NCBI RefSeq assembly: GCF_025352645.1
Contig: NZ_JANXSO010000035.1
Span: 1 to 62,938 of the forward strand
Reading direction: 5' to 3'
Source of the DNA: Iodobacter sp.
Lineage (GTDB): Bacteria > Pseudomonadota > Gammaproteobacteria > Burkholderiales > Chitinibacteraceae
DNA: 62,938 bases
The notes below the pieces were generated by a model. That model saw nothing but the letters and a program-made list of their open reading frames with translations, did no database searches and was not told the origin of the DNA. The position numbers were made by a program, and so were the translations under genes. How positions within the stretch are numbered: position 1 is the stretch's first letter; each line of letters starts with the position of its first letter. This document shows positions 1 through 62,938 of the stretch, piece by piece.

Positions 1-240
1 CGTGGATGAAGATGAATCAGTGGCATCGGCATAGCGAGGCACCAGTTCCATATCCATAAAGGGAGATTTACCTGGCTGATCGAAATGCTGCTCTGGCTTC
101 ATCGGATCATACCAATACAGGGCTTTGCGGGCTTCAACGGGGGCGGTGGCGTGGTTTGGCGTAGGCTTTAGCCACCAGCCTGTGGCAGTTCCGACAAAAA
201 GGGCGGCGATGACTAAAGCGATTGTATTGTTGCGATTCAT
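1..240 (-). CDS. cusB: RND efflux periplasmic adaptor, CusB-like (5' part only)
   Basis: The reading frame starts with ATG at 240 and runs off the left edge, so only the first 80 residues are visible. They show a short basic start, one hydrophobic signal or anchor segment (residues 6-22) and then the heavy-metal-binding segment typical of CusB/CzcB adaptors, with YWYDPMKPEQHF and GKSPFMDMELVPRY. In this family the adaptor joins an inner-membrane RND pump to the outer-membrane channel and captures Cu(I) or Ag(I) through methionines. The TolC-like gene ends two bases before this start, so the two are almost certainly co-transcribed. The exact metal cannot be fixed from this piece. Confidence 0.85.
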   Translation of the reverse strand, partial: MNRNNTIALVIAALFVGTATGWWLKPTPNHATAPVEARKALYWYDPMKPEQHFDQPGKSPFMDMELVPRYADATDSSSST

Positions 241-242
241 GA

Positions 243-1460
243 TTAATGCCCTCCTGTTAGGAAGAATATTTGCGCCTGAATGGCGGCAAGGCGGGAGGTC
301 AGATCAAGTGCGCGTAATTGGGCTACTCTTTTCGTTTTGCGCGCTTCAAGTACCGCATTGCTATTAGCTTTGCCAGATTGCAGGCCCGCTAAGGCCAGCT
401 CAGTTTGCTTTTGAATTAAGGGCAGTGTTTGTTGCTTTAGCCTTTGCAACTGGTTAGTGAGTGCATTACCTTGCGCATTTAACTCGGCATATTGCTGACG
501 ATAGCCCGCACTACGAGCGGTTTTTTCTGCTTCGGCTCGTTGCAAATTAGCTGTGGCGGCTGCGATTTTTGGATCTTGCCGTGAGGCGGTAAAAAACGGC
601 AGGTCAAAAGAAACCTTCACCATCGCTTGGTTTTGCCCCATATCGCTGCGTTGCAGGGCCAGCTCCAATCCCCAATCGGGATGCTTGCCTGCTTCCATCA
701 GGGCCAATTCGGCACGGGCGGTGCTAATTTGCGAGCTGGCCGCGTGCAGATCGGGCTGCTGGCTAAATTGATCAGATTGATCCTTGGAAGTTGGCTCGCG
801 TTGCCATACAGGGAGTGAGCCACTGATGGGCTCGGCGGCGCGATCTGGCCCAATCCAGCGTGCCAATAGCGCACGTGCCTGTTGAATCTCACTATTTAAG
901 TCATCGCGCGCGTCGGCTAATTGCTGGGTTTCTAGCTGTGCAGCTAAGGCATTGTCGACTGTGCCCCCCCCTGCTATAGCTGCGCGACTGAGGCTTAAGC
1001 TGTTTTGATTCTCAATGAGCTGCGTATCAAGGATTTGTATTTTTTCTTGTGCGTAATACAGGCTTAGCCAAGCGAGTGAGGTGGCGCGTTGTACATTAAG
1101 CTGTGCAAAGCGATACTGGGCGCTACTGGCTTGCCACGCTGCCGTGGCGATTTGGCGCTCCGCTGCCCGCTTGCCCGCATTAGGAAACTCCTGCATCAGG
1201 CCAATGCTGCGCATTGATTTGCCAATACGGTATTGGTCTTCTCCCTCTAGCGGAAGGTTATCAATGGCAAAAGAGAGCTTAGGGTCAGGTAATGCACCTG
1301 CAGATAGGGTTAAAGATTGAGCTGTAGCAGCACCTGATCGGCTGGCAACAAGATCAGGGGCGTAATTTTGAGCGGCAGTTAAGGCTTCATCTAGGGTCAG
1401 AGCCTGTGCGCTGGCCGCGCAAAGTAATAGCGCAATACTGCGCAGTGCATAAGAAAACAT
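243..1460 (-). CDS. TolC-family outer-membrane efflux protein (CusC/CzcC-like)
   Basis: 405 residues with an N-terminal signal peptide (hydrophobic core at about 8-20, then LTLDEALTAA) and the long alternating coiled-coil helices of the outer membrane efflux protein family. No lipobox cysteine is seen after the signal, unlike E. coli CusC. The channel should carry metal ions out of the periplasm together with the CusB-like adaptor whose start follows two bases later. The sequence around residues 163-168 contains a run of eight G on the coding strand (964-971), a possible slippage site. Copper/silver specificity is inferred from the adaptor, not from this protein. Confidence 0.85.
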   Translation of the reverse strand: MFSYALRSIALLLCAASAQALTLDEALTAAQNYAPDLVASRSGAATAQSLTLSAGALPDPKLSFAIDNLPLEGEDQYRIGKSMRSIGLMQEFPNAGKRAAERQIATAAWQASSAQYRFAQLNVQRATSLAWLSLYYAQEKIQILDTQLIENQNSLSLSRAAIAGGGTVDNALAAQLETQQLADARDDLNSEIQQARALLARWIGPDRAAEPISGSLPVWQREPTSKDQSDQFSQQPDLHAASSQISTARAELALMEAGKHPDWGLELALQRSDMGQNQAMVKVSFDLPFFTASRQDPKIAAATANLQRAEAEKTARSAGYRQQYAELNAQGNALTNQLQRLKQQTLPLIQKQTELALAGLQSGKANSNAVLEARKTKRVAQLRALDLTSRLAAIQAQIFFLTGGH

Positions 1461-1562
1461 ACGTGCTTCTCCAGATCATACTGAATACGAAACACCAAAA
1501 CGTGCAGGCGAGCAAAAACGCCCCGCAGTCCTAGTGATGTTCAAATGGATCAGAGAAACAGG

Positions 1563-1958
1563 CTAGTTGCGAAAGACTTGATATTGGATACGTAAGGGCG
1601 GGGAGGATGCGAGTAGTGTAGGTGGCGCTGCTAATTGCTGATTAGCCATCGGCAAATAGCTATCGAATAAAGGCGCAAGATAAAACAGGATAAATAGCTG
1701 TGGGGCAGGCAAATCCGGTGTTTTATGTGCTTCTAATTGTGAATCTTTTTGACAGTGCGCTTTGCATACCAATGGCTGCTGGTTGGCTTTCATATCCACA
1801 CAATCGCTCATGTCAGCCATTTGCACCATGGCAGGCGCAGTAGGCAAGCTCGCTAGAGCATCTGCACAGGCATAAGCCGCCACAACGAACTGGCTGAATG
1901 TCAGCAAGATCATCATGAGCAGAACAGCGAGTGGATGAGCCAAAAAGCGATGTTTCAT
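1563..1958 (-). CDS. small secreted Cys/His/Met-rich protein of the efflux operon
   Basis: 131 residues with a clear signal peptide (hydrophobic stretch at about 10-28). The middle is rich in metal-ligand residues: MADMSDCVDM, then a CKAHCQKDSQ segment, with four cysteines and several Met and His in about 50 residues. The C-terminus ends in a proline-rich PPLRIQYQVFRN segment. I do not recognise a named family. Small proteins of this style often open copper or cobalt/zinc/cadmium efflux operons in betaproteobacteria. It lies 102 bases upstream of the TolC-like gene on the same strand, so a role in periplasmic copper binding or sensing is a reasonable inference only. Confidence 0.6.
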   Translation of the reverse strand: MKHRFLAHPLAVLLMMILLTFSQFVVAAYACADALASLPTAPAMVQMADMSDCVDMKANQQPLVCKAHCQKDSQLEAHKTPDLPAPQLFILFYLAPLFDSYLPMANQQLAAPPTLLASSPPLRIQYQVFRN

Positions 1959-2157
1959 GAGCCTAACTTTAGTGAGTGCAGCAGTAGCTTACCTTACGAA
2001 TATATAGTGCATTGCAATTGTTTTTGTTAAATTTAAATATAAGGGCTCAAATCAATAAATTTCACCATCCTGATCAGCAACACAATTGGGCAGGGGCCTT
2101 GTATATTTTATTGGTTTTTCGTGAGTAAATAGTTAATATGCATAAAATTGGGTGCGT

Positions 2158-2189
2158 AAAAAAACGAGCCAGCGATGTGGCTCGTTTTT
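2158..2189 (-). terminator. intrinsic terminator after livF
   Basis: Perfect inverted repeat AAAACGAGCCA / TGGCTCGTTTT with a six-base loop. Read on the minus strand it is followed by a T run, just after the livF stop. The opposite strand also has T residues after the stem, so it may work both ways. Confidence 0.85.
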
Positions 2190-2202
2190 ACGTTAATAGC
2201 AA

Positions 2203-2919
2203 TTACTCGCCCAAATAGGCCTGTTGAATTTTGGGGTTGGCGAGTAAGTTTTCTGCTGTATCTGCCAAGGTGATCTTGCCCGATTCCATCACATAGCCTC
2301 GGTTGGCCGTTTGCAGTGCCAACTTGGCATTTTGCTCTACCAACAGCATGGTGACGCCTTCGGCAGCGATCATTTTAATGATCTCAAAAATCTTCTGCAC
2401 AATAATCGGCGCAAGGCCCATTGAAGGCTCATCCAGCAGCAATAGCTTAGGGCGGCCAAGGATGGCGCGGCCAATCGCGACCATCTGCTGCTCGCCTCCT
2501 GAAAGCGTGCCGGCTAGTTGTTTCATTCGCTCTTTTAGGCGCGGGAACAGGTAGTAAACACGTTCCATATCGTGGGCAATGCCCGCTTTATCGTTGCGGG
2601 TATAGGCACCCATCAGTAGGTTTTCTTCAACGGTAAGGCGGCTAAAAATGCCTCGCCCTTCGGGCACCATGATCAGCCCCTGTTTTACATAATCGTAAAT
2701 AGGTTTTTGGGCGGTTGATTTACCATCAAATAAAATATCGCCTGAGCTAGGTTTGCACATGCCAATCAGCGTTTTTAGCGTGGTGGTTTTGCCTGCACCA
2801 TTAGCCCCGATCAGGGCAACAAGCTCGCCTTGATTAATTTCTAAATCAATCCCTTTTACGGCATGGATGCCGCCATAGGCGACTTTTAAGTCTTTTACTT
2901 GCAGCAATGGGCTGGACAT
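2203..2919 (-). CDS. livF: branched-chain amino acid ABC transporter ATPase LivF
   Basis: ABC ATPase of 239 residues that energises high-affinity uptake of branched-chain amino acids together with LivG on the cytoplasmic side. Visible motifs are Walker A GANGAGKTT, the signature LSGGEQQM and Walker B LLLLDEPSMGLAP, followed by the switch histidine region; the length is normal for LivF. The start MSSPLLQVKDL at 2919 is preferred over an upstream in-frame ATG because an AGGAG sits about ten bases before it and family alignment begins there. It is the last gene of the livHMGF operon, 73 bases after livG, and is followed by a strong terminator. Confidence 0.92.
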   Translation of the reverse strand: MSSPLLQVKDLKVAYGGIHAVKGIDLEINQGELVALIGANGAGKTTTLKTLIGMCKPSSGDILFDGKSTAQKPIYDYVKQGLIMVPEGRGIFSRLTVEENLLMGAYTRNDKAGIAHDMERVYYLFPRLKERMKQLAGTLSGGEQQMVAIGRAILGRPKLLLLDEPSMGLAPIIVQKIFEIIKMIAAEGVTMLLVEQNAKLALQTANRGYVMESGKITLADTAENLLANPKIQQAYLGE

Positions 2920-2992
2920 TATGGTGCAACTCCTAGGCCAAGTGATGCACAAAGCGTTGCTCTTATGCCGCTTATTTGTAGAAATAGAATAC

Positions 2993-3778
2993 TCATTCTG
3001 GGGCTACTCCTAGATAAGCCTCGATCACGCGCGGATCATTTTTTACTGAATCGGGGATGCCTTCAGCAATTTTTTTGCCGTAGTCGAGCACTGCAATCCG
3101 ATCACACAGATCCATCATTAGTTTGACGTCGTGTTCAATTAATAAAATGGTCACGCCATCATCGCGAATTTTTTGCATGAGCTTTTTAAGATCGCCCGTT
3201 TCTTTTGGATTCATCCCGGCTGCTGGTTCATCCAATGCCAGTAGCGTAGGGCGAGTCGCCAGCGCGCGTGCAATTTCTAGGCGGCGCTGATCACCGTAAG
3301 AGAGATTACGGGCTAGTTCTTTAGCGTGTTTGCTAATGCCTACATAATCGAGCAGCTCGTGAGCCTTGCTATGAATGTCTGCTTCTTCTTTTACGGCTTT
3401 GGGGCTGTGAAAAATAGCGCCCAAAATGCCAGAGTGGGTGCGCACATGCTGGCCGACCATAACGTTTTCTAGTGCCGTCATATTGGCAAATAAACGGATA
3501 TTCTGAAAAGTGCGCGCAATACCCGATTCCACTACGACATTGGGTTTTTTGCGGAATAAATCTAAGCCATTAAAGCTAAAGCTGCCTTCGTCGGGTTGAT
3601 ATAGCCCTGTTAAGACGTTGAATAGGGTGGTTTTACCCGCGCCATTTGGGCCGATCAGGCCATAAATCTCGCCCTTGTTAATAGTGAGGCCCACGCTAGA
3701 CAAAGCGTGTAGGCCGCCAAAACGCTTGGTAATGCCATCAATTTTGAGTAGAACTTCTTTAGTTTCTAGCGCGCTCAT
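2993..3778 (-). CDS. livG: branched-chain amino acid ABC transporter ATPase LivG
   Basis: 261-residue ABC ATPase with Walker A GPNGAGKTT, signature LSYGDQRRLEIA and Walker B LLALDEPAAGMNP, the last in the form typical of LivG. It pairs with LivF to drive the LivH-LivM permease. Its ATG overlaps the livM stop by four bases (ATGA), which suggests translational coupling. Assignment as LivG rather than LivF rests on the longer helical insert between Walker A and the signature and on gene order. Confidence 0.92.
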   Translation of the reverse strand: MSALETKEVLLKIDGITKRFGGLHALSSVGLTINKGEIYGLIGPNGAGKTTLFNVLTGLYQPDEGSFSFNGLDLFRKKPNVVVESGIARTFQNIRLFANMTALENVMVGQHVRTHSGILGAIFHSPKAVKEEADIHSKAHELLDYVGISKHAKELARNLSYGDQRRLEIARALATRPTLLALDEPAAGMNPKETGDLKKLMQKIRDDGVTILLIEHDVKLMMDLCDRIAVLDYGKKIAEGIPDSVKNDPRVIEAYLGVAPE

Positions 3779-4881
3779 GCTTTTGCCTCTTCATCTTTTT
3801 CGTGGAACTCTGCTTTACGGCGTTGCGATGGCCATAGGCCCTCTGGGCGCAGCAGCATAATCACGATCATGGCAAGGCCAAAAATCAGCATGCGTAAGTT
3901 TTCGGGGTCAACCACACGGCGACCAACAATGGCTTGCTGCAGTGGGTTGATCACATCGCGCAGAATCTCTGGGGTGATAGACACAATGATTGCGCCTAAA
4001 ATCACACCAGGAATATGCCCCATGCCGCCTAATACCACCATGCATAGCACCATGATGGATTCCATTAGCACAAATGATTCAGGGGAGACAAAACCTTGGA
4101 AGCTGGCAAATAAAGCACCTGATACCCCCCCAAAGCTGGCACCCATCGCAAACGCCAGTAGCTTGATATTGCGGGTGTTGATGCCCATGGCGTTGGCGGC
4201 GATTTCATCTTCACGAATGGCCACCCAAGCGCGGCCAATACGTGAATTTTGTAAACGCATGGAGACAAAAATAATCAACAGGCAGAAGGCAAGAATTAAG
4301 TAATAGTAAAGGTGGACTTTTTCAAATGTTAGCCCTAGAAACTCAATCGGGCGGCCAAAATCATAAGGGCCAACATGAATGCTCTTAATATTATTAATGC
4401 CCTGCGGGCCATTGGTGATATTGATCGGGCGATCTAGATTATTCATAAAGATGCGGATAATTTCACCGAATCCTAAAGTCACAATCGCCAAATAATCGCC
4501 GCGTAGTTTTAATGTGGGCGAGCCAAGCAAGACGCCAAATAAACCCGCCACTAAGCCCGCTAGTAAAATCATCACAGGGAATGAAGGGTAAATCAGCCAA
4601 GCTGGCAGAACGGCAGCCAGATGTGGCGAATTTAAAATGGCATAAAGGTAAGCGCCCACGGCATAAAAGGCGATATAACCCAAATCTAATAGGCCAGCGT
4701 AGCCCACTACAATATTGAGCCCGAGCGCCAGCATGATATACAGCAGGGCAAAATCAATGGTGCGAATCCATGATTTGCCGCTTTCAAAGCTGCCGGTCAG
4801 CACAAAAGGCAGAATTAGCATCACGACCGCAAGTACGGCCATTGCGATCAGCCGTTGGCGAGGATTTTCTAGTTTTAGCAT
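3775..4881 (-). CDS. livM: branched-chain amino acid ABC transporter permease LivM
   Basis: 368-residue integral membrane protein with about ten hydrophobic segments. It carries the LivM-type motif GYAGLLDLGYIAFYAVGAY and the cytoplasmic EAA-like loop RIGRAWVAIREDEIAANAMG, which contacts the ATPases. It forms the membrane channel with LivH. The C-terminal tail is charged and cytoplasmic. It lies eight bases after livH and overlaps livG, so it sits inside one operon. Confidence 0.92.
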   Translation of the reverse strand: MLKLENPRQRLIAMAVLAVVMLILPFVLTGSFESGKSWIRTIDFALLYIMLALGLNIVVGYAGLLDLGYIAFYAVGAYLYAILNSPHLAAVLPAWLIYPSFPVMILLAGLVAGLFGVLLGSPTLKLRGDYLAIVTLGFGEIIRIFMNNLDRPINITNGPQGINNIKSIHVGPYDFGRPIEFLGLTFEKVHLYYYLILAFCLLIIFVSMRLQNSRIGRAWVAIREDEIAANAMGINTRNIKLLAFAMGASFGGVSGALFASFQGFVSPESFVLMESIMVLCMVVLGGMGHIPGVILGAIIVSITPEILRDVINPLQQAIVGRRVVDPENLRMLIFGLAMIVIMLLRPEGLWPSQRRKAEFHEKDEEAKA

Positions 4882-4889
4882 TTTAATTC

Positions 4890-5819
4890 CTAGGCGCGAT
4901 CAGCGACACGTTCGCCAAGTAATCCAGATGGGCGGAATACCAGCACGATAATCAGCACGATAAAGGCAAAGATGTCTTTGTAGTTACTACCAAAAGCACC
5001 GCCGGTTAGATCGCCTAAATAGCCGGAGCCAAGGCTCTCGATTAAGCCGAGTAATAAGCCACCCAATACCGCACCGCCTAGATTACCAATCCCACCCAGT
5101 ACTGCAGCAGTAAAGGCTTTTAGACCAATCAAAAATCCCATATAGGCATGGGCTTGATCGTAGTTGGCGGCAACCATTACTCCTGCTACAGCGCCTAGGG
5201 CTGAGCCGATCATAAAGACCATTGAGATGATTGAATTGATATTCACCCCCATCAGCCCTGCAACTTCAGGGTTTTGCGCCGTGGCCCGCATGGCGCGGCC
5301 AAGCTTAGTGCGTTCAATCAGGAAAAACAGCCCGGCCATTAAAGCCAGTGCAAGGCCAATGATGGCGATTTGCAAGCTGGTGATGGTGGCTCCGCCAATT
5401 TCATGCACGGTGCTGGGCAAAATAGCGGGGAAAGGGCGGTAGTTGCGGCCCCAGATCAGCATGGCGGCTTGTTGCAGCACAATGGATACGCCAATCGCGG
5501 TAATCAGCGGCGCGAGCCTTGGGGCTTTACGTAGTGGGCGGTAGGCGATTTTCTCGATGGCGTAGCCCAAAATAATCGAGACCGGCACGGCCATCATAAA
5601 GCCGACTAAGAGCAGCATGGGGCCGGGGAGCGATACATTGTGCCCAAGGAGGAGGTTGATGCAGGTAATGGTGACCATTGCACCGATCATAACGATTTCG
5701 CCGTGGGCAAAATTGATCAGCTGCATGATGCCGTACACCATGGTGTAGCCAAGGGCAATCAGTGCATAAATACTGCCGACAACTAAGCCATTAAAGATTT
5801 GCTGGAGAAAAATATCCAC
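4890..5819 (-). CDS. livH: branched-chain amino acid ABC transporter permease LivH
   Basis: About 309 residues, normal for LivH, with eight or so membrane segments and the conserved N-terminal stretch NGLVVGSIYALIALGYTMVY followed by GIMQLINFAHGE. The frame is open upstream to 5933, but the extra 38 residues are hydrophilic and unlike the family. The likely start is GTG at 5819 (VDIFLQQIFNG), although its ribosome binding site is weak. First gene of livHMGF. No livK/livJ substrate-binding protein is found anywhere in this window, so it must be encoded elsewhere. Confidence 0.88.
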   Translation of the reverse strand: MDIFLQQIFNGLVVGSIYALIALGYTMVYGIMQLINFAHGEIVMIGAMVTITCINLLLGHNVSLPGPMLLLVGFMMAVPVSIILGYAIEKIAYRPLRKAPRLAPLITAIGVSIVLQQAAMLIWGRNYRPFPAILPSTVHEIGGATITSLQIAIIGLALALMAGLFFLIERTKLGRAMRATAQNPEVAGLMGVNINSIISMVFMIGSALGAVAGVMVAANYDQAHAYMGFLIGLKAFTAAVLGGIGNLGGAVLGGLLLGLIESLGSGYLGDLTGGAFGSNYKDIFAFIVLIIVLVFRPSGLLGERVADRA

Positions 5820-6203
5820 GTGTGTATGCCCATATGAGGAGTGCAGATGCGATTGAATAAGACCATTACAGTTAGATCCATGTGCGAAAATTAACCCTGA
5901 ATAATAATGGCCGATACTTGTGAATTTCCCCAACTGGCAATCTTAAACTGGGTTGTTTTAAACAGGCTGAAGTGCTTTGCAATTAAAACTAATGGCTTCT
6001 ATTTATATGTCTAGTCTTAAATTAGCCATGAATAGCAAATATTCAAAATTTCATTGGTATTTAATTGCATAGGCGTGCGGTTTTAAAAGGGCACTGTTTG
6101 ATAGGCGGGATTGTCCGCTGCTTGTTTAAGCGGATGAATGGGGTATTTATTTGAGCATGCACATTTTCTGAAAACATATTCTTGTTATTTTCTTTGGGGC
6201 ATT
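5820..6203. other. intergenic region upstream of the liv operon
   Basis: About 380 bases without a credible gene. It should hold the liv promoter, reading leftwards. A small inverted repeat TCCGCT/AGCGGA lies near 6115-6135, and an imperfect TGTTTTAAACA palindrome lies at 5954-5964. No confident promoter hexamers could be picked. Confidence 0.5.
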
Positions 6204-6236
6204 AAAAAAGCCACCGAGTGATTTTCGGTGGCTTTT
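6204..6236 (-). terminator. intrinsic terminator after rne
   Basis: Twelve-base inverted repeat AAAAGCCACCGA / TCGGTGGCTTTT with a seven-base loop. On the minus strand it is followed by a run of T, 17 bases after the rne stop codon. Confidence 0.88.
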
Positions 6237-6252
6237 GCTGATTCAATTCAAA

Positions 6253-9174
6253 TTAGAATTGCTTAGTTTGAACCTGTACCAGAGGCTCGGCCGAGGTGTC
6301 TGCTGGAGTAGCAGTGGCATCACGTCGATTAGCACGCGCAGGCGCATCGCTTACAGGAGTAAGAGCAGCGTCAGTAGTCGCCGTTTGTGTTTCAACCTGC
6401 TGCAACATAGTGACTTCTGCACTAGCCTGTGTAGTCGTTTGAACATCACGGCGACGGCGGCGAGCAGGCGCTTCAACAGCTGGAGTGCTTTCTGCTGCTA
6501 AGGTACGCGTTGCGACCATAACCAGACCTGCTGCTTCTGGAGTGCCAATCACTAAGGGTGCTTGAACGGGGGTTGGTGCTGCCACCACCGCGGGAGCGAC
6601 TTCAACCGGTGCGGCTACTGGAGTCGCGATTGGGGCTGGGGCTGGGGCTGGAGCTGCAACTGCAACTGCAACGGGAGCAGGAACCACAATCACTACTGGA
6701 GCGGTAACCGGAGCTGGAGCGGGTATCGGCGCAGGAGCCGGTGCCACAACAGGCGCTGGTGCGGGAGCCACTACAGGTGCAGGGGCAAGCACCACTTCAG
6801 GGATGACTGCCGCCACGACTGGCGCTGTCGCGACTATTACGGGTGCAGCGACCACAGCCACTTCTACTGCTGGAGCGGCTACAGGAGTAGGCGCATCAAC
6901 AGGTGCAATCGGCTTGTTGTCAAAGATCGGCGCAGCAGGAACGATTGCTGTGAAAGCGGCTTCTGCGCCTGTTGCTTCTGGGCGATCACGACGCTCACCA
7001 CGACGGCTGCGACGACGGCGGCTACGTTGTTGCTCGCTGGCTTCGTCCGAATTGTTTTCTACGATAGGTGTAATTAACAATGCTTCTGTTGTGGCAGCAG
7101 GCGTTTCTTTGCGTGGCTGACGTTCTGGACGGGCAGGGCGCTCATTGCGAGGGCGTTGCTCGGCCGGAGCTTCGCTGCGCTCATTGTTGCGCTCGGTCCG
7201 TTCCGCACGTTCACGCGGCTCACGGTTTTCACGTGCTTCACGGTTTTCACGGCTCTTTTGCAGATCTTCTTCAATGCGTGGCTTACCACTGCCGCGACGC
7301 GGCTGTGCAGGGGCTTCTTCATTGCGAGCAGGGCGCTCGGTGCGAGGCGCTTGGCCTTCACGTGGTTCACGCGCTGGGCGTTGGCCACGATCATTGCGAT
7401 TGCGTGAATTATTGCTTGGCCGCGCCGCAGCCGCTGGCTTCGGCGTTTCTACCGGCGCTTCAGGCTCACCTTGGAACCAAGTTACAATTTTTTTCCACAG
7501 TGATGGTATGGCAACCACATCGGTAGGCGCAGCAACACGATCACGCGCAGAAATCGGCGCAGGCTGGTCTGGGGTAATGCCCTTAACCATGGCTTCTTGA
7601 CGTTTGGTTTGCTCTTCTTTGACCTTGCCTGGCTGATAGCCCGTTTCGCTTGGCAAATCAACCATTTTGTAGGACGGCACGACATCTTCATGGCTGCCTA
7701 TATCTTCATGGCGCAGACGTGAAAGATTGTAGTTGGGGGTTTCTAAATGCGTGTTTGGAATCAGGATTACGCTTACTTTTAGGCGTGCTTCAAGCGCAGA
7801 AATCTCTGCACGTTTTTCGTTCAGCAAGAAGGTGGCTACATCCACTGGCACCTGCGCATGAATCGCACCGGTGTTTTCCTTCATCGATTCTTCTTGAATA
7901 ATCCGCAGGATATTCAGTGCAGAAGATTCAATGCCACGGGTAAAGCCCGTGCCATGACAGCGAGGGCAGGCAATGTGGCTGGTTTCTTCAAGGGAGGGCT
8001 GTAGGCGCTGGCGTGATAATTCCATCAAGCCAAAGCGGCTGATTTTGCCAGTTTGTACGCGGGCACGGTCGTGGTGCAAAGCGTCACGCAGGCGGTTTTC
8101 TACTTCGCGCTGATTCTTTGGGTTTTCCATGTCGATAAAATCGATCACGATCAAACCACCCACGTCACGCAGACGCATCTGACGGGCGATTTCGTCAGCG
8201 GCTTCCATATTGGTGCGCAGCGCGGTTTCTTCGATGTCGGCGCCCTTGGTGGAGCGTGCCGAGTTCACATCAATAGAGTAGAGCGCTTCGGTTTTGTCGA
8301 TCACAATTGCGCCGCCAGAAGGCAGGTTTACTTCGCGGGCAAAGGCGGTTTCGATCTGATGCTCAATCTGGAAGCGTGAGAATAGCGGCACGTCATCTTG
8401 ATAGAACTTCACGCGGTTGACATTGGCCGGCATCACATGGCTCATAAACTGGCGTGCTTGCTCGTAAATATCAAGCTTATCAATCAGCAGCTCACCGATT
8501 TCTGGCTGGAAGTAATCGCGAATCGCACGGATAACCAAGCTAGATTCCTGATAAATCAGGAAAGCACCCGTTTGGGTAGAGGCAGCGCCTTCAACCGCAC
8601 GCCAAAGTTGCAGCAGGTAGTTTAAATCCCACTGCAGCTCTTCTGCATTGCGGCCAATGGCGGCAGTACGCGCAATCAGGCTCATGCCGTTAGGCGTTTC
8701 GAGCTGATCAAGAACGGCGCGAAGTTCATTCCTTTCTTCGCCCTCAATGCGGCGGGATACACCACCACCACGCGGATTGTTTGGCATCAATACAAGGTAG
8801 CGACCGGCCAAGCTGATGTAGGTAGTCAGCGCAGCGCCTTTATTGCCACGCTCGTCTTTCTCTACCTGAACGATCAGTTCCTGACCTTCTTTAAGAGAAT
8901 CGCCGATACGCGGGCGGCCATTGCCATCACCGTTGTCGTTCAGGTAGGCGCGAGCCACTTCCTTAAACGGCAAGAAGCCATGACGATCGCAGCCATAATC
9001 AATGAAGCAGGCTTCAAGGCTGGGCTCTACACGGGTAATCACACCCTTGTAGATATTGGATTTCCGCTGTTCTTTACCAACGGTTTCGATGTCGAGGTCG
9101 ACTAATTTTTGACCATCAACAATAGCAACGCGCAGCTCTTCAGCTTGTGTTGCGTTAAATAGCATACGTTTCAT
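6253..9174 (-). CDS. rne: ribonuclease E
   Basis: 973-residue endoribonuclease that initiates mRNA decay and rRNA/tRNA processing as the scaffold of the degradosome. The start [18 protein letters not shown] at 9174 matches the family and has GGAGC upstream, so the open frame to 9261 is not used. The N-terminal half has the S1 domain, the metal-binding catalytic aspartates in IDVNSARST and VIDFIDM, and the zinc-link CPRCHGTG. The C-terminal half is disordered: an Arg/Glu-rich RNA-binding region, an [11 protein letters not shown] stretch, then a long Ala/Pro/Val low-complexity linker (DNA about 6560-6900) and a tail with two RRRR or RANRR clusters. It is divergent from rluC, as in many proteobacteria. 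Confidence 0.95.
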
Positions 9175-9946
9175 AACAGTGCTCCGGCTCGCACTCACGC
9201 GGCTGGAATTAGGTTCTGGCAAGCTCAGCGCAACCGAGGGGAGCTTTAGCTCAGGCATCATTGTGTCTGCGGCTAAAGCTCAAAAGGTATTGATGGCGCT
9301 GGCGATGAGTCTATTGCTTGCAATGATTTACAGCGCATTGCAAAACGGTGCTGCAGTCCTACCTCGCATTGGAAATGAGCCTAAAATCCTTGTTGGTGCT
9401 TTTATTAGGATTTTAACTCGCTTGTCTTGCTGGTACTTTTTGCACCATTTTGTCTTCGCTACTACAAGGTGACCAGGTGCCGAACGGTCCATACCGGCGG
9501 TTTTACTTATTTTTCTGTAAAAGTAGGCCAGTACGCTAATTAGAATCCGATGAGTGCTTTATATATATAAATCAATTACCATCGCTGCTTTTTGCGGTGA
9601 GCGAGATAACCGTTTCCCTGAACTTGTTGCAGCAGCCATACGGCAGATAGGCGAGCCCCGCGCTTGTGCTCCCTGTTTTACAAAGGCTAGTGAGCCTTGG
9701 GGAGTGGGTAGAGTGTTTTTCTCTACGGCGGGAAGGTAATCGCCGACTGTATCGTCGGGCAGTATGCTTTAAGAGCGGGATCTAAAAGTGGCAATGCCAC
9801 CTTGCGCAGTGTTTGTTTCGGTGGGTTTATTATAAAGTCCCGTGTCAAAACAAGCCCTTGCGGTAATCGTTGCCGTTGCGTTTATAACGCCACGGCCAAC
9901 CTGCTACAACCTTCTGGGTTGTGGCGTGCGGAGAGTATAAGTCAAG
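9175..9946. other. long divergent region between rne and rluC
   Basis: 772 bases with no credible protein gene; the open frames here lack family resemblance or ribosome binding sites. It must contain the promoters and leaders of both rne (leftwards) and rluC (rightwards). Several short inverted repeats are present, including GTGGC-AAT-GCCAC near 9790 and the strong hairpin at 9241-9281. An AT-rich tract (TTTATATATATAAAT) at about 9560 is a likely promoter zone. Confidence 0.5.
9241..9281 (-). promoter_or_regulatory. hairpin in the rne 5' leader
   Basis: Perfect ten-base inverted repeat GAGCTTTAGC / GCTAAAGCTC with a 21-base loop, lying 67-107 bases upstream of the rne start codon. RNase E of E. 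coli controls its own mRNA through hairpins in a long 5' leader. A similar role here is inferred from position and structure only. Confidence 0.5.
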
Positions 9947-10918
9947 ATGAAGGGCAGTAGCAAAGCATCCGTAACGTTCCTGACTGTAGATGAGGAAGAT
10001 GCCGGCCAAAGGCTGGATAATTTTTTGTTAAAACACCTCAAGGGCGTACCCAAAAGTCATGTTTATCGCATTGTGCGTAGTGGCGAAGTTCGTGTAAATA
10101 AAGGCCGTAGCGATGTGACCTATCGCTTGCTAGCTGGCGATATTTTACGCCTGCCACCCGTGCGCGTGGCTGAAAAGCCAGATGCCGCACCGGCTGTAGC
10201 TGCGTCGCATCGCATCGATATCCCCATCATCTTTGAAGATGAGGCCATTTTAATCTTAAATAAACCGGCTGGTTTGGCTGTGCATGGCGGCTCTGGTGTG
10301 AGTTTTGGCTTGATTGAGCTGATTCGTGCGCAGCGCCCACAAGCAAAATTTTTGGAATTAGTGCATCGCTTAGATCGTGAAACATCCGGTATTTTAATGG
10401 TTGCAAAAAAGCGCTCAGCCTTAATTGTTTTGCAAGATGCCTTGCGTGACAATCATCGTATTGATAAGCGTTATTTAGCTTTGGTGAAAGGTGTGTGGGA
10501 GAATCCACGTAGCCACGTGAAATTTTCTTTGCTGAAATACAACACCGCCGAGGGCGAACGCCGTGTGCGGGTCTCACCAGAAGGCAAAATTTCGCATACG
10601 GTGGTGAATCGCCGTCAGGTATGGAAAGATTGTTCTTTGCTTGAGTGTGAGCTTAAAACGGGACGCACCCATCAGATTCGGGTGCATTTGGCGTCCAGTG
10701 ATCACCCTATTTTGGGGGATGAAAAATACGGTGACTTTGCTTTAAATAAATTATTACCAAGGCAGGGGCTGCGCCGCATGTTTTTACATGCTTGGCGTTT
10801 AATTGTGGATCACCCTATTACGGGCAAGCCTTTGGAATTAGAAGCGCCACTTCCCCCTGAATTACAATCTTATATCGATCAACTTGAGAGATCTCTCGGG
10901 AATAAACCGCATGCCTAA
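9947..10918 (+). CDS. rluC: 23S rRNA pseudouridine synthase RluC
   Basis: 323 residues. In E. coli, RluC converts uridines 955, 2504 and 2580 of 23S rRNA to pseudouridine. An N-terminal S4 RNA-binding domain (about residues 18-75) is followed by the RluA-family catalytic domain with the signature HRLDRETSG, whose Asp143 is the catalytic residue, and the later motif GRTHQIRVHL. The position next to rne and in front of a HAD hydrolase and sppA supports RluC over RluD. It overlaps the next gene by eight bases. Confidence 0.93.
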   Translation: MKGSSKASVTFLTVDEEDAGQRLDNFLLKHLKGVPKSHVYRIVRSGEVRVNKGRSDVTYRLLAGDILRLPPVRVAEKPDAAPAVAASHRIDIPIIFEDEAILILNKPAGLAVHGGSGVSFGLIELIRAQRPQAKFLELVHRLDRETSGILMVAKKRSALIVLQDALRDNHRIDKRYLALVKGVWENPRSHVKFSLLKYNTAEGERRVRVSPEGKISHTVVNRRQVWKDCSLLECELKTGRTHQIRVHLASSDHPILGDEKYGDFALNKLLPRQGLRRMFLHAWRLIVDHPITGKPLELEAPLPPELQSYIDQLERSLGNKPHA

Positions 10919-11567
10919 GCAGTTTGATTTGCTGGTGTTTGATTGGGATGGCACTTTAATGGATAGCACCGGCACCATTGCCCGCGCGATTCAGGCGGCC
11001 TTTAGTGATATTGGCTTGCCTGTGCCATCCGATAAAGAAGCGCGTTATGTGATTGGCTATGGCATGAATGAGGCGATGCAATACCTTGCTCCAGATGCGA
11101 CGCCTGCACAAATCACCGAGGTGGTGAGTGTGTATCGCGGCCATTACTTAGCCCAAGACCAAAATGTGGCGTTGTATGACGGGGTGATCGAGGCCTTGCC
11201 GCAGTTTATTGAGGCAGGGTTTCAGCTGGCGGTGGCAACGGGTAAATCCAGAGCGGGCTTAGATAAGGCGTTGGCTTCTAGTGGCTTGGGTGTGTTTTTT
11301 AAAATGACGCGCACTGCCGATGAGGCGTTTTCTAAGCCACATCCGGCGATGCTGCATTACCTTTTGGATAAATGCCACGTGGATGCCAGCCGTGCCGTGA
11401 TGATTGGGGACACCACCCATGATTTACAGCTGGCTCAAAATGCCGGTACGCAAAGCTTGGCGCTGACTTATGGCGCGCACAAATTGCCAGAACTATTGGC
11501 TTGCAAGCCTCTCGCGCATTTTGATGATTTTCACGCTTTAAGGGATTGGATCTTACTTAATGCCTGA
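10911..11567 (+). CDS. HAD-family hydrolase (phosphoglycolate phosphatase-like)
   Basis: 218 residues starting at MPKQFDLLVFDWDGTLMDST. The HAD motif I aspartates are D10 and D12, motif II is the ATGKS region, and the acidic motif IV is GDTTHDL. A helical cap domain lies between motifs I and II, as in subfamily IA phosphatases. The substrate is unknown; such genes are often annotated as phosphoglycolate phosphatases, but nothing here proves it. It overlaps rluC by eight bases upstream and the Rieske gene by eight bases downstream, so it sits in the middle of a tightly coupled operon. An upstream alternative start at 10884 inside rluC is less likely. Confidence 0.88.
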   Translation: MPKQFDLLVFDWDGTLMDSTGTIARAIQAAFSDIGLPVPSDKEARYVIGYGMNEAMQYLAPDATPAQITEVVSVYRGHYLAQDQNVALYDGVIEALPQFIEAGFQLAVATGKSRAGLDKALASSGLGVFFKMTRTADEAFSKPHPAMLHYLLDKCHVDASRAVMIGDTTHDLQLAQNAGTQSLALTYGAHKLPELLACKPLAHFDDFHALRDWILLNA

Positions 11568-11916
11568 TCGGGTGCTGTGCCAGAGTGGCGACTTGTTGGA
11601 GCGCGGCTTGGCGCAGCGCTTTACCTTGGTTTGGGGTGGGCGTGAACGCAGTGCTTTTGTAGTGCGTTACAATGGCAGGGTGTACGCTTATATTAATGAG
11701 TGTGCGCATATCCCGATTGAAATGGATTTTAATCCGGGTGATCTGTTTGATTTATCCCGCTCTTGGCTTGTTTGTTCCACTCACGGCGCATATTATGCGC
11801 CCAATACGGGTCTTTGCTTGGGCGGGCCTTGCCCTGGTCGCAAGTTAATTTCTTTGCCGGTTCGCGAATACGCGGACCAAGTTTGCTTGATTGAGGAAAA
11901 CACACAGCATGAATGA
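11560..11916 (+). CDS. Rieske [2Fe-2S] protein
   Basis: 118 residues. The Rieske cluster ligands are visible as C48-x-H50 and C72-x2-H75 (CAH and CSTH), with a second cysteine pair in the loop CLGGPC that is usual for this fold. It has no membrane segment or signal, so it is a soluble cytoplasmic ferredoxin-like Rieske protein. Its partner is unknown. The gene overlaps the HAD phosphatase before it and the SppA-type protease after it, an arrangement common in betaproteobacteria. A role in electron transfer to an oxygenase cannot be supported here, because no such enzyme is nearby. Confidence 0.9.
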   Translation: MPDRVLCQSGDLLERGLAQRFTLVWGGRERSAFVVRYNGRVYAYINECAHIPIEMDFNPGDLFDLSRSWLVCSTHGAYYAPNTGLCLGGPCPGRKLISLPVREYADQVCLIEENTQHE

Positions 11917-12841
11917 ATCTTGGGAACGTGAACAATTACAAAGTTTGCTGCATGCCGGTATTAAAGAGCGCCGTAGTGCGCGCCGCTGGGCTATTTTCTT
12001 TCGCTTAGTGACCTTCAGTATTGTGATTTTAGTGATTGCAATGATGATGGGCTGGGTTGGTAAAAAAGCCGGTGATGAAATGACAGGGCCACATACGGCC
12101 GTAGTGCGTTTAGAAGGCGCTATTGCTGCAGGCGGTGAGGCAAACGCTTCAATGCTGATTGAGGGTTTAACCGCGGCATTTGAAGACAAAAACACGAAGG
12201 CCGTGATTCTGCAAGCCAATAGCCCAGGCGGTAGCCCAGTGCAAGCAGGCATGATGGCCGATGAAATTGCGCGCTTGAAAAAACTGCATCCAAAAATTCC
12301 ATTCTATGTGGTGATCGAAGAAATCTGCGCCTCAGGTTGCTATTACGCTGCGGCCGGTGCCGATAAAATTTATGCAGATAAAGCCTCGATGGTGGGCTCA
12401 ATTGGCGTGTTGATGGATGGCTTTGGTTTTAGTGGTGTAATGGAAAAACTGGGCGTTGAGCGTCGGTTGCTTACAGCCGGTGCAAATAAAGGCTTTTTAG
12501 ATCCTTACTCACCTATGAGCCAAGGTCAGCGTGATAAAGCGCAGGTGATGCTAGATGAAATTCACCAGCAGTTTATTGGCGTGGTAAAAGCAGGGCGTGG
12601 CAATAAGCTAGCAGACAATCCTGATTTGTTTTCTGGCTTGGTTTGGAGTGGTGCTGCGAGTATTAAAATGGGCTTAGTCGATGCTTTAGGCTCGGTAGAT
12701 AGCGTGGCACGCGATGTAGTGAAGGCCAAAGATATTGTCGATTTCACCCCTCGTCCAAGCTACGCAGACCGTTTGGCGCGTCAGATTGGCGTGACAGCGG
12801 CGAATAAACTGGTTTCTGAATTTAATTTACAACTCAAGTAA
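11909..12841 (+). CDS. sppA: S49-family signal peptide peptidase, SppA-type
   Basis: 310 residues, the short single-domain form. One transmembrane helix at about 32-49 anchors it in the inner membrane with the catalytic domain outside. The serine-lysine dyad is visible: Ser142 in ICASGCYYAAAGADK and Lys194 in GANKGFLDPY. Their spacing of 52 residues equals that of the Bacillus short-form SppA dyad. The enzyme degrades cleaved signal peptides in the membrane. The start MNESWEREQLQ at 11909 overlaps the Rieske stop by eight bases. Last gene of the rluC-HAD-Rieske-sppA run. Confidence 0.92.
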   Translation: MNESWEREQLQSLLHAGIKERRSARRWAIFFRLVTFSIVILVIAMMMGWVGKKAGDEMTGPHTAVVRLEGAIAAGGEANASMLIEGLTAAFEDKNTKAVILQANSPGGSPVQAGMMADEIARLKKLHPKIPFYVVIEEICASGCYYAAAGADKIYADKASMVGSIGVLMDGFGFSGVMEKLGVERRLLTAGANKGFLDPYSPMSQGQRDKAQVMLDEIHQQFIGVVKAGRGNKLADNPDLFSGLVWSGAASIKMGLVDALGSVDSVARDVVKAKDIVDFTPRPSYADRLARQIGVTAANKLVSEFNLQLK

Positions 12842-12847
12842 TGTAGG

Positions 12848-12869
12848 GTGGGCACGACCTTGTGCCCAC
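12848..12869 (+). repeat. hairpin/REP-like palindrome after sppA
   Basis: Perfect eight-base stem GTGGGCAC / GTGCCCAC with a six-base loop, introduced by TAGG. There is no T run, so it is a poor intrinsic terminator. GGGTGGGCAC-type palindromes are dispersed in many bacterial genomes. Copy number in this genome cannot be judged here. Confidence 0.45.
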
Positions 12870-12934
12870 GCGAACGGGCAAGTTTTTAAATCGCATGCGC
12901 ACAAAAAGCCATGCCCACTCCATAGGATTTCAGC

Positions 12935-13756
12935 ATGGCACGTAAGCAGAGGCACGAGGAGCATGAAAACCACGAGCGCTGGTTGGTGTCTTATGCCGAT
13001 TTTATTACCCTGTTATTTGCATTTTTTGTGGTGATGTACGCTATTTCATCGGTGAATGAAGGCAAATATAAGGTGCTGTCTAATTCCATGGTGGATGCCT
13101 TTAAACAAACGCCAACCAGTAAAGAAGTGATCAAGCAAAATCAACCCTTGGCTGGGGCGCCGGATAAGTTAGTCGCTCTTAATGTGGTTTCTCCACCCAC
13201 CCCAAGCCCAAAAGTCGCCGAGCAAACACAAAAAATGCAGGGTATGGCGGGGGATTTAAAAAAATCACTAGGTGCTTTGATTGATCAGGGCAAGGTGCGG
13301 GTCACACAATCCAAGCGTGGAATTGCGGTAGAAATTAGCGATTCAGTCTTGTTTGATACCGCTAAAGCCGATTTACATACCGAATCGGCCACAGCGCTGA
13401 TTGCCGTGGCAGAAATGGTTAAAAACACCGATAACCTGATTCAAATTGAAGGCAATACCGATAACCAAGCGATGCGCTCGGGGCAGTTTCCATCCAATTG
13501 GGAGCTATCTGCCGCCAGAGCTGCCAGCGTGGTGCGTTTGTTTGTTGACGTGGGCGTAGCTCCGCAACGCTTGGTGGCGATTGGTTATGGCGAGTTTCGG
13601 CCTCAGGGTAGTAACGATACGCCCGAAGGGCGGGCGAGTAATCGGCGGGTTACGCTAAATATCTTGGCGGATAATAAAGACGAGGTGGCGGTGTTGCCTA
13701 CTACACCGGATAAGCCTGCTGCGGCGGCAGCTGTACCGGCTGTTCCTGCTAAATAG
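12935..13756 (+). CDS. motD: flagellar stator protein MotB/MotD
   Basis: 273 residues. The N-terminus has a single transmembrane helix starting with RWLVSYADFITLLFAFF, and Asp22 corresponds to the proton-carrying aspartate (D32) of E. coli MotB. A linker follows, then a C-terminal OmpA-like peptidoglycan-binding domain (about 125-245) with IEGNTDN, LSAARA and SNRRVTL, and a Pro/Ala-rich tail. MotB-type proteins anchor the MotA proton channel to the cell wall. No motA/motC partner lies next to it. The name motD follows its sequence style (short N-terminus, Pro/Ala tail) and is less certain than the MotB family assignment. Its stop overlaps the convergent sulP gene. Confidence 0.85.
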   Translation: MARKQRHEEHENHERWLVSYADFITLLFAFFVVMYAISSVNEGKYKVLSNSMVDAFKQTPTSKEVIKQNQPLAGAPDKLVALNVVSPPTPSPKVAEQTQKMQGMAGDLKKSLGALIDQGKVRVTQSKRGIAVEISDSVLFDTAKADLHTESATALIAVAEMVKNTDNLIQIEGNTDNQAMRSGQFPSNWELSAARAASVVRLFVDVGVAPQRLVAIGYGEFRPQGSNDTPEGRASNRRVTLNILADNKDEVAVLPTTPDKPAAAAAVPAVPAK

Positions 13757-15455
13757 AAAAATCCTCAGTTGCCCCGCTTAGCGTTTGCATGGCTAAGTGG
13801 GCGCTCAAAAAGACGTCTCCATCTAAGTTTTCTAAGATTTCACTATGGCGTAAATGATCCATTACCGGTCCTTTGACTTCGGCTAGGTGGATCTTGATGT
13901 GCCGTGCCCGCAGGTTTTCTTGTAGTAGGCTGATGGCCTGCATGGCACTAAAATCGATGCTATTTACTGCCGACATAATCAGTAGTAAGTGCTGGGTGTT
14001 GCTCGCTTGGTTCAAAATGTTGATTAACTCGGTTTGCACCTTGGCGATATTGCCAAAATACAGGCTCTCATCAATGCGCACGGCCACAATGTGATCGCTG
14101 GTTTGTGTGCTAAAGCGGTGAATGTTGCGATAGTGCTCGGTGCCTGCAATGCGGCCCACCACCGCGATATGCGGCTGGCTGCTGCGATACAGAAAGAGTA
14201 ATAGCGATACGCCCACTCCCACTACAATCCCTATCATCGCTCCTAGGGCTAAAACGGCGATGGCAGTGCAGACAAAAGCTGCACCATCACGGCTATCGTA
14301 GCGCCAGCTCCTAAGTAAAAAATCAAAGTCTATTAAGCGCAGCGCCACTAAAATAATGGTGGCCGCCAAAAGGGGCAGGGGTAGGTGCGCTAGATAATCA
14401 TTGAGCCAATGCGCCGCTAGCGCAATCCACACCGCCGTCATTACGCCAGCCAAGGGCGTATTTGCACCTGATGCGGCGTTAACTGCGGTGCGTGAAAAAC
14501 CACCGCTAACCGGAAAACCGCCACTGGCTGCTGCCGCAATGTTGGCAGCGCCTAAGCCAATTAACTCTTGATTACTATTGATGCTACGCTTGGCTTTTAA
14601 GGCCAAACTTTGGGCAATGGTGATGCTTTGTAAAAAGCCAGCTAGGCCAATGGCGAGGGCGGGTAGCCAAAGTTGGGCAAGGCTAGTTTGATTGAGCTGT
14701 GGCCAAAATAAGCGGGGTAGGTCGGCAGAAAAAGCCCCAATAAGCTTGGTTTGGATATTTAAAAAATATACGGCAGCGGTGATCACTAGCATCAGCAGTA
14801 AGGGGCTGAGTTTGCTCAGTAGCGGCCCGTGGCGAACATGCTGTAGCCGTTTGGCTAGAGGGCCGCCGGCTAGCCAGAGTAGCCCTAAACAGGCTGGGCC
14901 AAAGGGCTGCATTGCAGGAATAGCCTGCATAAGCTGTGGTAACAACTGGCCAATATGCTCGCCCTGAATCGATACACCGAATAGCGCTGCCATTTGCCCC
15001 AGCACAATCAAAATAGCCGCGCCGCTACTAAAGCCATTAATGACGGGATGAGAAAGAAGTTGGGTGATAAACCCTAACTTAAGTAAGCCAAGTAGCGCCA
15101 AAAATATCCCTGATAGTAAGGCTAAACTTGCTGCCAAGGTGCTGTATTCAATGGAGCCAGCGGCCGCCAATGGTGCAAGTGCTGTGGCGGTCATAATGGC
15201 GCCAATCGCCATTGGCCCTACCGATTGAACCATGCTGCTGGCAAAAAAAGCGTACACCACCAGCGGTAAAATGCTGGCATAAATTCCTGCTTGTGGCGGC
15301 AGGCCCGCAAGCAAGGCATAAGCAATGCTTTGTGGAATCAGTAATACGGCCACAATCAGGCTGGCGCTTAAATCCCCAGCAAATTTTTGTTTTTGGTAAA
15401 GCGGTAGCCATTGCAAAATGGGAAAAAACTGTGCCAGAGATTTGAGTCGATTCAT
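13749..15455 (-). CDS. SulP-family inorganic anion transporter with STAS domain
   Basis: 568 residues. The first 400 form the membrane domain, with the family signature region near the N-terminus (GLPPQAGIYASILP) and the stretch GGFPVSGGFSRTAVN. A C-terminal STAS domain follows at about 430-550. SulP proteins move sulfate, bicarbonate and related anions. Placed last in the bigR-yedE-yeeE-sulP operon (its ATG overlaps the preceding stop as ATGA), it is likely to handle a sulfur oxyanion such as sulfite, sulfate or thiosulfate. That substrate is inferred from neighbours. Confidence 0.88.
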   Translation of the reverse strand: MNRLKSLAQFFPILQWLPLYQKQKFAGDLSASLIVAVLLIPQSIAYALLAGLPPQAGIYASILPLVVYAFFASSMVQSVGPMAIGAIMTATALAPLAAAGSIEYSTLAASLALLSGIFLALLGLLKLGFITQLLSHPVINGFSSGAAILIVLGQMAALFGVSIQGEHIGQLLPQLMQAIPAMQPFGPACLGLLWLAGGPLAKRLQHVRHGPLLSKLSPLLLMLVITAAVYFLNIQTKLIGAFSADLPRLFWPQLNQTSLAQLWLPALAIGLAGFLQSITIAQSLALKAKRSINSNQELIGLGAANIAAAASGGFPVSGGFSRTAVNAASGANTPLAGVMTAVWIALAAHWLNDYLAHLPLPLLAATIILVALRLIDFDFLLRSWRYDSRDGAAFVCTAIAVLALGAMIGIVVGVGVSLLLFLYRSSQPHIAVVGRIAGTEHYRNIHRFSTQTSDHIVAVRIDESLYFGNIAKVQTELINILNQASNTQHLLLIMSAVNSIDFSAMQAISLLQENLRARHIKIHLAEVKGPVMDHLRHSEILENLDGDVFLSAHLAMQTLSGATEDFSI

Positions 15456-15862
15456 TTAGGAATAAGCCTAAAAACAAACATGCCGCTCAGCATGGCCATT
15501 ACAAAAATAAACGCCTTGCTTTCACCCATCGCTAAGGCCACCAAGCCAGGTCCTGGGCAAATACCCGCTAGGCCCCAGCCAATACCAAATAACAGGCTGC
15601 CGCCGATTAAGGGGCGATCAATGATTGTGCTGGTGGGTAGCGCCATCTTTTCATGGGTGAGGAGCGTTTTTTTGCGGCTCTTTGCCCACATAAATAAAGG
15701 TGTGGCGGTGGCAATGGCGCCTACCATGACCAGCGCTAAGCTTGGGTCCCATTGCCCTGCTAAGTTAAGAAAACCAATTACTTTAGCGGGATTGACCATG
15801 CCTGAAATAATCAGGCCAAGGCTAAATAAAATACCTGTAAGTAAGGCGACAATTATTTGCAT
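15452..15862 (-). CDS. YeeE/YedE-family membrane protein (second of pair)
   Basis: 136 residues, four predicted membrane helices, with the YeeE/YedE (DUF6691-like) motifs GMVNPAKVIGFLNL near the start and GIGWGLAGICPGPGLVAL near the end. Paired half-size YeeE/YedE proteins are thought to form a channel for thiosulfate or other sulfur species, each carrying a conserved cysteine (here in GICPGPG). The start MQIIVALLTGIL at 15862 is chosen because the upstream extension is hydrophilic and overlaps the first partner. It lies eight bases after its partner and overlaps sulP by four. Confidence 0.85.
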   Translation of the reverse strand: MQIIVALLTGILFSLGLIISGMVNPAKVIGFLNLAGQWDPSLALVMVGAIATATPLFMWAKSRKKTLLTHEKMALPTSTIIDRPLIGGSLLFGIGWGLAGICPGPGLVALAMGESKAFIFVMAMLSGMFVFRLIPK

Positions 15863-15870
15863 GTTGGGTC

Positions 15871-16296
15871 TCAAGATAGGTGGTGAGTCAGAAATACCGT
15901 GATAAAGCCTGCGGCCATAAAGCTGGCTATCGCGGCGAGGGAGCGGATAGAAAACCGAGATAAACCGCAAATGCCGTGACCGCTGGTGCAGCCATTGCCA
16001 TAGCGGGTGCCAAGGCCAACTAAGAGCCCCGCTATGATGAGCGTTGGCGTGCTGGCGGTGATCTGAATATTGGCAGGCGTATTAAAAGCCATCCAAAATA
16101 GCGGGGTGAGCACGAGGCCTAATAAAAACGCGGCGCGCCATTGCATATCGCTTTGTGCATTGAGTAGGCCGCCTAAAATACCACTAATCCCCGCGATTTT
16201 CCCCGCGAGTAGGGCGAGCAAGCCGCTGGCTAAGCCAATAAGTGCACCGCCTAATAAACCACTCCACGGAGTGAAATGAATCCAATCAATTTGCAT
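15871..16296 (-). CDS. YeeE/YedE-family membrane protein (first of pair)
   Basis: 141 residues with about four membrane segments. The YeeE/YedE signature GTRYGNGCTSGHGICG contains the two conserved cysteines thought to pass sulfur species through the pore. It pairs with the following gene to make a complete transporter. Its start lies inside the end of the bigR-like gene (11-base overlap), which indicates translational coupling to the repressor. Function in sulfur import or export is known for the family; direction and substrate are not clear here. Confidence 0.87.
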   Translation of the reverse strand: MQIDWIHFTPWSGLLGGALIGLASGLLALLAGKIAGISGILGGLLNAQSDMQWRAAFLLGLVLTPLFWMAFNTPANIQITASTPTLIIAGLLVGLGTRYGNGCTSGHGICGLSRFSIRSLAAIASFMAAGFITVFLTHHLS

Positions 16297-16618
16297 GGTC
16301 AGAATCCTTTAAATCATTAGGACAATAGAGTGAGTACAGCACTTGCAGTAGCTGCTGCACCTCGCTGCTGGCTAAGCTGTAGTAAATTCTTTTGCCATCA
16401 CGGCGAGTATTGACTAAGCCTTCTTTACGCAGCACGGTGAGTTGTTGCGAGAGTGTGGGCTGGCGAATATCCAGCAAGGCTTCAAAATCAGAGACGCATT
16501 TTTCGCTCTCTGCCATTTGGCAAAGTAATAATAAGCGGTCTTCATTGGCCATTGCTTTTAAAACGCGCGTTGCGCCACTGGCGGCTTGGCGCATGGCGGT
16601 GATTTGTTCTGAGTTCAT
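16286..16618 (-). CDS. bigR: ArsR-family repressor, BigR/SqrR-like
   Basis: 110 residues with a winged helix-turn-helix (recognition helix around RQPTLSQQLTVLRKEG and wing TRRDGKRIYYSL). Cysteines are present at 33, 41 and 99. Cys41 sits in the EKCVSDFE context, where BigR and SqrR carry a redox-active cysteine. Cys99 in the last helix is the likely partner, so a di- or tetrasulfide switch sensing hydrogen sulfide or persulfide is plausible. It lacks the CxC metal site of arsenic sensors. It is the first gene of the leftward operon and divergent from blh. A perfect palindrome between them is the expected operator. Confidence 0.85.
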   Translation of the reverse strand: MNSEQITAMRQAASGATRVLKAMANEDRLLLLCQMAESEKCVSDFEALLDIRQPTLSQQLTVLRKEGLVNTRRDGKRIYYSLASSEVQQLLQVLYSLYCPNDLKDSDHAN

Positions 16619-16662
16619 GGTTAAAGCGGCTCCTTTTGCAAGGATCGGTAATTATTTGAATA

Positions 16663-16682
16663 ATTATATGTTTGTATATAAT
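16663..16682. promoter_or_regulatory. candidate BigR-type operator
   Basis: Perfect inverted repeat ATTATAT-N6-ATATAAT, centred between the divergent repressor and blh genes, 45 bases from the repressor start and 33 from the blh start. The AT-rich palindrome overlaps any promoter in this short region, so a bound dimer could shut off both directions. Confidence 0.65.
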
Positions 16683-16715
16683 ATTTGCCAATATATTTAT
16701 TGCTGAGGCGTGCCG

Positions 16716-17582
16716 ATGTTGTATCCAAACGTAGAAGCTTTTTTTGACCCCGTCACCTGTACCCTCAGCTATGCAGTGTTTGACCACGAAGGGGGCAGTG
16801 CCGCCTTGGTGGATACGGTGCTCGACTACGATGCAAAATCGGGGCGCACTTCAAGCCATAGTGCGGATCGCTTGATTGATTTTGTCACGGCCAAAAAATT
16901 AACCGTGCAATGGATACTCGAAACCCATGCCCACGCCGATCATCTCTCTGCCGCTGCATATTTAAAGCGCAAAGTGGGCGGTAAGGTGGCGATTGGCCAG
17001 CATATTAATCAAGTGCAAAGTATTTTTAAGCCGGTATTTGGTTTGGGGAATGATTTTGCTGTGGATGGCAGTCAGTTTGATGCGCTGTTTGCGGCTAATG
17101 CCGTGTTTCAGATTGGGACACTCAGCGCTAAAGTGCTGTATGTGCCGGGGCACACGCAGGCAGATGTTGCCTATTGGGTAGGGGATGCGCTCTTTGTGGG
17201 GGATACCTTGTTTATGCCAGATGTGGGCTCGGCCCGTTGTGATTTTCCAGGGGGTGATGCAGCAATCCTTTATGATTCAATTCAGCAGCTATTAGCCCTG
17301 CCAGACGCAACAAGAGTATTTGTTTGTCATGATTATCTGCCGGAACATCGTCAAACGGTGCAGTGGCAAAGCAGCGTTGCGGAGCAGCGAGCGGGCAATA
17401 TTCATGTGCATACAGGCGTGGCAAAGGCTGATTTTATTGCGATGCGAGAAGCGCGTGATCAAACCCTTGGCATGCCACAGTTGATTTTGCCCGCTATTCA
17501 AATCAATATTCGTGCTGGGGAATTACCCTCTCCTGATGCTGATGGTCAGCGTTATTTAAAAATCCCCTTAGATATTTTGTAG
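16716..17582 (+). CDS. blh: Blh-type metallo-beta-lactamase-fold persulfide dioxygenase
   Basis: 288 residues. The metal-binding motif THAHADH (His71, His73, Asp75, His76) and later ligands in VPGHTQADVAYW and GDTLFMPDVG place it with ETHE1/Blh persulfide dioxygenases, which oxidise glutathione persulfide to sulfite in the cytoplasm. The start at ATG 16716 has GAGG eight bases upstream; an in-frame GTG at 16710 lies too close to that site. It is divergent from the BigR-like repressor, matching the known bigR/blh layout of Xylella and Agrobacterium, and is followed after ten bases by a yedI gene. Confidence 0.9.
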   Translation: MLYPNVEAFFDPVTCTLSYAVFDHEGGSAALVDTVLDYDAKSGRTSSHSADRLIDFVTAKKLTVQWILETHAHADHLSAAAYLKRKVGGKVAIGQHINQVQSIFKPVFGLGNDFAVDGSQFDALFAANAVFQIGTLSAKVLYVPGHTQADVAYWVGDALFVGDTLFMPDVGSARCDFPGGDAAILYDSIQQLLALPDATRVFVCHDYLPEHRQTVQWQSSVAEQRAGNIHVHTGVAKADFIAMREARDQTLGMPQLILPAIQINIRAGELPSPDADGQRYLKIPLDIL

Positions 17583-17592
17583 AGATCGCCCT

Positions 17593-18564
17593 ATGGCCGG
17601 TACCAGCCTTTTAGTATTACTCGATGATATTGCCGCAGTTTTAGACGACGTGGCCCTAATGACCAAGGTGGCGGCTAAAAAAACCGCTGGGGTGCTGGGG
17701 GATGATCTTGCCCTCAATGCCGAGCAAGTTTCTGGTGTGCGTGCAGAGCGCGAGCTACCCGTGGTGTGGGCGGTAGCAAAAGGATCATTTCGCAATAAAT
17801 TGATTTTAGTCCCTGCGGCTCTGGCGATCAGTGCTGTGGCACCTTGGCTGATTACGCCCTTATTGATGCTAGGTGGGGCTTATTTATGTTTTGAGGGGTT
17901 TGAAAAGCTGGCGCATAAATTTTTGCATAATAGTACTGAAGAGCACGAAGATAAAGAGGCACTGCTTGCTGCCGCAAATGATGCCGAGGTAGATTTAGTT
18001 GCCTATGAAAAAGACAAAATTCAAGGGGCGATTCGTACTGACTTTGTATTGTCAGCCGAAATTATTGTCATTGCCCTTGGAACGGTTGCCGGTACATCCA
18101 TTGCATTTCAACTCGCTGTATTAAGCGTAATTGCCATTGTCATGACCGTTGGGGTGTATGGCTTGGTGGCGGGCATTGTTAAGCTGGATGATGCAGGCCT
18201 CTATCTGTGTAAAAAAACCGGCCGGGGCCTGTGGCTGCAAGTGCAGCATAGAGTGGGCCGCTTATGCTTGGTGGGTGCGCCTTATTTAATGAAAACGCTT
18301 ACCGTGGTGGGCACTATTGCGATGTTTATGGTGGGGGGAGGGATTCTTACTCACGGCTTTGCACCTGCCCATGATTTTATCCATCATATCGCCCTAGCGG
18401 CGAGTGATATCGCCGGTGTTGGCCCTACGCTCTACATCGGATTGCCTATTTTATTGGATGCTGTGGCAGGCGTTATTGCCGGTGCAATCTTGCTTATGTT
18501 TGGAATAGTGGCTGCGCGTATCTTGAAAATATTTAAGCCACAGCGTGTGGATGTAAGGAGTTAG
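17593..18564 (+). CDS. yedI: YedI/DUF808-family membrane protein
   Basis: 323 residues of the DUF808 family, starting MAGTSLLVLLDDIAAVLDDV. It has about six to seven membrane segments and the conserved region GGAYLCFEGFEKLAHKF. The biochemical role is not established. The gene begins ten bases after blh on the same strand, so it is probably transcribed with the persulfide dioxygenase. This hints at a membrane function under sulfide stress, but that is inference. A 12-base G run follows the stop after six bases, then an intrinsic terminator. Confidence 0.88.
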   Translation: MAGTSLLVLLDDIAAVLDDVALMTKVAAKKTAGVLGDDLALNAEQVSGVRAERELPVVWAVAKGSFRNKLILVPAALAISAVAPWLITPLLMLGGAYLCFEGFEKLAHKFLHNSTEEHEDKEALLAAANDAEVDLVAYEKDKIQGAIRTDFVLSAEIIVIALGTVAGTSIAFQLAVLSVIAIVMTVGVYGLVAGIVKLDDAGLYLCKKTGRGLWLQVQHRVGRLCLVGAPYLMKTLTVVGTIAMFMVGGGILTHGFAPAHDFIHHIALAASDIAGVGPTLYIGLPILLDAVAGVIAGAILLMFGIVAARILKIFKPQRVDVRS

Positions 18565-18570
18565 ATCTTT

Positions 18571-18582
18571 GGGGGGGGGGGG
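18571..18582 (+). repeat. 12-base G homopolymer
   Basis: Twelve consecutive G six bases after the yedI stop codon and before its terminator. Such tracts slip during replication and also cause sequencing errors. Here it is non-coding. The rest of the 325-base gap to the PEP-CTERM gene holds the terminator and an AT-rich promoter zone. Confidence 0.8.
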
Positions 18583-18621
18583 CATCGCCTCCCAAAAGCC
18601 TAAGCTCAGATATTCTATTAA

Positions 18622-18651
18622 TAGGGCCAATGAATTTGGCCCTATTTTTTT
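18622..18651 (+). terminator. intrinsic terminator after yedI
   Basis: Inverted repeat TAGGGCCAA / TTGGCCCTA with a short loop, followed by seven T. It closes the blh-yedI transcript. Confidence 0.85.
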
Positions 18652-18889
18652 GCCATGTAAACAGCACAGGCTTACATTAAAATGAAAAAACAATAAATTT
18701 TATTAAAATATAAGAGTAGTGTAATTTAATTATCGATGTTGTGTATTTTTTGTGAATGACTAATATTGGTTTTAAGTAAGCATTACGTATTAAATTGGCA
18801 AGGATGATTCGCTTTGTTCCCTCTGGGCATTTAAATTTAGAGGGGTGGTAATGCTTATGTCACTCTTTAATTTACTTAAGGAAGAACGT

Positions 18890-19564
18890 ATGAAACTAGC
18901 CAAATTAGCTGTATTTTCTCTATTGTCGATGAGTGCTCTGACTGCTTCGGCATCTATCCATTCCTTATCATTTGTTGGGGGGCATGATCTTTCTTCGACT
19001 AATTGGAATGATGTGTTTAGCTTGCAGCGGTTTGACGCTAATCTTGGAACGCTAACAGGTGTGAATGTAGATTTGTATGGCACGGTGAAGGGAAGCGCTA
19101 AGTATGAAAGTTTGGATGCTTCAGCGTCTAATGTGCAGATTGATTTAGGTGCAATCATCAAACTTGCAACCGTATCGGGTAAAAACTTGCTCACTATTAA
19201 CCCGCTTGTGTCAAATGCCTATAGTGCTTCTGCCTATGATGGCATTACGGATTTTGGGGGTACATCGGGCAAAACATTAACGGGGCTATCTGCTAATGCC
19301 GCGGATTCAGAGGTGCTTAATAGTGCCAGCTGGTTATCTTTATTTACAGGCCCTGGAATGATTAATTTAAAACTGGGCGCACAGGCAGCATCTTCTGCCT
19401 CTGGGCCTGGTAATTTAACTACACAGTTTGCAACCAATGCGGCCGCTAATTACAAGATAACTTATACCTATGCGGTAACGCCTGTTCCAGAGCCTGAAAC
19501 TTATGCCCTGATGGGGTTAGGCATGTTAGGGCTGCTGGCGCATCGTCGTAAGCAAGTTAAGTAA
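18890..19564 (+). CDS. PEP-CTERM sorted exported protein
   Basis: 224 residues. A signal peptide at about 1-20 is followed by a Ser/Ala/Gly-rich beta-type domain. The C-terminus has the PEP-CTERM sorting signal: VPEPETYALMGLG, a short hydrophobic helix and the basic end HRRKQVK. Proteins of this class are cleaved by an exosortase and associate with the cell surface or exopolysaccharide. No exosortase or EPS operon is in the window. The start MKLAKLAVFSLL is chosen because AAGGAAG precedes it. The gene stands alone between two terminators. Function beyond surface location is unknown. Confidence 0.85.
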   Translation: MKLAKLAVFSLLSMSALTASASIHSLSFVGGHDLSSTNWNDVFSLQRFDANLGTLTGVNVDLYGTVKGSAKYESLDASASNVQIDLGAIIKLATVSGKNLLTINPLVSNAYSASAYDGITDFGGTSGKTLTGLSANAADSEVLNSASWLSLFTGPGMINLKLGAQAASSASGPGNLTTQFATNAAANYKITYTYAVTPVPEPETYALMGLGMLGLLAHRRKQVK

Positions 19565-19571
19565 TTTGACA

Positions 19572-19605
19572 AGCAGTAGCACTGCAATGGTGCTACTGCG
19601 TTTTT
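19572..19605 (+). terminator. intrinsic terminator after the PEP-CTERM gene
   Basis: Inverted repeat GCAGTAGCAC / GTGCTACTGC followed by a T run, starting seven bases after the stop codon. Confidence 0.88.
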
Positions 19606-20457
19606 ATCGTGTAGGTCTTGGTTCTGAGTATTGTCCCCCTAGCTAAGTAGGTAAAAATAGCAGCATTGCATGCTGTAACTTATGCCGTTTTGCATGGGCG
19701 TTTGCTATGGCATGCTGATTTCTATATATGTTTTGGTAATAAAAAAATTCTAAATTCATTTGGATCTAAAAAAATAGTGCGGGTCGACATTTTTACAATG
19801 TTGGCGATGGCTTTAGTAAATTAATCCATATGGTGCAGATAGATAACTCGCTAATAAAGGTGTTTTCTTGTAATTGTTTTTTTATATGGTATTGATTTTA
19901 ATGAATTTAATTTATGGTGTTGTTGCTATGCCAAGTAGGTGGGGAGTGTTGTCTGTGCGTGAGCAAACGGTAACGATTTGAATCTTGTTGTAGCTTATAC
20001 AGCGAAAAGCATCAAAAATGCGGCTTGTTAATTTTTGATCTACTACACATGATGATGTTTATGGGCAAAAAGCACAGTAAAATTGGGCCACTGTTGAGTG
20101 GATGCTAGCGACCAGTAGCGCTTAAGTCTGGTATCCTATTTGTTTGGCTTGTGTGATATTTACTTAATGCAAGCTAGGACGGGCTAAAGTGAAGGTTGAG
20201 TGAATCAAGTAAAACAAGATGGCGAAACGCAGATGATTTCACTCTACCTTTTATTGCAATTGAAAAGTGCTTGCTAATTTATTAGCAAGCAAACGTAAAG
20301 AGTAGGTTTGTGGCTGATAATGATCAAGCAGCAGACTTAATTAACACCGAATAATAGGCCAGACCGATATCAGTTTAGATACTTTATCAAATGCTTAATT
20401 AGGTCGTGATAAAGTTTTTTTAAAGTGATAGATCGACTCGCCAAGAGACCCTAAAGA
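19606..20457. other. gene-poor gap upstream of zipA
   Basis: About 850 bases with no credible coding frame. The first 500 bases are AT-rich and show no clear structure beyond short repeats around GCATGCTG. The last 260 bases hold three inverted repeats ending in an intrinsic terminator, described separately as a candidate small RNA. smc, which often precedes zipA in related bacteria, is absent here. Confidence 0.55.
20190..20421 (+). ncRNA. candidate structured small RNA with intrinsic terminator
   Basis: Three stems lie in order. GAGTGAATCA (20198-20207) pairs with TGATTTCACTC (20234-20244), with one bulged base. GCTTGCTAA-TTTA-TTAGCAAGC is a perfect hairpin at 20269-20290. ACTTTATCA (20381-20389) pairs with TGATAAAGT (20407-20415) and runs into seven T, an intrinsic terminator. 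The terminator ends 37 bases before zipA but no gene lies upstream of it, so it must end a non-coding transcript or a leader. The 5' end is a guess and no known RNA family is recognised. Confidence 0.35.
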
Positions 20458-21651
20458 ATGACCGATTTGCAACTAGGATCGCTGATTGTTGGTGGCGTGA
20501 TTGTCGCCGCTGTCTATGCCTTCAATTGGTGGCAGGAATACCGCTATCGTCAGCAAGCCACCAAGGCCTTTGCTCGTAATGAAAGCGATGCGCTGCTGGA
20601 TGTGCCCAAAAATATGGTGCGCTCAGCGGGGGCAAGCCGGATGGAGCCTAGCTTAGAGGCGGCCGAGCAGGCTCCTGAGCGCTTTGAGCCAGAGTTGGTC
20701 GAGCCAGAGCTTGAGGCCGCTCCCGCCTATCAAGCTCAAGCGGCTCCAGTGCGCGAGCCTTATATCGAGCCTATTGCTCCGGTAGTGCCGGTGGCAGATC
20801 CAGCGTCTTATGTGCCTGAGCCGGTTAAGGCTGCTGCGCCAGTCAGTGATGACAGTGAAGCACTCGCAAGTAGCCTGCTTGATTCATCTATTGATTTTGT
20901 TGCAGAAGTTCATGCCACAGAGATGATTGCAGCAGCAGATCTACCCGTATTTCGTGGCTCTAAGCGCGTCCAGGTAATGGGTTTAAGCCAAAATAATCGC
21001 TGGGAAGCCTGTTTGCCAAGTTCGCGTTCGCGTTATAAAGAATTGAAAATCGGCTTGCAATTGGCAGATCGTCAAGGCGCATTAAGCTCAGAGCAGCTCA
21101 ATGCTTTTTGTATGTCGGTGCAGCAGTTTTCGGATGAGCATGAGGCGGTGGTGACTTTTCCGCAGCGCTCCGCTAAGTTGGCCGCTGCAACTAATCTTGA
21201 TGAATTTTGCGCCAGTGTGGACGTATTGATTGGCTTGAATGTGATGGCAGCAAGCCGCCCGTTCCCAATGGAGCGCGTGCGTTTATTGGCCGAAAACGCA
21301 GGCTTGATTCGCAGCCCAGAAGGTGCGTTTCACTACCGTAGTGATTCAGGTAAAACCTTATTTACCCTGTCAAACTATGATCAGACGCCACTTGGTAATA
21401 CTTCGAATGGCCTGACGCTATTATTTGATGTGCCGCGTGTAGCGGGTGGTGTGTCGGTATTTGATTATTTTGCTGAATTTGCACAGCACTTATCGGTGGC
21501 GCTCTCTGGTGAGCTGGTTGATGATAATAGCAAGCCCCTGACTGAGGCGAGCCTAGATAATATCCGTAAGCAATTAGGGGTGCTGTACGCAAAAATGGAT
21601 GATAGGGGCATTGCACCAGGCTCTGTGGCGGCTTTGCGTTTGTTTGCATAG
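20458..21651 (+). CDS. zipA: cell division protein ZipA
   Basis: 397 residues. An N-terminal transmembrane helix (about 6-25, LGSLIVGGVIVAAVYAF) is followed by a charged segment, a Pro/Glu/Ala-rich flexible linker (about 60-150) and a C-terminal FtsZ-binding domain (about 165-395), which starts near VQVMGLSQNNRWEA. ZipA anchors the FtsZ ring to the inner membrane. It lies upstream of a lipoprotein gene and ligA; a zipA-ligA neighbourhood is usual in beta- and gammaproteobacteria. The ATG follows AAAGA closely, a modest ribosome binding site. Confidence 0.9.
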   Translation: MTDLQLGSLIVGGVIVAAVYAFNWWQEYRYRQQATKAFARNESDALLDVPKNMVRSAGASRMEPSLEAAEQAPERFEPELVEPELEAAPAYQAQAAPVREPYIEPIAPVVPVADPASYVPEPVKAAAPVSDDSEALASSLLDSSIDFVAEVHATEMIAAADLPVFRGSKRVQVMGLSQNNRWEACLPSSRSRYKELKIGLQLADRQGALSSEQLNAFCMSVQQFSDEHEAVVTFPQRSAKLAAATNLDEFCASVDVLIGLNVMAASRPFPMERVRLLAENAGLIRSPEGAFHYRSDSGKTLFTLSNYDQTPLGNTSNGLTLLFDVPRVAGGVSVFDYFAEFAQHLSVALSGELVDDNSKPLTEASLDNIRKQLGVLYAKMDDRGIAPGSVAALRLFA

Positions 21652-21669
21652 CCCTGGATGTGTTACTAC

Positions 21670-21704
21670 AATGCCGCTGCTCGTCAGCGGCATTGCTACT
21701 TTTA
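21670..21704 (+). terminator. probable terminator after zipA
   Basis: Perfect ten-base stem AATGCCGCTG / CAGCGGCATT with a five-base loop, followed after a few bases by ACTTTTAG. The T run is short and not immediately adjacent. Confidence 0.6.
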
Positions 21705-21785
21705 GCTAGAAAGAGGCATCTTATGCTGTATTTTTTGTCTAGAGTGACGATATAGATTTATCGCTGTTACGCTGTGAGAAGGGTC

Positions 21786-22349
21786 ATGAAACGCGCCCGA
21801 TTAAGCTATGCGGCTCTCTGTTTGAGCTTGACTTCCTGTGCTGCCCTTCTGCCCGATTCAGAGCAAATTAGCCGTACTCCTTGGCCTGATTATCAAACGG
21901 CGGAGCAGGTGTTTAAAGGTGTTTCCTTGGAAACCACCAGTTTGCAGCAGTTGCATGCAATGGGGCTAGATCCAGCTAAAACGCCTAATATCATCGTACT
22001 GAGTTATGCCGATTTAATGCGTCGTCTCGCTTTAAGTGGCGCTGGCGAGCCGCGTTTATTAGCGCCTCAAATCCAAGCCTGTATTGCCGCCCAAACTTCG
22101 TGCTTTGCTTATGAAATTGAGCAGAAAAGCTCAGTCAGAAAGCGCTATGGAAATTTCTGGGCAGATTTTTTAAATTTTGAACGAAAGACAGTTATTTCTG
22201 GTTGGCATTTTGATGTCATCTTTATTATTCAAAATGAGCGCCTTGTTTATAAATTGTGGAGTGGTACACCAAGTATCGAGCAATTTGAACAAGAAAATAC
22301 TCCGCTTGGGCCATTCCAAGGTATGGGAATCTCGATTTTGACTAAGTAA
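21786..22349 (+). CDS. hypothetical lipoprotein between zipA and ligA
   Basis: 187 residues with a lipoprotein signal: basic start, hydrophobic core and lipobox LTSC, so the mature protein begins at Cys near residue 18. The rest is a mixed alpha/beta globular domain with no motif I recognise. Two cysteines near QACIAAQTSCF could form a disulfide. A GTG four codons earlier (21774) is an alternative start, but the purine-rich GAGAAGGG lies between it and the ATG. The protein is probably outer-membrane attached. Its link to cell division or ligation is positional only. Confidence 0.7.
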   Translation: MKRARLSYAALCLSLTSCAALLPDSEQISRTPWPDYQTAEQVFKGVSLETTSLQQLHAMGLDPAKTPNIIVLSYADLMRRLALSGAGEPRLLAPQIQACIAAQTSCFAYEIEQKSSVRKRYGNFWADFLNFERKTVISGWHFDVIFIIQNERLVYKLWSGTPSIEQFEQENTPLGPFQGMGISILTK

Positions 22350-22591
22350 TAAGCATGGGCCCAGCATTCTTTATACGTGTGTTGGGCTTCGCTATACTCA
22401 GCACCAAGTTATGCCTATTCAGTGGCTTATACATGGCTGCTTAGTGTGATGCAGGGCAATTGTTTACGCATAAAAAACGCAAAAGACATGAAATAAATAA
22501 GGGGATATTCCTGCCCGCAGGGGATGCTAAAATTTTGCGTGTTAATTCTTGTTATCCATCCTCCTTATTCCAACTTCCGCACAACCAATAG

Positions 22592-24994
<2,403 letters not shown>

Positions 24995-25007
24995 GGTATA
25001 GGGTAAG

Positions 25008-25025
25008 TGTTTATCCTGTTAAACA
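25008..25025. promoter_or_regulatory. palindrome 1, TGTTTA-N6-TAAACA
   Basis: 18-base palindrome with perfect six-base arms, 14 bases after the ligA stop. It is the same as palindrome 2 in both arms and in two flanking bases on each side (AG before, TT after). It lies upstream of the Cro-like frame and is a candidate operator. Confidence 0.6.
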
Positions 25026-25057
25026 TTTGTGAATCTTGCAATGAGGGTTGACGTGAG

Positions 25058-25075
25058 TGTTTATTTATATAAACA
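25058..25075. promoter_or_regulatory. palindrome 2, TGTTTA-N6-TAAACA
   Basis: Second copy, starting exactly 50 bases after the first (close to five helical turns) and ending eight bases before the Cro-like ATG. A TTGACG hexamer at 25048-25053 abuts it and the AT-rich TATATAAA lies inside it, so a bound protein would cover the promoter. Confidence 0.65.
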
Positions 25076-25082
25076 TTGCAGT

Positions 25083-25262
25083 ATGCGAAAGTCTGAAGCA
25101 ATCCAACTGTTTGGCACCCAAACTCGTCTAGCCGATGCGTTAGGACTTGGGCGCTCTGCCGTTTCCCAGTGGCCAGATGAATTGGCACAGCGCCAAGCGG
25201 ATCAAGTGCTGGGGGCGGCATTAAGGCTCGGTTTACTCTCTACTTCATATCAGGATTCCCAA
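25083..25262 (+). CDS. P22-Cro-like helix-turn-helix segment, in frame with galU
   Basis: Sixty codons from ATG 25083 to the base before the galU ATG, with no stop codon, so translation continues directly into GalU. The segment closely follows the layout of phage P22 Cro: [19 protein letters not shown], then [14 protein letters not shown] with the recognition helix around AVSQW, and a final helix. The ATG lacks a good ribosome binding site and lies very near a possible -10 element (TATAAA 25068-25073), so a short-leader or leaderless start is possible. It may be the N-terminal domain of a 349-residue Cro-GalU protein, or an upstream coding segment from which galU is re-initiated. The two palindromes just upstream are the expected operators. 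Confidence 0.65.
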
Positions 25263-26132
25263 ATGCAAAAAGTACGTAAGGCCGTCTTCCCCGTTGCCGG
25301 TATGGGCACTCGTTTTTTGCCAGCCACCAAAGCTAGCCCAAAAGAAATGATGCCGGTGGTCGATAAGCCGCTGATCCAGTACGCGGTAGAGGAAGCGTTG
25401 GCGGCAGGTATTACCGAAATGATCTTTATTACTGGCCGTAATAAACGCAGCATTGAAGATCACTTTGATAAAGCCTATGAGTTAGAAGCCGAGCTAGAAG
25501 CCAAAAACAAACAAGCTCTACTGGAAATCTTGCGCGGTATTATTCCAAAATCAGTCAGCTGCATTTATATCCGCCAGCCAGAAGCCCTAGGCCTAGGCCA
25601 CGCCGTGCTCTGCGCTAAGCCTGTTGTTGGAGACGAGCCATTTGCTGTGATTTTGGCAGATGACTTAATCGATGGCGGTGCCACCAGCGAAATGAAACGC
25701 ATGGTCGATGTATTTAGTGATACCCATTGCTCTATTTTGGGCGTTGAGCAAGTGCCACAGCAAGACACCGGCTCGTACGGCATTGTTGAAGTGAATGATG
25801 GTAACGGTAAATTGAAAATCACCAATATCGTTGAAAAACCAAAGCCAGAAGAAGCCCCCTCTAATTTGGCCGTGGTGGGGCGCTATATTTTAACCCCGCG
25901 TATTTTCCACCACCTGCAACATGTGCAACCAGGTAAGGGGGGTGAAATCCAGCTTACTGATGGCATTTTCGCCCTGATGCAAGAGCAGCATATCTTGGCG
26001 CATAAAATAATCGGTACACGCTACGATTGTGGTTCTAAGCTGGGCTACCTGAAGGCCACAATGGCCTATGGTATGAAGCATGGTGAAGTTGGTGAAGAGT
26101 TTTCGGCTTACGTGAAGAGCTTAAAAGCTTAA
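25263..26132 (+). CDS. galU: UTP-glucose-1-phosphate uridylyltransferase GalU
   Basis: 289 residues from ATG 25263, the normal GalU length. The enzyme makes UDP-glucose from UTP and glucose 1-phosphate for surface polysaccharides. Motifs seen are the nucleotide-binding loop [33 protein letters not shown], the acidic region [10 protein letters not shown] and the late [17 protein letters not shown] at 25252-25255, seven bases before the ATG, is a good internal ribosome binding site, so GalU alone can be made. The frame is also open upstream through a Cro-like DNA-binding segment, so a longer fusion may exist too. A strong terminator follows. Confidence 0.93.
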
Positions 26133-26153
26133 GTGCTATTTCAATAAGCTTGC

Positions 26154-26189
26154 AAAAAAGGCGACACCTCTGGTGTCGCCTTTTTTTTT
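26154..26189 (+). terminator. intrinsic terminator after galU
   Basis: GC-rich stem GGCGACACC / GGTGTCGCC with a three-base loop, flanked by six A and nine T. It separates galU from the sugar cassette. Confidence 0.93.
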
Positions 26190-26345
26190 GCTCTATGATG
26201 CTTAGTAAGCTGATCTAGATAAATATATGCTATTTCAGTATTTAATTCTGGCTTTGCACATATTGTTTTTTGCGGGTTTAGTCGGTTTTTTTATAAGGTT
26301 TGTAAATTTAAAAACGAATTTTATAAATATCTTAAGGAATCAAAC

Positions 26346-27131
26346 ATGAAAGTAGTCATTTTAGCCGGTGGTTTAGGCACTCGTTTAGGTGAAGAAACTG
26401 ACGTGCATCCTAAGCCTATGGTTGAAATTGGCGGGCGGCCTATTTTATGGCACATCATGAAAATGTATTCGCATTATGGTTATAACGAGTTTGTTATTTT
26501 GCTGGGATATAAAGGAAATTTAATTAAAGAGTTTTTTGCTAATTATTTTCTTTATCAGGGTGATGTAACTATTGATTTAAGTAATAACCAGATTGAAGTA
26601 CACCGCAATCAGTCAGAGCCATGGAAAGTCACTTTATTAGAGACCGGCTTAAAAAGCCAAACCGGCGGGCGTATTCTGCGAGCCAGAGATTACTTGGGTG
26701 ATGAAGATTTTATGCTGACCTATGGCGACGGTGTTTCAGATGTGGATATTGCAGCCTTATTGGCGCAGCACCAGCAGCATGATGGCTTAGTGACAATGAC
26801 GACTGTTCAGCCTGAGGCCCGCTTTGGTATGGTCGATCCTGATTCAGCTGGGTTTATCCGCGAATTTAAAGAAAAACCGATTTCTGATCAGGCTTGGATT
26901 AATGGCGGCTTTATGGTGTGCCGCTCAGGCGTGTTTGATTATATTAAAGAGGGAGATCTGACCATATTTGAGCGTCTTCCTCTCGAAGAGCTGGCCAGTG
27001 ATGGCAAACTACTTGCCTATAGGCATACAGGTTTCTGGAAATGCATGGATACCTTGCGGGATAAAATCCAACTTAATCAGCTTTGGGACCAAGGCAAAGC
27101 GCCATGGAAGCAATGGGATGAATTGGGCTAG
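26346..27131 (+). CDS. rfbF: glucose-1-phosphate cytidylyltransferase RfbF
   Basis: 261 residues. It makes CDP-glucose from CTP and glucose 1-phosphate, the first step to CDP-linked deoxysugars. The nucleotidyltransferase start KVVILAGGLGTRLGEET, the PKPMVEIGGRPILWHIM segment and the acidic TYGDGVSDVD are family-typical. An AAGGA ribosome binding site precedes the ATG. It is the first gene of the sugar cassette, 157 bases after the galU terminator. A second, diverged copy of its last 94 bases lies 130 bases downstream, just before rfbG. Confidence 0.93.
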   Translation: MKVVILAGGLGTRLGEETDVHPKPMVEIGGRPILWHIMKMYSHYGYNEFVILLGYKGNLIKEFFANYFLYQGDVTIDLSNNQIEVHRNQSEPWKVTLLETGLKSQTGGRILRARDYLGDEDFMLTYGDGVSDVDIAALLAQHQQHDGLVTMTTVQPEARFGMVDPDSAGFIREFKEKPISDQAWINGGFMVCRSGVFDYIKEGDLTIFERLPLEELASDGKLLAYRHTGFWKCMDTLRDKIQLNQLWDQGKAPWKQWDELG

Positions 27132-27166
27132 ATAGTTTCGGTTTGCCTGTCGGTATGCGGCTATTA

Positions 27167-27261
27167 GGAAATGCATGGATATCTTGTGGGATAAAATTGA
27201 ACTTAATCAGCTTGGGGACCAGGGCAAAGTGCCATGGAAGCAATGGAATGAATTGGGCTAA
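27167..27261 (+). pseudogene. relic of an rfbF 3' end
   Basis: This stretch aligns without gaps to 27037-27131 of rfbF, with eight mismatches in the first 94 bases (about 91 percent identity). Translated in the same phase it gives KCMDILWDKIELNQL and ends with the same NELG plus stop as the last 31 codons of RfbF. No start or upstream coding sequence remains. Its stop lies two bases before the rfbG ATG, a junction as tight as those between later genes of the cassette. It therefore looks like the tail of the original rfbF, left behind when another allele was inserted. Confidence 0.8.
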
Positions 27262-27263
27262 AA

Positions 27264-28337
27264 ATGTTTGCTGATTGTTATCGCGATAAAAAAGTATTTA
27301 TTACTGGGCATACTGGCTTTAAAGGCAGCTGGTTAAGTCTGTGGTTAAGCCAATTATCCGCTAAGGTCTATGGCTATGCTCTGGCTCCTTTAGAGGGCGA
27401 GCGTTCGCATTACGCTCAGCTTGCGTTGCCTATTGAATCTACCATGGCGGATATTCGTGATTTTGCAAGGCTAAGTGCTGCTTTGCAGGAAGCAAGCCCA
27501 GAGATTGTCTTTCACTTGGCCGCCCAACCTTTGGTGCTAGAAAGCTACCGCGATCCACTGAATACTTGGAACACCAATGTGATGGGAACGGTTAATCTGC
27601 TGGAAGCCTGCCGCCACGTACCTTCAGTCAAGGCCGTGGTGGTGATTACCACGGATAAGTGTTACCAAAATCAGGAATGGCCTTGGGGCTACCGCGAGGT
27701 AGATGCGCTGGGTGGGCATGATCCTTATAGCGCCTCTAAAGCTGCGGCTGAGCTTGTGGCAGCATCTTATCGCGCCAGTTTTTCTAGCGCACATCGGCCT
27801 CAGCCCCTTCTTATTGCTACGGCAAGAGCGGGTAATGTTATTGGTGGGGGTGATTGGGCGCAAGATAGACTCGTGCCCGATGCGGTACGCGCCGTGCAGG
27901 CTGCAAAGCCCGTTGAAATTCGTAACCCTAGGGCCGTTCGCCCTTGGCAGCATGTGTTGGAGCCTTTGTCGGCCTATTTATTGATTGGTCAGCGCCTCTT
28001 GGCTGGGGATGTTCTCGCGGCTAAGGCTTGGAATGTGGGGCCTAGCGAGCGTGATGTCGCCTCTGTTGCGGCTGTATTAGATGGTATGGCAGAGCACTGG
28101 CCAGCGCTACAGTGGCAGGCGACGGATGCATCTGCGCACGAAACGCAGGCGCTGCGGTTGGATTCATCCCTTATTGCAGCAGAATTAGGCTGGCATCCCG
28201 TCTGGCCACTATCCCGTGCTTTGTTTGAAACCGTAGCTTGGTACCAGCGCGCAGATTCGGCACATTTACATACTTTGCCTCAGCTAAATGCTTATCTACA
28301 CGATGCAATAGATGCCAAATTAGGCTGGGCTTGCTGA
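27264..28337 (+). CDS. rfbG: CDP-glucose 4,6-dehydratase RfbG
   Basis: 357 residues of the extended short-chain dehydrogenase family. It converts CDP-glucose to CDP-4-keto-6-deoxyglucose. The N-terminal NAD-binding motif is TGHTGFKGSWL, the threonine of the active site is in VVITTDKCYQN, and the catalytic YxxxK is YSASKAAAE. The motif RAGNVIGGGDWA is characteristic of RfbG. It overlaps the next gene by one base (TGATG). The product is the branch point for abequose-type 3,6-dideoxysugars, but the needed 3-dehydratase RfbH is absent from this cassette. Confidence 0.93.
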   Translation: MFADCYRDKKVFITGHTGFKGSWLSLWLSQLSAKVYGYALAPLEGERSHYAQLALPIESTMADIRDFARLSAALQEASPEIVFHLAAQPLVLESYRDPLNTWNTNVMGTVNLLEACRHVPSVKAVVVITTDKCYQNQEWPWGYREVDALGGHDPYSASKAAAELVAASYRASFSSAHRPQPLLIATARAGNVIGGGDWAQDRLVPDAVRAVQAAKPVEIRNPRAVRPWQHVLEPLSAYLLIGQRLLAGDVLAAKAWNVGPSERDVASVAAVLDGMAEHWPALQWQATDASAHETQALRLDSSLIAAELGWHPVWPLSRALFETVAWYQRADSAHLHTLPQLNAYLHDAIDAKLGWAC

Positions 28338-28888
28338 TGCAAGTGCAGCGGTCAGCGATGGCAGGCGTGGCTGTGCTAGAAACAGATCGGCACGGCGATG
28401 CACGGGGGAGCTTTGCACGCTGGTTTTGTGAGAATGAGCTGGCCGATGTGTTGAGCGGTTCGGTTATCCGGCAAATCAATCACTCGCATAGTGCGCAGAT
28501 GGGTACGGTAAGAGGGCTACATTTTCAACACTCACCCTATGCTGAAAAGAAAATTGTGCGCTGTCTAGTGGGGCGGGTGTTTGATGTGGTGGTGGATTTA
28601 CGTGCGGGCTCGGCTACTTTTTTGCAGTGGCAGGCGGTTGAATTATCTGCAGATAATAATAAAGCCTTACTTATTCCTGAAGGCTGCGCCCATGGTTTTC
28701 AGACCTTAACGGACGATGTACAGCTACTCTATTTACACACGGCCCCGTATACGCCGGAAGCAGAATCGGCCGTTGCCTATAATGATCCTTGCATCAATAT
28801 TGCTTGGCCTTTAGCTGTGAGCGTGGTATCGGACCGAGACAAGCAGCATGCCCATTTGCCAGTCGATTTCCCTGGAATTACTTTATGA
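28337..28888 (+). CDS. RmlC-like NDP-4-keto-6-deoxyhexose epimerase
   Basis: 183 residues of the cupin RmlC family. The catalytic base His62 lies in TVRGLHFQ, and Tyr132 and Tyr138 are in LYLHTAPYTP, matching the RmlC numbering. RmlC epimerises C3 and C5 of dTDP-4-keto-6-deoxyglucose. In this CDP-glucose cassette the substrate is probably the CDP-4-keto sugar made by RfbG, at C3, C5 or both. The start at 28337 overlaps the rfbG stop by one base. No rmlA, rmlB or rmlD is nearby, so plain rhamnose synthesis is unlikely. Confidence 0.88.
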   Translation: MQVQRSAMAGVAVLETDRHGDARGSFARWFCENELADVLSGSVIRQINHSHSAQMGTVRGLHFQHSPYAEKKIVRCLVGRVFDVVVDLRAGSATFLQWQAVELSADNNKALLIPEGCAHGFQTLTDDVQLLYLHTAPYTPEAESAVAYNDPCINIAWPLAVSVVSDRDKQHAHLPVDFPGITL

Positions 28889-30108
28889 AATGTCGTCACT
28901 GCGCATCCCCCTTGCATTTGGATTTTATAGATCTGGGCTTTGCTCCTCCTTCAAACGCCTATCTTGGTTTAGAGGATTTATCTCGATCTGAGCTTTATTA
29001 CCCGCTTCGGGTCAAAGTATGTGAAAGCTGCTGGCTAGTGCAAACCGAAGACTTTGCCCAGCGCGATGCTTTTTTTAACGCGGATTACGCCTACTTTTCA
29101 TCGGTTTCCTCTTCTTGGCTTGCGCATGCACAGCATTACGTTGCGATGATCGCTGCCCGTTTGGGGCTGACCAGTGCTTCTATGGTGTGGGAAGTGGCGG
29201 CTAATGATGGCTATCTGCTGCAGTATGTTGCAAAGCGAGGGATTCCTTGTCTAGGAATTGAGCCAACGCATGGCACGGCTGAAGCGGCAAGGGCGAAGGG
29301 CTTGACGGTTGAAGAGGTGTTTTTTGGCCAGCAAAGTGCCGCAGCGCTGCGCACTTCCTACGGCTTGGCCGATTTAATTGTGGCAAATAATGTGTTTGCC
29401 CATGTGCCCGATATTAATGATTTTGTTGCTGGCCTCGCCACTGGCTTGGCTCAGGGCGGAACCATTACGCTAGAGTTCCCTCATTTATTAGCGCTGATTA
29501 CCCACTCGCAGTTCGATACCATCTACCACGAGCATTACTCCTATCTTTCCTTACTGGCCGTGCAGCGTATTCTGGCAGCGGCAGGCTTGCGAATTTATGA
29601 TGTTGAGCGCTTAAGTACACATGGCGGCAGCTTACGCGTTTATGCCTGCCATCAGCAGGCTAAGCAAGCTAGCTCGGCAGCGGTTTTAAATCTGATTGAT
29701 GAAGAAATAAGCGCAGGCTTAAATCAGGCTCATGTTTATCGTCAGTTTCAGCAGCAGGCTATTACAGTGCGTTTAGCGCTCACCGCTTTTTTGCTGGAAC
29801 AACACCGTGCGGGTAAACGTGTGCTGGCGTATGGCGCGGCAGCGAAGGGCAATACTTTGCTCAATTACGCAGGAATCGATGCGGTGCTGTTGCCCATGGT
29901 GGCGGATGCCGCGCCTTCTAAGCAGGGCAAATATCTACCGGGTAGCCATATCCCAATTCTCACGCCTACCGAACTCATTGAGGCTCGCCCAGATTATGTC
30001 CTGATTTTGCCGTGGAATTTAAAAGCCGAAGTGATGCAAGAGCTGGCGGTGATCGCAGAGTGGGGTGGGCAGTTTGTTACGGCGGTGCCGAGCTTGGAGA
30101 TCTTATGA
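28885..30108 (+). CDS. sugar C-methyltransferase (TylC3/EvaC-like)
   Basis: 407 residues. The N-terminal zinc-binding module has Cys3, Cys6, Cys46 and Cys49 (MKCRHC ... CESC). It is followed by a SAM-binding Rossmann domain with VWEVAANDGYLLQY and the catalytic-region motif IYHEHYSYLS, and then a C-terminal domain found in NDP-hexose C-3 methyltransferases. These enzymes methylate C3 of a 4-keto-6-deoxyhexose next to the keto group. Together with RfbF, RfbG and the epimerase this predicts a CDP-linked 3-C-methyl sugar. It overlaps its neighbours on both sides by ATGA. Confidence 0.88.
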   Translation: MKCRHCASPLHLDFIDLGFAPPSNAYLGLEDLSRSELYYPLRVKVCESCWLVQTEDFAQRDAFFNADYAYFSSVSSSWLAHAQHYVAMIAARLGLTSASMVWEVAANDGYLLQYVAKRGIPCLGIEPTHGTAEAARAKGLTVEEVFFGQQSAAALRTSYGLADLIVANNVFAHVPDINDFVAGLATGLAQGGTITLEFPHLLALITHSQFDTIYHEHYSYLSLLAVQRILAAAGLRIYDVERLSTHGGSLRVYACHQQAKQASSAAVLNLIDEEISAGLNQAHVYRQFQQQAITVRLALTAFLLEQHRAGKRVLAYGAAAKGNTLLNYAGIDAVLLPMVADAAPSKQGKYLPGSHIPILTPTELIEARPDYVLILPWNLKAEVMQELAVIAEWGGQFVTAVPSLEIL

Positions 30109-31214
30109 GTGAGCGAATTTTATACACTAAGCCTTCAATTACAGCGCTTGAGGTGGCCTATGCCTCAGATGCGGCTGCTAATGGCTGGGGTGAGCATTGC
30201 TATGATTATATTCATCGTTTTGAGACGGGTTTTGCTAAGTACTTAGATGTGCCTTATGCCATTGCAACCTCAAGTTGCACTGGGGCCATGCATATGGGGC
30301 TTGCTGCCTTAGGTATTGGTGCTGGTGATGAAGTGATTTTGGCGGATACCAACTGGGTCGCTACCGTTGCCCCGATTGTCCATTTGGGCGCTAGTCCTGT
30401 GTTTGTAGATATTCTGCCAAATAGCTGGTGCATTGATCCAGAAGCCGTAGTAGCTGCGATTACGCCGCGTACCCGCGCCATCGTGGCCACGCATATTTAC
30501 GGTAATTTATGTGATATGACGGTATTGGCTGCAATCGCAAAGCGCCATCAACTGATTCTTATTGAAGATGCGGCGGAGGCCATTGGATCTGTATATAAAG
30601 ACCGACGCGCTGGCTCCCTGGCTCATTTTGGGGTGTTTTCTTTTCATGGCACTAAAACCATCACGACGGGTGAAGGGGGGATGTTTGTTACTGCAGATGC
30701 AGGGCTGTATGAACGAGTACTGACCCTCAGTAACCATGGGCGCAAGCGTGGGGAAACCAAGCAATTTTGGCCAGAAAAAATTGGTTTTAAATATAAAATG
30801 TCTAATGTGCAGGCTGCAATGGGCTGCGCTCAATTAGAGCGGGTCGATGAGCTGGTGGCGCGTAAGCGAGAAATATTTATCGCTTATCGTGATGCATTGC
30901 AATCCATTCTCGGTGTTGCACTCAACCCAGAAGCTACAGATTGTACAAATGGCTTCTGGATGCCAACGGTGGTGTTTGATCAAACCACAGGTATAAATCG
31001 TGAGCAGCTTATTGCTGCTTTTAGCCATGCAAATATTGATGCTCGTGTCTTTTTTGATCCCTTATCGAGTACCCCCGCATTTCAAGCCGTATTAACAAAT
31101 GTAAACAGTTACTCAATTCCATTTAGAGCCATAAATTTGCCTAGTTATCATGATATGACCACCTCTCAAATTAAAAGAGTGATTGATTGTGTAATAGGTC
31201 TTTGCTCCGCATGA
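30105..31214 (+). CDS. DegT/DnrJ/EryC1-family sugar aminotransferase
   Basis: 369 residues of the PLP-dependent sugar aminotransferase family. Lys184 in FSFHGTKTITTGEGGM is the Schiff-base lysine. Its presence means an aminotransferase of the PerA/ArnB kind, not the RfbH or ColD dehydratase, in which this lysine is histidine. Other motifs are ATSSCTGAMHMGLAA and IEDAAEAIGS. It likely transfers an amino group from glutamate to C4 of the 4-keto sugar made upstream. It overlaps its neighbours on both sides by ATGA. The exact stereochemistry of the product cannot be read from sequence. Confidence 0.9.
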   Translation: MSERILYTKPSITALEVAYASDAAANGWGEHCYDYIHRFETGFAKYLDVPYAIATSSCTGAMHMGLAALGIGAGDEVILADTNWVATVAPIVHLGASPVFVDILPNSWCIDPEAVVAAITPRTRAIVATHIYGNLCDMTVLAAIAKRHQLILIEDAAEAIGSVYKDRRAGSLAHFGVFSFHGTKTITTGEGGMFVTADAGLYERVLTLSNHGRKRGETKQFWPEKIGFKYKMSNVQAAMGCAQLERVDELVARKREIFIAYRDALQSILGVALNPEATDCTNGFWMPTVVFDQTTGINREQLIAAFSHANIDARVFFDPLSSTPAFQAVLTNVNSYSIPFRAINLPSYHDMTTSQIKRVIDCVIGLCSA

Positions 31215-31867
31215 GCCAGAAAAAAATTTTATTGCTAGGGGCCAATAACCCAGAAGTGGCACGCATTATCTCTTGTATGGATCAAGATAAGAGAAGCCAG
31301 TTTGCTGGGTATATAGATAATGCACCCCAGAAAAAAGGGCAATTATTTTATGGACTGCCGGTTTTAGGTGGGTTTGAAATACTTCCCCAGCTTGATCCTA
31401 CTGAATATAAATTTGTAAATCTTATTACACGGGATTGTATAACCCGCCACCAAACAACATTAAGTATGAGTCGCTTTGGCTTTGAAATGACAAACTTTAT
31501 TCATCCGGGGCTAGATACCGGCATGGTTACTTTAGGGGAGGGTTTGTATTTACAGGGGGCGGCTATTCTTCAGGCAGAAGTTGTGCTTGCGAATAATGTG
31601 AGCATTTCTGCGGGTGCAATTGTCGGGCATGAAACACATATTGGCGAGTCTTCTTTCTTAGCTCCTGGGGTAACCGTATCTGGGTGCGTAAATATTGCTT
31701 GTGGGGTTTTTATTGGTTCCGGTGCATCTATTGTGCCTAGGGTGAGTATCGGTGATTGGTCCATTATTGGAGCAGGATCCGTTATCACTAGGGATGTGTC
31801 TGCAGGTGCGGTAATGGTAGGAAATCCTGCAAGAATTTTGAGAATGCAGGATATACCTGAATTTTGA
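31211..31867 (+). CDS. NeuD/PglD-like hexapeptide-repeat acyltransferase
   Basis: 218 residues. An N-terminal Rossmann-like part (KKILLLGANNPEVARII) is followed by a left-handed beta-helix of hexapeptide repeats (about 105-205) and the closing motif VMVGNPARIL. His in IVGHETHIGE corresponds to the catalytic histidine of PglD/NeuD sugar N-acetyltransferases. It probably acylates the amino sugar formed by the preceding aminotransferase. It overlaps that gene by ATGA. The N-terminus differs from PglD in its sugar-binding loop, so the acyl donor (acetyl or longer) is open. Confidence 0.85.
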   Translation: MSQKKILLLGANNPEVARIISCMDQDKRSQFAGYIDNAPQKKGQLFYGLPVLGGFEILPQLDPTEYKFVNLITRDCITRHQTTLSMSRFGFEMTNFIHPGLDTGMVTLGEGLYLQGAAILQAEVVLANNVSISAGAIVGHETHIGESSFLAPGVTVSGCVNIACGVFIGSGASIVPRVSIGDWSIIGAGSVITRDVSAGAVMVGNPARILRMQDIPEF

Positions 31868-31896
31868 ATATAGGTTTAAATGGCTGGAGATGTGAA

Positions 31897-32715
31897 ATGA
31901 ATAATGATTTACATAAAGAATTTGCGCAGGAGCGCGCCTGCGATATTCAAAGACAAGGGAGTGACTCTCTTGCTTGTGCAATCGGGCTCGAGTTTCTGGT
32001 AAAAACGGCTCCGTATAAATACACCTATAATTTCAAATCTCTGGGGCGGCCTATTATTCAATTTCCGCAGGATATGATTGCCATACAAGAATTAATATGG
32101 GAGCTTAAACCTGATTTGATTATTGAAACGGGCATTGCGCATGGTGGGTCACTCATTATGAGTGCGTCTATGTTAGCAATGCTGGACTATTGTGATGCCG
32201 TAGAGCAAGGAAAAATGCTTGATCCACGTGCCGTGGGGCGTAAAGTGGTGGGCGTTGATATTGATATCCGCCAGCATAATCGTGAGGCAATAGAGGCTCA
32301 TCCTCTTGCGCATAAAATTGAGATGATACAAGGGTCGTCTGTTGACCCGCTGATTGTAGAGAAAATTAAAAATATAGCATCTTCGTATTCTAAAGTTTTA
32401 GTCTGCCTAGATTCAAATCATACTCATGAGCATGTTCTTGAGGAACTAAAAGCATATGCCCCAATGGTGTCGCCTAACAGCTATTGCGTTGTTTTTGATA
32501 CCGTGATTGAAAATATGCCACAGGATGCTTTCCCTGATCGGCCATGGGGTATTGGAAATAACCCTAAGACAGCCGTGCATGCGTATTTAAAAGTGCTAGA
32601 AAGCCAAAAAATATATGGGCTGAATGGTTCGGTATTGAAGTATGAAATTGATAAAAATATAGAAAATAAACTATTGATCACTGTTGCTCCTGATGGTTAT
32701 CTGAAAAGAATTTAA
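31897..32715 (+). CDS. CmcI-like (cephalosporin hydroxylase family) SAM-dependent protein
   Basis: 272 residues of the family named after CmcI, whose members are mostly SAM-dependent O-methyltransferases. The SAM-binding motif is LIIETGIAHGGSLIMSA, followed by GVDIDIRQHN and the metal-ligand region CLDSNHTHEHV. The ATG at 31897 has GGAGA seven bases upstream and is preferred over the TTG at 31864. Such genes are common in polysaccharide and glycosylation clusters. Here it may O-methylate the sugar or a glycan end. Base composition becomes AT-rich from here on. Confidence 0.82.
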   Translation: MNNDLHKEFAQERACDIQRQGSDSLACAIGLEFLVKTAPYKYTYNFKSLGRPIIQFPQDMIAIQELIWELKPDLIIETGIAHGGSLIMSASMLAMLDYCDAVEQGKMLDPRAVGRKVVGVDIDIRQHNREAIEAHPLAHKIEMIQGSSVDPLIVEKIKNIASSYSKVLVCLDSNHTHEHVLEELKAYAPMVSPNSYCVVFDTVIENMPQDAFPDRPWGIGNNPKTAVHAYLKVLESQKIYGLNGSVLKYEIDKNIENKLLITVAPDGYLKRI

Positions 32716-32805
32716 TTCTTTTCGTATGAATGAAGTGCCTTCATGGATGCATATTTTTTATTGCCTATGCGGGGGTGTGTTACTAATTTAAAGCAGATAA
32801 ATTTC

Positions 32806-35800
32806 ATGACAAAGTATACTAAAGAACTGACTCTTATTTTATTGACCCACAATAGAAAAAAATTTTTAGAGCGGTCGATTGAGTATTATTCAAAATTTCC
32901 ATTTAAGCTGCTGATTTTAGATTCTTCTGTTGAATCGAATGAAAAGTTGCTGGATAAATATAAAAACTTTGACATAGAATATTGCCACTATCAGCACCAT
33001 GCCTATGGTGATGTCATCCGAAAAATAAAATACGGGGTTAGCCTAGTGGCGACCCCGTATACGCTTTTTCTTGCAGATGATGATTTTACCCTGCTGGATG
33101 GTGTGCTGGAAAGTATGGAGTTTTTGGTACACAACACTGATTATTCTATGTGCCACGGATACTCAATGATGTATTTGGCTGATGCTAAAGATATCCATTA
33201 TTTTCAGTATGCAAAAAAAATAAATGGTGACTACGCTGGTGCAAGAAGTAAGCGAATTATTGATTTTATGGCTGAATATCATCCTCCGTTTTATGCCGTT
33301 CAGAAAACTAATGTGCTCAGCAGCTGGTTTGAACAAATTGCTGATGATGTTCTTTTGGAGTTTAATGAGTTTGGGCATGCCTTTCATTTGCTGAATATGG
33401 GTCAAGCGCATGTTTTACATATTCCATTTTTAGTAAGAGAACTCAATTATCCTTATTCGGAGCATTTGACAGATTTAAAGTCTGCAATGGAGCTGTCCAG
33501 CTACCATCCTGAAAAAAGAAAAGAATTTTATACTCAACTCGAATGTTTACTGATTAATGAAGATTCTCTGTGCAGTGTGGCTGAAGCCCGTCAGCTCATT
33601 GAGCATTCAGTAACCGCGCTGGTAGATTGTTTGGGGGCGCAAACATCGTTGCAACTGGCTGAGCTTTTCTTTTCAACTGCCGAATCTATACCGCAAAAAC
33701 CAGATTGGACTTTCTTGGCTAAGCAGCCAATCACTGAATTACCATTTTATAGTGCTGATTTTTTTAATAAATTGGCTGAAATTGATACGCTGGTTAGGGT
33801 TATGCCCTGCGGTAAGTTGCAGCTTGAAAATTTGAGCAAACTACCCACCCAAGAAAATGACCCTTATGTGCGTTTAAGAATAGAGCAGGGGTATTTTGCT
33901 GATGAGCTTGCACTGATTGCTCCGCGTGTTGCGGTGGTCTTGCATCTTTTCTATCTTGAGCAGTGGGTGGATATTCAGCCTTTATTAAAAAATATTCCTT
34001 ATGAATTTGATTTGTTTGTATCCACCGTTGCAGAAAATTATCCTGCAGCTAAGGATTTGCTTGCTCAAGATTTTCCTAAGGCGGCCCTCAGTATTACGGA
34101 AAACCGTGGCCGAGATATTGGGCCCTTGTTTAGTCTTTTGCAGCAAAGCAATTTAGCGTCTTATGATTTTGTTTGTAAATTGCATACTAAAAAATCGCCG
34201 CATTTAGATCCTGAGCTGGTACAAAAATGGCGTGAAGAGTTGTTGATTTCATTGCTGCCTTCCAAAGAAGGCGTGCAGGCTATTTTTGATTTATTTAATA
34301 GCCGCCCAGAGGTGGGTATTGTGACGGGGGCGGGCGTGCTGGTGCATGCGCACTACACTCCCGGCGGCAATATTGGTTTGCTGCGTGAATTAGCCGCACG
34401 GCTGGGGTTTAATTTAGATGAAACGGCTTATGAGTTTCCTGGCGGCTCAATGTTTTGGTGCCGTGGGCGGGTGTTTAATTCATTTAATGCACTGAATATT
34501 TCCACTAATGATTTTGAGCCAGAAGCGGGGCAAACTAATGGTACGCTGGCGCATGCGATTGAGCGTTTGTTTCCGTTAATTGCTTATCATCAGGGCTTGT
34601 TAACGGTGGATGCAGGTTATCAGGGCCATGTGCCTAATCCACGTTTTCCTAATAGCAGCGAAGAGTATTTGCACTGGCTAAGTAAGCAAGAACTAAGTAT
34701 TCCGGAGGCCAAGTTATTTGATCTGCACGCACAAACTGTGACTTTGCCTAAGGTTAAAATTTGTATTGTTGATCGTTTTGCCAATAAAAGCGGTTTAATT
34801 GCTTCAATTAATAGCGTTTCACGCCAATTTTATGCCAATGTAGAATTGCTGGTGTGCTCAAGCGCGGCCAATCCCATGCCAGAATCGGGGATTGAATGGA
34901 TTCAAGTTGAAGATGGGTTTTATTCTGCCGTGCTGGCGGCTTTAGCCCCGCAGCAGGGGGAATGGCTTGGGCTGATGGAGGCAGGGGATCAGCTCACTAT
35001 GAGCGGTTTATTACTGGCTATGCACCAGCTGGCTGATCACCCTGATTGGCAAGCGGTTTATTTTGATGATGATGTGATGAATGCCGATGGCCGCCCAGCC
35101 TGCCCGCGCTTTAAGCCTGATTTTGATATCAATTTATTACGCAGCATTCCTTATGCCGATGGCTTTTTATTGCTCAGAGTCAATGCGGCTTCGGCGGATA
35201 TATACCATCAGCTTGAAGGCTGGGGTGGCGAGCAGCTCACGCTGTTATTGCATTGCTATGAGCAATATGGGGCAAAATCGATTGGCCATATTCCTGAAGT
35301 ATTAACGCATTTGCAGATTAATGATTCCAGAACTTTATCCGATCCTCGTCGTTATAAAGATTTCTCTCAATTAATCAAAATGCATTTGCAGCGCTCAGGG
35401 ATTGACGCTGAAGTATTGCCTAATGGCCGAGTAGAAGGCGCAGTGCGGGTGAAATATACGCTGCCAGAGCGCCCACTTGTGAGTATTATTATTCCGACTA
35501 AAAATCAGCTGCCTATGCTGCAACGCTGTATTGAATCTATTTTGGAGAAAACCCGCTATCCGAATTATGAAATTATTATCATTGATAATAATAGTGATGA
35601 TCCGCTAGTACAGCCTTATTTAGAGCAGCTTGAATTATTGCTCAGTGATCGTTTACGGGTATTTTCTTACCCGCATGCTTTTAATTTTTCTGCCATTAAT
35701 AATGCCGCTGTCGGCCAGGCTAATGGTGAGTATCTGCTGTTATTAAATAATGATACCGCCATGATTCAGGATAGCTGGCTGGATGAGCTATTGCATCATG

Positions 35801-37332
35801 CCATGCGGCCAGAAGTAGGAATTGTGGGCGCTAAGCTGTTGTATCCAAATGGCCTAGTGCAGCATGCAGGCGTTGTGCTCGGCTTGCGTGGGCCAGCTGA
35901 TCACCCGTTTATTGGCGCTTCGCTGGAGGAATCTGGCTATATGCACCGGCTGCAGCTAGATCAGCAGTATTCGGTGGTGACGGCAGCCTGCATGATGATC
36001 CGAAAATCTGTGTATGAGCAGGCTGGGGGGATGGATGAGCAGGACTTCAAGGTTTCTTATAACGACGTTGATTTATGCCTAAAGGTGAGGGAGCTGGGCT
36101 ATTCAACGGTCTGGACGCCATATTCAGTGGTGATGCATGAGGGGAGCGTGAGTCAAACGCAAATTAACCCTGATAAGGCCGCGGCTAAGCAATTGCGCTT
36201 TGAAGGTGAGCAGCTAGCGATGTACCGAAAATGGCGGCCAGAGATAGGCAATGACCCTGCATATAATAAGAACTTAACCCTGAGCGGTAATGGTTTTGAA
36301 TTAGAGCACCGCTCGCTCTTGTCTTGGCGGCCATTAAGCTGGAAGCCTTTACCTGTGGTGCTTTGCCATCCGGCTGATCAGACTGGCTGCGGGCAATATC
36401 GTATTTTGCAGCCTTTTGCCGCGATGCAAGAAGAGCAAAAAATTTCTGGGGCGATTGCTTTTGAGCTGTTCCCGGCGTTTGAGCTGGCAAAGTTTTCCCC
36501 TGATGTGATGGTTTTTCAGCGGCAGATTTCGGCCCAACAAATTGATTTTTTGCGCCTATCCAAAGCCTGCTCGCCTTCCTTTAAGGTTTATGAGTTGGAT
36601 GATTATTTGCCCAATATCCCACTTAAAAGCGCCCATCGCTCGCATATGCCTAAAGACGTGGTGAAGTCTTTACGCAAGGCGCTAACCTTTGTTGACCGTT
36701 TTACGGTGTCAACTGATGAGCTGGCGAGCGCCTATCAGGGCATGCATTCGGTCATGCATGTCGTAAACAATTACTTGCCTGTGCCACTTTGGGGGGATTT
36801 GCACTCAGCAAGAAATCAGGGCAAAAAGCCACGCGTAGGCTGGGCGGGAGGTGCCAGCCACACGGGTGATTTAGAGTTGATAGAGAGCGTGGTTAAAGCG
36901 CTTGCTGATGAAGTTGAATGGGTGTTTTTTGGGATGTGCCCAGATAAGCTGCGCCCCTTTGTGCATGAGTTTCATGCAGGTGTGCCGATTGGCCTTTATC
37001 CGGCAAAGCTAGCTAGCTTAAATCTTGATTTGGCTTTAGCGCCTTTAGAGCAAAATATTTTCAATCAGTGCAAAAGTAATTTGCGTCTTTTAGAGTATGG
37101 CATATGCGGTTTTCCAGTGATTTGTACGGATATTGCGCCGTATCGAGGTAGCTTGCCGGTTACGCGGGTAAAAAATAAGCACAAAGAGTGGGTCGATGCC
37201 ATTCGAGATCATTTAGCTGACCTAGATGCCAGCGCCCGCCTAGGGCGTGATTTAAAAGCGGCCATATTAAAAGACTGGATGCTGGATGGAGGCAATCTAG
37301 ATAAATGGCGTGCAGCTTGGTTGCCTAATTAA
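32806..37332 (+). CDS. giant multidomain glycosyltransferase
   Basis: About 1508 residues, with five recognisable parts. (1) About 1-290: TIGR00180-type GT-A fold starting LTLILLTHNRKKFLERS, with ADDDF as DxD-like motif. (2) About 375-640: RgpF-like rhamnan-synthesis domain, with ITENRGRDIGPLFSLL and CKLHTKKSPH. (3) About 648-885: a degenerate GT2 domain. (4) About 890-1145: an intact GT2 domain with SIIIPTKNQLPMLQRCIES, LLLNNDT and FKVSYNDVDLCLKVRE. (5) About 1183-1508: a GT4-like domain with RVGWAGGASHTGD and NLRLLEYGICGFPVICTD. It is cytoplasmic, with no membrane segment. An ATG at 32743 is an alternative start. It lies between the sugar cassette and fliC, so transfer to flagellin is plausible; O-chain assembly is the alternative. 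Confidence 0.88.
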   Translation: MTKYTKELTLILLTHNRKKFLERSIEYYSKFPFKLLILDSSVESNEKLLDKYKNFDIEYCHYQHHAYGDVIRKIKYGVSLVATPYTLFLADDDFTLLDGVLESMEFLVHNTDYSMCHGYSMMYLADAKDIHYFQYAKKINGDYAGARSKRIIDFMAEYHPPFYAVQKTNVLSSWFEQIADDVLLEFNEFGHAFHLLNMGQAHVLHIPFLVRELNYPYSEHLTDLKSAMELSSYHPEKRKEFYTQLECLLINEDSLCSVAEARQLIEHSVTALVDCLGAQTSLQLAELFFSTAESIPQKPDWTFLAKQPITELPFYSADFFNKLAEIDTLVRVMPCGKLQLENLSKLPTQENDPYVRLRIEQGYFADELALIAPRVAVVLHLFYLEQWVDIQPLLKNIPYEFDLFVSTVAENYPAAKDLLAQDFPKAALSITENRGRDIGPLFSLLQQSNLASYDFVCKLHTKKSPHLDPELVQKWREELLISLLPSKEGVQAIFDLFNSRPEVGIVTGAGVLVHAHYTPGGNIGLLRELAARLGFNLDETAYEFPGGSMFWCRGRVFNSFNALNISTNDFEPEAGQTNGTLAHAIERLFPLIAYHQGLLTVDAGYQGHVPNPRFPNSSEEYLHWLSKQELSIPEAKLFDLHAQTVTLPKVKICIVDRFANKSGLIASINSVSRQFYANVELLVCSSAANPMPESGIEWIQVEDGFYSAVLAALAPQQGEWLGLMEAGDQLTMSGLLLAMHQLADHPDWQAVYFDDDVMNADGRPACPRFKPDFDINLLRSIPYADGFLLLRVNAASADIYHQLEGWGGEQLTLLLHCYEQYGAKSIGHIPEVLTHLQINDSRTLSDPRRYKDFSQLIKMHLQRSGIDAEVLPNGRVEGAVRVKYTLPERPLVSIIIPTKNQLPMLQRCIESILEKTRYPNYEIIIIDNNSDDPLVQPYLEQLELLLSDRLRVFSYPHAFNFSAINNAAVGQANGEYLLLLNNDTAMIQDSWLDELLHHAMRPEVGIVGAKLLYPNGLVQHAGVVLGLRGPADHPFIGASLEESGYMHRLQLDQQYSVVTAACMMIRKSVYEQAGGMDEQDFKVSYNDVDLCLKVRELGYSTVWTPYSVVMHEGSVSQTQINPDKAAAKQLRFEGEQLAMYRKWRPEIGNDPAYNKNLTLSGNGFELEHRSLLSWRPLSWKPLPVVLCHPADQTGCGQYRILQPFAAMQEEQKISGAIAFELFPAFELAKFSPDVMVFQRQISAQQIDFLRLSKACSPSFKVYELDDYLPNIPLKSAHRSHMPKDVVKSLRKALTFVDRFTVSTDELASAYQGMHSVMHVVNNYLPVPLWGDLHSARNQGKKPRVGWAGGASHTGDLELIESVVKALADEVEWVFFGMCPDKLRPFVHEFHAGVPIGLYPAKLASLNLDLALAPLEQNIFNQCKSNLRLLEYGICGFPVICTDIAPYRGSLPVTRVKNKHKEWVDAIRDHLADLDASARLGRDLKAAILKDWMLDGGNLDKWRAAWLPN

Positions 37333-37336
37333 TGGT

Positions 37337-37373
37337 ATGAGGTTTGTTTTTGCGTGGTGGCAACAAACCTCAT
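37337..37373 (+). terminator. hairpin after the glycosyltransferase
   Basis: Perfect 12-base inverted repeat ATGAGGTTTGTT / AACAAACCTCAT with a 13-base loop, starting four bases after the stop codon. The following sequence has only a short T run, so it may be a weak terminator or an mRNA-stabilising stem. Confidence 0.6.
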
Positions 37374-37419
37374 TGGCTTTGCTTGTTGTTAGTGATTGAA
37401 AAAAGATTACAAATAGTCC

Positions 37420-37446
37420 TCAAGTTTATCGGTGCTCTTCCGATAA
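37420..37446 (+). promoter_or_regulatory. sigma-28 (FliA) promoter of fliC
   Basis: TCAAGTTT-N11-TCCGATAA matches the flagellar sigma-28 consensus TAAAGTTT-N11-GCCGATAA with the exact spacing. It lies 70 bases upstream of the fliC start. TTATCGG/CCGATAA also forms an inverted repeat across the -10 element. Confidence 0.88.
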
Positions 37447-37516
37447 AGCATACAAGGGCTTACTTATATGCCTGAAACACTAAGCACCGATTCCAGGACA
37501 AGCAAGGGGAAGTACC

Positions 37517-39148
37517 ATGTCTCAAGTCATTAACACCAACGTACCATCACTCAATGCGCAGCGAAATTTAAGTACCTCGCAAATGAGCTTAACCAATTCT
37601 CTGCAACGCTTGTCCTCGGGTCTGCGTATTAATAGTGCCAAGGACGATGCAGCGGGTCTGGCAATTTCAGAGCGTTTCACTTCCCAGATCCGTGGTATGG
37701 ATCAAGCCAAGCGCAATGCCAACGATGGTGTGTCGCTTGCGCAAACGGGTGAAGGCGCTTTGGGTCAGATGGGCGATATTTTACAACGTGTACGTGAGCT
37801 GGCTGTTCAGTCTGCCAATGCCACCAACACTTCAAATGACCGCTTGGCGATCAACTCTGAAGTAACACAGTTAGTGTCAGAGCTAGACCGTTTTGCAACA
37901 TCTACCGATTTTAACGGTCAAAAATTATTTGATGGTAGCTTTACTGCAGCTACATATCAGGTGGGTGCAAATACTAACCAAACGATTACGGCTAATACTG
38001 CAAACCTGCGTACCAACCAGTACGGCACTTACCAGATGGGTGTGGGTAATGGTACTGGCAATTATGCAACAACCAACTCTGTTTCTGGCTCTACATCTGT
38101 AACAGCGGGTGCTACGGGTACGGTTAATGTGGATGGTGCTGCGGTAACTTCTTCTGGCTCATTCAGTATTAACGGCACTAATATTTCTGTTTCTGGTACA
38201 GATATGGCAAAAGATATTGCCAATAAAATTAATGCCGCCGGAACAGGTGTAACCGCCACTGCACGTACTGAAGTCAACTTAGGTTTGGCCTCTGGTACAT
38301 ACAGCTTAACTGCCGCTTCAAAAAGCAGCACATTTGAATCCGTATCATTTAACGTGAATGACTTGGATAACAACGGCAAAATTGAAGCCGATGAGTATTC
38401 GCAAGCGATTCAGGCGTTTAATGCCAAGTCTTCTAAGACAGGGATTACCGCTGAGCTAGCGACTTTCCAAGATTCTTCTAAAACCACTCAATATGCATTG
38501 AAGCTAACTGCTGCGGATGGCTCAAATATTGCACTGAGTAATGATCCAAGCAACGTCAGCGGGTTTGGTGGTGGCGTAACTAAGTGGGATATGGATGTAA
38601 CCAATTCCAGTGGTGCTATTCAGTATAGATCCAGTGGTCAGGCTGGTGCATTGTCTACCTCTGCGGCTGGATCGGGCGTGGTGACATTCGGTGGTCAGAT
38701 CGTACTGAACTCTACTAACTCATACTCTGTAACAACCAGCGGTGCTAGTTTTGCTTCAGGTGTGTTGGCGGTAGGTGGAACTTCTACCACAACAGCTTTA
38801 ACCAGCGGTGCAGCTTATGCATCCACCCTGAAAACAGTTGAAAAGTTAGATATCTCAACGGTTGAAGGTTCTAACCAAGCTTTACGTGTGGTTGATGACG
38901 CTTTGTCGACAGTAAATGACCAACGTGCTAAGTTTGGTGCGCTGCAAAGCCGCTTCACTGCTACGATTAATAATCTGGCCACAACGTCAGAGAATATGAG
39001 CGCAGCGCGTAGTCGGATTAGAGATGCAGATTTCGCAAGTGAAACTGCTGCGCTGACCCGAGCTCAAGTCTTGCAACAAGCAGGTACAGCGATGTTAGGC
39101 CAAGCGAATGCCCTACCAAACCAAGTGCTAAGTTTGCTGCGCGGTTAA
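37517..39148 (+). CDS. fliC: flagellin FliC
   Basis: 543 residues. It forms the flagellar filament after export through the flagellar type III system. The conserved N-terminal D0/D1 ([30 protein letters not shown]) and C-terminal D1/D0 ([32 protein letters not shown]) flank a Ser/Thr/Gly-rich variable domain (about 170-445). Within that domain residues 282-293 read [12 protein letters not shown], a full EF-hand loop pattern, followed by a helix-like [12 protein letters not shown]. The many Ser and Thr residues offer O-glycosylation sites, and a glycosyltransferase gene lies directly upstream. A sigma-28 promoter and a hairpin terminator frame the gene. Confidence 0.96.
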
Positions 39149-39175
39149 GTTTAAGCTAGGCTTAAATGAGTCAAG

Positions 39176-39206
39176 GCCCCGGCAAACTCGCGTTGCTGGG
39201 GCGTTT
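39176..39206 (+). terminator. terminator after fliC
   Basis: Stem GCCCCGGCAA / TTGCTGGGGC (one G-T pair) with a seven-base loop, then GTTTC. It probably attenuates rather than fully stops transcription into flaG. Confidence 0.65.
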
Positions 39207-39223
39207 CTACAGGAAGGTGTATC

Positions 39224-39613
39224 ATGGATATTCAATCAACATCGCAGCTTGTACCCGCTGTTGCGGCAAAAAGTGTTAGTGAACGCTTTCATGATGTGCC
39301 TCCGCCTTCTAGTGAGCAGGTAAAGGTAGCCAGTGCAGAGCCGGTTAAAGTGAGTCCTGATGCGGTACAGGCACTTAAACCCGCAGCGGACGCTAAAGAA
39401 GTGAAGCAGGCTGTAGAGAAGTTAAATCAAGCGGTTCAAGGTTTTTCTGATAGCTTGCAGTTCTCTGTTGAAGAAGAAACTAAGCTACCTATTGTCAAAT
39501 TAATTGATACCAAAACAAAAGAAGTGATTCGACAATTCCCAAGCGAAGAAGCCATTTCTATTGCAAAGGCAATTGATCGATTTCAGGGGCTTTTAATTAA
39601 AGATCGTGTCTAG
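39224..39613 (+). CDS. flaG: flagellar protein FlaG
   Basis: 129 residues. The C-terminal half is the FlaG family domain, with LQFSVEEETKLPIVKLID and EVIRQFPSEEAISIAKAI. The N-terminal half is low-complexity and probably disordered. FlaG influences filament length in several species, but its molecular role is not well defined. AGGAAGG lies upstream of the ATG. It sits between fliC and fliD, the usual place in polar-flagellar clusters, and is likely co-transcribed with fliD, 39 bases downstream. Confidence 0.9.
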   Translation: MDIQSTSQLVPAVAAKSVSERFHDVPPPSSEQVKVASAEPVKVSPDAVQALKPAADAKEVKQAVEKLNQAVQGFSDSLQFSVEEETKLPIVKLIDTKTKEVIRQFPSEEAISIAKAIDRFQGLLIKDRV

Positions 39614-39652
39614 TTTGGCCGATATATTGAATACATAAATAGGGAGGCTATC

Positions 39653-42082
39653 ATGGCTGGAATTTCTTCTTTAGGCTCAGGTTCAGGGATGGATTTATCG
39701 GGCTTGATTGATAAGCTAATGACTGCTGAAAAAGCGCCATTAAAAGATTTACTGCTTAAAGAAGCATCCTACCAAGCTAAAATATCTGCCTATGGCTCTG
39801 TAAAAAGTGCTTTGTCTGCGTTTCAAACGTCACTAAAAAACCTCTCCAGTGTACAAACGTTCAGAAGTACAACGGCTACGTTGGCTGATTCATCGATTGC
39901 AACCGTTACATCGAATAGCCTTGCTCAGCCTGGCTCGTATAGTCTAGAAGTTTCACAGTTAGCTCAAAATCAAAAACTCACATCAAATGCCTTTAGCAGT
40001 ATTAATACGGGCTTGGGTACGGGTACGCTTACAATTCAACTAGGCACGGTTGATAAGCATGATACGGATGCTACAAGCGATGACACTTTTACTGCCAATG
40101 CAAAAAAACCTTCGTTTTCTATCGACATTACTTCCAAAAACAATACCTTAGCAGGGGTGCGTGATGCAATTAATCTCGCTAATCAAGGTGTAAGTGCCAG
40201 TATTTTAAATGATGGTACCGGCAGTCGCTTAGTTTTAACCAGTAAAGATTCTGGTGCTGAGAACTCAATAAAAGTATCGGTCATTGATGCCGATGGCAAT
40301 AGCACGGACACTGCAGGGTTGTCTGTATTGGCTTACGATCCGGCAGGAGCGCGTAATTTAATTGAAACTCAGGCAGCGAAAGACGCTAAATTTAAAATTG
40401 ATGGTATTAATGTTAGCAAGCCTACTAATTCAGTAACGGATGCTATTCAAGGTTTAACCATTAATTTAACTAAAGTTTCTTCACCAACTAGTACCGGTGC
40501 AACCACGCTTGCGCCGACCACGATTACGATTGGTTCAGATTTATCTGGGCTTAAAGATTCTATTAAAGGTTTTATTAAATCTTATAATGAATTGAACAAA
40601 ACGCTCAAAGACGTTTCAAGTTATACACCTGGTAATGCAACGACCTCTGCTAAAGCTGCACCGCTCAATGGTGATTCAGCTATTCGTTCTATTCAAAATC
40701 AAATGCGCGCAGTAGTAAATGAAATGCAGGGTGAAGGGAGCTATTTTAAATCACTGAGTGATATTGGTGTTTCATTTAGTGGCTATCAAACTGATGCTAA
40801 AGGCACAATTATTGGTGGAGCGACACCTAAGGGTGATTTATCACTTAATGAGGCAAAATTACAGGTGGCTATTGCAAGCCACCCTGGGGATGTTGCCAAT
40901 TTATTTACGGTCAATGGTATTTCCAGTAGCAATCAAGTTACCTTTTTGGCTGGATCTTTGGCAACTCAATCGGGTAAATATGCGGTTGAGGTGACTACCC
41001 CTGCTAGCCAAGCAAAATATAGCGGCTCTGCGCTTTCGTTTCTTAAAGTTGATGCAACAAATAATACTAAGAATGTCACTTTAGGTGGAGTCAGTGCCAG
41101 TATTGCCATTGATAATAATGATTACACAACAGAAAGTTTGGCTGCCCAAATTAAATCTAAAATTGAAGCTGATTTAACTTTGTTTACCTCTGGCACAGAT
41201 ACTATTAAAGTTGAATTCAATAAATTGAATAAAAACTTTGATATTAGCCGTGAAAGAACAATTGCTGGCTCGCCTGCAACGATTCAAAAAGACTCAATGG
41301 CTTTAAGTGTTGCTTCTGCTCCTAAGCCTATTACCATTGATGAAAATAATAAAACATTATTGGTTTCCGTCGATGGTGTGAATAGTCAAATTATTACGCT
41401 GGGTAAAGGTAGCTATGCCACGATGGCGGATTTGGCGGCAGAAATGCAGTCAAAAATTAATAGTGATACTTCCTTGGTTAAAGCAGGCAAAACTGTAGGC
41501 GTCGCTTTTAATGAAGCAACTAGTCAGTTTGATTTATCCTCCGGCCTATATGGGAAAGATTCAAAAATTAAAATTACAGGAGTGGGTAACTCAACCACGA
41601 GCACTTCTGCGGCAACTTTAGGTCTAGTCATTGGTGGATATTCTGATACGTCTTCTGGCCCAACCGTTGGTTATACCTATACCGCAGGAGCGGATGTGGA
41701 GGGCTTGATTGGCGGTGAAAAAGCCAAGGGGTCTGGGCAAGCTTTAACAGGTACAGGGGCCAGTGAAGGTTTAAGTTTAATTGTGACGGCGAGCACAAAA
41801 GGAGATTATGGCTCGGTTTCCTTTAACCGTGGCGTGGCTTTTGCCCTAGATAAATTACTTGATAGCATGGTTAAAGATCGAACGGGGCTGGTGGCGAAGC
41901 AAACAGAAGGGGTTACCAATAGCATTGCTCAACTAGGCGAAAAACGAGTTCGGATGAATCGCCAATATGATGCCACTGAGGCTCTTTATCGTAAGCAATT
42001 TACGGCGATGGATATTGCTATTGCTACTATGAGAAATACAAGTAGTAATTTAACGGCACAGCTTGCAAGTTTGCCAAAATAA
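39653..42082 (+). CDS. fliD: flagellar filament cap protein FliD (long form)
   Basis: 809 residues, against about 470 in E. coli. FliD forms the cap under which flagellin subunits fold at the filament tip. The N-terminal domain (ISSLGSGSGMDLSGLIDKLM) and the C-terminal coiled-coil (LDSMVKDRTGLVAKQTEGVTN region, ending NLTAQLASLPK) are conserved. The extra length lies in the middle, where two similar modules at about 480-545 and 578-645 each hold an SLAAQIKSKI or DLAAEMQSKI helix followed by similar strands. They look like duplicated surface modules exposed at the filament tip. A terminator follows. Confidence 0.92.
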   Translation: MAGISSLGSGSGMDLSGLIDKLMTAEKAPLKDLLLKEASYQAKISAYGSVKSALSAFQTSLKNLSSVQTFRSTTATLADSSIATVTSNSLAQPGSYSLEVSQLAQNQKLTSNAFSSINTGLGTGTLTIQLGTVDKHDTDATSDDTFTANAKKPSFSIDITSKNNTLAGVRDAINLANQGVSASILNDGTGSRLVLTSKDSGAENSIKVSVIDADGNSTDTAGLSVLAYDPAGARNLIETQAAKDAKFKIDGINVSKPTNSVTDAIQGLTINLTKVSSPTSTGATTLAPTTITIGSDLSGLKDSIKGFIKSYNELNKTLKDVSSYTPGNATTSAKAAPLNGDSAIRSIQNQMRAVVNEMQGEGSYFKSLSDIGVSFSGYQTDAKGTIIGGATPKGDLSLNEAKLQVAIASHPGDVANLFTVNGISSSNQVTFLAGSLATQSGKYAVEVTTPASQAKYSGSALSFLKVDATNNTKNVTLGGVSASIAIDNNDYTTESLAAQIKSKIEADLTLFTSGTDTIKVEFNKLNKNFDISRERTIAGSPATIQKDSMALSVASAPKPITIDENNKTLLVSVDGVNSQIITLGKGSYATMADLAAEMQSKINSDTSLVKAGKTVGVAFNEATSQFDLSSGLYGKDSKIKITGVGNSTTSTSAATLGLVIGGYSDTSSGPTVGYTYTAGADVEGLIGGEKAKGSGQALTGTGASEGLSLIVTASTKGDYGSVSFNRGVAFALDKLLDSMVKDRTGLVAKQTEGVTNSIAQLGEKRVRMNRQYDATEALYRKQFTAMDIAIATMRNTSSNLTAQLASLPK

Positions 42083-42103
42083 GTGCTTTATTTTTATGAG
42101 TAT

Positions 42104-42142
42104 AAAGTGTAGTTCTTAATTTAAATTTACACTTTGTTTTTT
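42104..42142 (+). terminator. intrinsic terminator after fliD
   Basis: Stem AAAGTGTA / TACACTTT with a 16-base AT-rich loop, followed by GTTTTTT. Confidence 0.75.
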
Positions 42143-42224
42143 ATTAAGTTGGCTGCTTAGTTTATTAAATAAGGCTTGTTACAATGGGCCGGTATTTCTC
42201 GAATTACTTTAGAGAGTTATTGTT

Positions 42225-42686
42225 ATGAGTGCGGTTAAAAAAGCAATTTCTGCTTATGGGCAAACCAGCCTCGACATGGTTGTAGAATCAGCCAGTCCCC
42301 ATCAACTTATTGTGCTTTTATTTGAAGGTGCGATTAAAGCCATTCAATTGGGTAAGATTTACATGCAACAGGGCCTGATTGCACAAAAAGGTGCGGCAAT
42401 TTCAAAGGCTATTGCAATTATAGAAGATGGTTTGCGGCTGGCTTTAGATAAAGAAAATGGCGGTGAGTTGGCTGAAAATTTAGACTCTCTGTATGACTAT
42501 ATTAGTTTTGAATTATTGCAGGCTAATATTAATAACACGCCTGAACGATTGGATGAAATGTTGAATTTGTTAGGCCAATTAAAAGACGCATGGTTATCTA
42601 TTGGGTTTAGCAAAGTTGAGAACGAAACGCCCGCTGTAGTGCGTGATGAACAAGAGCGGAGTAACTTAAGTTATGGGCGTATCTAA
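42225..42686 (+). CDS. fliS: flagellin export chaperone FliS
   Basis: 153 residues, all-helical, with the FliS hallmarks: an N-terminal region with AYGQTSLDMVVESASPHQLI, then LLFEGAIKAIQLGKIYM and LYDYISFELLQANINN. FliS binds the C-terminus of flagellin in the cytoplasm and keeps it unfolded for export. It has its own 140-base upstream region after the fliD terminator, but no clear sigma-28 promoter was found there. It overlaps the next gene by 14 bases. Confidence 0.93.
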   Translation: MSAVKKAISAYGQTSLDMVVESASPHQLIVLLFEGAIKAIQLGKIYMQQGLIAQKGAAISKAIAIIEDGLRLALDKENGGELAENLDSLYDYISFELLQANINNTPERLDEMLNLLGQLKDAWLSIGFSKVENETPAVVRDEQERSNLSYGRI

Positions 42687-42993
42687 GTATTTTTCCGTCT
42701 ATTCCAATTTAAAGGCATGCACCACTCAAATGTTACTCACAGCCAAGGCTGAAGACTGGGATAATATGTTGGTGCATGCTCAATTATTTGCAGAATTAAG
42801 CTCGAATTTGCCTATGATTGAATGGGGCGCGTTAACAAGCTTAGAGCAGCAACAACTCGCTGCAATTTTGCAAGTATGTAACAGCGAAGTGCAAGAGATA
42901 GAGCAAATGGCAGTCAATCAGCGCGGTGAGCTGGCGACGCTTCTGCAAAATATGCATAACACTGGAAAACTACAGCGCGCGTATGACGTCTAA
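42673..42993 (+). CDS. fliT: FliT-like flagellar chaperone
   Basis: 106 residues, all-helical. Its position right after fliS, with a 14-base overlap, and its pattern (YSNLKACTTQMLLTAKAEDWDNM, a four-helix design) fit FliT. FliT is the export chaperone for FliD and in enterobacteria also binds FlhDC. Sequence conservation in this family is low, so the call rests mainly on size and gene order. Confidence 0.8.
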   Translation: MGVSKYFSVYSNLKACTTQMLLTAKAEDWDNMLVHAQLFAELSSNLPMIEWGALTSLEQQQLAAILQVCNSEVQEIEQMAVNQRGELATLLQNMHNTGKLQRAYDV

Positions 42994-43029
42994 TAATAGC
43001 CTGCCCGCCCCGGCAGGGGAGATCGTCTT

Positions 43030-43425
43030 ATGAATGGCATCGTCATTACTTGGGTACAGCTACTTTATATCAGCCTGATTTTGATTTTATTTTATGTGGC
43101 TGAATTGCTTTTATTTATGCGTAAAGCATCCATGCATCGCGGGGTAGGCCAAGACCCTCAAGAGATGGATAAGCTGCGTAATGAAATTGCTCAGCTTCGA
43201 TTTGAGATGGATGCTCTCAAACTGCGCTTGGCTGCCTCTCAAACCCAGTGGACCAGTTCTTCTACTGAATTGGTTATGGAAGGCGATCAAGAAAGTCCCT
43301 ATAGCCATGCTATTCGCTTGGCAAAGCTTGGAGCAGATTCAAATAGCGTGGCGCATCAGTGTGGTATTTCACGTGGGGAAGCTGATTTAATCGTTGCGCT
43401 TTATCGCTCTAGTACGCAGAGATAA
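43030..43425 (+). CDS. DUF2802-family membrane-anchored protein
   Basis: 131 residues. An N-terminal transmembrane helix (about 7-29) is followed by a coiled coil (about 42-75) and a small C-terminal helical domain with IRLAKLGADSNSVAHQCGIS and GEADLIVALY, which resembles a helix-turn-helix. This is the DUF2802 layout seen in flagellar and chemotaxis loci of many proteobacteria. No function is established. It follows fliT by 36 bases and is probably in the fliS operon. Confidence 0.85.
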   Translation: MNGIVITWVQLLYISLILILFYVAELLLFMRKASMHRGVGQDPQEMDKLRNEIAQLRFEMDALKLRLAASQTQWTSSSTELVMEGDQESPYSHAIRLAKLGADSNSVAHQCGISRGEADLIVALYRSSTQR

Positions 43426-43488
43426 GCATGCATTCCGGCTTTGCACCAATCCAGCGCCCTTGCTGGCATATTCAATCACAAGAGGCGA

Positions 43489-43518
43489 GGTGCACTTTGC
43501 GCGCCTCTTGCCTTGTTT
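43489..43518 (+). terminator. probable terminator after the DUF2802 gene
   Basis: Perfect nine-base stem CAAGAGGCG / CGCCTCTTG with a 13-base loop, then CCTTGTTT. The T run is weak. Confidence 0.6.
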
Positions 43519-43529
43519 AAAAGATCATT

Positions 43530-44579
43530 ATGCTTCCCGGCTCTAGCCCGATCAGCTTAGTTCAGCACTACCTCAAAGCACAGGAGGGGGTGGTTGAGGT
43601 TACGCGCATCGCACCAGACGATGTGCGCTATACCGTGGGCGAGCGGGTGCAGGCAACGGTCACTGGGCTACTGCCAAACGGGCGCTATGCCGTGCTCATT
43701 AAAGATCAGCTGCTTGATCTTAATTTACCTAGAAATACCGAGCCTGGTGAAAAGCTAGATCTTACCGTGGTAACGGGCAATCCTAAGCTAACCTTTACTT
43801 TGACTGGCGCTGGCGCGCAGCCAGCTTTGCCACAAGAAATGGCCTTAAGCCAAGGGGCTCGCTTTTTGGCTTCCTTGCTTGGCAAAGGTGAGGCTAAGCC
43901 CGAAGTAGCTCAATTGAGTTCTGCTGCAGCATTGTTTGATGGTGCTCCTGATACAGAAAAATTGGCCGCTAAGCTCTCGCAAGGGCTGGCCGATAGTGGT
44001 TTATTTTATGAATCACATCAGGCTGAGTGGGTAAATGGTGAACGGCCATTGCAATCACTATTAAGAGAACCGCAAGCAGGCTTAGCTAAGCCTGCAGCGA
44101 ATGGCACAGAAGCTAAAACAGAGAACACGGATAAAACAAACAGTACGCTTCTGGCTAAAGACACACAGCTAGCTGAGAAAGCGGCACAAGCACCAGATGC
44201 CGCTTTACGTAGTTTGGTGCAGCAGCAGCTGGATGTGCTCGAGCAGCGCCCCGTTGTTTGGACAGGGCAAGCGTGGCCTGGTCAGCCATTGCGCTGGGAA
44301 GTCGAAAGCGAAAACGAGCGCCAAGCGGGTAGAGGGCAAGATGAAGAGCAGCGTAGTTGGCAAACACGGCTAAACCTTCAGCTTCCCGCACTGGGTGGCT
44401 TAAATATTGTGGCGGTTCTGCATAACGGTGAATTTGCTTTGCGCTTTGAGGCGTCGGCCCAAACGGCAGAAAAAATTCGTGCAGAAACTAAGAATCTGCA
44501 AAACCGCTTTGAGGCCGCTGGTTTAACTTTGGCGTCCAGCTTGGTGGTGGTTAATGCTGAGTCTGTGAATGTCACGTAA
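43530..44579 (+). CDS. FliK-like hook-length-control domain protein
   Basis: 349 residues. The C-terminal part (about 250-345) has the FliK C-terminal pattern: WQTRLNLQLPALGGLNIVAVLHNGEFALRFEAS. The N-terminal part is Ala/Gln/Glu-rich and of low complexity. FliK measures hook length and switches export specificity by acting on FlhB. The partner gene downstream encodes a FlhB-tail-like protein and overlaps by 11 bases, so the pair may work together. True fliK normally lies with the basal-body genes, so this may be a paralog with another role. Confidence 0.78.
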   Translation: MLPGSSPISLVQHYLKAQEGVVEVTRIAPDDVRYTVGERVQATVTGLLPNGRYAVLIKDQLLDLNLPRNTEPGEKLDLTVVTGNPKLTFTLTGAGAQPALPQEMALSQGARFLASLLGKGEAKPEVAQLSSAAALFDGAPDTEKLAAKLSQGLADSGLFYESHQAEWVNGERPLQSLLREPQAGLAKPAANGTEAKTENTDKTNSTLLAKDTQLAEKAAQAPDAALRSLVQQQLDVLEQRPVVWTGQAWPGQPLRWEVESENERQAGRGQDEEQRSWQTRLNLQLPALGGLNIVAVLHNGEFALRFEASAQTAEKIRAETKNLQNRFEAAGLTLASSLVVVNAESVNVT

Positions 44580-44898
44580 GCATCCTGATAGCCGTCGCCA
44601 GCAAGCTGTTGCGCTGGCTTACCAGCAAGGTAGTAATTCCCCCCGTGTCGTTGCAAAAGGCCAAGGCTTGCTGGCTGAGCGGATTATTGAACGCGCCCAA
44701 GAAGCGGGCGTGTTTGTGCATGAATCGCCTGAGTTGGTGGCGATGCTGATGCAAGTGGATCTAGATCAACATATTCCCCCGCAACTTTATCGAGCTATCG
44801 CCGAATTGCTGGCCTTCGTTTATCATTTGGAACGCGGAGAAACAGCGACTGCGCCTGTTTTTGATTTACCGCCCCTAGTCGACGATCAGCCCGAGTAA
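44569..44898 (+). CDS. FlhB C-terminal-like export switch protein
   Basis: 109 residues that correspond to the cytoplasmic tail of FlhB: QQAVALAYQQGSNSPRVVAKG, then LLAERIIERAQEAGVFVHESPELVAMLM and the closing IPPQLYRAIAELLAFVY. It has no membrane domain, and the NPTH autocleavage motif is absent, so it is like the FlhB fragment after cleavage. Such free FlhB-tail proteins occur in several proteobacteria and can partly replace the FlhB tail. Its overlap with the FliK-like gene supports a shared function in export switching. Confidence 0.85.
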   Translation: MSRKHPDSRRQQAVALAYQQGSNSPRVVAKGQGLLAERIIERAQEAGVFVHESPELVAMLMQVDLDQHIPPQLYRAIAELLAFVYHLERGETATAPVFDLPPLVDDQPE

Positions 44899-44907
44899 TC
44901 CCATCCC

Positions 44908-46041
44908 ATGCTTCGCCATCACTTAAAAACTGCGACTTATGCTGTTGCAGCGCTCTTCTTTGCCCTTGGTTTTAATTATGGTAGCTGGGCTTCGCGCTTA
45001 CCTGCTATCAAATCACAACTCCATTTAGATGCTGCACAAGTCGGCTTTTTGCTCTTGGCCGCAGGTTTAGGTGCGGTGTTTTCTTTTCCTGTTACCACTT
45101 ATGTTTTGCAACGCTTTGGCTCCAAAAAAGTGTGTCTAGGCGCAGGACTGGCCTTGCCTTTGGTGCTGCCCGCGCTGGCTTTTGCGCCAAGTTATAGTTT
45201 TGCCTTGGTGATTATGGCTTTTGAGGGGGTAGCGCATAGCTGCCTAAATGTAGCCATGAATGCACAGGGCGTGGCAGTGGAGCTAGAAAACGGCAAGCCG
45301 ATTATGTCTAGATTACATGCCGTATTTAGCTTGGGCGGCTTAGCTGCGGCTTTGTTTGCTTCTTTGCTAAGCAGTATTTCACCCGATTTATCCTTACATT
45401 TATGTGTTGTTGCCGTGTTGATTTGGGCAACGGTGTTGTGGGCTTCATCGAGGCTCTTGGCAGATCGGACTCAGCAGTCTATGGCCCGTGGCAAGCGCTT
45501 TGCTTTGCCAACGGGTATGGCGGTGTTGCTGGGTTTAACGGCCTTATTTGGTACGATCGTAGAAGGATCGATGGTTGATTGGACTGCACTTTATTTACGT
45601 AATGATTTACAAGCAGAACAATGGCTAGCTCCTTTGGGCTTGGCGAGTTTTTCTGGAGCCATGCTATTGGCGCGTTGGTTTGGGGATGGTTGGCGTACTC
45701 GTTGGGGTAGTCGCAAGCTTTTATTGGTGGGCAGTACCGTTGCTGGATCAGGATTGTTATTAGGCTTGGCCATGGGCGGCATTGTTCCGGCCTTGCTTGC
45801 CTTTGCCTTGGTGGGTTTGGGGGTGGCGGCGGTATCACCGTGTGTGTATATGGCTGCGGCAAGGCAGGGGGCAGTGGCTTTAGCTGCGGTTACAACGATG
45901 GGCTCGATAGGCGCTTTAATGGGCCCGCCTTTAATTGGCTTTATCGCGCAGATGAGTAATCTGGGTTGGGGGCTGGCTTTTGTGGCGCTGGGGGCTTTGA
46001 TGATTGCGGTATTAGCCAGAAAAATAAGCTGGCCCACTTAA
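44908..46041 (+). CDS. MFS transporter
   Basis: 377 residues with 12 predicted membrane helices. The start (ALFFALGFNYGSWASRLPAIK) and the helix 4 to 5 region resemble the YbjJ/fucose-permease-like branch of the major facilitator superfamily. The substrate is unknown. It follows the FlhB-like gene by nine bases on the same strand, but this is probably incidental read-through rather than a flagellar role. A hairpin lies between it and the convergent NSS transporter gene. Confidence 0.85.
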   Translation: MLRHHLKTATYAVAALFFALGFNYGSWASRLPAIKSQLHLDAAQVGFLLLAAGLGAVFSFPVTTYVLQRFGSKKVCLGAGLALPLVLPALAFAPSYSFALVIMAFEGVAHSCLNVAMNAQGVAVELENGKPIMSRLHAVFSLGGLAAALFASLLSSISPDLSLHLCVVAVLIWATVLWASSRLLADRTQQSMARGKRFALPTGMAVLLGLTALFGTIVEGSMVDWTALYLRNDLQAEQWLAPLGLASFSGAMLLARWFGDGWRTRWGSRKLLLVGSTVAGSGLLLGLAMGGIVPALLAFALVGLGVAAVSPCVYMAAARQGAVALAAVTTMGSIGALMGPPLIGFIAQMSNLGWGLAFVALGALMIAVLARKISWPT

Positions 46042-46061
46042 TGTGCAGTTAGATGGATAAT

Positions 46062-46086
46062 ACTGACGGGTAGAGCACCCGTCAGT
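46062..46086. terminator. hairpin between convergent genes
   Basis: Perfect ten-base inverted repeat ACTGACGGGT / ACCCGTCAGT with a five-base loop, between the MFS and NSS transporter genes that face each other. No T run is seen on either side. Confidence 0.5.
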
Positions 46087-46098
46087 GCCTGCCGTGGC

Positions 46099-47457
46099 TT
46101 AAATTAAACCAAAACCGTTTAAAAGAATAATGCCGATTAAGAGCGGTGCAATATAGCGCAGTAAAATAAACAGCACTTTAATCAGCGCTTGATTGTTTAA
46201 TGTACCACCATTGGATAGTGCTTCTTTAAGTTTGGGTAAGCCATAAGACCAGCCTGCAAAGATACAAATTAAAATACCACCGACAGGCATTAAAATATTT
46301 GAGCTGATATAGTCAAATAAATCAAATGTGTTTAAGCCAAATAGTTTCCAATTTGCAGTTAACGATTGGGATAATGCAGCGGGTAGGCCAAAGAGGGCAA
46401 TCGTTAATAGGCTGATGACCGTGGCTTTTTTACGGCTCCAGTTGCAACGTTCAATCAGCATGGCAACAGGCACTTCCATGATAGAAAGAATGGCCCCTGT
46501 TGCTGCAATCGCCGTCAGAATAAAGAATAAGGCCATAAAAATACTACCGCCTGGCATGCTATGAAAGACGGCTGGAATAGTAATAAAAACCAGCGATGGG
46601 CCTGTAGCAGGTTCAAAGCCAAAAGCAAATACTGCTGGAAAAATAGCGATCCCCGCGAGTAAAGATACGGTTAAATCAGCAAACATCACGCGGGTGGCGG
46701 TGAGCGGTATATTTTGCTCAGCACGGAAATAGCTGCCGTAAGTGAGCATGGTCCCCATGCCTATGGATAGCTTAAAAAATGCCAGCCCGACTGCCGTTAA
46801 AATAACGCCTGCATTAATCTTGCTAAAATCAGGCGTGAATAAAAATTCAAGGCCACGCATTGCGCCGGGTAAAGTCAGGCTGCGGATACATAGTGCAATC
46901 AGTAATAAAAACAGCACCGGCATGAGCTTTTTGCTAACGGCCTCAATGCCTTTGGAAACGCCGCACATAATAATTGCACCGGTAAAGCCAAGTACAATCC
47001 ATTGCCAGATAAGGGCAGACCGTGGATTGGCCACTAGCTCGCCAAATACAGCTTTGGTATGGGCCGGATCAATTGAGCTTAGCTGCCCAGATAGGGCTTT
47101 AAAAATATAGGCAAAGACCCAAGCTGCTACTTCAGTGTAAAAGGCCAGAATTAAAACGGCAGCCGCAATCCCCATAAAGCCAATAAGCTTCCAGAAGCCT
47201 TGCCCTTTGGGGGCTAATTTCTCAAAGGTGGTAATGGCATTAGCGCGAGACGCTCGCCCCAGCATGATTTCAGTCACCATAACCGGTAAGCCAACTAATA
47301 GTGTGGCTATGATATACACCAATAAAAAACTGGCCCCACCATTCGTACCCGTGAGATAAGGAAACTTCCAAATATTGCCAAGGCCAACGGCAGAGCCCAA
47401 GGTGGCAACGAGCACACCAAAGGTTGAGGTGAAGCCGTCGCGGGATGTGTTACTCAT
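46099..47457 (-). CDS. sodium-dependent transporter, NSS family
   Basis: 452 residues with 11-12 membrane helices. The neurotransmitter-sodium symporter signature is clear near the N-terminus: LGSAVGLGNIWKFPYLTGTNGG. Bacterial members import amino acids (tryptophan, tyrosine, leucine or others) with sodium. The unwound helix 1 and the helix 6 region (VGLAFFKLSIGMGTMLTYGSY) line the site. Which amino acid is carried cannot be told. Single gene, convergent with the MFS gene and divergent from cysM. Confidence 0.9.
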   Translation of the reverse strand: MSNTSRDGFTSTFGVLVATLGSAVGLGNIWKFPYLTGTNGGASFLLVYIIATLLVGLPVMVTEIMLGRASRANAITTFEKLAPKGQGFWKLIGFMGIAAAVLILAFYTEVAAWVFAYIFKALSGQLSSIDPAHTKAVFGELVANPRSALIWQWIVLGFTGAIIMCGVSKGIEAVSKKLMPVLFLLLIALCIRSLTLPGAMRGLEFLFTPDFSKINAGVILTAVGLAFFKLSIGMGTMLTYGSYFRAEQNIPLTATRVMFADLTVSLLAGIAIFPAVFAFGFEPATGPSLVFITIPAVFHSMPGGSIFMALFFILTAIAATGAILSIMEVPVAMLIERCNWSRKKATVISLLTIALFGLPAALSQSLTANWKLFGLNTFDLFDYISSNILMPVGGILICIFAGWSYGLPKLKEALSNGGTLNNQALIKVLFILLRYIAPLLIGIILLNGFGLI

Positions 47458-47599
47458 TATGTGTTTCCTGTTTTAAAAACAATTTACGGTAAAACCTTAT
47501 TAATAATGGCGATTCATTTGCCAGCGTGTGGCTGCATATTGGCAAGTGTGCTTGCATGGCGTGGCAGGTATAATCAAAACAAGAAGAATGGAGCCTTGC

Positions 47600-48478
47600 A
47601 TGTTTAAGTATTTAGAAGATTTCGTCGGACATACACCCTTAGTGCGTTTGAAACGGATGCCTGGTGACACCAGTAATATTATTTTAGTAAAGCTCGAAGG
47701 CAATAACCCAGCCGGATCAGTTAAAGACCGGCCCGCATTATCCATGATTCGGCACGCAGCGGCTCGCGGAGATATCCAAATGGGTGATACTTTAATTGAA
47801 GCTACCTCAGGAAATACCGGTATTGCCCTTGCAATGGCCGCAGCGGTCATGGGTTATCGCATGATTTTGATCATGCCTAAAAGCGCTAGCATTGAGCGTG
47901 TGCAAAGCATGAAAGCGTACGGTGCGGAAGTAATTTTGGAAGAAAGCATGGAAAGCGCCCGTGATTTGGCGCAAATAATGGTAAAAAAAGGCCAAGGCCT
48001 TGTGTTAGATCAGTTTGCCAACGCAGATAATCCGCTTGCTCACTACCAAAGCACTGGGCCGGAAATCTGGCAGGATACAGAGGGCCGTATCACTCATTTT
48101 GTTTCCAGCATGGGTACTACCGGTACCATTATGGGCACTGGGCGTTATTTAAAAGAACAAAATCCAGCCGTGCAAATTGTGGGTGTTCAGCCTTGCGATG
48201 GCGCGCAAATACCTGGCATTCGTAAATGGCCCGTGGATTATGTGCCTGCTATCTGTGATTTTTCTAAGTTAGATCGGATGATGGAAGTTAATCAGGCGCT
48301 GGCAGAAGAAACCACGCGCCGGCTTGCCCGTGAAGAGGGCATTTTTGCTGGGATTTCATCCGGCGGTGCGCTGGCGGCGGCTCTGCAATTATCACAACAA
48401 GTAGAAAACGCAGTGATTGTTTCCATTGTTTGTGATCGCGGAGACCGTTATCTTTCGACCGGTGTGTTTCCGGCGTAA
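47600..48478 (+). CDS. cysM: cysteine synthase B
   Basis: 292 residues. A PLP enzyme that makes cysteine from O-acetylserine with sulfide or thiosulfate. Lys42 in NPAGSVKDRPALSM is the Schiff-base lysine. The phosphate-binding loop is EATSGNTGIAL and the late motif is GISSGGAL. The length and the FKYLEDFVGHTPLVRL start fit CysM rather than CysK. The ATG at 47600 has GGAG seven bases upstream; ATG 47588 is possible but lacks spacing. A thiosulfate-using enzyme fits with the sulfur module elsewhere in the window, although the two loci are far apart. Confidence 0.92.
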   Translation: MFKYLEDFVGHTPLVRLKRMPGDTSNIILVKLEGNNPAGSVKDRPALSMIRHAAARGDIQMGDTLIEATSGNTGIALAMAAAVMGYRMILIMPKSASIERVQSMKAYGAEVILEESMESARDLAQIMVKKGQGLVLDQFANADNPLAHYQSTGPEIWQDTEGRITHFVSSMGTTGTIMGTGRYLKEQNPAVQIVGVQPCDGAQIPGIRKWPVDYVPAICDFSKLDRMMEVNQALAEETTRRLAREEGIFAGISSGGALAAALQLSQQVENAVIVSIVCDRGDRYLSTGVFPA

Positions 48479-48619
48479 CTATTGTTAGATGTATCTATTA
48501 GAATTTTTAGTCCACGAAAAATGCTAAAGAGCCTGCAAGGCGACTAATACTTCAGGTTTATGTTGGTGTATTTTATGGACCATTTGTTATTTGAAAGTGT
48601 GTTGTAACAAGGAAAAAGC

Positions 48620-49489
48620 ATGACCCCCGTCGATTTACATTGCCATTCAAACCATTCCGATGGCTTGCTGCCTGCGCGCGAAGTGGTGCGTAAAGCGCAT
48701 GCGCGGGGGTGTCAGTTATTTGCACTTACCGATCATGATGAAACCCGTGGCTTGGCCGAGGCAGAGGACGAAGCAGCGCTTCTGGGGATGAAGTTTATCA
48801 ATGGCGTAGAGATTTCAGTGAGCTGGGGTAAGCATATTCTGCATATCGTTGGCCTAGGGTTTGATCGCCATAATGAGGCGCTGCTCGCAGGGCTTGCCAC
48901 TGTGCGCTCTGGCCGAGGCGAGCGTGCCGAGCGCATGGCGCGTGAGCTAGATAAAGTAGGTCTTCATGGCACTTTAGCAGGGGCGCAGCAATACGCCGAT
49001 AACCCCGCTATTTTAAGCCGCGCACATTTTGCGCGGCATTTGGTCAATACCGGCGTATGTAAAGATATGGGCACGGTGTTTAAACGCTATTTGGTGCGGG
49101 GCAAGCCAGGCTTTGTAGAACACGAGTGGGCGCGTTTGCACGAAGCGATCGAATGGATTACGGGTGCAGGCGGCATCGCCGTTTTGGCCCACCCAGCCCG
49201 CTATGAAATGGGCAATGAAACCTTGCGTGTCTTGCTCACCGAATACAAACGCTTAGGTGGGCAGGCCATTGAAGTGGTTTCTGGCTGCCATGGTATTCCA
49301 GATGCCGCCCGCTTTGGCCGCTTGGCACAGGAATTTGGCTTTTTGGCCTCTTGTGGTACGGATTATCACGCCACGGGTGAAGGTGCGCGTGAGCCTGGTT
49401 TAAACCCAGATCTCCCTATGGATTGCGTACCGGTTTGGTATCGCTGGTTGCCGCCAGAGGCAATGCATTCTCCAATTTCAGTAGGTTAA
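48620..49489 (+). CDS. PHP-domain phosphatase (YciV/RNase AM type)
   Basis: 289 residues with the PHP metal site: DLHCHSNHSDG at the N-terminus, LTDHDETRG, then IAVLAHPARY and CGTDYHATG. It belongs with Chromobacterium violaceum Cv1693, known as a 3',5'-nucleoside bisphosphate phosphatase, and E. coli YciV (RNase AM), a 5'-3' exonuclease that trims rRNA 5' ends. GGAAAAA lies before the ATG. It is three bases ahead of the YciO-like gene, the same pair as yciV-yciO in E. coli. Confidence 0.92.
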   Translation: MTPVDLHCHSNHSDGLLPAREVVRKAHARGCQLFALTDHDETRGLAEAEDEAALLGMKFINGVEISVSWGKHILHIVGLGFDRHNEALLAGLATVRSGRGERAERMARELDKVGLHGTLAGAQQYADNPAILSRAHFARHLVNTGVCKDMGTVFKRYLVRGKPGFVEHEWARLHEAIEWITGAGGIAVLAHPARYEMGNETLRVLLTEYKRLGGQAIEVVSGCHGIPDAARFGRLAQEFGFLASCGTDYHATGEGAREPGLNPDLPMDCVPVWYRWLPPEAMHSPISVG

Positions 49490-49492
49490 ATA

Positions 49493-50116
49493 ATGTCTCA
49501 GTTTTTTTCTATTCATGCAGAAAACCCGCAAGCCCGTTTAATTAAGCAAGCCGTTGATATTCTCCGCAAGGGTGGGGTGGTGGTTTATCCCACCGACTCC
49601 TGTTATGCCATTGGCTGTAAGCTGGATTCAAAAGACGCATTAGAGCGGATTAAGCGCATTCGTCAGCTGGATGATAAACATCACTTCACCTTGGTTTGCA
49701 GCGATTTATCGCAAATTGGCACCTATGCTAAAGTTGATAATCGGGTGTATCGCATTCTTAAAGCCACCACGCCGGGTAGCTATACTTTTATCTTAGAAGC
49801 CAGCAAAGAAGTGCCGCGCCGCGTTTGGCACCCTAAAAAATCGACCATTGGCCTGCGTGTGCCAGATCATCCCATTGCCTTAGCAATGCTAGAAGAATTG
49901 GGTGAGCCGATTTTATCCTCTACATTGATTCTACCCGGTGACGAAGAGGCCATGACGGATGCGTGGGAGATTCGTGATCGCCTTGAGCATGATGTTGATT
50001 TGGTGATTGAAGGTGGTTATTGCGGTATAGAGCCAACGACCGTGGTGGATTTATCCAGTGAAAGTGCCGAGCTGCTACGAGAAGGCAAGGGTAGCCTAGC
50101 GCCTTTGGGCTTGTAG
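49493..50116 (+). CDS. yciO: YciO/YrdC/Sua5-family protein
   Basis: 207 residues. The Sua5/YrdC fold is shown by the start DILRKGGVVVYPTDSCYAIG, the KRIRQLDDKHHFTLVC segment and PTTVVDLSSE near the end. TsaC/Sua5 members make threonylcarbamoyl-AMP for the t6A tRNA modification. YciO is a paralog with weaker activity. The pairing with the PHP phosphatase gene favours YciO. Whether a separate tsaC exists cannot be seen here. Confidence 0.88.
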   Translation: MSQFFSIHAENPQARLIKQAVDILRKGGVVVYPTDSCYAIGCKLDSKDALERIKRIRQLDDKHHFTLVCSDLSQIGTYAKVDNRVYRILKATTPGSYTFILEASKEVPRRVWHPKKSTIGLRVPDHPIALAMLEELGEPILSSTLILPGDEEAMTDAWEIRDRLEHDVDLVIEGGYCGIEPTTVVDLSSESAELLREGKGSLAPLGL

Positions 50117-50246
50117 ATTAGGCGTGTTTTAGCATTGTTGCATCTCTTGCTCGCGATCGATGCGAGGTTTGACAGGCTGTTAGATGGCACTGCCAGTGCG
50201 CCGTGTTGAGCTTTTTTTGCCCACCTACTTTTTGCTAAGGATTTAA

Positions 50247-50888
50247 ATGGAATTCAATTTGATTCAAAAAATCGCCATTTGGGCGTTGCCGGTTTTGTTT
50301 GCGATTACTGCACATGAAGCCGCCCATGCCTTTGTGGCTAAAAAATTGGGTGATCCAACTGCCTATCTATTAGGGCGGGTGACATTCAATCCTTTAAAGC
50401 ATATTGATCCTATTGGCACAATTTTATTGCCGCTTATTTTTCTTATTCTGCCTGGTGGATTTTTATTTGGCTGGGCTAAGCCCGTGCCAGTTGATTTTAG
50501 CCGTTTAAATAATCCTAAACGCGATATGTTGTGGGTGGCCGCGGCGGGGCCAGCTTCTAATTTTGTGATGGCGATTATTTGGGGGTTGCTATTTAAATTG
50601 GCCGAAGGCTTAGATGGCAACTCGTTTCAATTACCCTTGGCGTATATGGCCCAAGCGGGGATTAGTATTAATGTGGTGTTAATGGTGCTAAATCTTATTC
50701 CCATCCCACCGCTTGATGGGGGACGGATGTTGCTATCGGTCTTGCCCAATCATTTGGCCGCAAAGCTGGCCCGTGTTGAGCCTTATGGTATGTTTGTTTT
50801 AATAGGCTTGCTAGCAACAGGGTTATTAAGCGGTATTATGGCTCCCTTTATTGCGCTGGCTTACCGCTTAGTGCATTTTATTGTCTAG
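50247..50888 (+). CDS. site-2-protease-like M50 membrane metalloprotease
   Basis: 213 residues with five to six membrane segments. The zinc motif HEAAH lies near residue 23 and the second ligand motif NLIPIPPLDGGRML lies near 150, as in the small M50B (YwhC-like) group. These are intramembrane proteases; the substrate is unknown. Gene order yciO, M50 protease, trpS is common in betaproteobacteria and probably forms one operon. Confidence 0.9.
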   Translation: MEFNLIQKIAIWALPVLFAITAHEAAHAFVAKKLGDPTAYLLGRVTFNPLKHIDPIGTILLPLIFLILPGGFLFGWAKPVPVDFSRLNNPKRDMLWVAAAGPASNFVMAIIWGLLFKLAEGLDGNSFQLPLAYMAQAGISINVVLMVLNLIPIPPLDGGRMLLSVLPNHLAAKLARVEPYGMFVLIGLLATGLLSGIMAPFIALAYRLVHFIV

Positions 50889-50922
50889 TTTATATTAGGT
50901 TTTTCTCTTTATAGGATTTGCG

Positions 50923-52125
50923 ATGTTCCCCGATCGAGTTCTCTCCGGCATGCGCCCCACTGGCAAGCTACATCTTGGGCATTATCATGGTGTGCTCAAG
51001 AATTGGGTGCAGCTACAGAGTGAACATCCCTGTTTGTTTATGGTGGCCGATTGGCATGCGCTCACAACTAATTATGATGATGTTGGCGAGATAGAGAAAA
51101 GCGTTTGGGATATGGTGATTGATTGGATTGCCGCTGGGGTCGATCCTGCACAGGCAACTATTTTTATCCAAAGCCGTGTACCAGAGCACGCGGAGCTGCA
51201 TTTGTTGCTTTCTATGGTAACGCCGCTCTCGTGGCTAGAGCGTGCGCCCAGCTATAAAGACCAAATCGAGAATCTGAGCCATAAAGATTTGGATACCTAT
51301 GGCTTTTTAGGCTATCCGCTGCTGCAGGCCGCAGATATCTTGTTATACCGTAGTAATTTAGTCCCAGTTGGGGATGACCAAGTGCCGCATATTGAAATGA
51401 CGCGGGAAATTGCGCGGCGTTTTAACCATGTCTTTGGCAAAGAAGCCGGCTTTGCAGAAAAAGCCGAAGCTGCGATTAAAAAAATTGGCGGCAAAAAAGG
51501 CAAGCTTTACGATGATTTACGCACTCGCTACCAGCAGGGTGGCGATGTTGAAGCATTAGAGGCTGCTAGAGCTTTATTGCAAGATACTCAAAATTTAAGT
51601 TATGGCGATCGAGAGCGCTTATTTGGTTATTTAGAGGGCGGTGGCAAAATGATCTTGCCCGAGGCGCAGCCGCTGCTGTCTAGCGTGCCCCGTTTGCCTG
51701 GTTTAGATGGGCAAAAAATGTCTAAGTCTTACGGCAATACCATTGGTCTGCGCGAAGATGCTGATTCTGTGGCAAAAAAAATCAGGCAAATGCCAACTGA
51801 TCCAGCGCGTGCGCGCCGCACCGATGTCGGTAATCCTGAGCGTTGCCCTGTGTGGAAGCTGCATCAGGTGTACTCAAATCAGGCGGTGCAGCAGTGGGTG
51901 GTAGAAGGCTGTAAAAGTGCAGGGATTGGCTGTATTGAGTGTAAGCAGCCGGTGATTGATGGGATTGTTGCGGAGCAAAAGCCCATGTTTGAGCGTGCCC
52001 AGCCCTATGTTGAAGACCCCACCTTGCTTAAAAGTATTGTGGCAGATGGCTGTGAAGCTGCTCGTGATATGGCTAGAGATACGATGCGCGATGTGCGCGA
52101 AGTAATGGGCTTGTCTTATAGCTAA
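50923..52125 (+). CDS. trpS: tryptophan-tRNA ligase
   Basis: 400 residues. Class I synthetase with the HIGH-type motif PTGKLHLGHYHGVL near the start and KMSKSYGN near residue 264. It charges tRNA-Trp. At 400 residues it is longer than the E. coli enzyme (334), mainly through an insertion around residues 170-230 (KKGKLYDDLRTRYQQGGDVE), a form found in many betaproteobacteria. It lies 34 bases after the M50 protease gene. Confidence 0.94.
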   Translation: MFPDRVLSGMRPTGKLHLGHYHGVLKNWVQLQSEHPCLFMVADWHALTTNYDDVGEIEKSVWDMVIDWIAAGVDPAQATIFIQSRVPEHAELHLLLSMVTPLSWLERAPSYKDQIENLSHKDLDTYGFLGYPLLQAADILLYRSNLVPVGDDQVPHIEMTREIARRFNHVFGKEAGFAEKAEAAIKKIGGKKGKLYDDLRTRYQQGGDVEALEAARALLQDTQNLSYGDRERLFGYLEGGGKMILPEAQPLLSSVPRLPGLDGQKMSKSYGNTIGLREDADSVAKKIRQMPTDPARARRTDVGNPERCPVWKLHQVYSNQAVQQWVVEGCKSAGIGCIECKQPVIDGIVAEQKPMFERAQPYVEDPTLLKSIVADGCEAARDMARDTMRDVREVMGLSYS

Positions 52126-52166
52126 GCACTAGCAAATTACAATGATTGGCGGGTTAGAAACACTAA

Positions 52167-52192
52167 GCGTATTAAAAAAAAATGTAATACGC
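52167..52192 (+). repeat. inverted repeat after trpS
   Basis: GCGTATTA / TAATACGC separated by an A-rich ten-base loop, 42 bases after the trpS stop. It could be a weak stem but has no T run. The remaining 200 bases before the next gene hold nothing I recognise apart from a purine-rich ribosome binding site. Confidence 0.4.
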
Positions 52193-52401
52193 ATGATGGG
52201 AGCTTGATTCACTTTATACTTTTTATCTTGATGATGTCTCTTGCTCATTTTTTTATTTGTTTGAGATGGTCAACGTTTAGGAATATAAACGCGTAGGGGC
52301 GCAGCAAGTAGCGCTGGTATAGGCTAGTTCGATTCCAATGTGCATTTGCTCGTGAGTTTATATTTTTTTGTGGGCGAAATTTTTAAAATGGAGGTCAAAT
52401 C

Positions 52402-52740
52402 ATGACGCAACGCAGTGTAGCATTTCCTATTGTATTAATTGCAATTGGTGCGGGCTGGCTGGTGAATGAGCTGCAGCTTATGCCGCAAATGGGCACCTTA
52501 ATTATTTTGGGCTTGATTGCTGCAGGTGTGGCTGTACTGGCTTTTGAAGGGATTAATAAATCTAGTGTTGTGACCGCCCCTATGCTGATTGCGACAGGGT
52601 TTGCCGTGTATCTTAAAGATTATCATGGCCTAGGCTTAAAGCTGGCGATTCCGGCTTTAATGGTTTTGGCTGGTTTATTGATGCTATTGGCAAGATCAGT
52701 GCATATTCGCGAGCGGGTTGAGCAAGACGAGCAGCCATAA
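52402..52740 (+). CDS. small membrane protein
   Basis: 112 residues with four predicted membrane helices in two hairpins: VAFPIVLIAIGAGWLVNEL, GTLIILGLIAAGVAVLAFEG, a third at about 55-70 and a fourth at about 78-96, and then a charged tail. The first part recalls the LiaF/DUF5668-type transmembrane module, but the match is loose. GGAGG lies before the ATG. Function unknown. Confidence 0.75.
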   Translation: MTQRSVAFPIVLIAIGAGWLVNELQLMPQMGTLIILGLIAAGVAVLAFEGINKSSVVTAPMLIATGFAVYLKDYHGLGLKLAIPALMVLAGLLMLLARSVHIRERVEQDEQP

Positions 52741-52741
52741 A

Positions 52742-53023
52742 CTAACTCAAGCTGTGTTTTTGCGCAAAAGCGCGTTTTTGTGCGGCCGTCCATTGCTTGA
52801 TGGTGTACTCGCTGCTGGCAGCGCTAGCGCGGTCTTTAAATTCAATCACGGCCAATAATTTTTGTGGTGGGCGGATGCGCGTATAGCGGGCGCCTTTGCC
52901 GCTAACATGTGCGGAGTAGCGTTTTTTTACATCAACGGTGATTCCTGTATAAATTGAATCATCCTGACATTCGATCAGGTATAAAAACCATGGCTTATTC
53001 TGCGTGGGTAATTCTTTAGGCAT
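52742..53023 (-). CDS. GIY-YIG nuclease superfamily protein
   Basis: 94 residues forming a single GIY-YIG domain: WFLYLIECQDDSIYTGIT, with the conserved Tyr pair, the Arg region KKRYSAHVSGKGARYTR and the glutamate in SSEYTIKQW. Stand-alone domains of this size (YhbQ/UPF0213 type) are widespread, and some have DNA nuclease activity. The ATG at 53023 is preferred over a TTG at 53038. It is convergent with the small membrane protein, with one base between them, and its start lies within six bases of the divergent methyltransferase-like gene. Confidence 0.88.
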   Translation of the reverse strand: MPKELPTQNKPWFLYLIECQDDSIYTGITVDVKKRYSAHVSGKGARYTRIRPPQKLLAVIEFKDRASAASSEYTIKQWTAAQKRAFAQKHSLS

Positions 53024-53028
53024 AGTTA

Positions 53029-53778
53029 ATGACCGCAATTCCTGAATATTTAGAGCAAGACCTTTATCTTACGACAGTAAATGGTCTTAAGTCTTTGCAT
53101 TTTGATGAGCAATCGACACAAAGTGCGATGGATCTCGATGATCCTTATGTTTTGGCATTGGGTTATTCGCAAACGATGATGGGATTTTTATTATTTAACG
53201 CTCAGCCTGCCCATGTGCTTATTGTAGGATTAGGGGGTGGGTCTTTGCCTAAATATTGTTATCGGCATTTGTCTGAATGTAAAGTCACTACCTTAGAAAT
53301 AAGCCATGAAGTGATTGCGCTGCGTAATGAATTTTTTATTCCGAAAGATAATCAGCGATTTGAAATTATTCAAGCAGATGCGGTTAAATATATGGCCGAT
53401 GGTTTAGCCAGTGCCGATGTGATTATGCTGGATGCGTATAACAAAGAGGGCCTACCTGCCGAGCTGGCAAGTGAATCTTATTACGATCATTGCCGAATGG
53501 CGCTTTCAGAGCAAGGTGTATTAGTGATTAATTTATGGGGCACGGATGCTAAATTAAGTATTTATTTAGAACGCTTAAAGCGCATCTTTAATGGCCGTAT
53601 ATGGTATTGCCGTGCATTTAATAGCTATAACGTGATTGTATTTGCAAGTAATGATGAAAATCATAAAATAAATTGGATTAAATTATTATTTTTAGCCTCT
53701 AAATTAGAGGCCGATCATGCTCTGGATTTGCAAGGTATTGTACGGCGCTTGCGTGCTGGTTTGGTTTATACCGGGTGA
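53029..53778 (+). CDS. spermidine synthase-like (SpeE-fold) protein
   Basis: 249 residues with the aminopropyltransferase/methyltransferase Rossmann fold: HVLIVGLGGGSLPKYCYRH is the nucleotide-binding loop, VTTLEISHEVIAL the acidic strand end and DVIMLDAYNKEG the catalytic region. The N-terminal domain of true spermidine synthase is short here. Many such proteins are annotated as spermine/spermidine synthases without proof. Its start faces the GIY-YIG gene in a five-base divergent gap, so their promoters must overlap each other's coding region. Confidence 0.82.
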   Translation: MTAIPEYLEQDLYLTTVNGLKSLHFDEQSTQSAMDLDDPYVLALGYSQTMMGFLLFNAQPAHVLIVGLGGGSLPKYCYRHLSECKVTTLEISHEVIALRNEFFIPKDNQRFEIIQADAVKYMADGLASADVIMLDAYNKEGLPAELASESYYDHCRMALSEQGVLVINLWGTDAKLSIYLERLKRIFNGRIWYCRAFNSYNVIVFASNDENHKINWIKLLFLASKLEADHALDLQGIVRRLRAGLVYTG

Positions 53779-53852
53779 AGTTTTAAAAATAATTATTAAG
53801 AAACGGGTATCATTCCAGCCCTTAATTGGGCATTAAAATAAGAGATCATGAA

Positions 53853-54080
53853 ATGCAAGAATTTGAAGTAGAACTGAGTAATGAATTTATCGAGCTGCAT
53901 AATCTACTCAAAATCACTAATGTTGCCAGCTCTGGTGGGCAAGGCAAGATGATTGTGGCATCGGGGGATGTACAGGTGGATGGGCAGCAAGAGCTGCGTA
54001 AGGCGTGCAAAATTCGTGCTGGCCAAGTGGTGCAGGTGGGTGATGCAATTTTGATTCGCGTTGTTGCGGCTGCTGAGTAA
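53853..54080 (+). CDS. S4-domain RNA-binding protein (YbcJ-like)
   Basis: 75 residues, a single S4 domain: EFIELHNLLKITNVASSGGQ, then VQVDGQQELRKACKIRAGQVV. YbcJ-type proteins are thought to bind structured RNA, perhaps ribosomal. The ATG at 53853 with AAGAGA upstream is chosen over a TTG at 53826. It is followed after six bases by the WbuC-like gene, probably in the same transcript. Confidence 0.88.
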   Translation: MQEFEVELSNEFIELHNLLKITNVASSGGQGKMIVASGDVQVDGQQELRKACKIRAGQVVQVGDAILIRVVAAAE

Positions 54081-54086
54081 ATCACG

Positions 54087-54560
54087 ATGAAACAAATTAC
54101 CCCAGCCCATATCGCCCAGCTTGCTGATGCGGCGCAGGCCTCGCCACGCCGTCGTGCCAATCTAAATATGCATGCCGAGCTAGCCGACCCCATTCAACGG
54201 CTGGCGATTGCGATGGAGCCAGATACCTTGGTGCGCCCGCATCGCCATCCGCATACTTGGGAGCTGCTCTATCCTTTGGCGGGGCGATTTGTCGTGTTGC
54301 ATTTTGATGAAGCAGGCTATGTGATTGAGCGTTGTGTTTTAGGGGCAGAAGCTGCTGTATTAGAAACCCCAGCGGGGGTATGGCATGCGGTATTGTCTTT
54401 GGATCAGGGTGGGGTGATTTTTGAAGTCAAGCACGGCCCATATCAGCCGATTGCTGAAGCAGACTTTGCCGCATGGGGCCCTGCCGATGGCGAGGAGCTT
54501 GTTCCTGCATTACTTGCTTGGTATGCCAAGGCTCAAGTTGGTGATCGATTTGAGGCTTAG
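54087..54560 (+). CDS. WbuC-family cupin metalloprotein
   Basis: 157 residues. The cupin barrel carries the metal ligands in RPHRHPHTWELLYPLAGR and TPAGVWHAVLS. The family is named after WbuC of O-antigen clusters, but this copy stands apart from the sugar genes here, next to an S4-domain gene. The enzymatic role is not established. Confidence 0.88.
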   Translation: MKQITPAHIAQLADAAQASPRRRANLNMHAELADPIQRLAIAMEPDTLVRPHRHPHTWELLYPLAGRFVVLHFDEAGYVIERCVLGAEAAVLETPAGVWHAVLSLDQGGVIFEVKHGPYQPIAEADFAAWGPADGEELVPALLAWYAKAQVGDRFEA

Positions 54561-54778
54561 TGGTGTGTCTGCCGAGCTATGGATGGTCCAGACACAAGCT
54601 TTTAACCTGTCCTAGGCCCCATGGGCGCTAAGCAAGGTTGAAAAGATCTTTTTCGTGCCGCAAAAGCACGAGGGCTGCACCCGCTCTCAACAAAAAGATG
54701 CATCTTGATGCAATGCCGTATTTTGTTATGGCAACGGTTTAAGTTGATGCGCAGGCTGGGCATAAAATCGTGCCTAAG

Positions 54779-56098
54779 CTACATTTTATTTAGCTTTAGC
54801 CATGCGGCGTCTAGCTCGGCAAGGTGGCGTAGTTTCTCGGCAATTTTGGCCTCTAGCCCCCGTGGCGTCGGCTCATAAAAGTGCACGTCTTCTAAACCCT
54901 CAGGCAAATAACTTTCCCCCGCGGCATAGGCTTCTGGTTCGTCGTGTGCATAACGGTAGTGTTTGCCATGACCAAGCTCTTTCATTAGCTTGGTGGGGGC
55001 GTTGCGTAGGTGTATGGGGACTTCGCGGCTCTTGTCTGTGGCGATGAGTGCTTTGGCATTTTTATAGGCCAAGTAGCCCGCGTTAGATTTGGGGGCGATG
55101 GCAAGGTAAATTACGGCTTGGGCGAGGGCTAGCTCACCTTCTGGGCTACCAAGGCGCTCGAACGTTGTGGCAGCATCGTTACAGATCTGCATGGCGCGTG
55201 GGTCGGCAAGGCCAATGTCTTCCCAAGCCATACGTACAATACGCCGTGATAAATAGCGTGCGTCACAGCCACCATCTAGCATGCGGGTCAGCCAGTACAG
55301 CGCACCATCAGGGTTGGAGCCGCGTACTGATTTATGCAGCGCGGATATTTGGTCATAAAACGAGTCGCCGCCTTTGTCAAAACGTCGGGCGTTGAGGGTG
55401 AGGGTGTCGCTTAAAAAGGCTGCATCAATTTGTACACGCTTGGCGGCCAGTGCTGCAGTGGCAGATTGCTCAATTAAATTGAGTAAGCGCCTCGCATCGC
55501 CATCGGCAAAGCCAGTGAGGGTATCGATGGCCGACTGCTCAAAAGTCAGCTCTGGCAGACATTTTTGACAGGCCCGTAGTAGTAATTCGGTCAGCTCGGC
55601 CTCTGATAGCGTGTTTAAAACATAAACTTGAGCGCGGGAAAGGAGGGCGGAGTTGACTTCAAATGAAGGGTTTTCGGTGGTTGCGCCGATAAAAGTGACA
55701 AGGCCTGATTCAACAAAGGGTAAGAAAGCGTCTTGTTGGGCCTTGTTAAAACGGTGCACTTCATCCACAAATAGTAGGGTGTGCCGCCCCATGCTGCGGT
55801 GGTTTTCGGCTTCTTCCATTGCTGCGCGAATATCTTTTACGCCAGAAAAAACCGCCGAAAGTGCAATAAATTCTACATCAAAGGCGCCGGATAATAGGCG
55901 GGCGAGGGTGGTTTTGCCAACGCCAGGTGGCCCCCATAAAATCATGGAATGCAGTTTTCTGCCTAAAATAGCGGCCGCTAGTGGCTTGCCGGTGCCGAGT
56001 AAATGTTGCTGGCCAACGACTTCGTCTATGGTTTTTGGGCGTAATTGCTCGGCAAGTGGGATATGTCCTTTGCCGAGATTGGAAAATAAATCACTCAC
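54779..56098 (-). CDS. rarA: replication-associated recombination protein RarA (MgsA)
   Basis: 439 residues. AAA+ clamp-loader-like ATPase acting at stalled replication forks. Walker A is GPPGVGKTTLARLL, Walker B LLFVDEVHRF, sensor 1 FIGATTENPSF and the arginine-finger region is LLSRAQVYVL. A C-terminal tetramerisation domain follows. It lies 137 bases downstream of lolA on the same strand; lolA-rarA is a conserved pair in proteobacteria. Confidence 0.95.
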   Translation of the reverse strand: MSDLFSNLGKGHIPLAEQLRPKTIDEVVGQQHLLGTGKPLAAAILGRKLHSMILWGPPGVGKTTLARLLSGAFDVEFIALSAVFSGVKDIRAAMEEAENHRSMGRHTLLFVDEVHRFNKAQQDAFLPFVESGLVTFIGATTENPSFEVNSALLSRAQVYVLNTLSEAELTELLLRACQKCLPELTFEQSAIDTLTGFADGDARRLLNLIEQSATAALAAKRVQIDAAFLSDTLTLNARRFDKGGDSFYDQISALHKSVRGSNPDGALYWLTRMLDGGCDARYLSRRIVRMAWEDIGLADPRAMQICNDAATTFERLGSPEGELALAQAVIYLAIAPKSNAGYLAYKNAKALIATDKSREVPIHLRNAPTKLMKELGHGKHYRYAHDEPEAYAAGESYLPEGLEDVHFYEPTPRGLEAKIAEKLRHLAELDAAWLKLNKM

Positions 56099-56235
56099 TG
56101 AAATGGCATACCTAGCGATGGTTAACTGATATCAAGCACATGTTTTTTACATAAAACACAAAAAACAAACGTGTAAATGATGCGGATTTATGTGTGTTTT
56201 ACGTGCATTTTGTAGGTAAAAAAGAATGTTTGTGT

Positions 56236-56844
56236 TTATTCACGAATTACATCGGCATCTTTTGGTGGGGTGAAGCGAAACTGACTAGCATCAATTTTAG
56301 GATTGATTTTTATATCGCTAAAGTAGATGCGGGTGGTTTGCCCAAAATGGTCGTGGAGTTCCATCTGCGTAAGCTGACCTTGGTTAAAGCCAAGCTTGAT
56401 GGTGTCGAAGGAGTTGTCTGCTTTTTTAGGCTTGGCCTCTAGCCATTCGATATTGTCTTTGTTGGGGAGTGCATTGAGGGTGTAGAGGCGTTCAAATTGA
56501 TTATTACCCGCCAACAGCGCCGCAGGGCTACTTTCTAGAGCCTTGCCAATATCTTTAACAATGGCTTGTTTTAAGTCTGGATCGTAAACCCAAAATTGTT
56601 TACCGTCAGCAAGCAGGAGTTGCTCGAAAGGTTTTTGTGACATCCAGCGAAACAAACCTGGGCGTTGGATGGCAAGAATACCACTGCTGGTTTGTGTTTT
56701 GCCTTGTCTATCGCTCACAACTTGTTTAAAGCTTGCTTGCATCGATTTGGTATTGTTTAGATAGTCTTTAAGGCTGTTTGCCGCGTCTGCCAAGGCGATT
56801 TGGCTCGTCAGTATTAGCAAAAGGGTGAGAGCAAGTTGACGCAT
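56236..56844 (-). CDS. lolA: outer-membrane lipoprotein carrier protein LolA
   Basis: 202 residues with a signal peptide (about 1-19, ending ALADA). The half-barrel LolA fold is shown by LNNTKSMQASFKQVVSDRQG and PGLFRWMSQKPFEQLLLADG, which includes the Arg of the lipid-binding lid. LolA carries lipoproteins across the periplasm from LolCDE to LolB. It is upstream of rarA. Its own promoter lies between it and the ompA terminator, in about 30-70 bases. Confidence 0.94.
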   Translation of the reverse strand: MRQLALTLLLILTSQIALADAANSLKDYLNNTKSMQASFKQVVSDRQGKTQTSSGILAIQRPGLFRWMSQKPFEQLLLADGKQFWVYDPDLKQAIVKDIGKALESSPAALLAGNNQFERLYTLNALPNKDNIEWLEAKPKKADNSFDTIKLGFNQGQLTQMELHDHFGQTTRIYFSDIKINPKIDASQFRFTPPKDADVIRE

Positions 56845-56873
56845 TGGGCTTCTCCAAGCTCAAGTTAAATAGA

Positions 56874-56903
56874 AAAAAGCCCCGCACTGGCGGGGCTTTT
56901 TGC
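56874..56903 (-). terminator. intrinsic terminator after the OmpA-family gene
   Basis: Stem AAAGCCCCGC / GCGGGGCTTT with a short loop and T on both outer sides, so it can act in both directions. It lies 13 bases after the ompA stop. Confidence 0.9.
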
Positions 56904-56915
56904 CGTGGCTAAGGA

Positions 56916-57605
56916 TTACTTAGCTGGAGTGATCACTTCTTTTGTGCCTTTGATGTCGATTTCAACACGACGATCTGGGGACAGGCATTCAATCAGCTTA
57001 GCGCGTTTTTTGATTTTACCGCATGTGTCGCCAGTAACTGGCTCTGCTTTACCACGGCCTTCAAACTTGATTTGGCCTGCTGGAGCACCCTTAGTAATCA
57101 GGTAATCAGCAACAGATTTTGCACGTTTTTCAGACAGTGGTTGGTTGTATTTGTCTGAACCAATGCGGTCAGTGTAACCAATTACAACAGCTTGGCCGTC
57201 TTTAGGGTCCATTGCTTTAACTTCGTCGTACAGCTTGTCTAAAGCATCTTTACCAGCTGGCTTCAGGCTTGCTTTGTTGAAATCAAACAGAACGTCTGAT
57301 TTCAGTGTGAAGTGCTTAGTGTTGATTACTGGTGCAGCAACAACAACCGGAGCTGGAGCTGGAGCAACAACAACTGGAGCAACTACAGCAGCTGGTTTAA
57401 CGTAGCCATCACAACCTTCAACGTTTGCGGCTTCTTTAGACCATGTGCCTGTACGCCAGCATTCGCCGATACCATTTTTAACAACACCACCTGTGGTGTT
57501 TGCATTCTGTGTGTAAGCTTCTACGCCAGCAAATGCAGCAGTGCTCATAGCACCTAAGGCAGCAACAACGGCAAGGCGTGTCAGGGATTGCTTGATCGAC
57601 AGCAT
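56916..57605 (-). CDS. ompA: OmpA-family outer-membrane protein
   Basis: 229 residues. A signal peptide (ending TAAFA, about residue 26) precedes a short region with a CWRTGTW and CDG cysteine pair, a Val/Pro/Ala hinge ([14 protein letters not shown]), and a C-terminal OmpA peptidoglycan-binding domain (about 105-220, [37 protein letters not shown]). There is no N-terminal beta-barrel, so it resembles Neisseria RmpM. It probably ties porins or the outer membrane to the cell wall. Strong terminator downstream. Confidence 0.92.
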
Positions 57606-57952
57606 TTTTAATCTCCTAGAAAATCGTTTAGCAAGCTGATATTTATATTGCTTGTAGGTTCTGGATAAGCCTCGCGAGAGGAACCGTCAAGGCTTTTTTT
57701 CCATACACGTGCTGCATTCTAATGGTTTCACAATGCTTGCGGCAAATAGTAAGGCTGTAATTTTTGCCGCAATGTGTCTATTTTGTTGTGGAGAGACACT
57801 TCAAGCATGGGGTCAATTGGAGCATCTACGCCCCCGTGGTACACTTGATGATCGAACGCGCGTGCTGCAACTAATGTGTTGTGGCATTGCAACGGCACCA
57901 CCGTCGTCAAAAACGCGTGGTGCGTATTACATGACGCCCCGGCCCCTATCTA
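57606..57952. other. divergent region between ompA and gyrA
   Basis: 347 bases without a credible gene; short frames here have no family resemblance or good ribosome binding site. It must hold the leftward ompA promoter and leader and the rightward gyrA promoter. No strong hairpin or clear hexamers could be singled out. Confidence 0.5.
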
Positions 57953-60622
57953 ATGCTCGAAAACTTTGCCAAAGAAACAATCCCGGTAAGTCTCGAAGAG
58001 GAAATGCGCCGCTCTTACCTCGATTACGCGATGAGTGTAATCGTGGGACGCGCATTGCCCGATGTTCGTGATGGCTTAAAGCCGGTACACCGCCGCATTC
58101 TGTTTGCAATGCATGAAAGCAATAACGTTTGGAATCGCTCCTATGTGAAGTGTGCCCGCGTGATTGGTGACGTGCTCGGTAAGTATCATCCGCACGGCGA
58201 TAGCGCCGCCTACGAGGCGCTCGTGCGGATGGCGCAGGACTTTTCCCTGCGTTATCCCCTCATTGATGGCCAAGGTAACTTTGGCTCGATTGATGGCGAT
58301 TCTGCCGCTGCATATCGTTATACAGAGTGTCGTTTAGAAAAAATTTCATCCGAGTTGTTGGCGGATATCGACAAAGAAACCGTCGATTTCACCCCAAACT
58401 ATGACGAAAAAGAACTCGAACCTACAGTTCTGCCTACTCGCGTGCCTAATCTGTTGATTAATGGCTCGTCGGGGATTGCCGTTGGGATGGCGACAAATAT
58501 TCCGCCGCATAATCTCACCGAAGTGGTTGATGCCTGCCTAGCCTTGCTGGCTAATGCAGAGCTAACCATTGATGAGATTATTGACATCATCCCCGCACCT
58601 GATTTTCCGACTGCCGGTATCATTTATGGTATTCACGGTGTGCGTGAGGGTTATCGCACGGGCCGTGGCCGCGTGATTATGCGTGCACGCACTCACTTCG
58701 AAGATGTGAGCCGCGATAAGCAGGCCATCATCGTGGATGAGCTGCCGTATCAGGTCAATAAAGCGCGCCTCTTGGAGCGTATTGCTGAGCTGGTTCGCGA
58801 GAAAACCATAGAAGGCATTACCGAAATCCGTGATGAATCGGATAAATCCGGTATGCGCGTGGTGATTGAGCTTAAACGCAGTGAAGTGGCCGAGGTTATT
58901 TTAAATAATCTCTACAAGCACACTCAGCTGCAAGACAGCTTTGGTATCAATATGGTGGCACTGGTCGATGGCCAGCCGCGCTTATTGAATATCAAGCAGG
59001 TGCTGGAATGCTTCCTGCGTCATCGCCGTGAAGTGGTGACGCGCCGCACCGTATTTGAGCTGCGTAAAGCACGCGAACGCGGCCATATTCTGGAAGGCTT
59101 GGCGGTTGCATTATCCAATGTCGATGAAATTATCGCCTTGATTAAAGCTGCGCCAACGCCAGCGGAAGCAAAAGTGAGCTTGATGAGCCGCACTTGGCGC
59201 TCCGAGCTGGTTGAAGAAATGCTCAGCCGCACCGATGTCAGCGCATCGCGCCCAGATGGCTTGGCGCTCGAATTTGGCTTTAGCTTGACCGATGGCTATC
59301 GTTTATCCGATGTGCAAACTCAAGCTATCTTGGAGCTGCGTTTGCAGCGCCTGACTGGCCTTGAGCAAGACAAGATCGTGGCTGAATACCGCGATGTGAT
59401 GGAAAAAGTGCTCGATTTACTCGATATCTTAGCGCGTGAAGAGCGCGTTTCCGAAATCATCGTCACTGAGTTGAACGAAGTCAAAACCGTGTTTGGTGAC
59501 GTGCGTAAGTCCGAAATCATTGCCTACGGCGAAGATCTCAGCTTAGAAGACTTGATTACGCCGCAAGATATGGTGGTGACGCTGACGCACAGTGGCTATA
59601 TGAAAGCCACGCCAGCGGATGAATATCGCTCACAACGCCGTGGTGGCCGTGGTAAACAAGCCGCTGCGACCAAGGAAGACGATTTCATCGACAAGCTATT
59701 CGTGGCGAATACCCATGATTATGTCTTGTGCTTCTCATCGCATGGCCGCGTGTACTGGCTGAAAGTTTACAACGTGCCACAGGGTGGTCGTAATAGCCGT
59801 GGCAAGCCGATTGTTAATCTCTTGCCATTGCAAGATGGCGAGAAAATCAGCGCCATTCTGCCGGTTAAAGAGTTCACCGAAGATCAGTTTGTCTTTATGG
59901 CAACCGCAATGGGTACCGTGAAGAAAACATCTTTGGTGCATTTCTCACGCCCAATGAAGAAAGGCATTATCGCGGTTGGCTTGGATATGGACGACTACCT
60001 GGTTGGCGTTGAGCTAACGCACGGTGGCGATCAAATCATGATGTTCTCTGACGCAGGTAAATCAGTACGCTTCCACGAAGGCGATGTGCGTGCCATGGGC
60101 CGTACTGCTACTGGTGTGCGCGGCATGATGCTGCAAGAAGGTCAGAAAGTGATCTCCTTGCTGGTGGCCGAGCGCGACGATCAGCAAGTGCTGGCTGCAA
60201 CCGAAAACGGTTATGGCAAGCGCACGCCAGTCGGCGATTACCGCCTCACTAGCCGTGGTACGCAAGGCGTGATCGCCATTGATACCGGCGATCGTAACGG
60301 CAAGCTCGTTGCGGCAACGCTGGTTGAAGATAGCGATGATGTGATGCTGATCACAACGGGTGGTGTGCTGATTCGTACCAAGGTGGCTGAAATCCGTGAA
60401 ACAGGCCGCGCCGCACAGGGCGTACGCTTGATTAATCTGGATGAAGGCGAGCATTTGTCTGGTCTCGAAAAAGTATGCGAAACCGATTCAGACGATGATC
60501 TTGAAGGTGATGAAGAGCTGCTAGAGGGTGAAGTGCCTGCTGTTGATGCAGCCGACACAGAAACCCCCGCGGTAGCGGATGATGCACCTGCTGCTGAGGG
60601 CGATGCTCCAGATAGCGAGTAA
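57953..60622 (+). CDS. gyrA: DNA gyrase subunit A
   Basis: 889 residues. Breaks and rejoins DNA to add negative supercoils with GyrB. The catalytic Tyr123 lies in [11 protein letters not shown]. The quinolone-resistance region reads [17 protein letters not shown], with Ser84 (E. coli Ser83) and Glu88 where E. coli has Asp87. The GyrA box QRRGGRGKQ distinguishes it from ParC. The C-terminal beta-pinwheel is followed by an acidic tail (about 840-889) rich in Asp, Glu, Ala and Pro. The ATG has only a poor ribosome binding site. Confidence 0.95.
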
Positions 60623-60638
60623 TTGTTTTTATCGCAAT

Positions 60639-60671
60639 ACAACACTGGCCTGCATGACAGGCCAGTGTTGT
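60639..60671 (+). terminator. perfect hairpin after gyrA
   Basis: 14-base perfect stem ACAACACTGGCCTG / CAGGCCAGTGTTGT with a five-base loop, 17 bases after the gyrA stop. No T run follows on either strand. It may be a partial terminator, an RNA-processing stem or a protein-binding palindrome. Confidence 0.5.
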
Positions 60672-60703
60672 GTGTGGATGCTTTTAAAACTAAGGGATGA
60701 GCA

Positions 60704-61162
60704 ATGAGCGAAAAAAAGCCGATCGCATCACCTGCATTATTTAAACAAATCTCTGACTGGTTTATGACCCTGCCGCATTGCCAAATATTGGGCTTTAAAT
60801 TTGGTGACGCACACTATGGCAGCATGACAGTTTGTCTGCCGTTTAAAGATGAGCTGATTGGCAACCCCGCAACGCGGGTGATTCACGGTGGCGTTGTCAC
60901 TTCTTTGGTGGATTCAACCAGCGCTGGTGCCATTTACACCATGCTGACCGAGCTGGAAGCTATAGCCACCTTGGATTTACGCCTCGATTATTTGCGCCCA
61001 GCCAAGCCTGATTTTCCCATTTACTGTACTGCCGAGTGCTATAAACTCACTAAGCAGATCGCCTTTACCCGTGCCACGGCTTATCAGGATGATATTCATG
61101 ATCCGATTGCCTATAGCGTAGGAACCTTTATGCGCAATTCTGCACGCGAGGTGGTGTCATGA
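60704..61162 (+). CDS. PaaI-family hotdog thioesterase (first)
   Basis: 152 residues with the hotdog fold: RVIHGGVVTSLVDSTSAGAIY is the HGG motif region that binds the acyl-CoA, followed by TLDLRLDYLRPAKPD. PaaI-type enzymes cleave acyl-CoA thioesters, often hydroxyphenylacetyl-CoA or medium-chain CoAs. The substrate is not known here. A second, different hotdog gene follows, joined through a 22-codon ORF with ATGA overlaps. Two such enzymes in tandem may form a heteromer. Confidence 0.87.
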   Translation: MSEKKPIASPALFKQISDWFMTLPHCQILGFKFGDAHYGSMTVCLPFKDELIGNPATRVIHGGVVTSLVDSTSAGAIYTMLTELEAIATLDLRLDYLRPAKPDFPIYCTAECYKLTKQIAFTRATAYQDDIHDPIAYSVGTFMRNSAREVVS

Positions 61163-61227
61163 ATTTAATCACGCTTGAGGTGCTTAATGGTGTTTCTGGG
61201 CGATTAGCCCGCAAGGTGGCCGCATGA
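61159..61227 (+). CDS. 22-codon coupling ORF between two thioesterase genes
   Basis: A complete frame of 22 codons, MNLITLEVLNGVSGRLARKV plus two alanines, ends in TGA. Its ATG overlaps the stop of the first thioesterase (ATGA) and its stop overlaps the ATG of the second (ATGA). The arrangement would let ribosomes pass through three frames by termination-reinitiation. It may encode a small peptide or only serve as a translational bridge. No ribosome binding site of its own is clear. Confidence 0.4.
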   Translation: MNLITLEVLNGVSGRLARKVAA

Positions 61228-61640
61228 GCCCGCCTATTACTGATTTTGCATCGCTTTCTATCGCGGTTGATGCCGTGCCTTATGCCAAATTGCTGGGTAT
61301 TCAAAGCCGCGAACAAGATGGCCAGCCGCTGTTTTTCTTGCCGTTTCAAAAACACAATATTGGCAACACCATCTTGCCTGCATTGCATGGCGGTGTGATT
61401 GGTGGCTTTTTAGAAAACGCCGCTATTTTGCACGTGATGTGGGCCTCTGAGGCGCAAAGCGTACCAAAGATTATTGATTTTTCTATTGATTATTTACGCA
61501 CTGGGCGGCCAGCGGAGCTTTACGGCCAGTGTGAGATTATTCGCCAAGGTAAGCGCGTCGCCAATGTGCTGATGACGGCTTGGCAGGATGATCGTAGCAA
61601 GCCAGTCGCGGTTGCCCGCGCCCATTTTCTACTTGCCTAA
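61224..61640 (+). CDS. PaaI-family hotdog thioesterase (second)
   Basis: 138 residues. Hotdog fold with ILPALHGGVIGGFLENAAIL, the HGG motif in the same place as in the first gene, and IIDFSIDYLRTGRP. The two proteins are clearly related in fold but diverged in sequence, so they look like an old duplication. It is 12 bases upstream of serC. The pair may hydrolyse an acyl-CoA in a shared pathway, which cannot be named. Confidence 0.87.
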   Translation: MSPPITDFASLSIAVDAVPYAKLLGIQSREQDGQPLFFLPFQKHNIGNTILPALHGGVIGGFLENAAILHVMWASEAQSVPKIIDFSIDYLRTGRPAELYGQCEIIRQGKRVANVLMTAWQDDRSKPVAVARAHFLLA

Positions 61641-61652
61641 GGGATCAACGCC

Positions 61653-62735
61653 ATGACTCAGATTTATAATTTCTCTGCCGGCCCCGCCGTTTTGCCCCGT
61701 GAAGTATTGCTCACTGTGCAACAAGAGCTAACCGATTGGCACGGCTCGGGCATGTGCGTGATGGAAATGAGCCATCGCGGTAAAGAATTCACCCAGATTA
61801 TCCATGAGGCCGAAGCCGACCTTAGAAAACTACTGGGTATTCCTAAAAATTATAAAGTGCTGTTTTTGCAAGGCGGAGCGCATCTGCATTTCTCCATGAT
61901 TCCGCTTAACTTGCTGCCCGAAAACGGCACGATTGATGTGGTGAATACCGGTCACTGGTCCAAAATTGCCATCAAAGAAATGAAGCGGTTTGCCAAGGTC
62001 AATGTGATTGCCTCAAGCGAAGATCGCAACTTTTGCTATGTGCCTGCCGAATCTACTTGGCAACGCTCTAAAGAAGCGAGCCTTTTGCACTACTGCGCCA
62101 ATGAAACCATTGGTGGTGTTGAGTTTGCTGAAATCCCAAAAAGCGAAGTGCCGCTGATTTGTGATATGTCGTCAACCATATTATCCCGTCCTATGGATGT
62201 TTCTAAATTTGGCTTGATTTACGCCGGTGCGCAAAAAAATATTGGCCCGTCTGGCCTTTGTATCGCCATTATTCGGGAAGATTTGCTGGGTAAATCCCGC
62301 GCCAATACCCCCACCATGATGGATTACAGCGTGCATGCCGACGCCGAATCCATGTACAACACGCCACCTACATTTGGTATCTACGTGGCAGGGCTGGTAT
62401 TTAAATGGTTGTTGAATCAAGGTGGGCTGGCGGCAGTTGAGCAAAAAAACATTGAAAAAGCCTCTTTGCTGTATGAAACCATCGAATCATCGAATGGTTT
62501 TTATCACTGCCCTGTGGATAAACCGTTTCGCTCGCGCATGAACGTGCCGTTTAATTTGAAAAATGAAAAATTAGACGATGATTTCTTGGCGGGCGCTAAG
62601 GCCGCTGGCTTATTGCAATTAAAGGGCCATCGTTCAGTTGGCGGGATGCGTGCTTCCATTTACAACGCCATGCCGATCGAAGGCGTACGGGTTTTATGTG
62701 AATACATGCGCACTTTTGCAAAAAGTCACGGTTAG
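61653..62735 (+). CDS. serC: phosphoserine aminotransferase
   Basis: 360 residues, class V PLP aminotransferase in serine and pyridoxine biosynthesis. The start IYNFSAGPAVLPREVL, the PLP lysine in GLIYAGAQKNIGPSGL (about residue 196) and the C-terminal GHRSVGGMRASIYNAM are diagnostic. A gyrA-serC-pheA order is common in related bacteria; here the next gene is an insertion sequence transposase. Confidence 0.95.
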   Translation: MTQIYNFSAGPAVLPREVLLTVQQELTDWHGSGMCVMEMSHRGKEFTQIIHEAEADLRKLLGIPKNYKVLFLQGGAHLHFSMIPLNLLPENGTIDVVNTGHWSKIAIKEMKRFAKVNVIASSEDRNFCYVPAESTWQRSKEASLLHYCANETIGGVEFAEIPKSEVPLICDMSSTILSRPMDVSKFGLIYAGAQKNIGPSGLCIAIIREDLLGKSRANTPTMMDYSVHADAESMYNTPPTFGIYVAGLVFKWLLNQGGLAAVEQKNIEKASLLYETIESSNGFYHCPVDKPFRSRMNVPFNLKNEKLDDDFLAGAKAAGLLQLKGHRSVGGMRASIYNAMPIEGVRVLCEYMRTFAKSHG

Positions 62736-62845
62736 TGATTCGCAGGGTGGGTGAAATATTGGGCTTTCCTTTCCTAAATAATTGAGTGGTTTTTTTTATT
62801 AACTGATGTTACGCACCCAAAGCCCGAATCCGTTAACCTTACAAC

Positions 62846-62938
62846 ATGAAACTTAAAGAACTTGAACTTTATACCGACTTCCTCATTGCAACTTGCGGCA
62901 AAGCAACTGCGACAGGACTGGCCGACGCGCTGGATCAA
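62846..62938 (+). mobile_element. insertion sequence transposase, 5' part (truncated by window end)
   Basis: A frame opens at 62846 with MKLKELELYTDFLIATCGKA and TATGLADALDQ and runs off the window. The pattern resembles the N-terminus of IS4/IS701-like DDE transposases; family placement is from memory and uncertain. The motif CTGATGTTACGCACC just upstream (62803-62817) is a likely element end. The element lies about 65 bases after serC, so it may separate serC from its usual downstream genes. Confidence 0.6.

Follow-up and report, generated by a model that had tools for sequence, protein, structure and literature searches.

GalU is usually regarded as a plain housekeeping enzyme. GalU enzymes are tetramers, and UDP-glucose stands at the start of the routes to capsule, LPS and further sugar polymers and is also a growth signal. 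Among trigger enzymes, PutA carries a ribbon-helix-helix domain, BirA a winged helix, and NadR a helix-turn-helix (HTH) of another family; the locus described here, which we call Cro-GalU, differs from them in its enzyme, GalU, and in its DNA-binding domain. A leaderless repressor mRNA is known from lambda cI, transcribed from PRM. The promoter of Cro-GalU, which operators overlie, appears likewise placed for transcription to begin at the ATG, and the message would additionally have an internal Shine-Dalgarno (SD) start for the enzyme.

PutA, BirA, NadR, PepA and PyrH of Escherichia coli are trigger enzymes (PMC8249747). Cro-GalU resembles them as a metabolic enzyme that apparently acts on transcription and that, like PutA, seems to be aimed at its own locus. 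The locus seems to add an internal start that would give the enzyme without the DNA-binding domain.

The first 40–50 residues are similar in sequence and fold to P22 Cro (PDB code 1rzs) and its relatives (PF14549, DicC, PHROG 409), and such an HTH would be expected to act at palindromic operators and so to control a promoter. Unlike P22 Cro, the HTH of Cro-GalU is fused to an enzyme and, in most of a bacterial family, has become a fixed part of the chromosome. The catalytic protein matches bacterial GalU (TIGR01099; PDB codes 5vct and 2e3d) over its full length, the Cro domain being an extra element.

A Cro-type domain in one frame with GalU

In the window, that is, the whole stretch of 62,938 nucleotides that was analysed, positions 25083..26132 (+ strand) form one open frame whose translation gives 349 residues and a stop codon, with no internal stops. 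The frame begins with a P22-Cro-type HTH domain of 53 codons (25083..25241, +), the start of a long and probably leaderless form, followed by a linker of seven codons (25242..25262, +) that is variable yet in frame at every locus compared. GalU (UTP-glucose-1-phosphate uridylyltransferase) extends from an internal ATG to the stop codon (25263..26132, +), as assigned from the translation, a profile match, a structure match and an alignment. The internal start is preceded by an SD-like AGGA (25252..25255, +). A terminator-like hairpin followed by a T run lies downstream (26154..26186, +); two such hairpins occur in the scanned stretch against 1.3 expected. The original prediction had proposed a Cro-like segment of 60 residues upstream of galU, a frame without a stop codon before the GalU methionine, and a separate AGGA ribosome binding site for GalU; the first is borne out by a match to the P22_Cro profile above its cut-off, and the 349-residue frame and the AGGA are both present in the window.

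Residues 2–39 match Pfam P22_Cro (PF14549) with 36.2 bits when searched as the 60-residue segment and with 32.3 bits within the whole protein, the cut-off being 30.2 bits. The HTH also matches the transcriptional regulator PHROG 409 (E 8e-9), and the best solved structure by profile is P22 Cro 1rzs (E = 2.1e-8). A model of the domain alone has a mean pLDDT of 97.7, and its best Foldseek match is again 1rzs, with a TM score of 0.79 and an rmsd of 1.2 Å, the E-value being weak (1.8e-3). In this model nothing of the domain follows its fourth helix, and dimerisation may therefore be supplied by the GalU part. The model of the full-length fusion has a mean pLDDT of 42.4 and gives no placement of the HTH on the GalU oligomer.

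Residues 64–325 match TIGR01099 with 380.3 bits, above the equivalog cut-off of 326.8 bits, and cover the full model (1–261 of 261); in sequence, many GalU columns are invariant over 24 aligned rows. At the gene level, profile matches and open frame together show that one gene encodes both an intact-looking enzyme and a DNA-binding domain. Among 49 solved chains matched (e.g. 5vct and 2e3d), only P22 Cro matches before residue 58, and by this comparison no solved GalU carries a Cro domain. A second GalU of more than 50% identity over its length is absent, among the matches listed, from 33 of 34 genomes (the exception is G012), so that the Cro-GalU gene seems to supply the UDP-glucose of the cell.

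The architecture is found in most of the Chitinibacteraceae, a family of bacteria that degrade chitin. In a first family sample, 34 of 37 genomes contain the full-length frame without a stop. Of 43 family genomes searched with the HTH profile, 40 have the gene, the open frames being 356–411 codons long; the GalU part was read or aligned for 38 of these 40, G424 and G425 being represented by the open frame only. At all 22 named loci the frame is unbroken from the ATG of the HTH through GalU (349–358 aa). These loci belong to ten genera (Silvimonas, Andreprevotia, Jeongeupia, Deefgea, Chitinolyticbacter, Amantichitinum, Chitinibacter, Iodobacter, Chitinilyticum and Chitiniphilus), two of them being MAGs under other labels, and the 34/37, 40/43 and 22/22 sets overlap. 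A stop codon or frameshift between the two parts in relatives had been named beforehand as a result that would refute the prediction, and none of the 40 HTH-bearing family genomes has a stop. The fused frame is real, and a chance coincidence is excluded by its conservation across the genomes of the family. The three genomes that lack the gene (G016, G025 and G033; L138–L141) constitute the whole of one genus, g9. There ligA is present, and the best match to the Cro-GalU query is just 34–35% identical; the genus seems to be without a GalU of this type.

Beyond the family the fusion was not found among the matches listed or scored. For 24 genomes that belong to the order but to other families, all GalU matches listed begin at query residue 43 or later, and none covers the HTH. 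The HTH profile was further applied to overlapping samples of the order (399 genomes, 27 with a match, 13 of these from the family), the class (369 genomes, 16 with a match) and the phylum (398 genomes, 23 with a match), the last two including the genome of the window. Outside the family, the open frames that hold scored matches with E < 1e-8 are all 66–149 aa long; from longer candidate lists 16–18 were scored. Weaker partial matches occur in longer frames (e.g. G210, G253 and G1112). In a plasmid collection, three of the ten matches listed (H16, H17 and H22) reach query residue 24–25, and H16 and H22 have, by eye, no HTH upstream of GalU. A search of the open-access literature did not find a Cro-GalU fusion among the papers listed.

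Paired operators and a candidate promoter

An earlier reading of this DNA overlooked two operators, a promoter and an apparent leaderless start upstream of the frame. Comparisons were made on a set of 34 Cro-GalU loci, which are related by descent, so that a count of 34/34 does not amount to 34 independent tests. A palindrome of the form TGTTYA-N6-TRAACA occurs twice upstream of the gene at all 34 loci, the weakest copies retaining 10 of the 12 consensus positions. Operator O1, TGTTTATCCTGTTAAACA (25008..25025, no strand assigned), departs from the consensus at no more than two of the 12 positions and begins at −72 to −76 relative to the ATG. Operator O2, TGTTTATTTATATAAACA (25058..25075, no strand assigned), overlies the spacer and the −10 element, departs at no more than one position, and has its first base at −24 to −26. 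Both appear in the column-by-column footprint, in which the palindromes and TTGAC are conserved amid unconserved DNA. A relaxed pattern places both operators at 20 of the 22 named loci; the other two also have both, with one core base off in one site of the pair.

The candidate −35 element, TTGACG (25048..25053, +), starts at −35 from the ATG in 17 loci, at −36 in 16 and at −34 in one; its TTG is invariant in the 34 loci, and the following A and C are each found in 32. The presumed −10 element, AAACAT (25071..25076, +; A at −11 and T at −7), stands behind a 17-bp spacer. The A and T at the key positions are found with a 17-bp spacer in 30 of the 34 loci and with an 18-bp spacer in the other four. 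The T just outside O2, which is the last base of the −10 element, is kept in 30 loci, and the mirror position is not kept. The presumed −10 element fits the consensus poorly, and a plain consensus promoter scan of the region returns no promoters against 2.4 in shuffled sequences. Because of the −35/−10 geometry, transcription is predicted to begin at the ATG of the long form or within 1–2 bases of it, giving a leaderless message. Start codons further upstream, such as the GTG at 25029, were considered and rejected: at the plus-strand loci the upstream open stretch varies between genomes, whereas the ATG is kept at 34/34.

The starts of O1 and O2 are separated by 48 bases in five loci, 49 in 19, 50 in nine and 51 in one. 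At 10.5 bp a turn this corresponds to 4.6–4.9 helical turns, which is not a whole number and argues against the simplest picture of two sites on the same face of the helix.

With the operators and promoter, the link between sugar-nucleotide supply and transcription suggested by the original prediction becomes specific, since the main target is then the promoter of the gene itself. The reading that we favour, with a probability of roughly 0.7, is that GalU is a trigger enzyme that represses its own promoter through its Cro domain, with a leaderless mRNA and two products from this one mRNA. RNA polymerase would start at the ATG at 25083 or within 1–2 bases of it, and ribosomes that initiate at the 5' ATG of the message would make Cro-GalU, those that initiate at the internal site at 25263 plain GalU. 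The GalU oligomer would pair the HTHs, and dimers of Cro-GalU would bind O2, over the −10 element, and O1, about 50 bp upstream, shutting the promoter; repression would be exerted at O2 and helped by O1. We infer the leaderless start, the DNA binding, both protein products and the oligomer-driven dimerisation. The supply of GalU would thus be held in feedback, and occupancy of the GalU part by substrate or product may alter binding. Within this scheme, metabolite sensing by the GalU part is the weakest link; it is a guess carried over from trigger enzymes such as PutA (PMC8249747), and we put it somewhat short of even odds. A more ambitious version, in which the family senses UDP-glucose through the ligand state of Cro-GalU and the ratio of leaderless to SD initiation sets the share of the enzyme that can act as repressor, so that translation conditions would tune the gain of the feedback, is tentative and on balance doubtful. 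The three family genomes that live without the gene count against the favoured reading.

Two starts, the linker and sites elsewhere

Both starts that had been proposed, at 25083 and 25263, are conserved in 34/34 loci. Over HTH and linker together, the 34 loci have no stops in frame and 52 and 62 in the other two frames. For the linker alone the three frames contain 0, 0 and 8 stops, so that the absence of in-frame stops from its 296 codons is weak by itself; the linker lengths are the stronger sequence evidence on the frame. These are 21, 24, 27, 30 or 42 nt, all multiples of three, in a segment whose residues vary freely. Judged from the sequences, the open frame from the HTH into GalU is under selection. 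Over nine genomes of the genus of the window, the HTH has a dN/dS of 0.077, which lies between the values of GalU (0.018) and the linker (0.73) and places the HTH under purifying selection.

The near-free evolution of the linker, with a pN/pS of 0.82 where it is 27 nt long (17 loci) in addition to its high dN/dS, resembles that of a flexible spacer or a cut site. It would suit an arrangement in which the HTH is in effect a separate Cro autorepressor, either because the long form is cut or because its parts act independently, and in which the fusion serves only translational coupling. The nearest relatives of the HTH outside the family, which are stand-alone Cro proteins, also favour such an arrangement. 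Coupling, however, requires no open frame, yet a stop is found in 0/40 genomes and all five linker lengths keep the frame, and we regard a separate Cro as unlikely.

The internal start has signals of its own. The best SD match at −18 to −5 of the GalU ATG is 4–6 nt long in 34/34 loci. In controls, 4 nt is reached in 1710 of 8840 windows inside GalU and before 56 of 224 other in-frame ATGs. Ahead of the long start, 33 loci have an SD-like match of 0 or 3 nt at best, and one locus has 4 nt. Across genomes the GG of the internal motif occupies all three codon phases while the encoded residues change; it is therefore the nucleotides that are kept and not the residues. By this comparison the second start, consisting of the GalU ATG and its SD-like motif, is also under selection. 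These observations bear on the suggestion that only the fusion is made and that the internal ATG is the retained first residue of an ancestral GalU. In its favour, most GalU loci of other families begin near the same residue, and leaderless starts can be efficient. The persistence of the motif across codon phases points the other way, as does the low synonymous change of the linker (pS 0.08 against 0.43 for the HTH, in the genus of the window and over few sites), and production of the fusion alone appears rather improbable.

The distribution of operator sites indicates how far the regulation may reach. A strict form of the operator pair was found in 27 of the 43 family genomes, once in each and always before the Cro-GalU gene, and not at all in a reversed control. 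The three family genomes without the gene are also without the strict pair. Thirteen gene-bearing genomes lack it; 12 of these belong to the set of 34 loci, where one site or both are 1–2 positions off, and the thirteenth is G425. The strict operator is absent from the 300 nt upstream of galU at all 14 galU loci outside the Cro-GalU set, which comprise 13 from other families and the second copy in G012. This copy, L136, is a Cro-free GalU, 60% identical, present in G012 besides Cro-GalU.

Single sites are more widespread. The genome of the window has eight, two at Cro-GalU and six elsewhere, against one in the reversed control. Eight other genomes have 31 in total, with 2–5 in each: 12 at Cro-GalU and 19 (1–5 per genome) away from galU, against seven control matches (0–2 per genome). 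This excess over the controls is what would be expected if Cro-GalU were a wider regulator of envelope-sugar genes, and O1, centred near −66, could even activate. The genes neighbouring the six other sites in the genome of the window show no common theme; a carbohydrate-kinase-like and a glycosidase-like gene (both named by eye) are among them. Eight of the 19 sites elsewhere were read, and all eight are inside open stretches of at least 110 codons and resemble coding DNA. One 18-mer common to G029 and G032 sits in a dcd-like gene, where the DNA is 79% identical over 1.9 kb; this conserved DNA can account for the sharing, which therefore needs no regulator. Another 18-mer is common to G019, G029 and G032, the G019 copy being in a permease-like open stretch. 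With the distant sites that were read resembling coding DNA and the strict pair unique to the Cro-GalU promoter in all 27 genomes that have it, a wider regulon is only an outside chance. From the site counts, we take Cro-GalU to have a single main target, its own promoter, with minor further targets possible. Such identical operator-like palindromes in coding-like DNA of different genera (L146, L155 and L159) probably recur through conserved coding sequence.

Origin of the fusion and its meaning

In the window, Cro-GalU is preceded by a ligA-like gene (22598–24994, named by eye), and 31 of the 34 Cro-GalU loci have ligA sequence no more than about 1.5 kb upstream. The two genes are also neighbours where the Cro domain is absent: ligA precedes galU at 10 of the 14 other galU loci, and at nine no more than about 70 nt separates the end of the match from the start of galU. 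Stand-alone relatives of the HTH occur in a prophage-like setting, in two viral contigs and in 20 phage records, none of which reaches 60% identity. Most simply, a cro gene of phage origin would have entered, together with its operators, between ligA and galU in an ancestor of most of the family and then been fused to galU, which kept its ribosome site. That the HTH might instead be a relic of a decaying prophage cro, in frame by accident, has the phage type of the domain in its favour and is vanishingly improbable, being ruled out by the HTH dN/dS and the operators conserved with it throughout the family.

A LigA tree was obtained for 36 of 49 loci, four others being too short and nine having no match to the stretch used. 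In this tree, 22 of 24 Cro-GalU rows are on a long branch, apart from G013, G030, genus g9 and eight of nine other-family rows. The ligA-like neighbour of Cro-GalU thus occurs as two sequence types within the family, and G048, from another family, groups with the divergent type. At L142 (1501–1905) there is a prophage-like ORF of 134 aa near a CI-like repressor, apparently, by eye, with two tandem Cro-type HTH segments; of the stand-alone relatives scored in the class sample, the first segment is the one closest to the Cro-GalU domain. Soon after the galU terminator of the window, positions 26346–32715 have, by eye, the appearance of a nucleotide-sugar/O-antigen cluster, with a glucose-1-phosphate cytidylyltransferase-like ORF first (26346–27131).

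Trigger enzymes are an already known kind of regulator; what would be new here is GalU as the enzyme, the Cro domain and the design with two starts. In nearly the whole of a bacterial family GalU appears to be its own transcription factor, by way of a phage-type Cro domain that was acquired between ligA and galU and shares the frame of galU. The few trigger enzymes known would thus be joined by GalU, and their DNA-binding domains by the Cro fold, the gene also having a second start of its own from which enzyme without the repressor part would be made.
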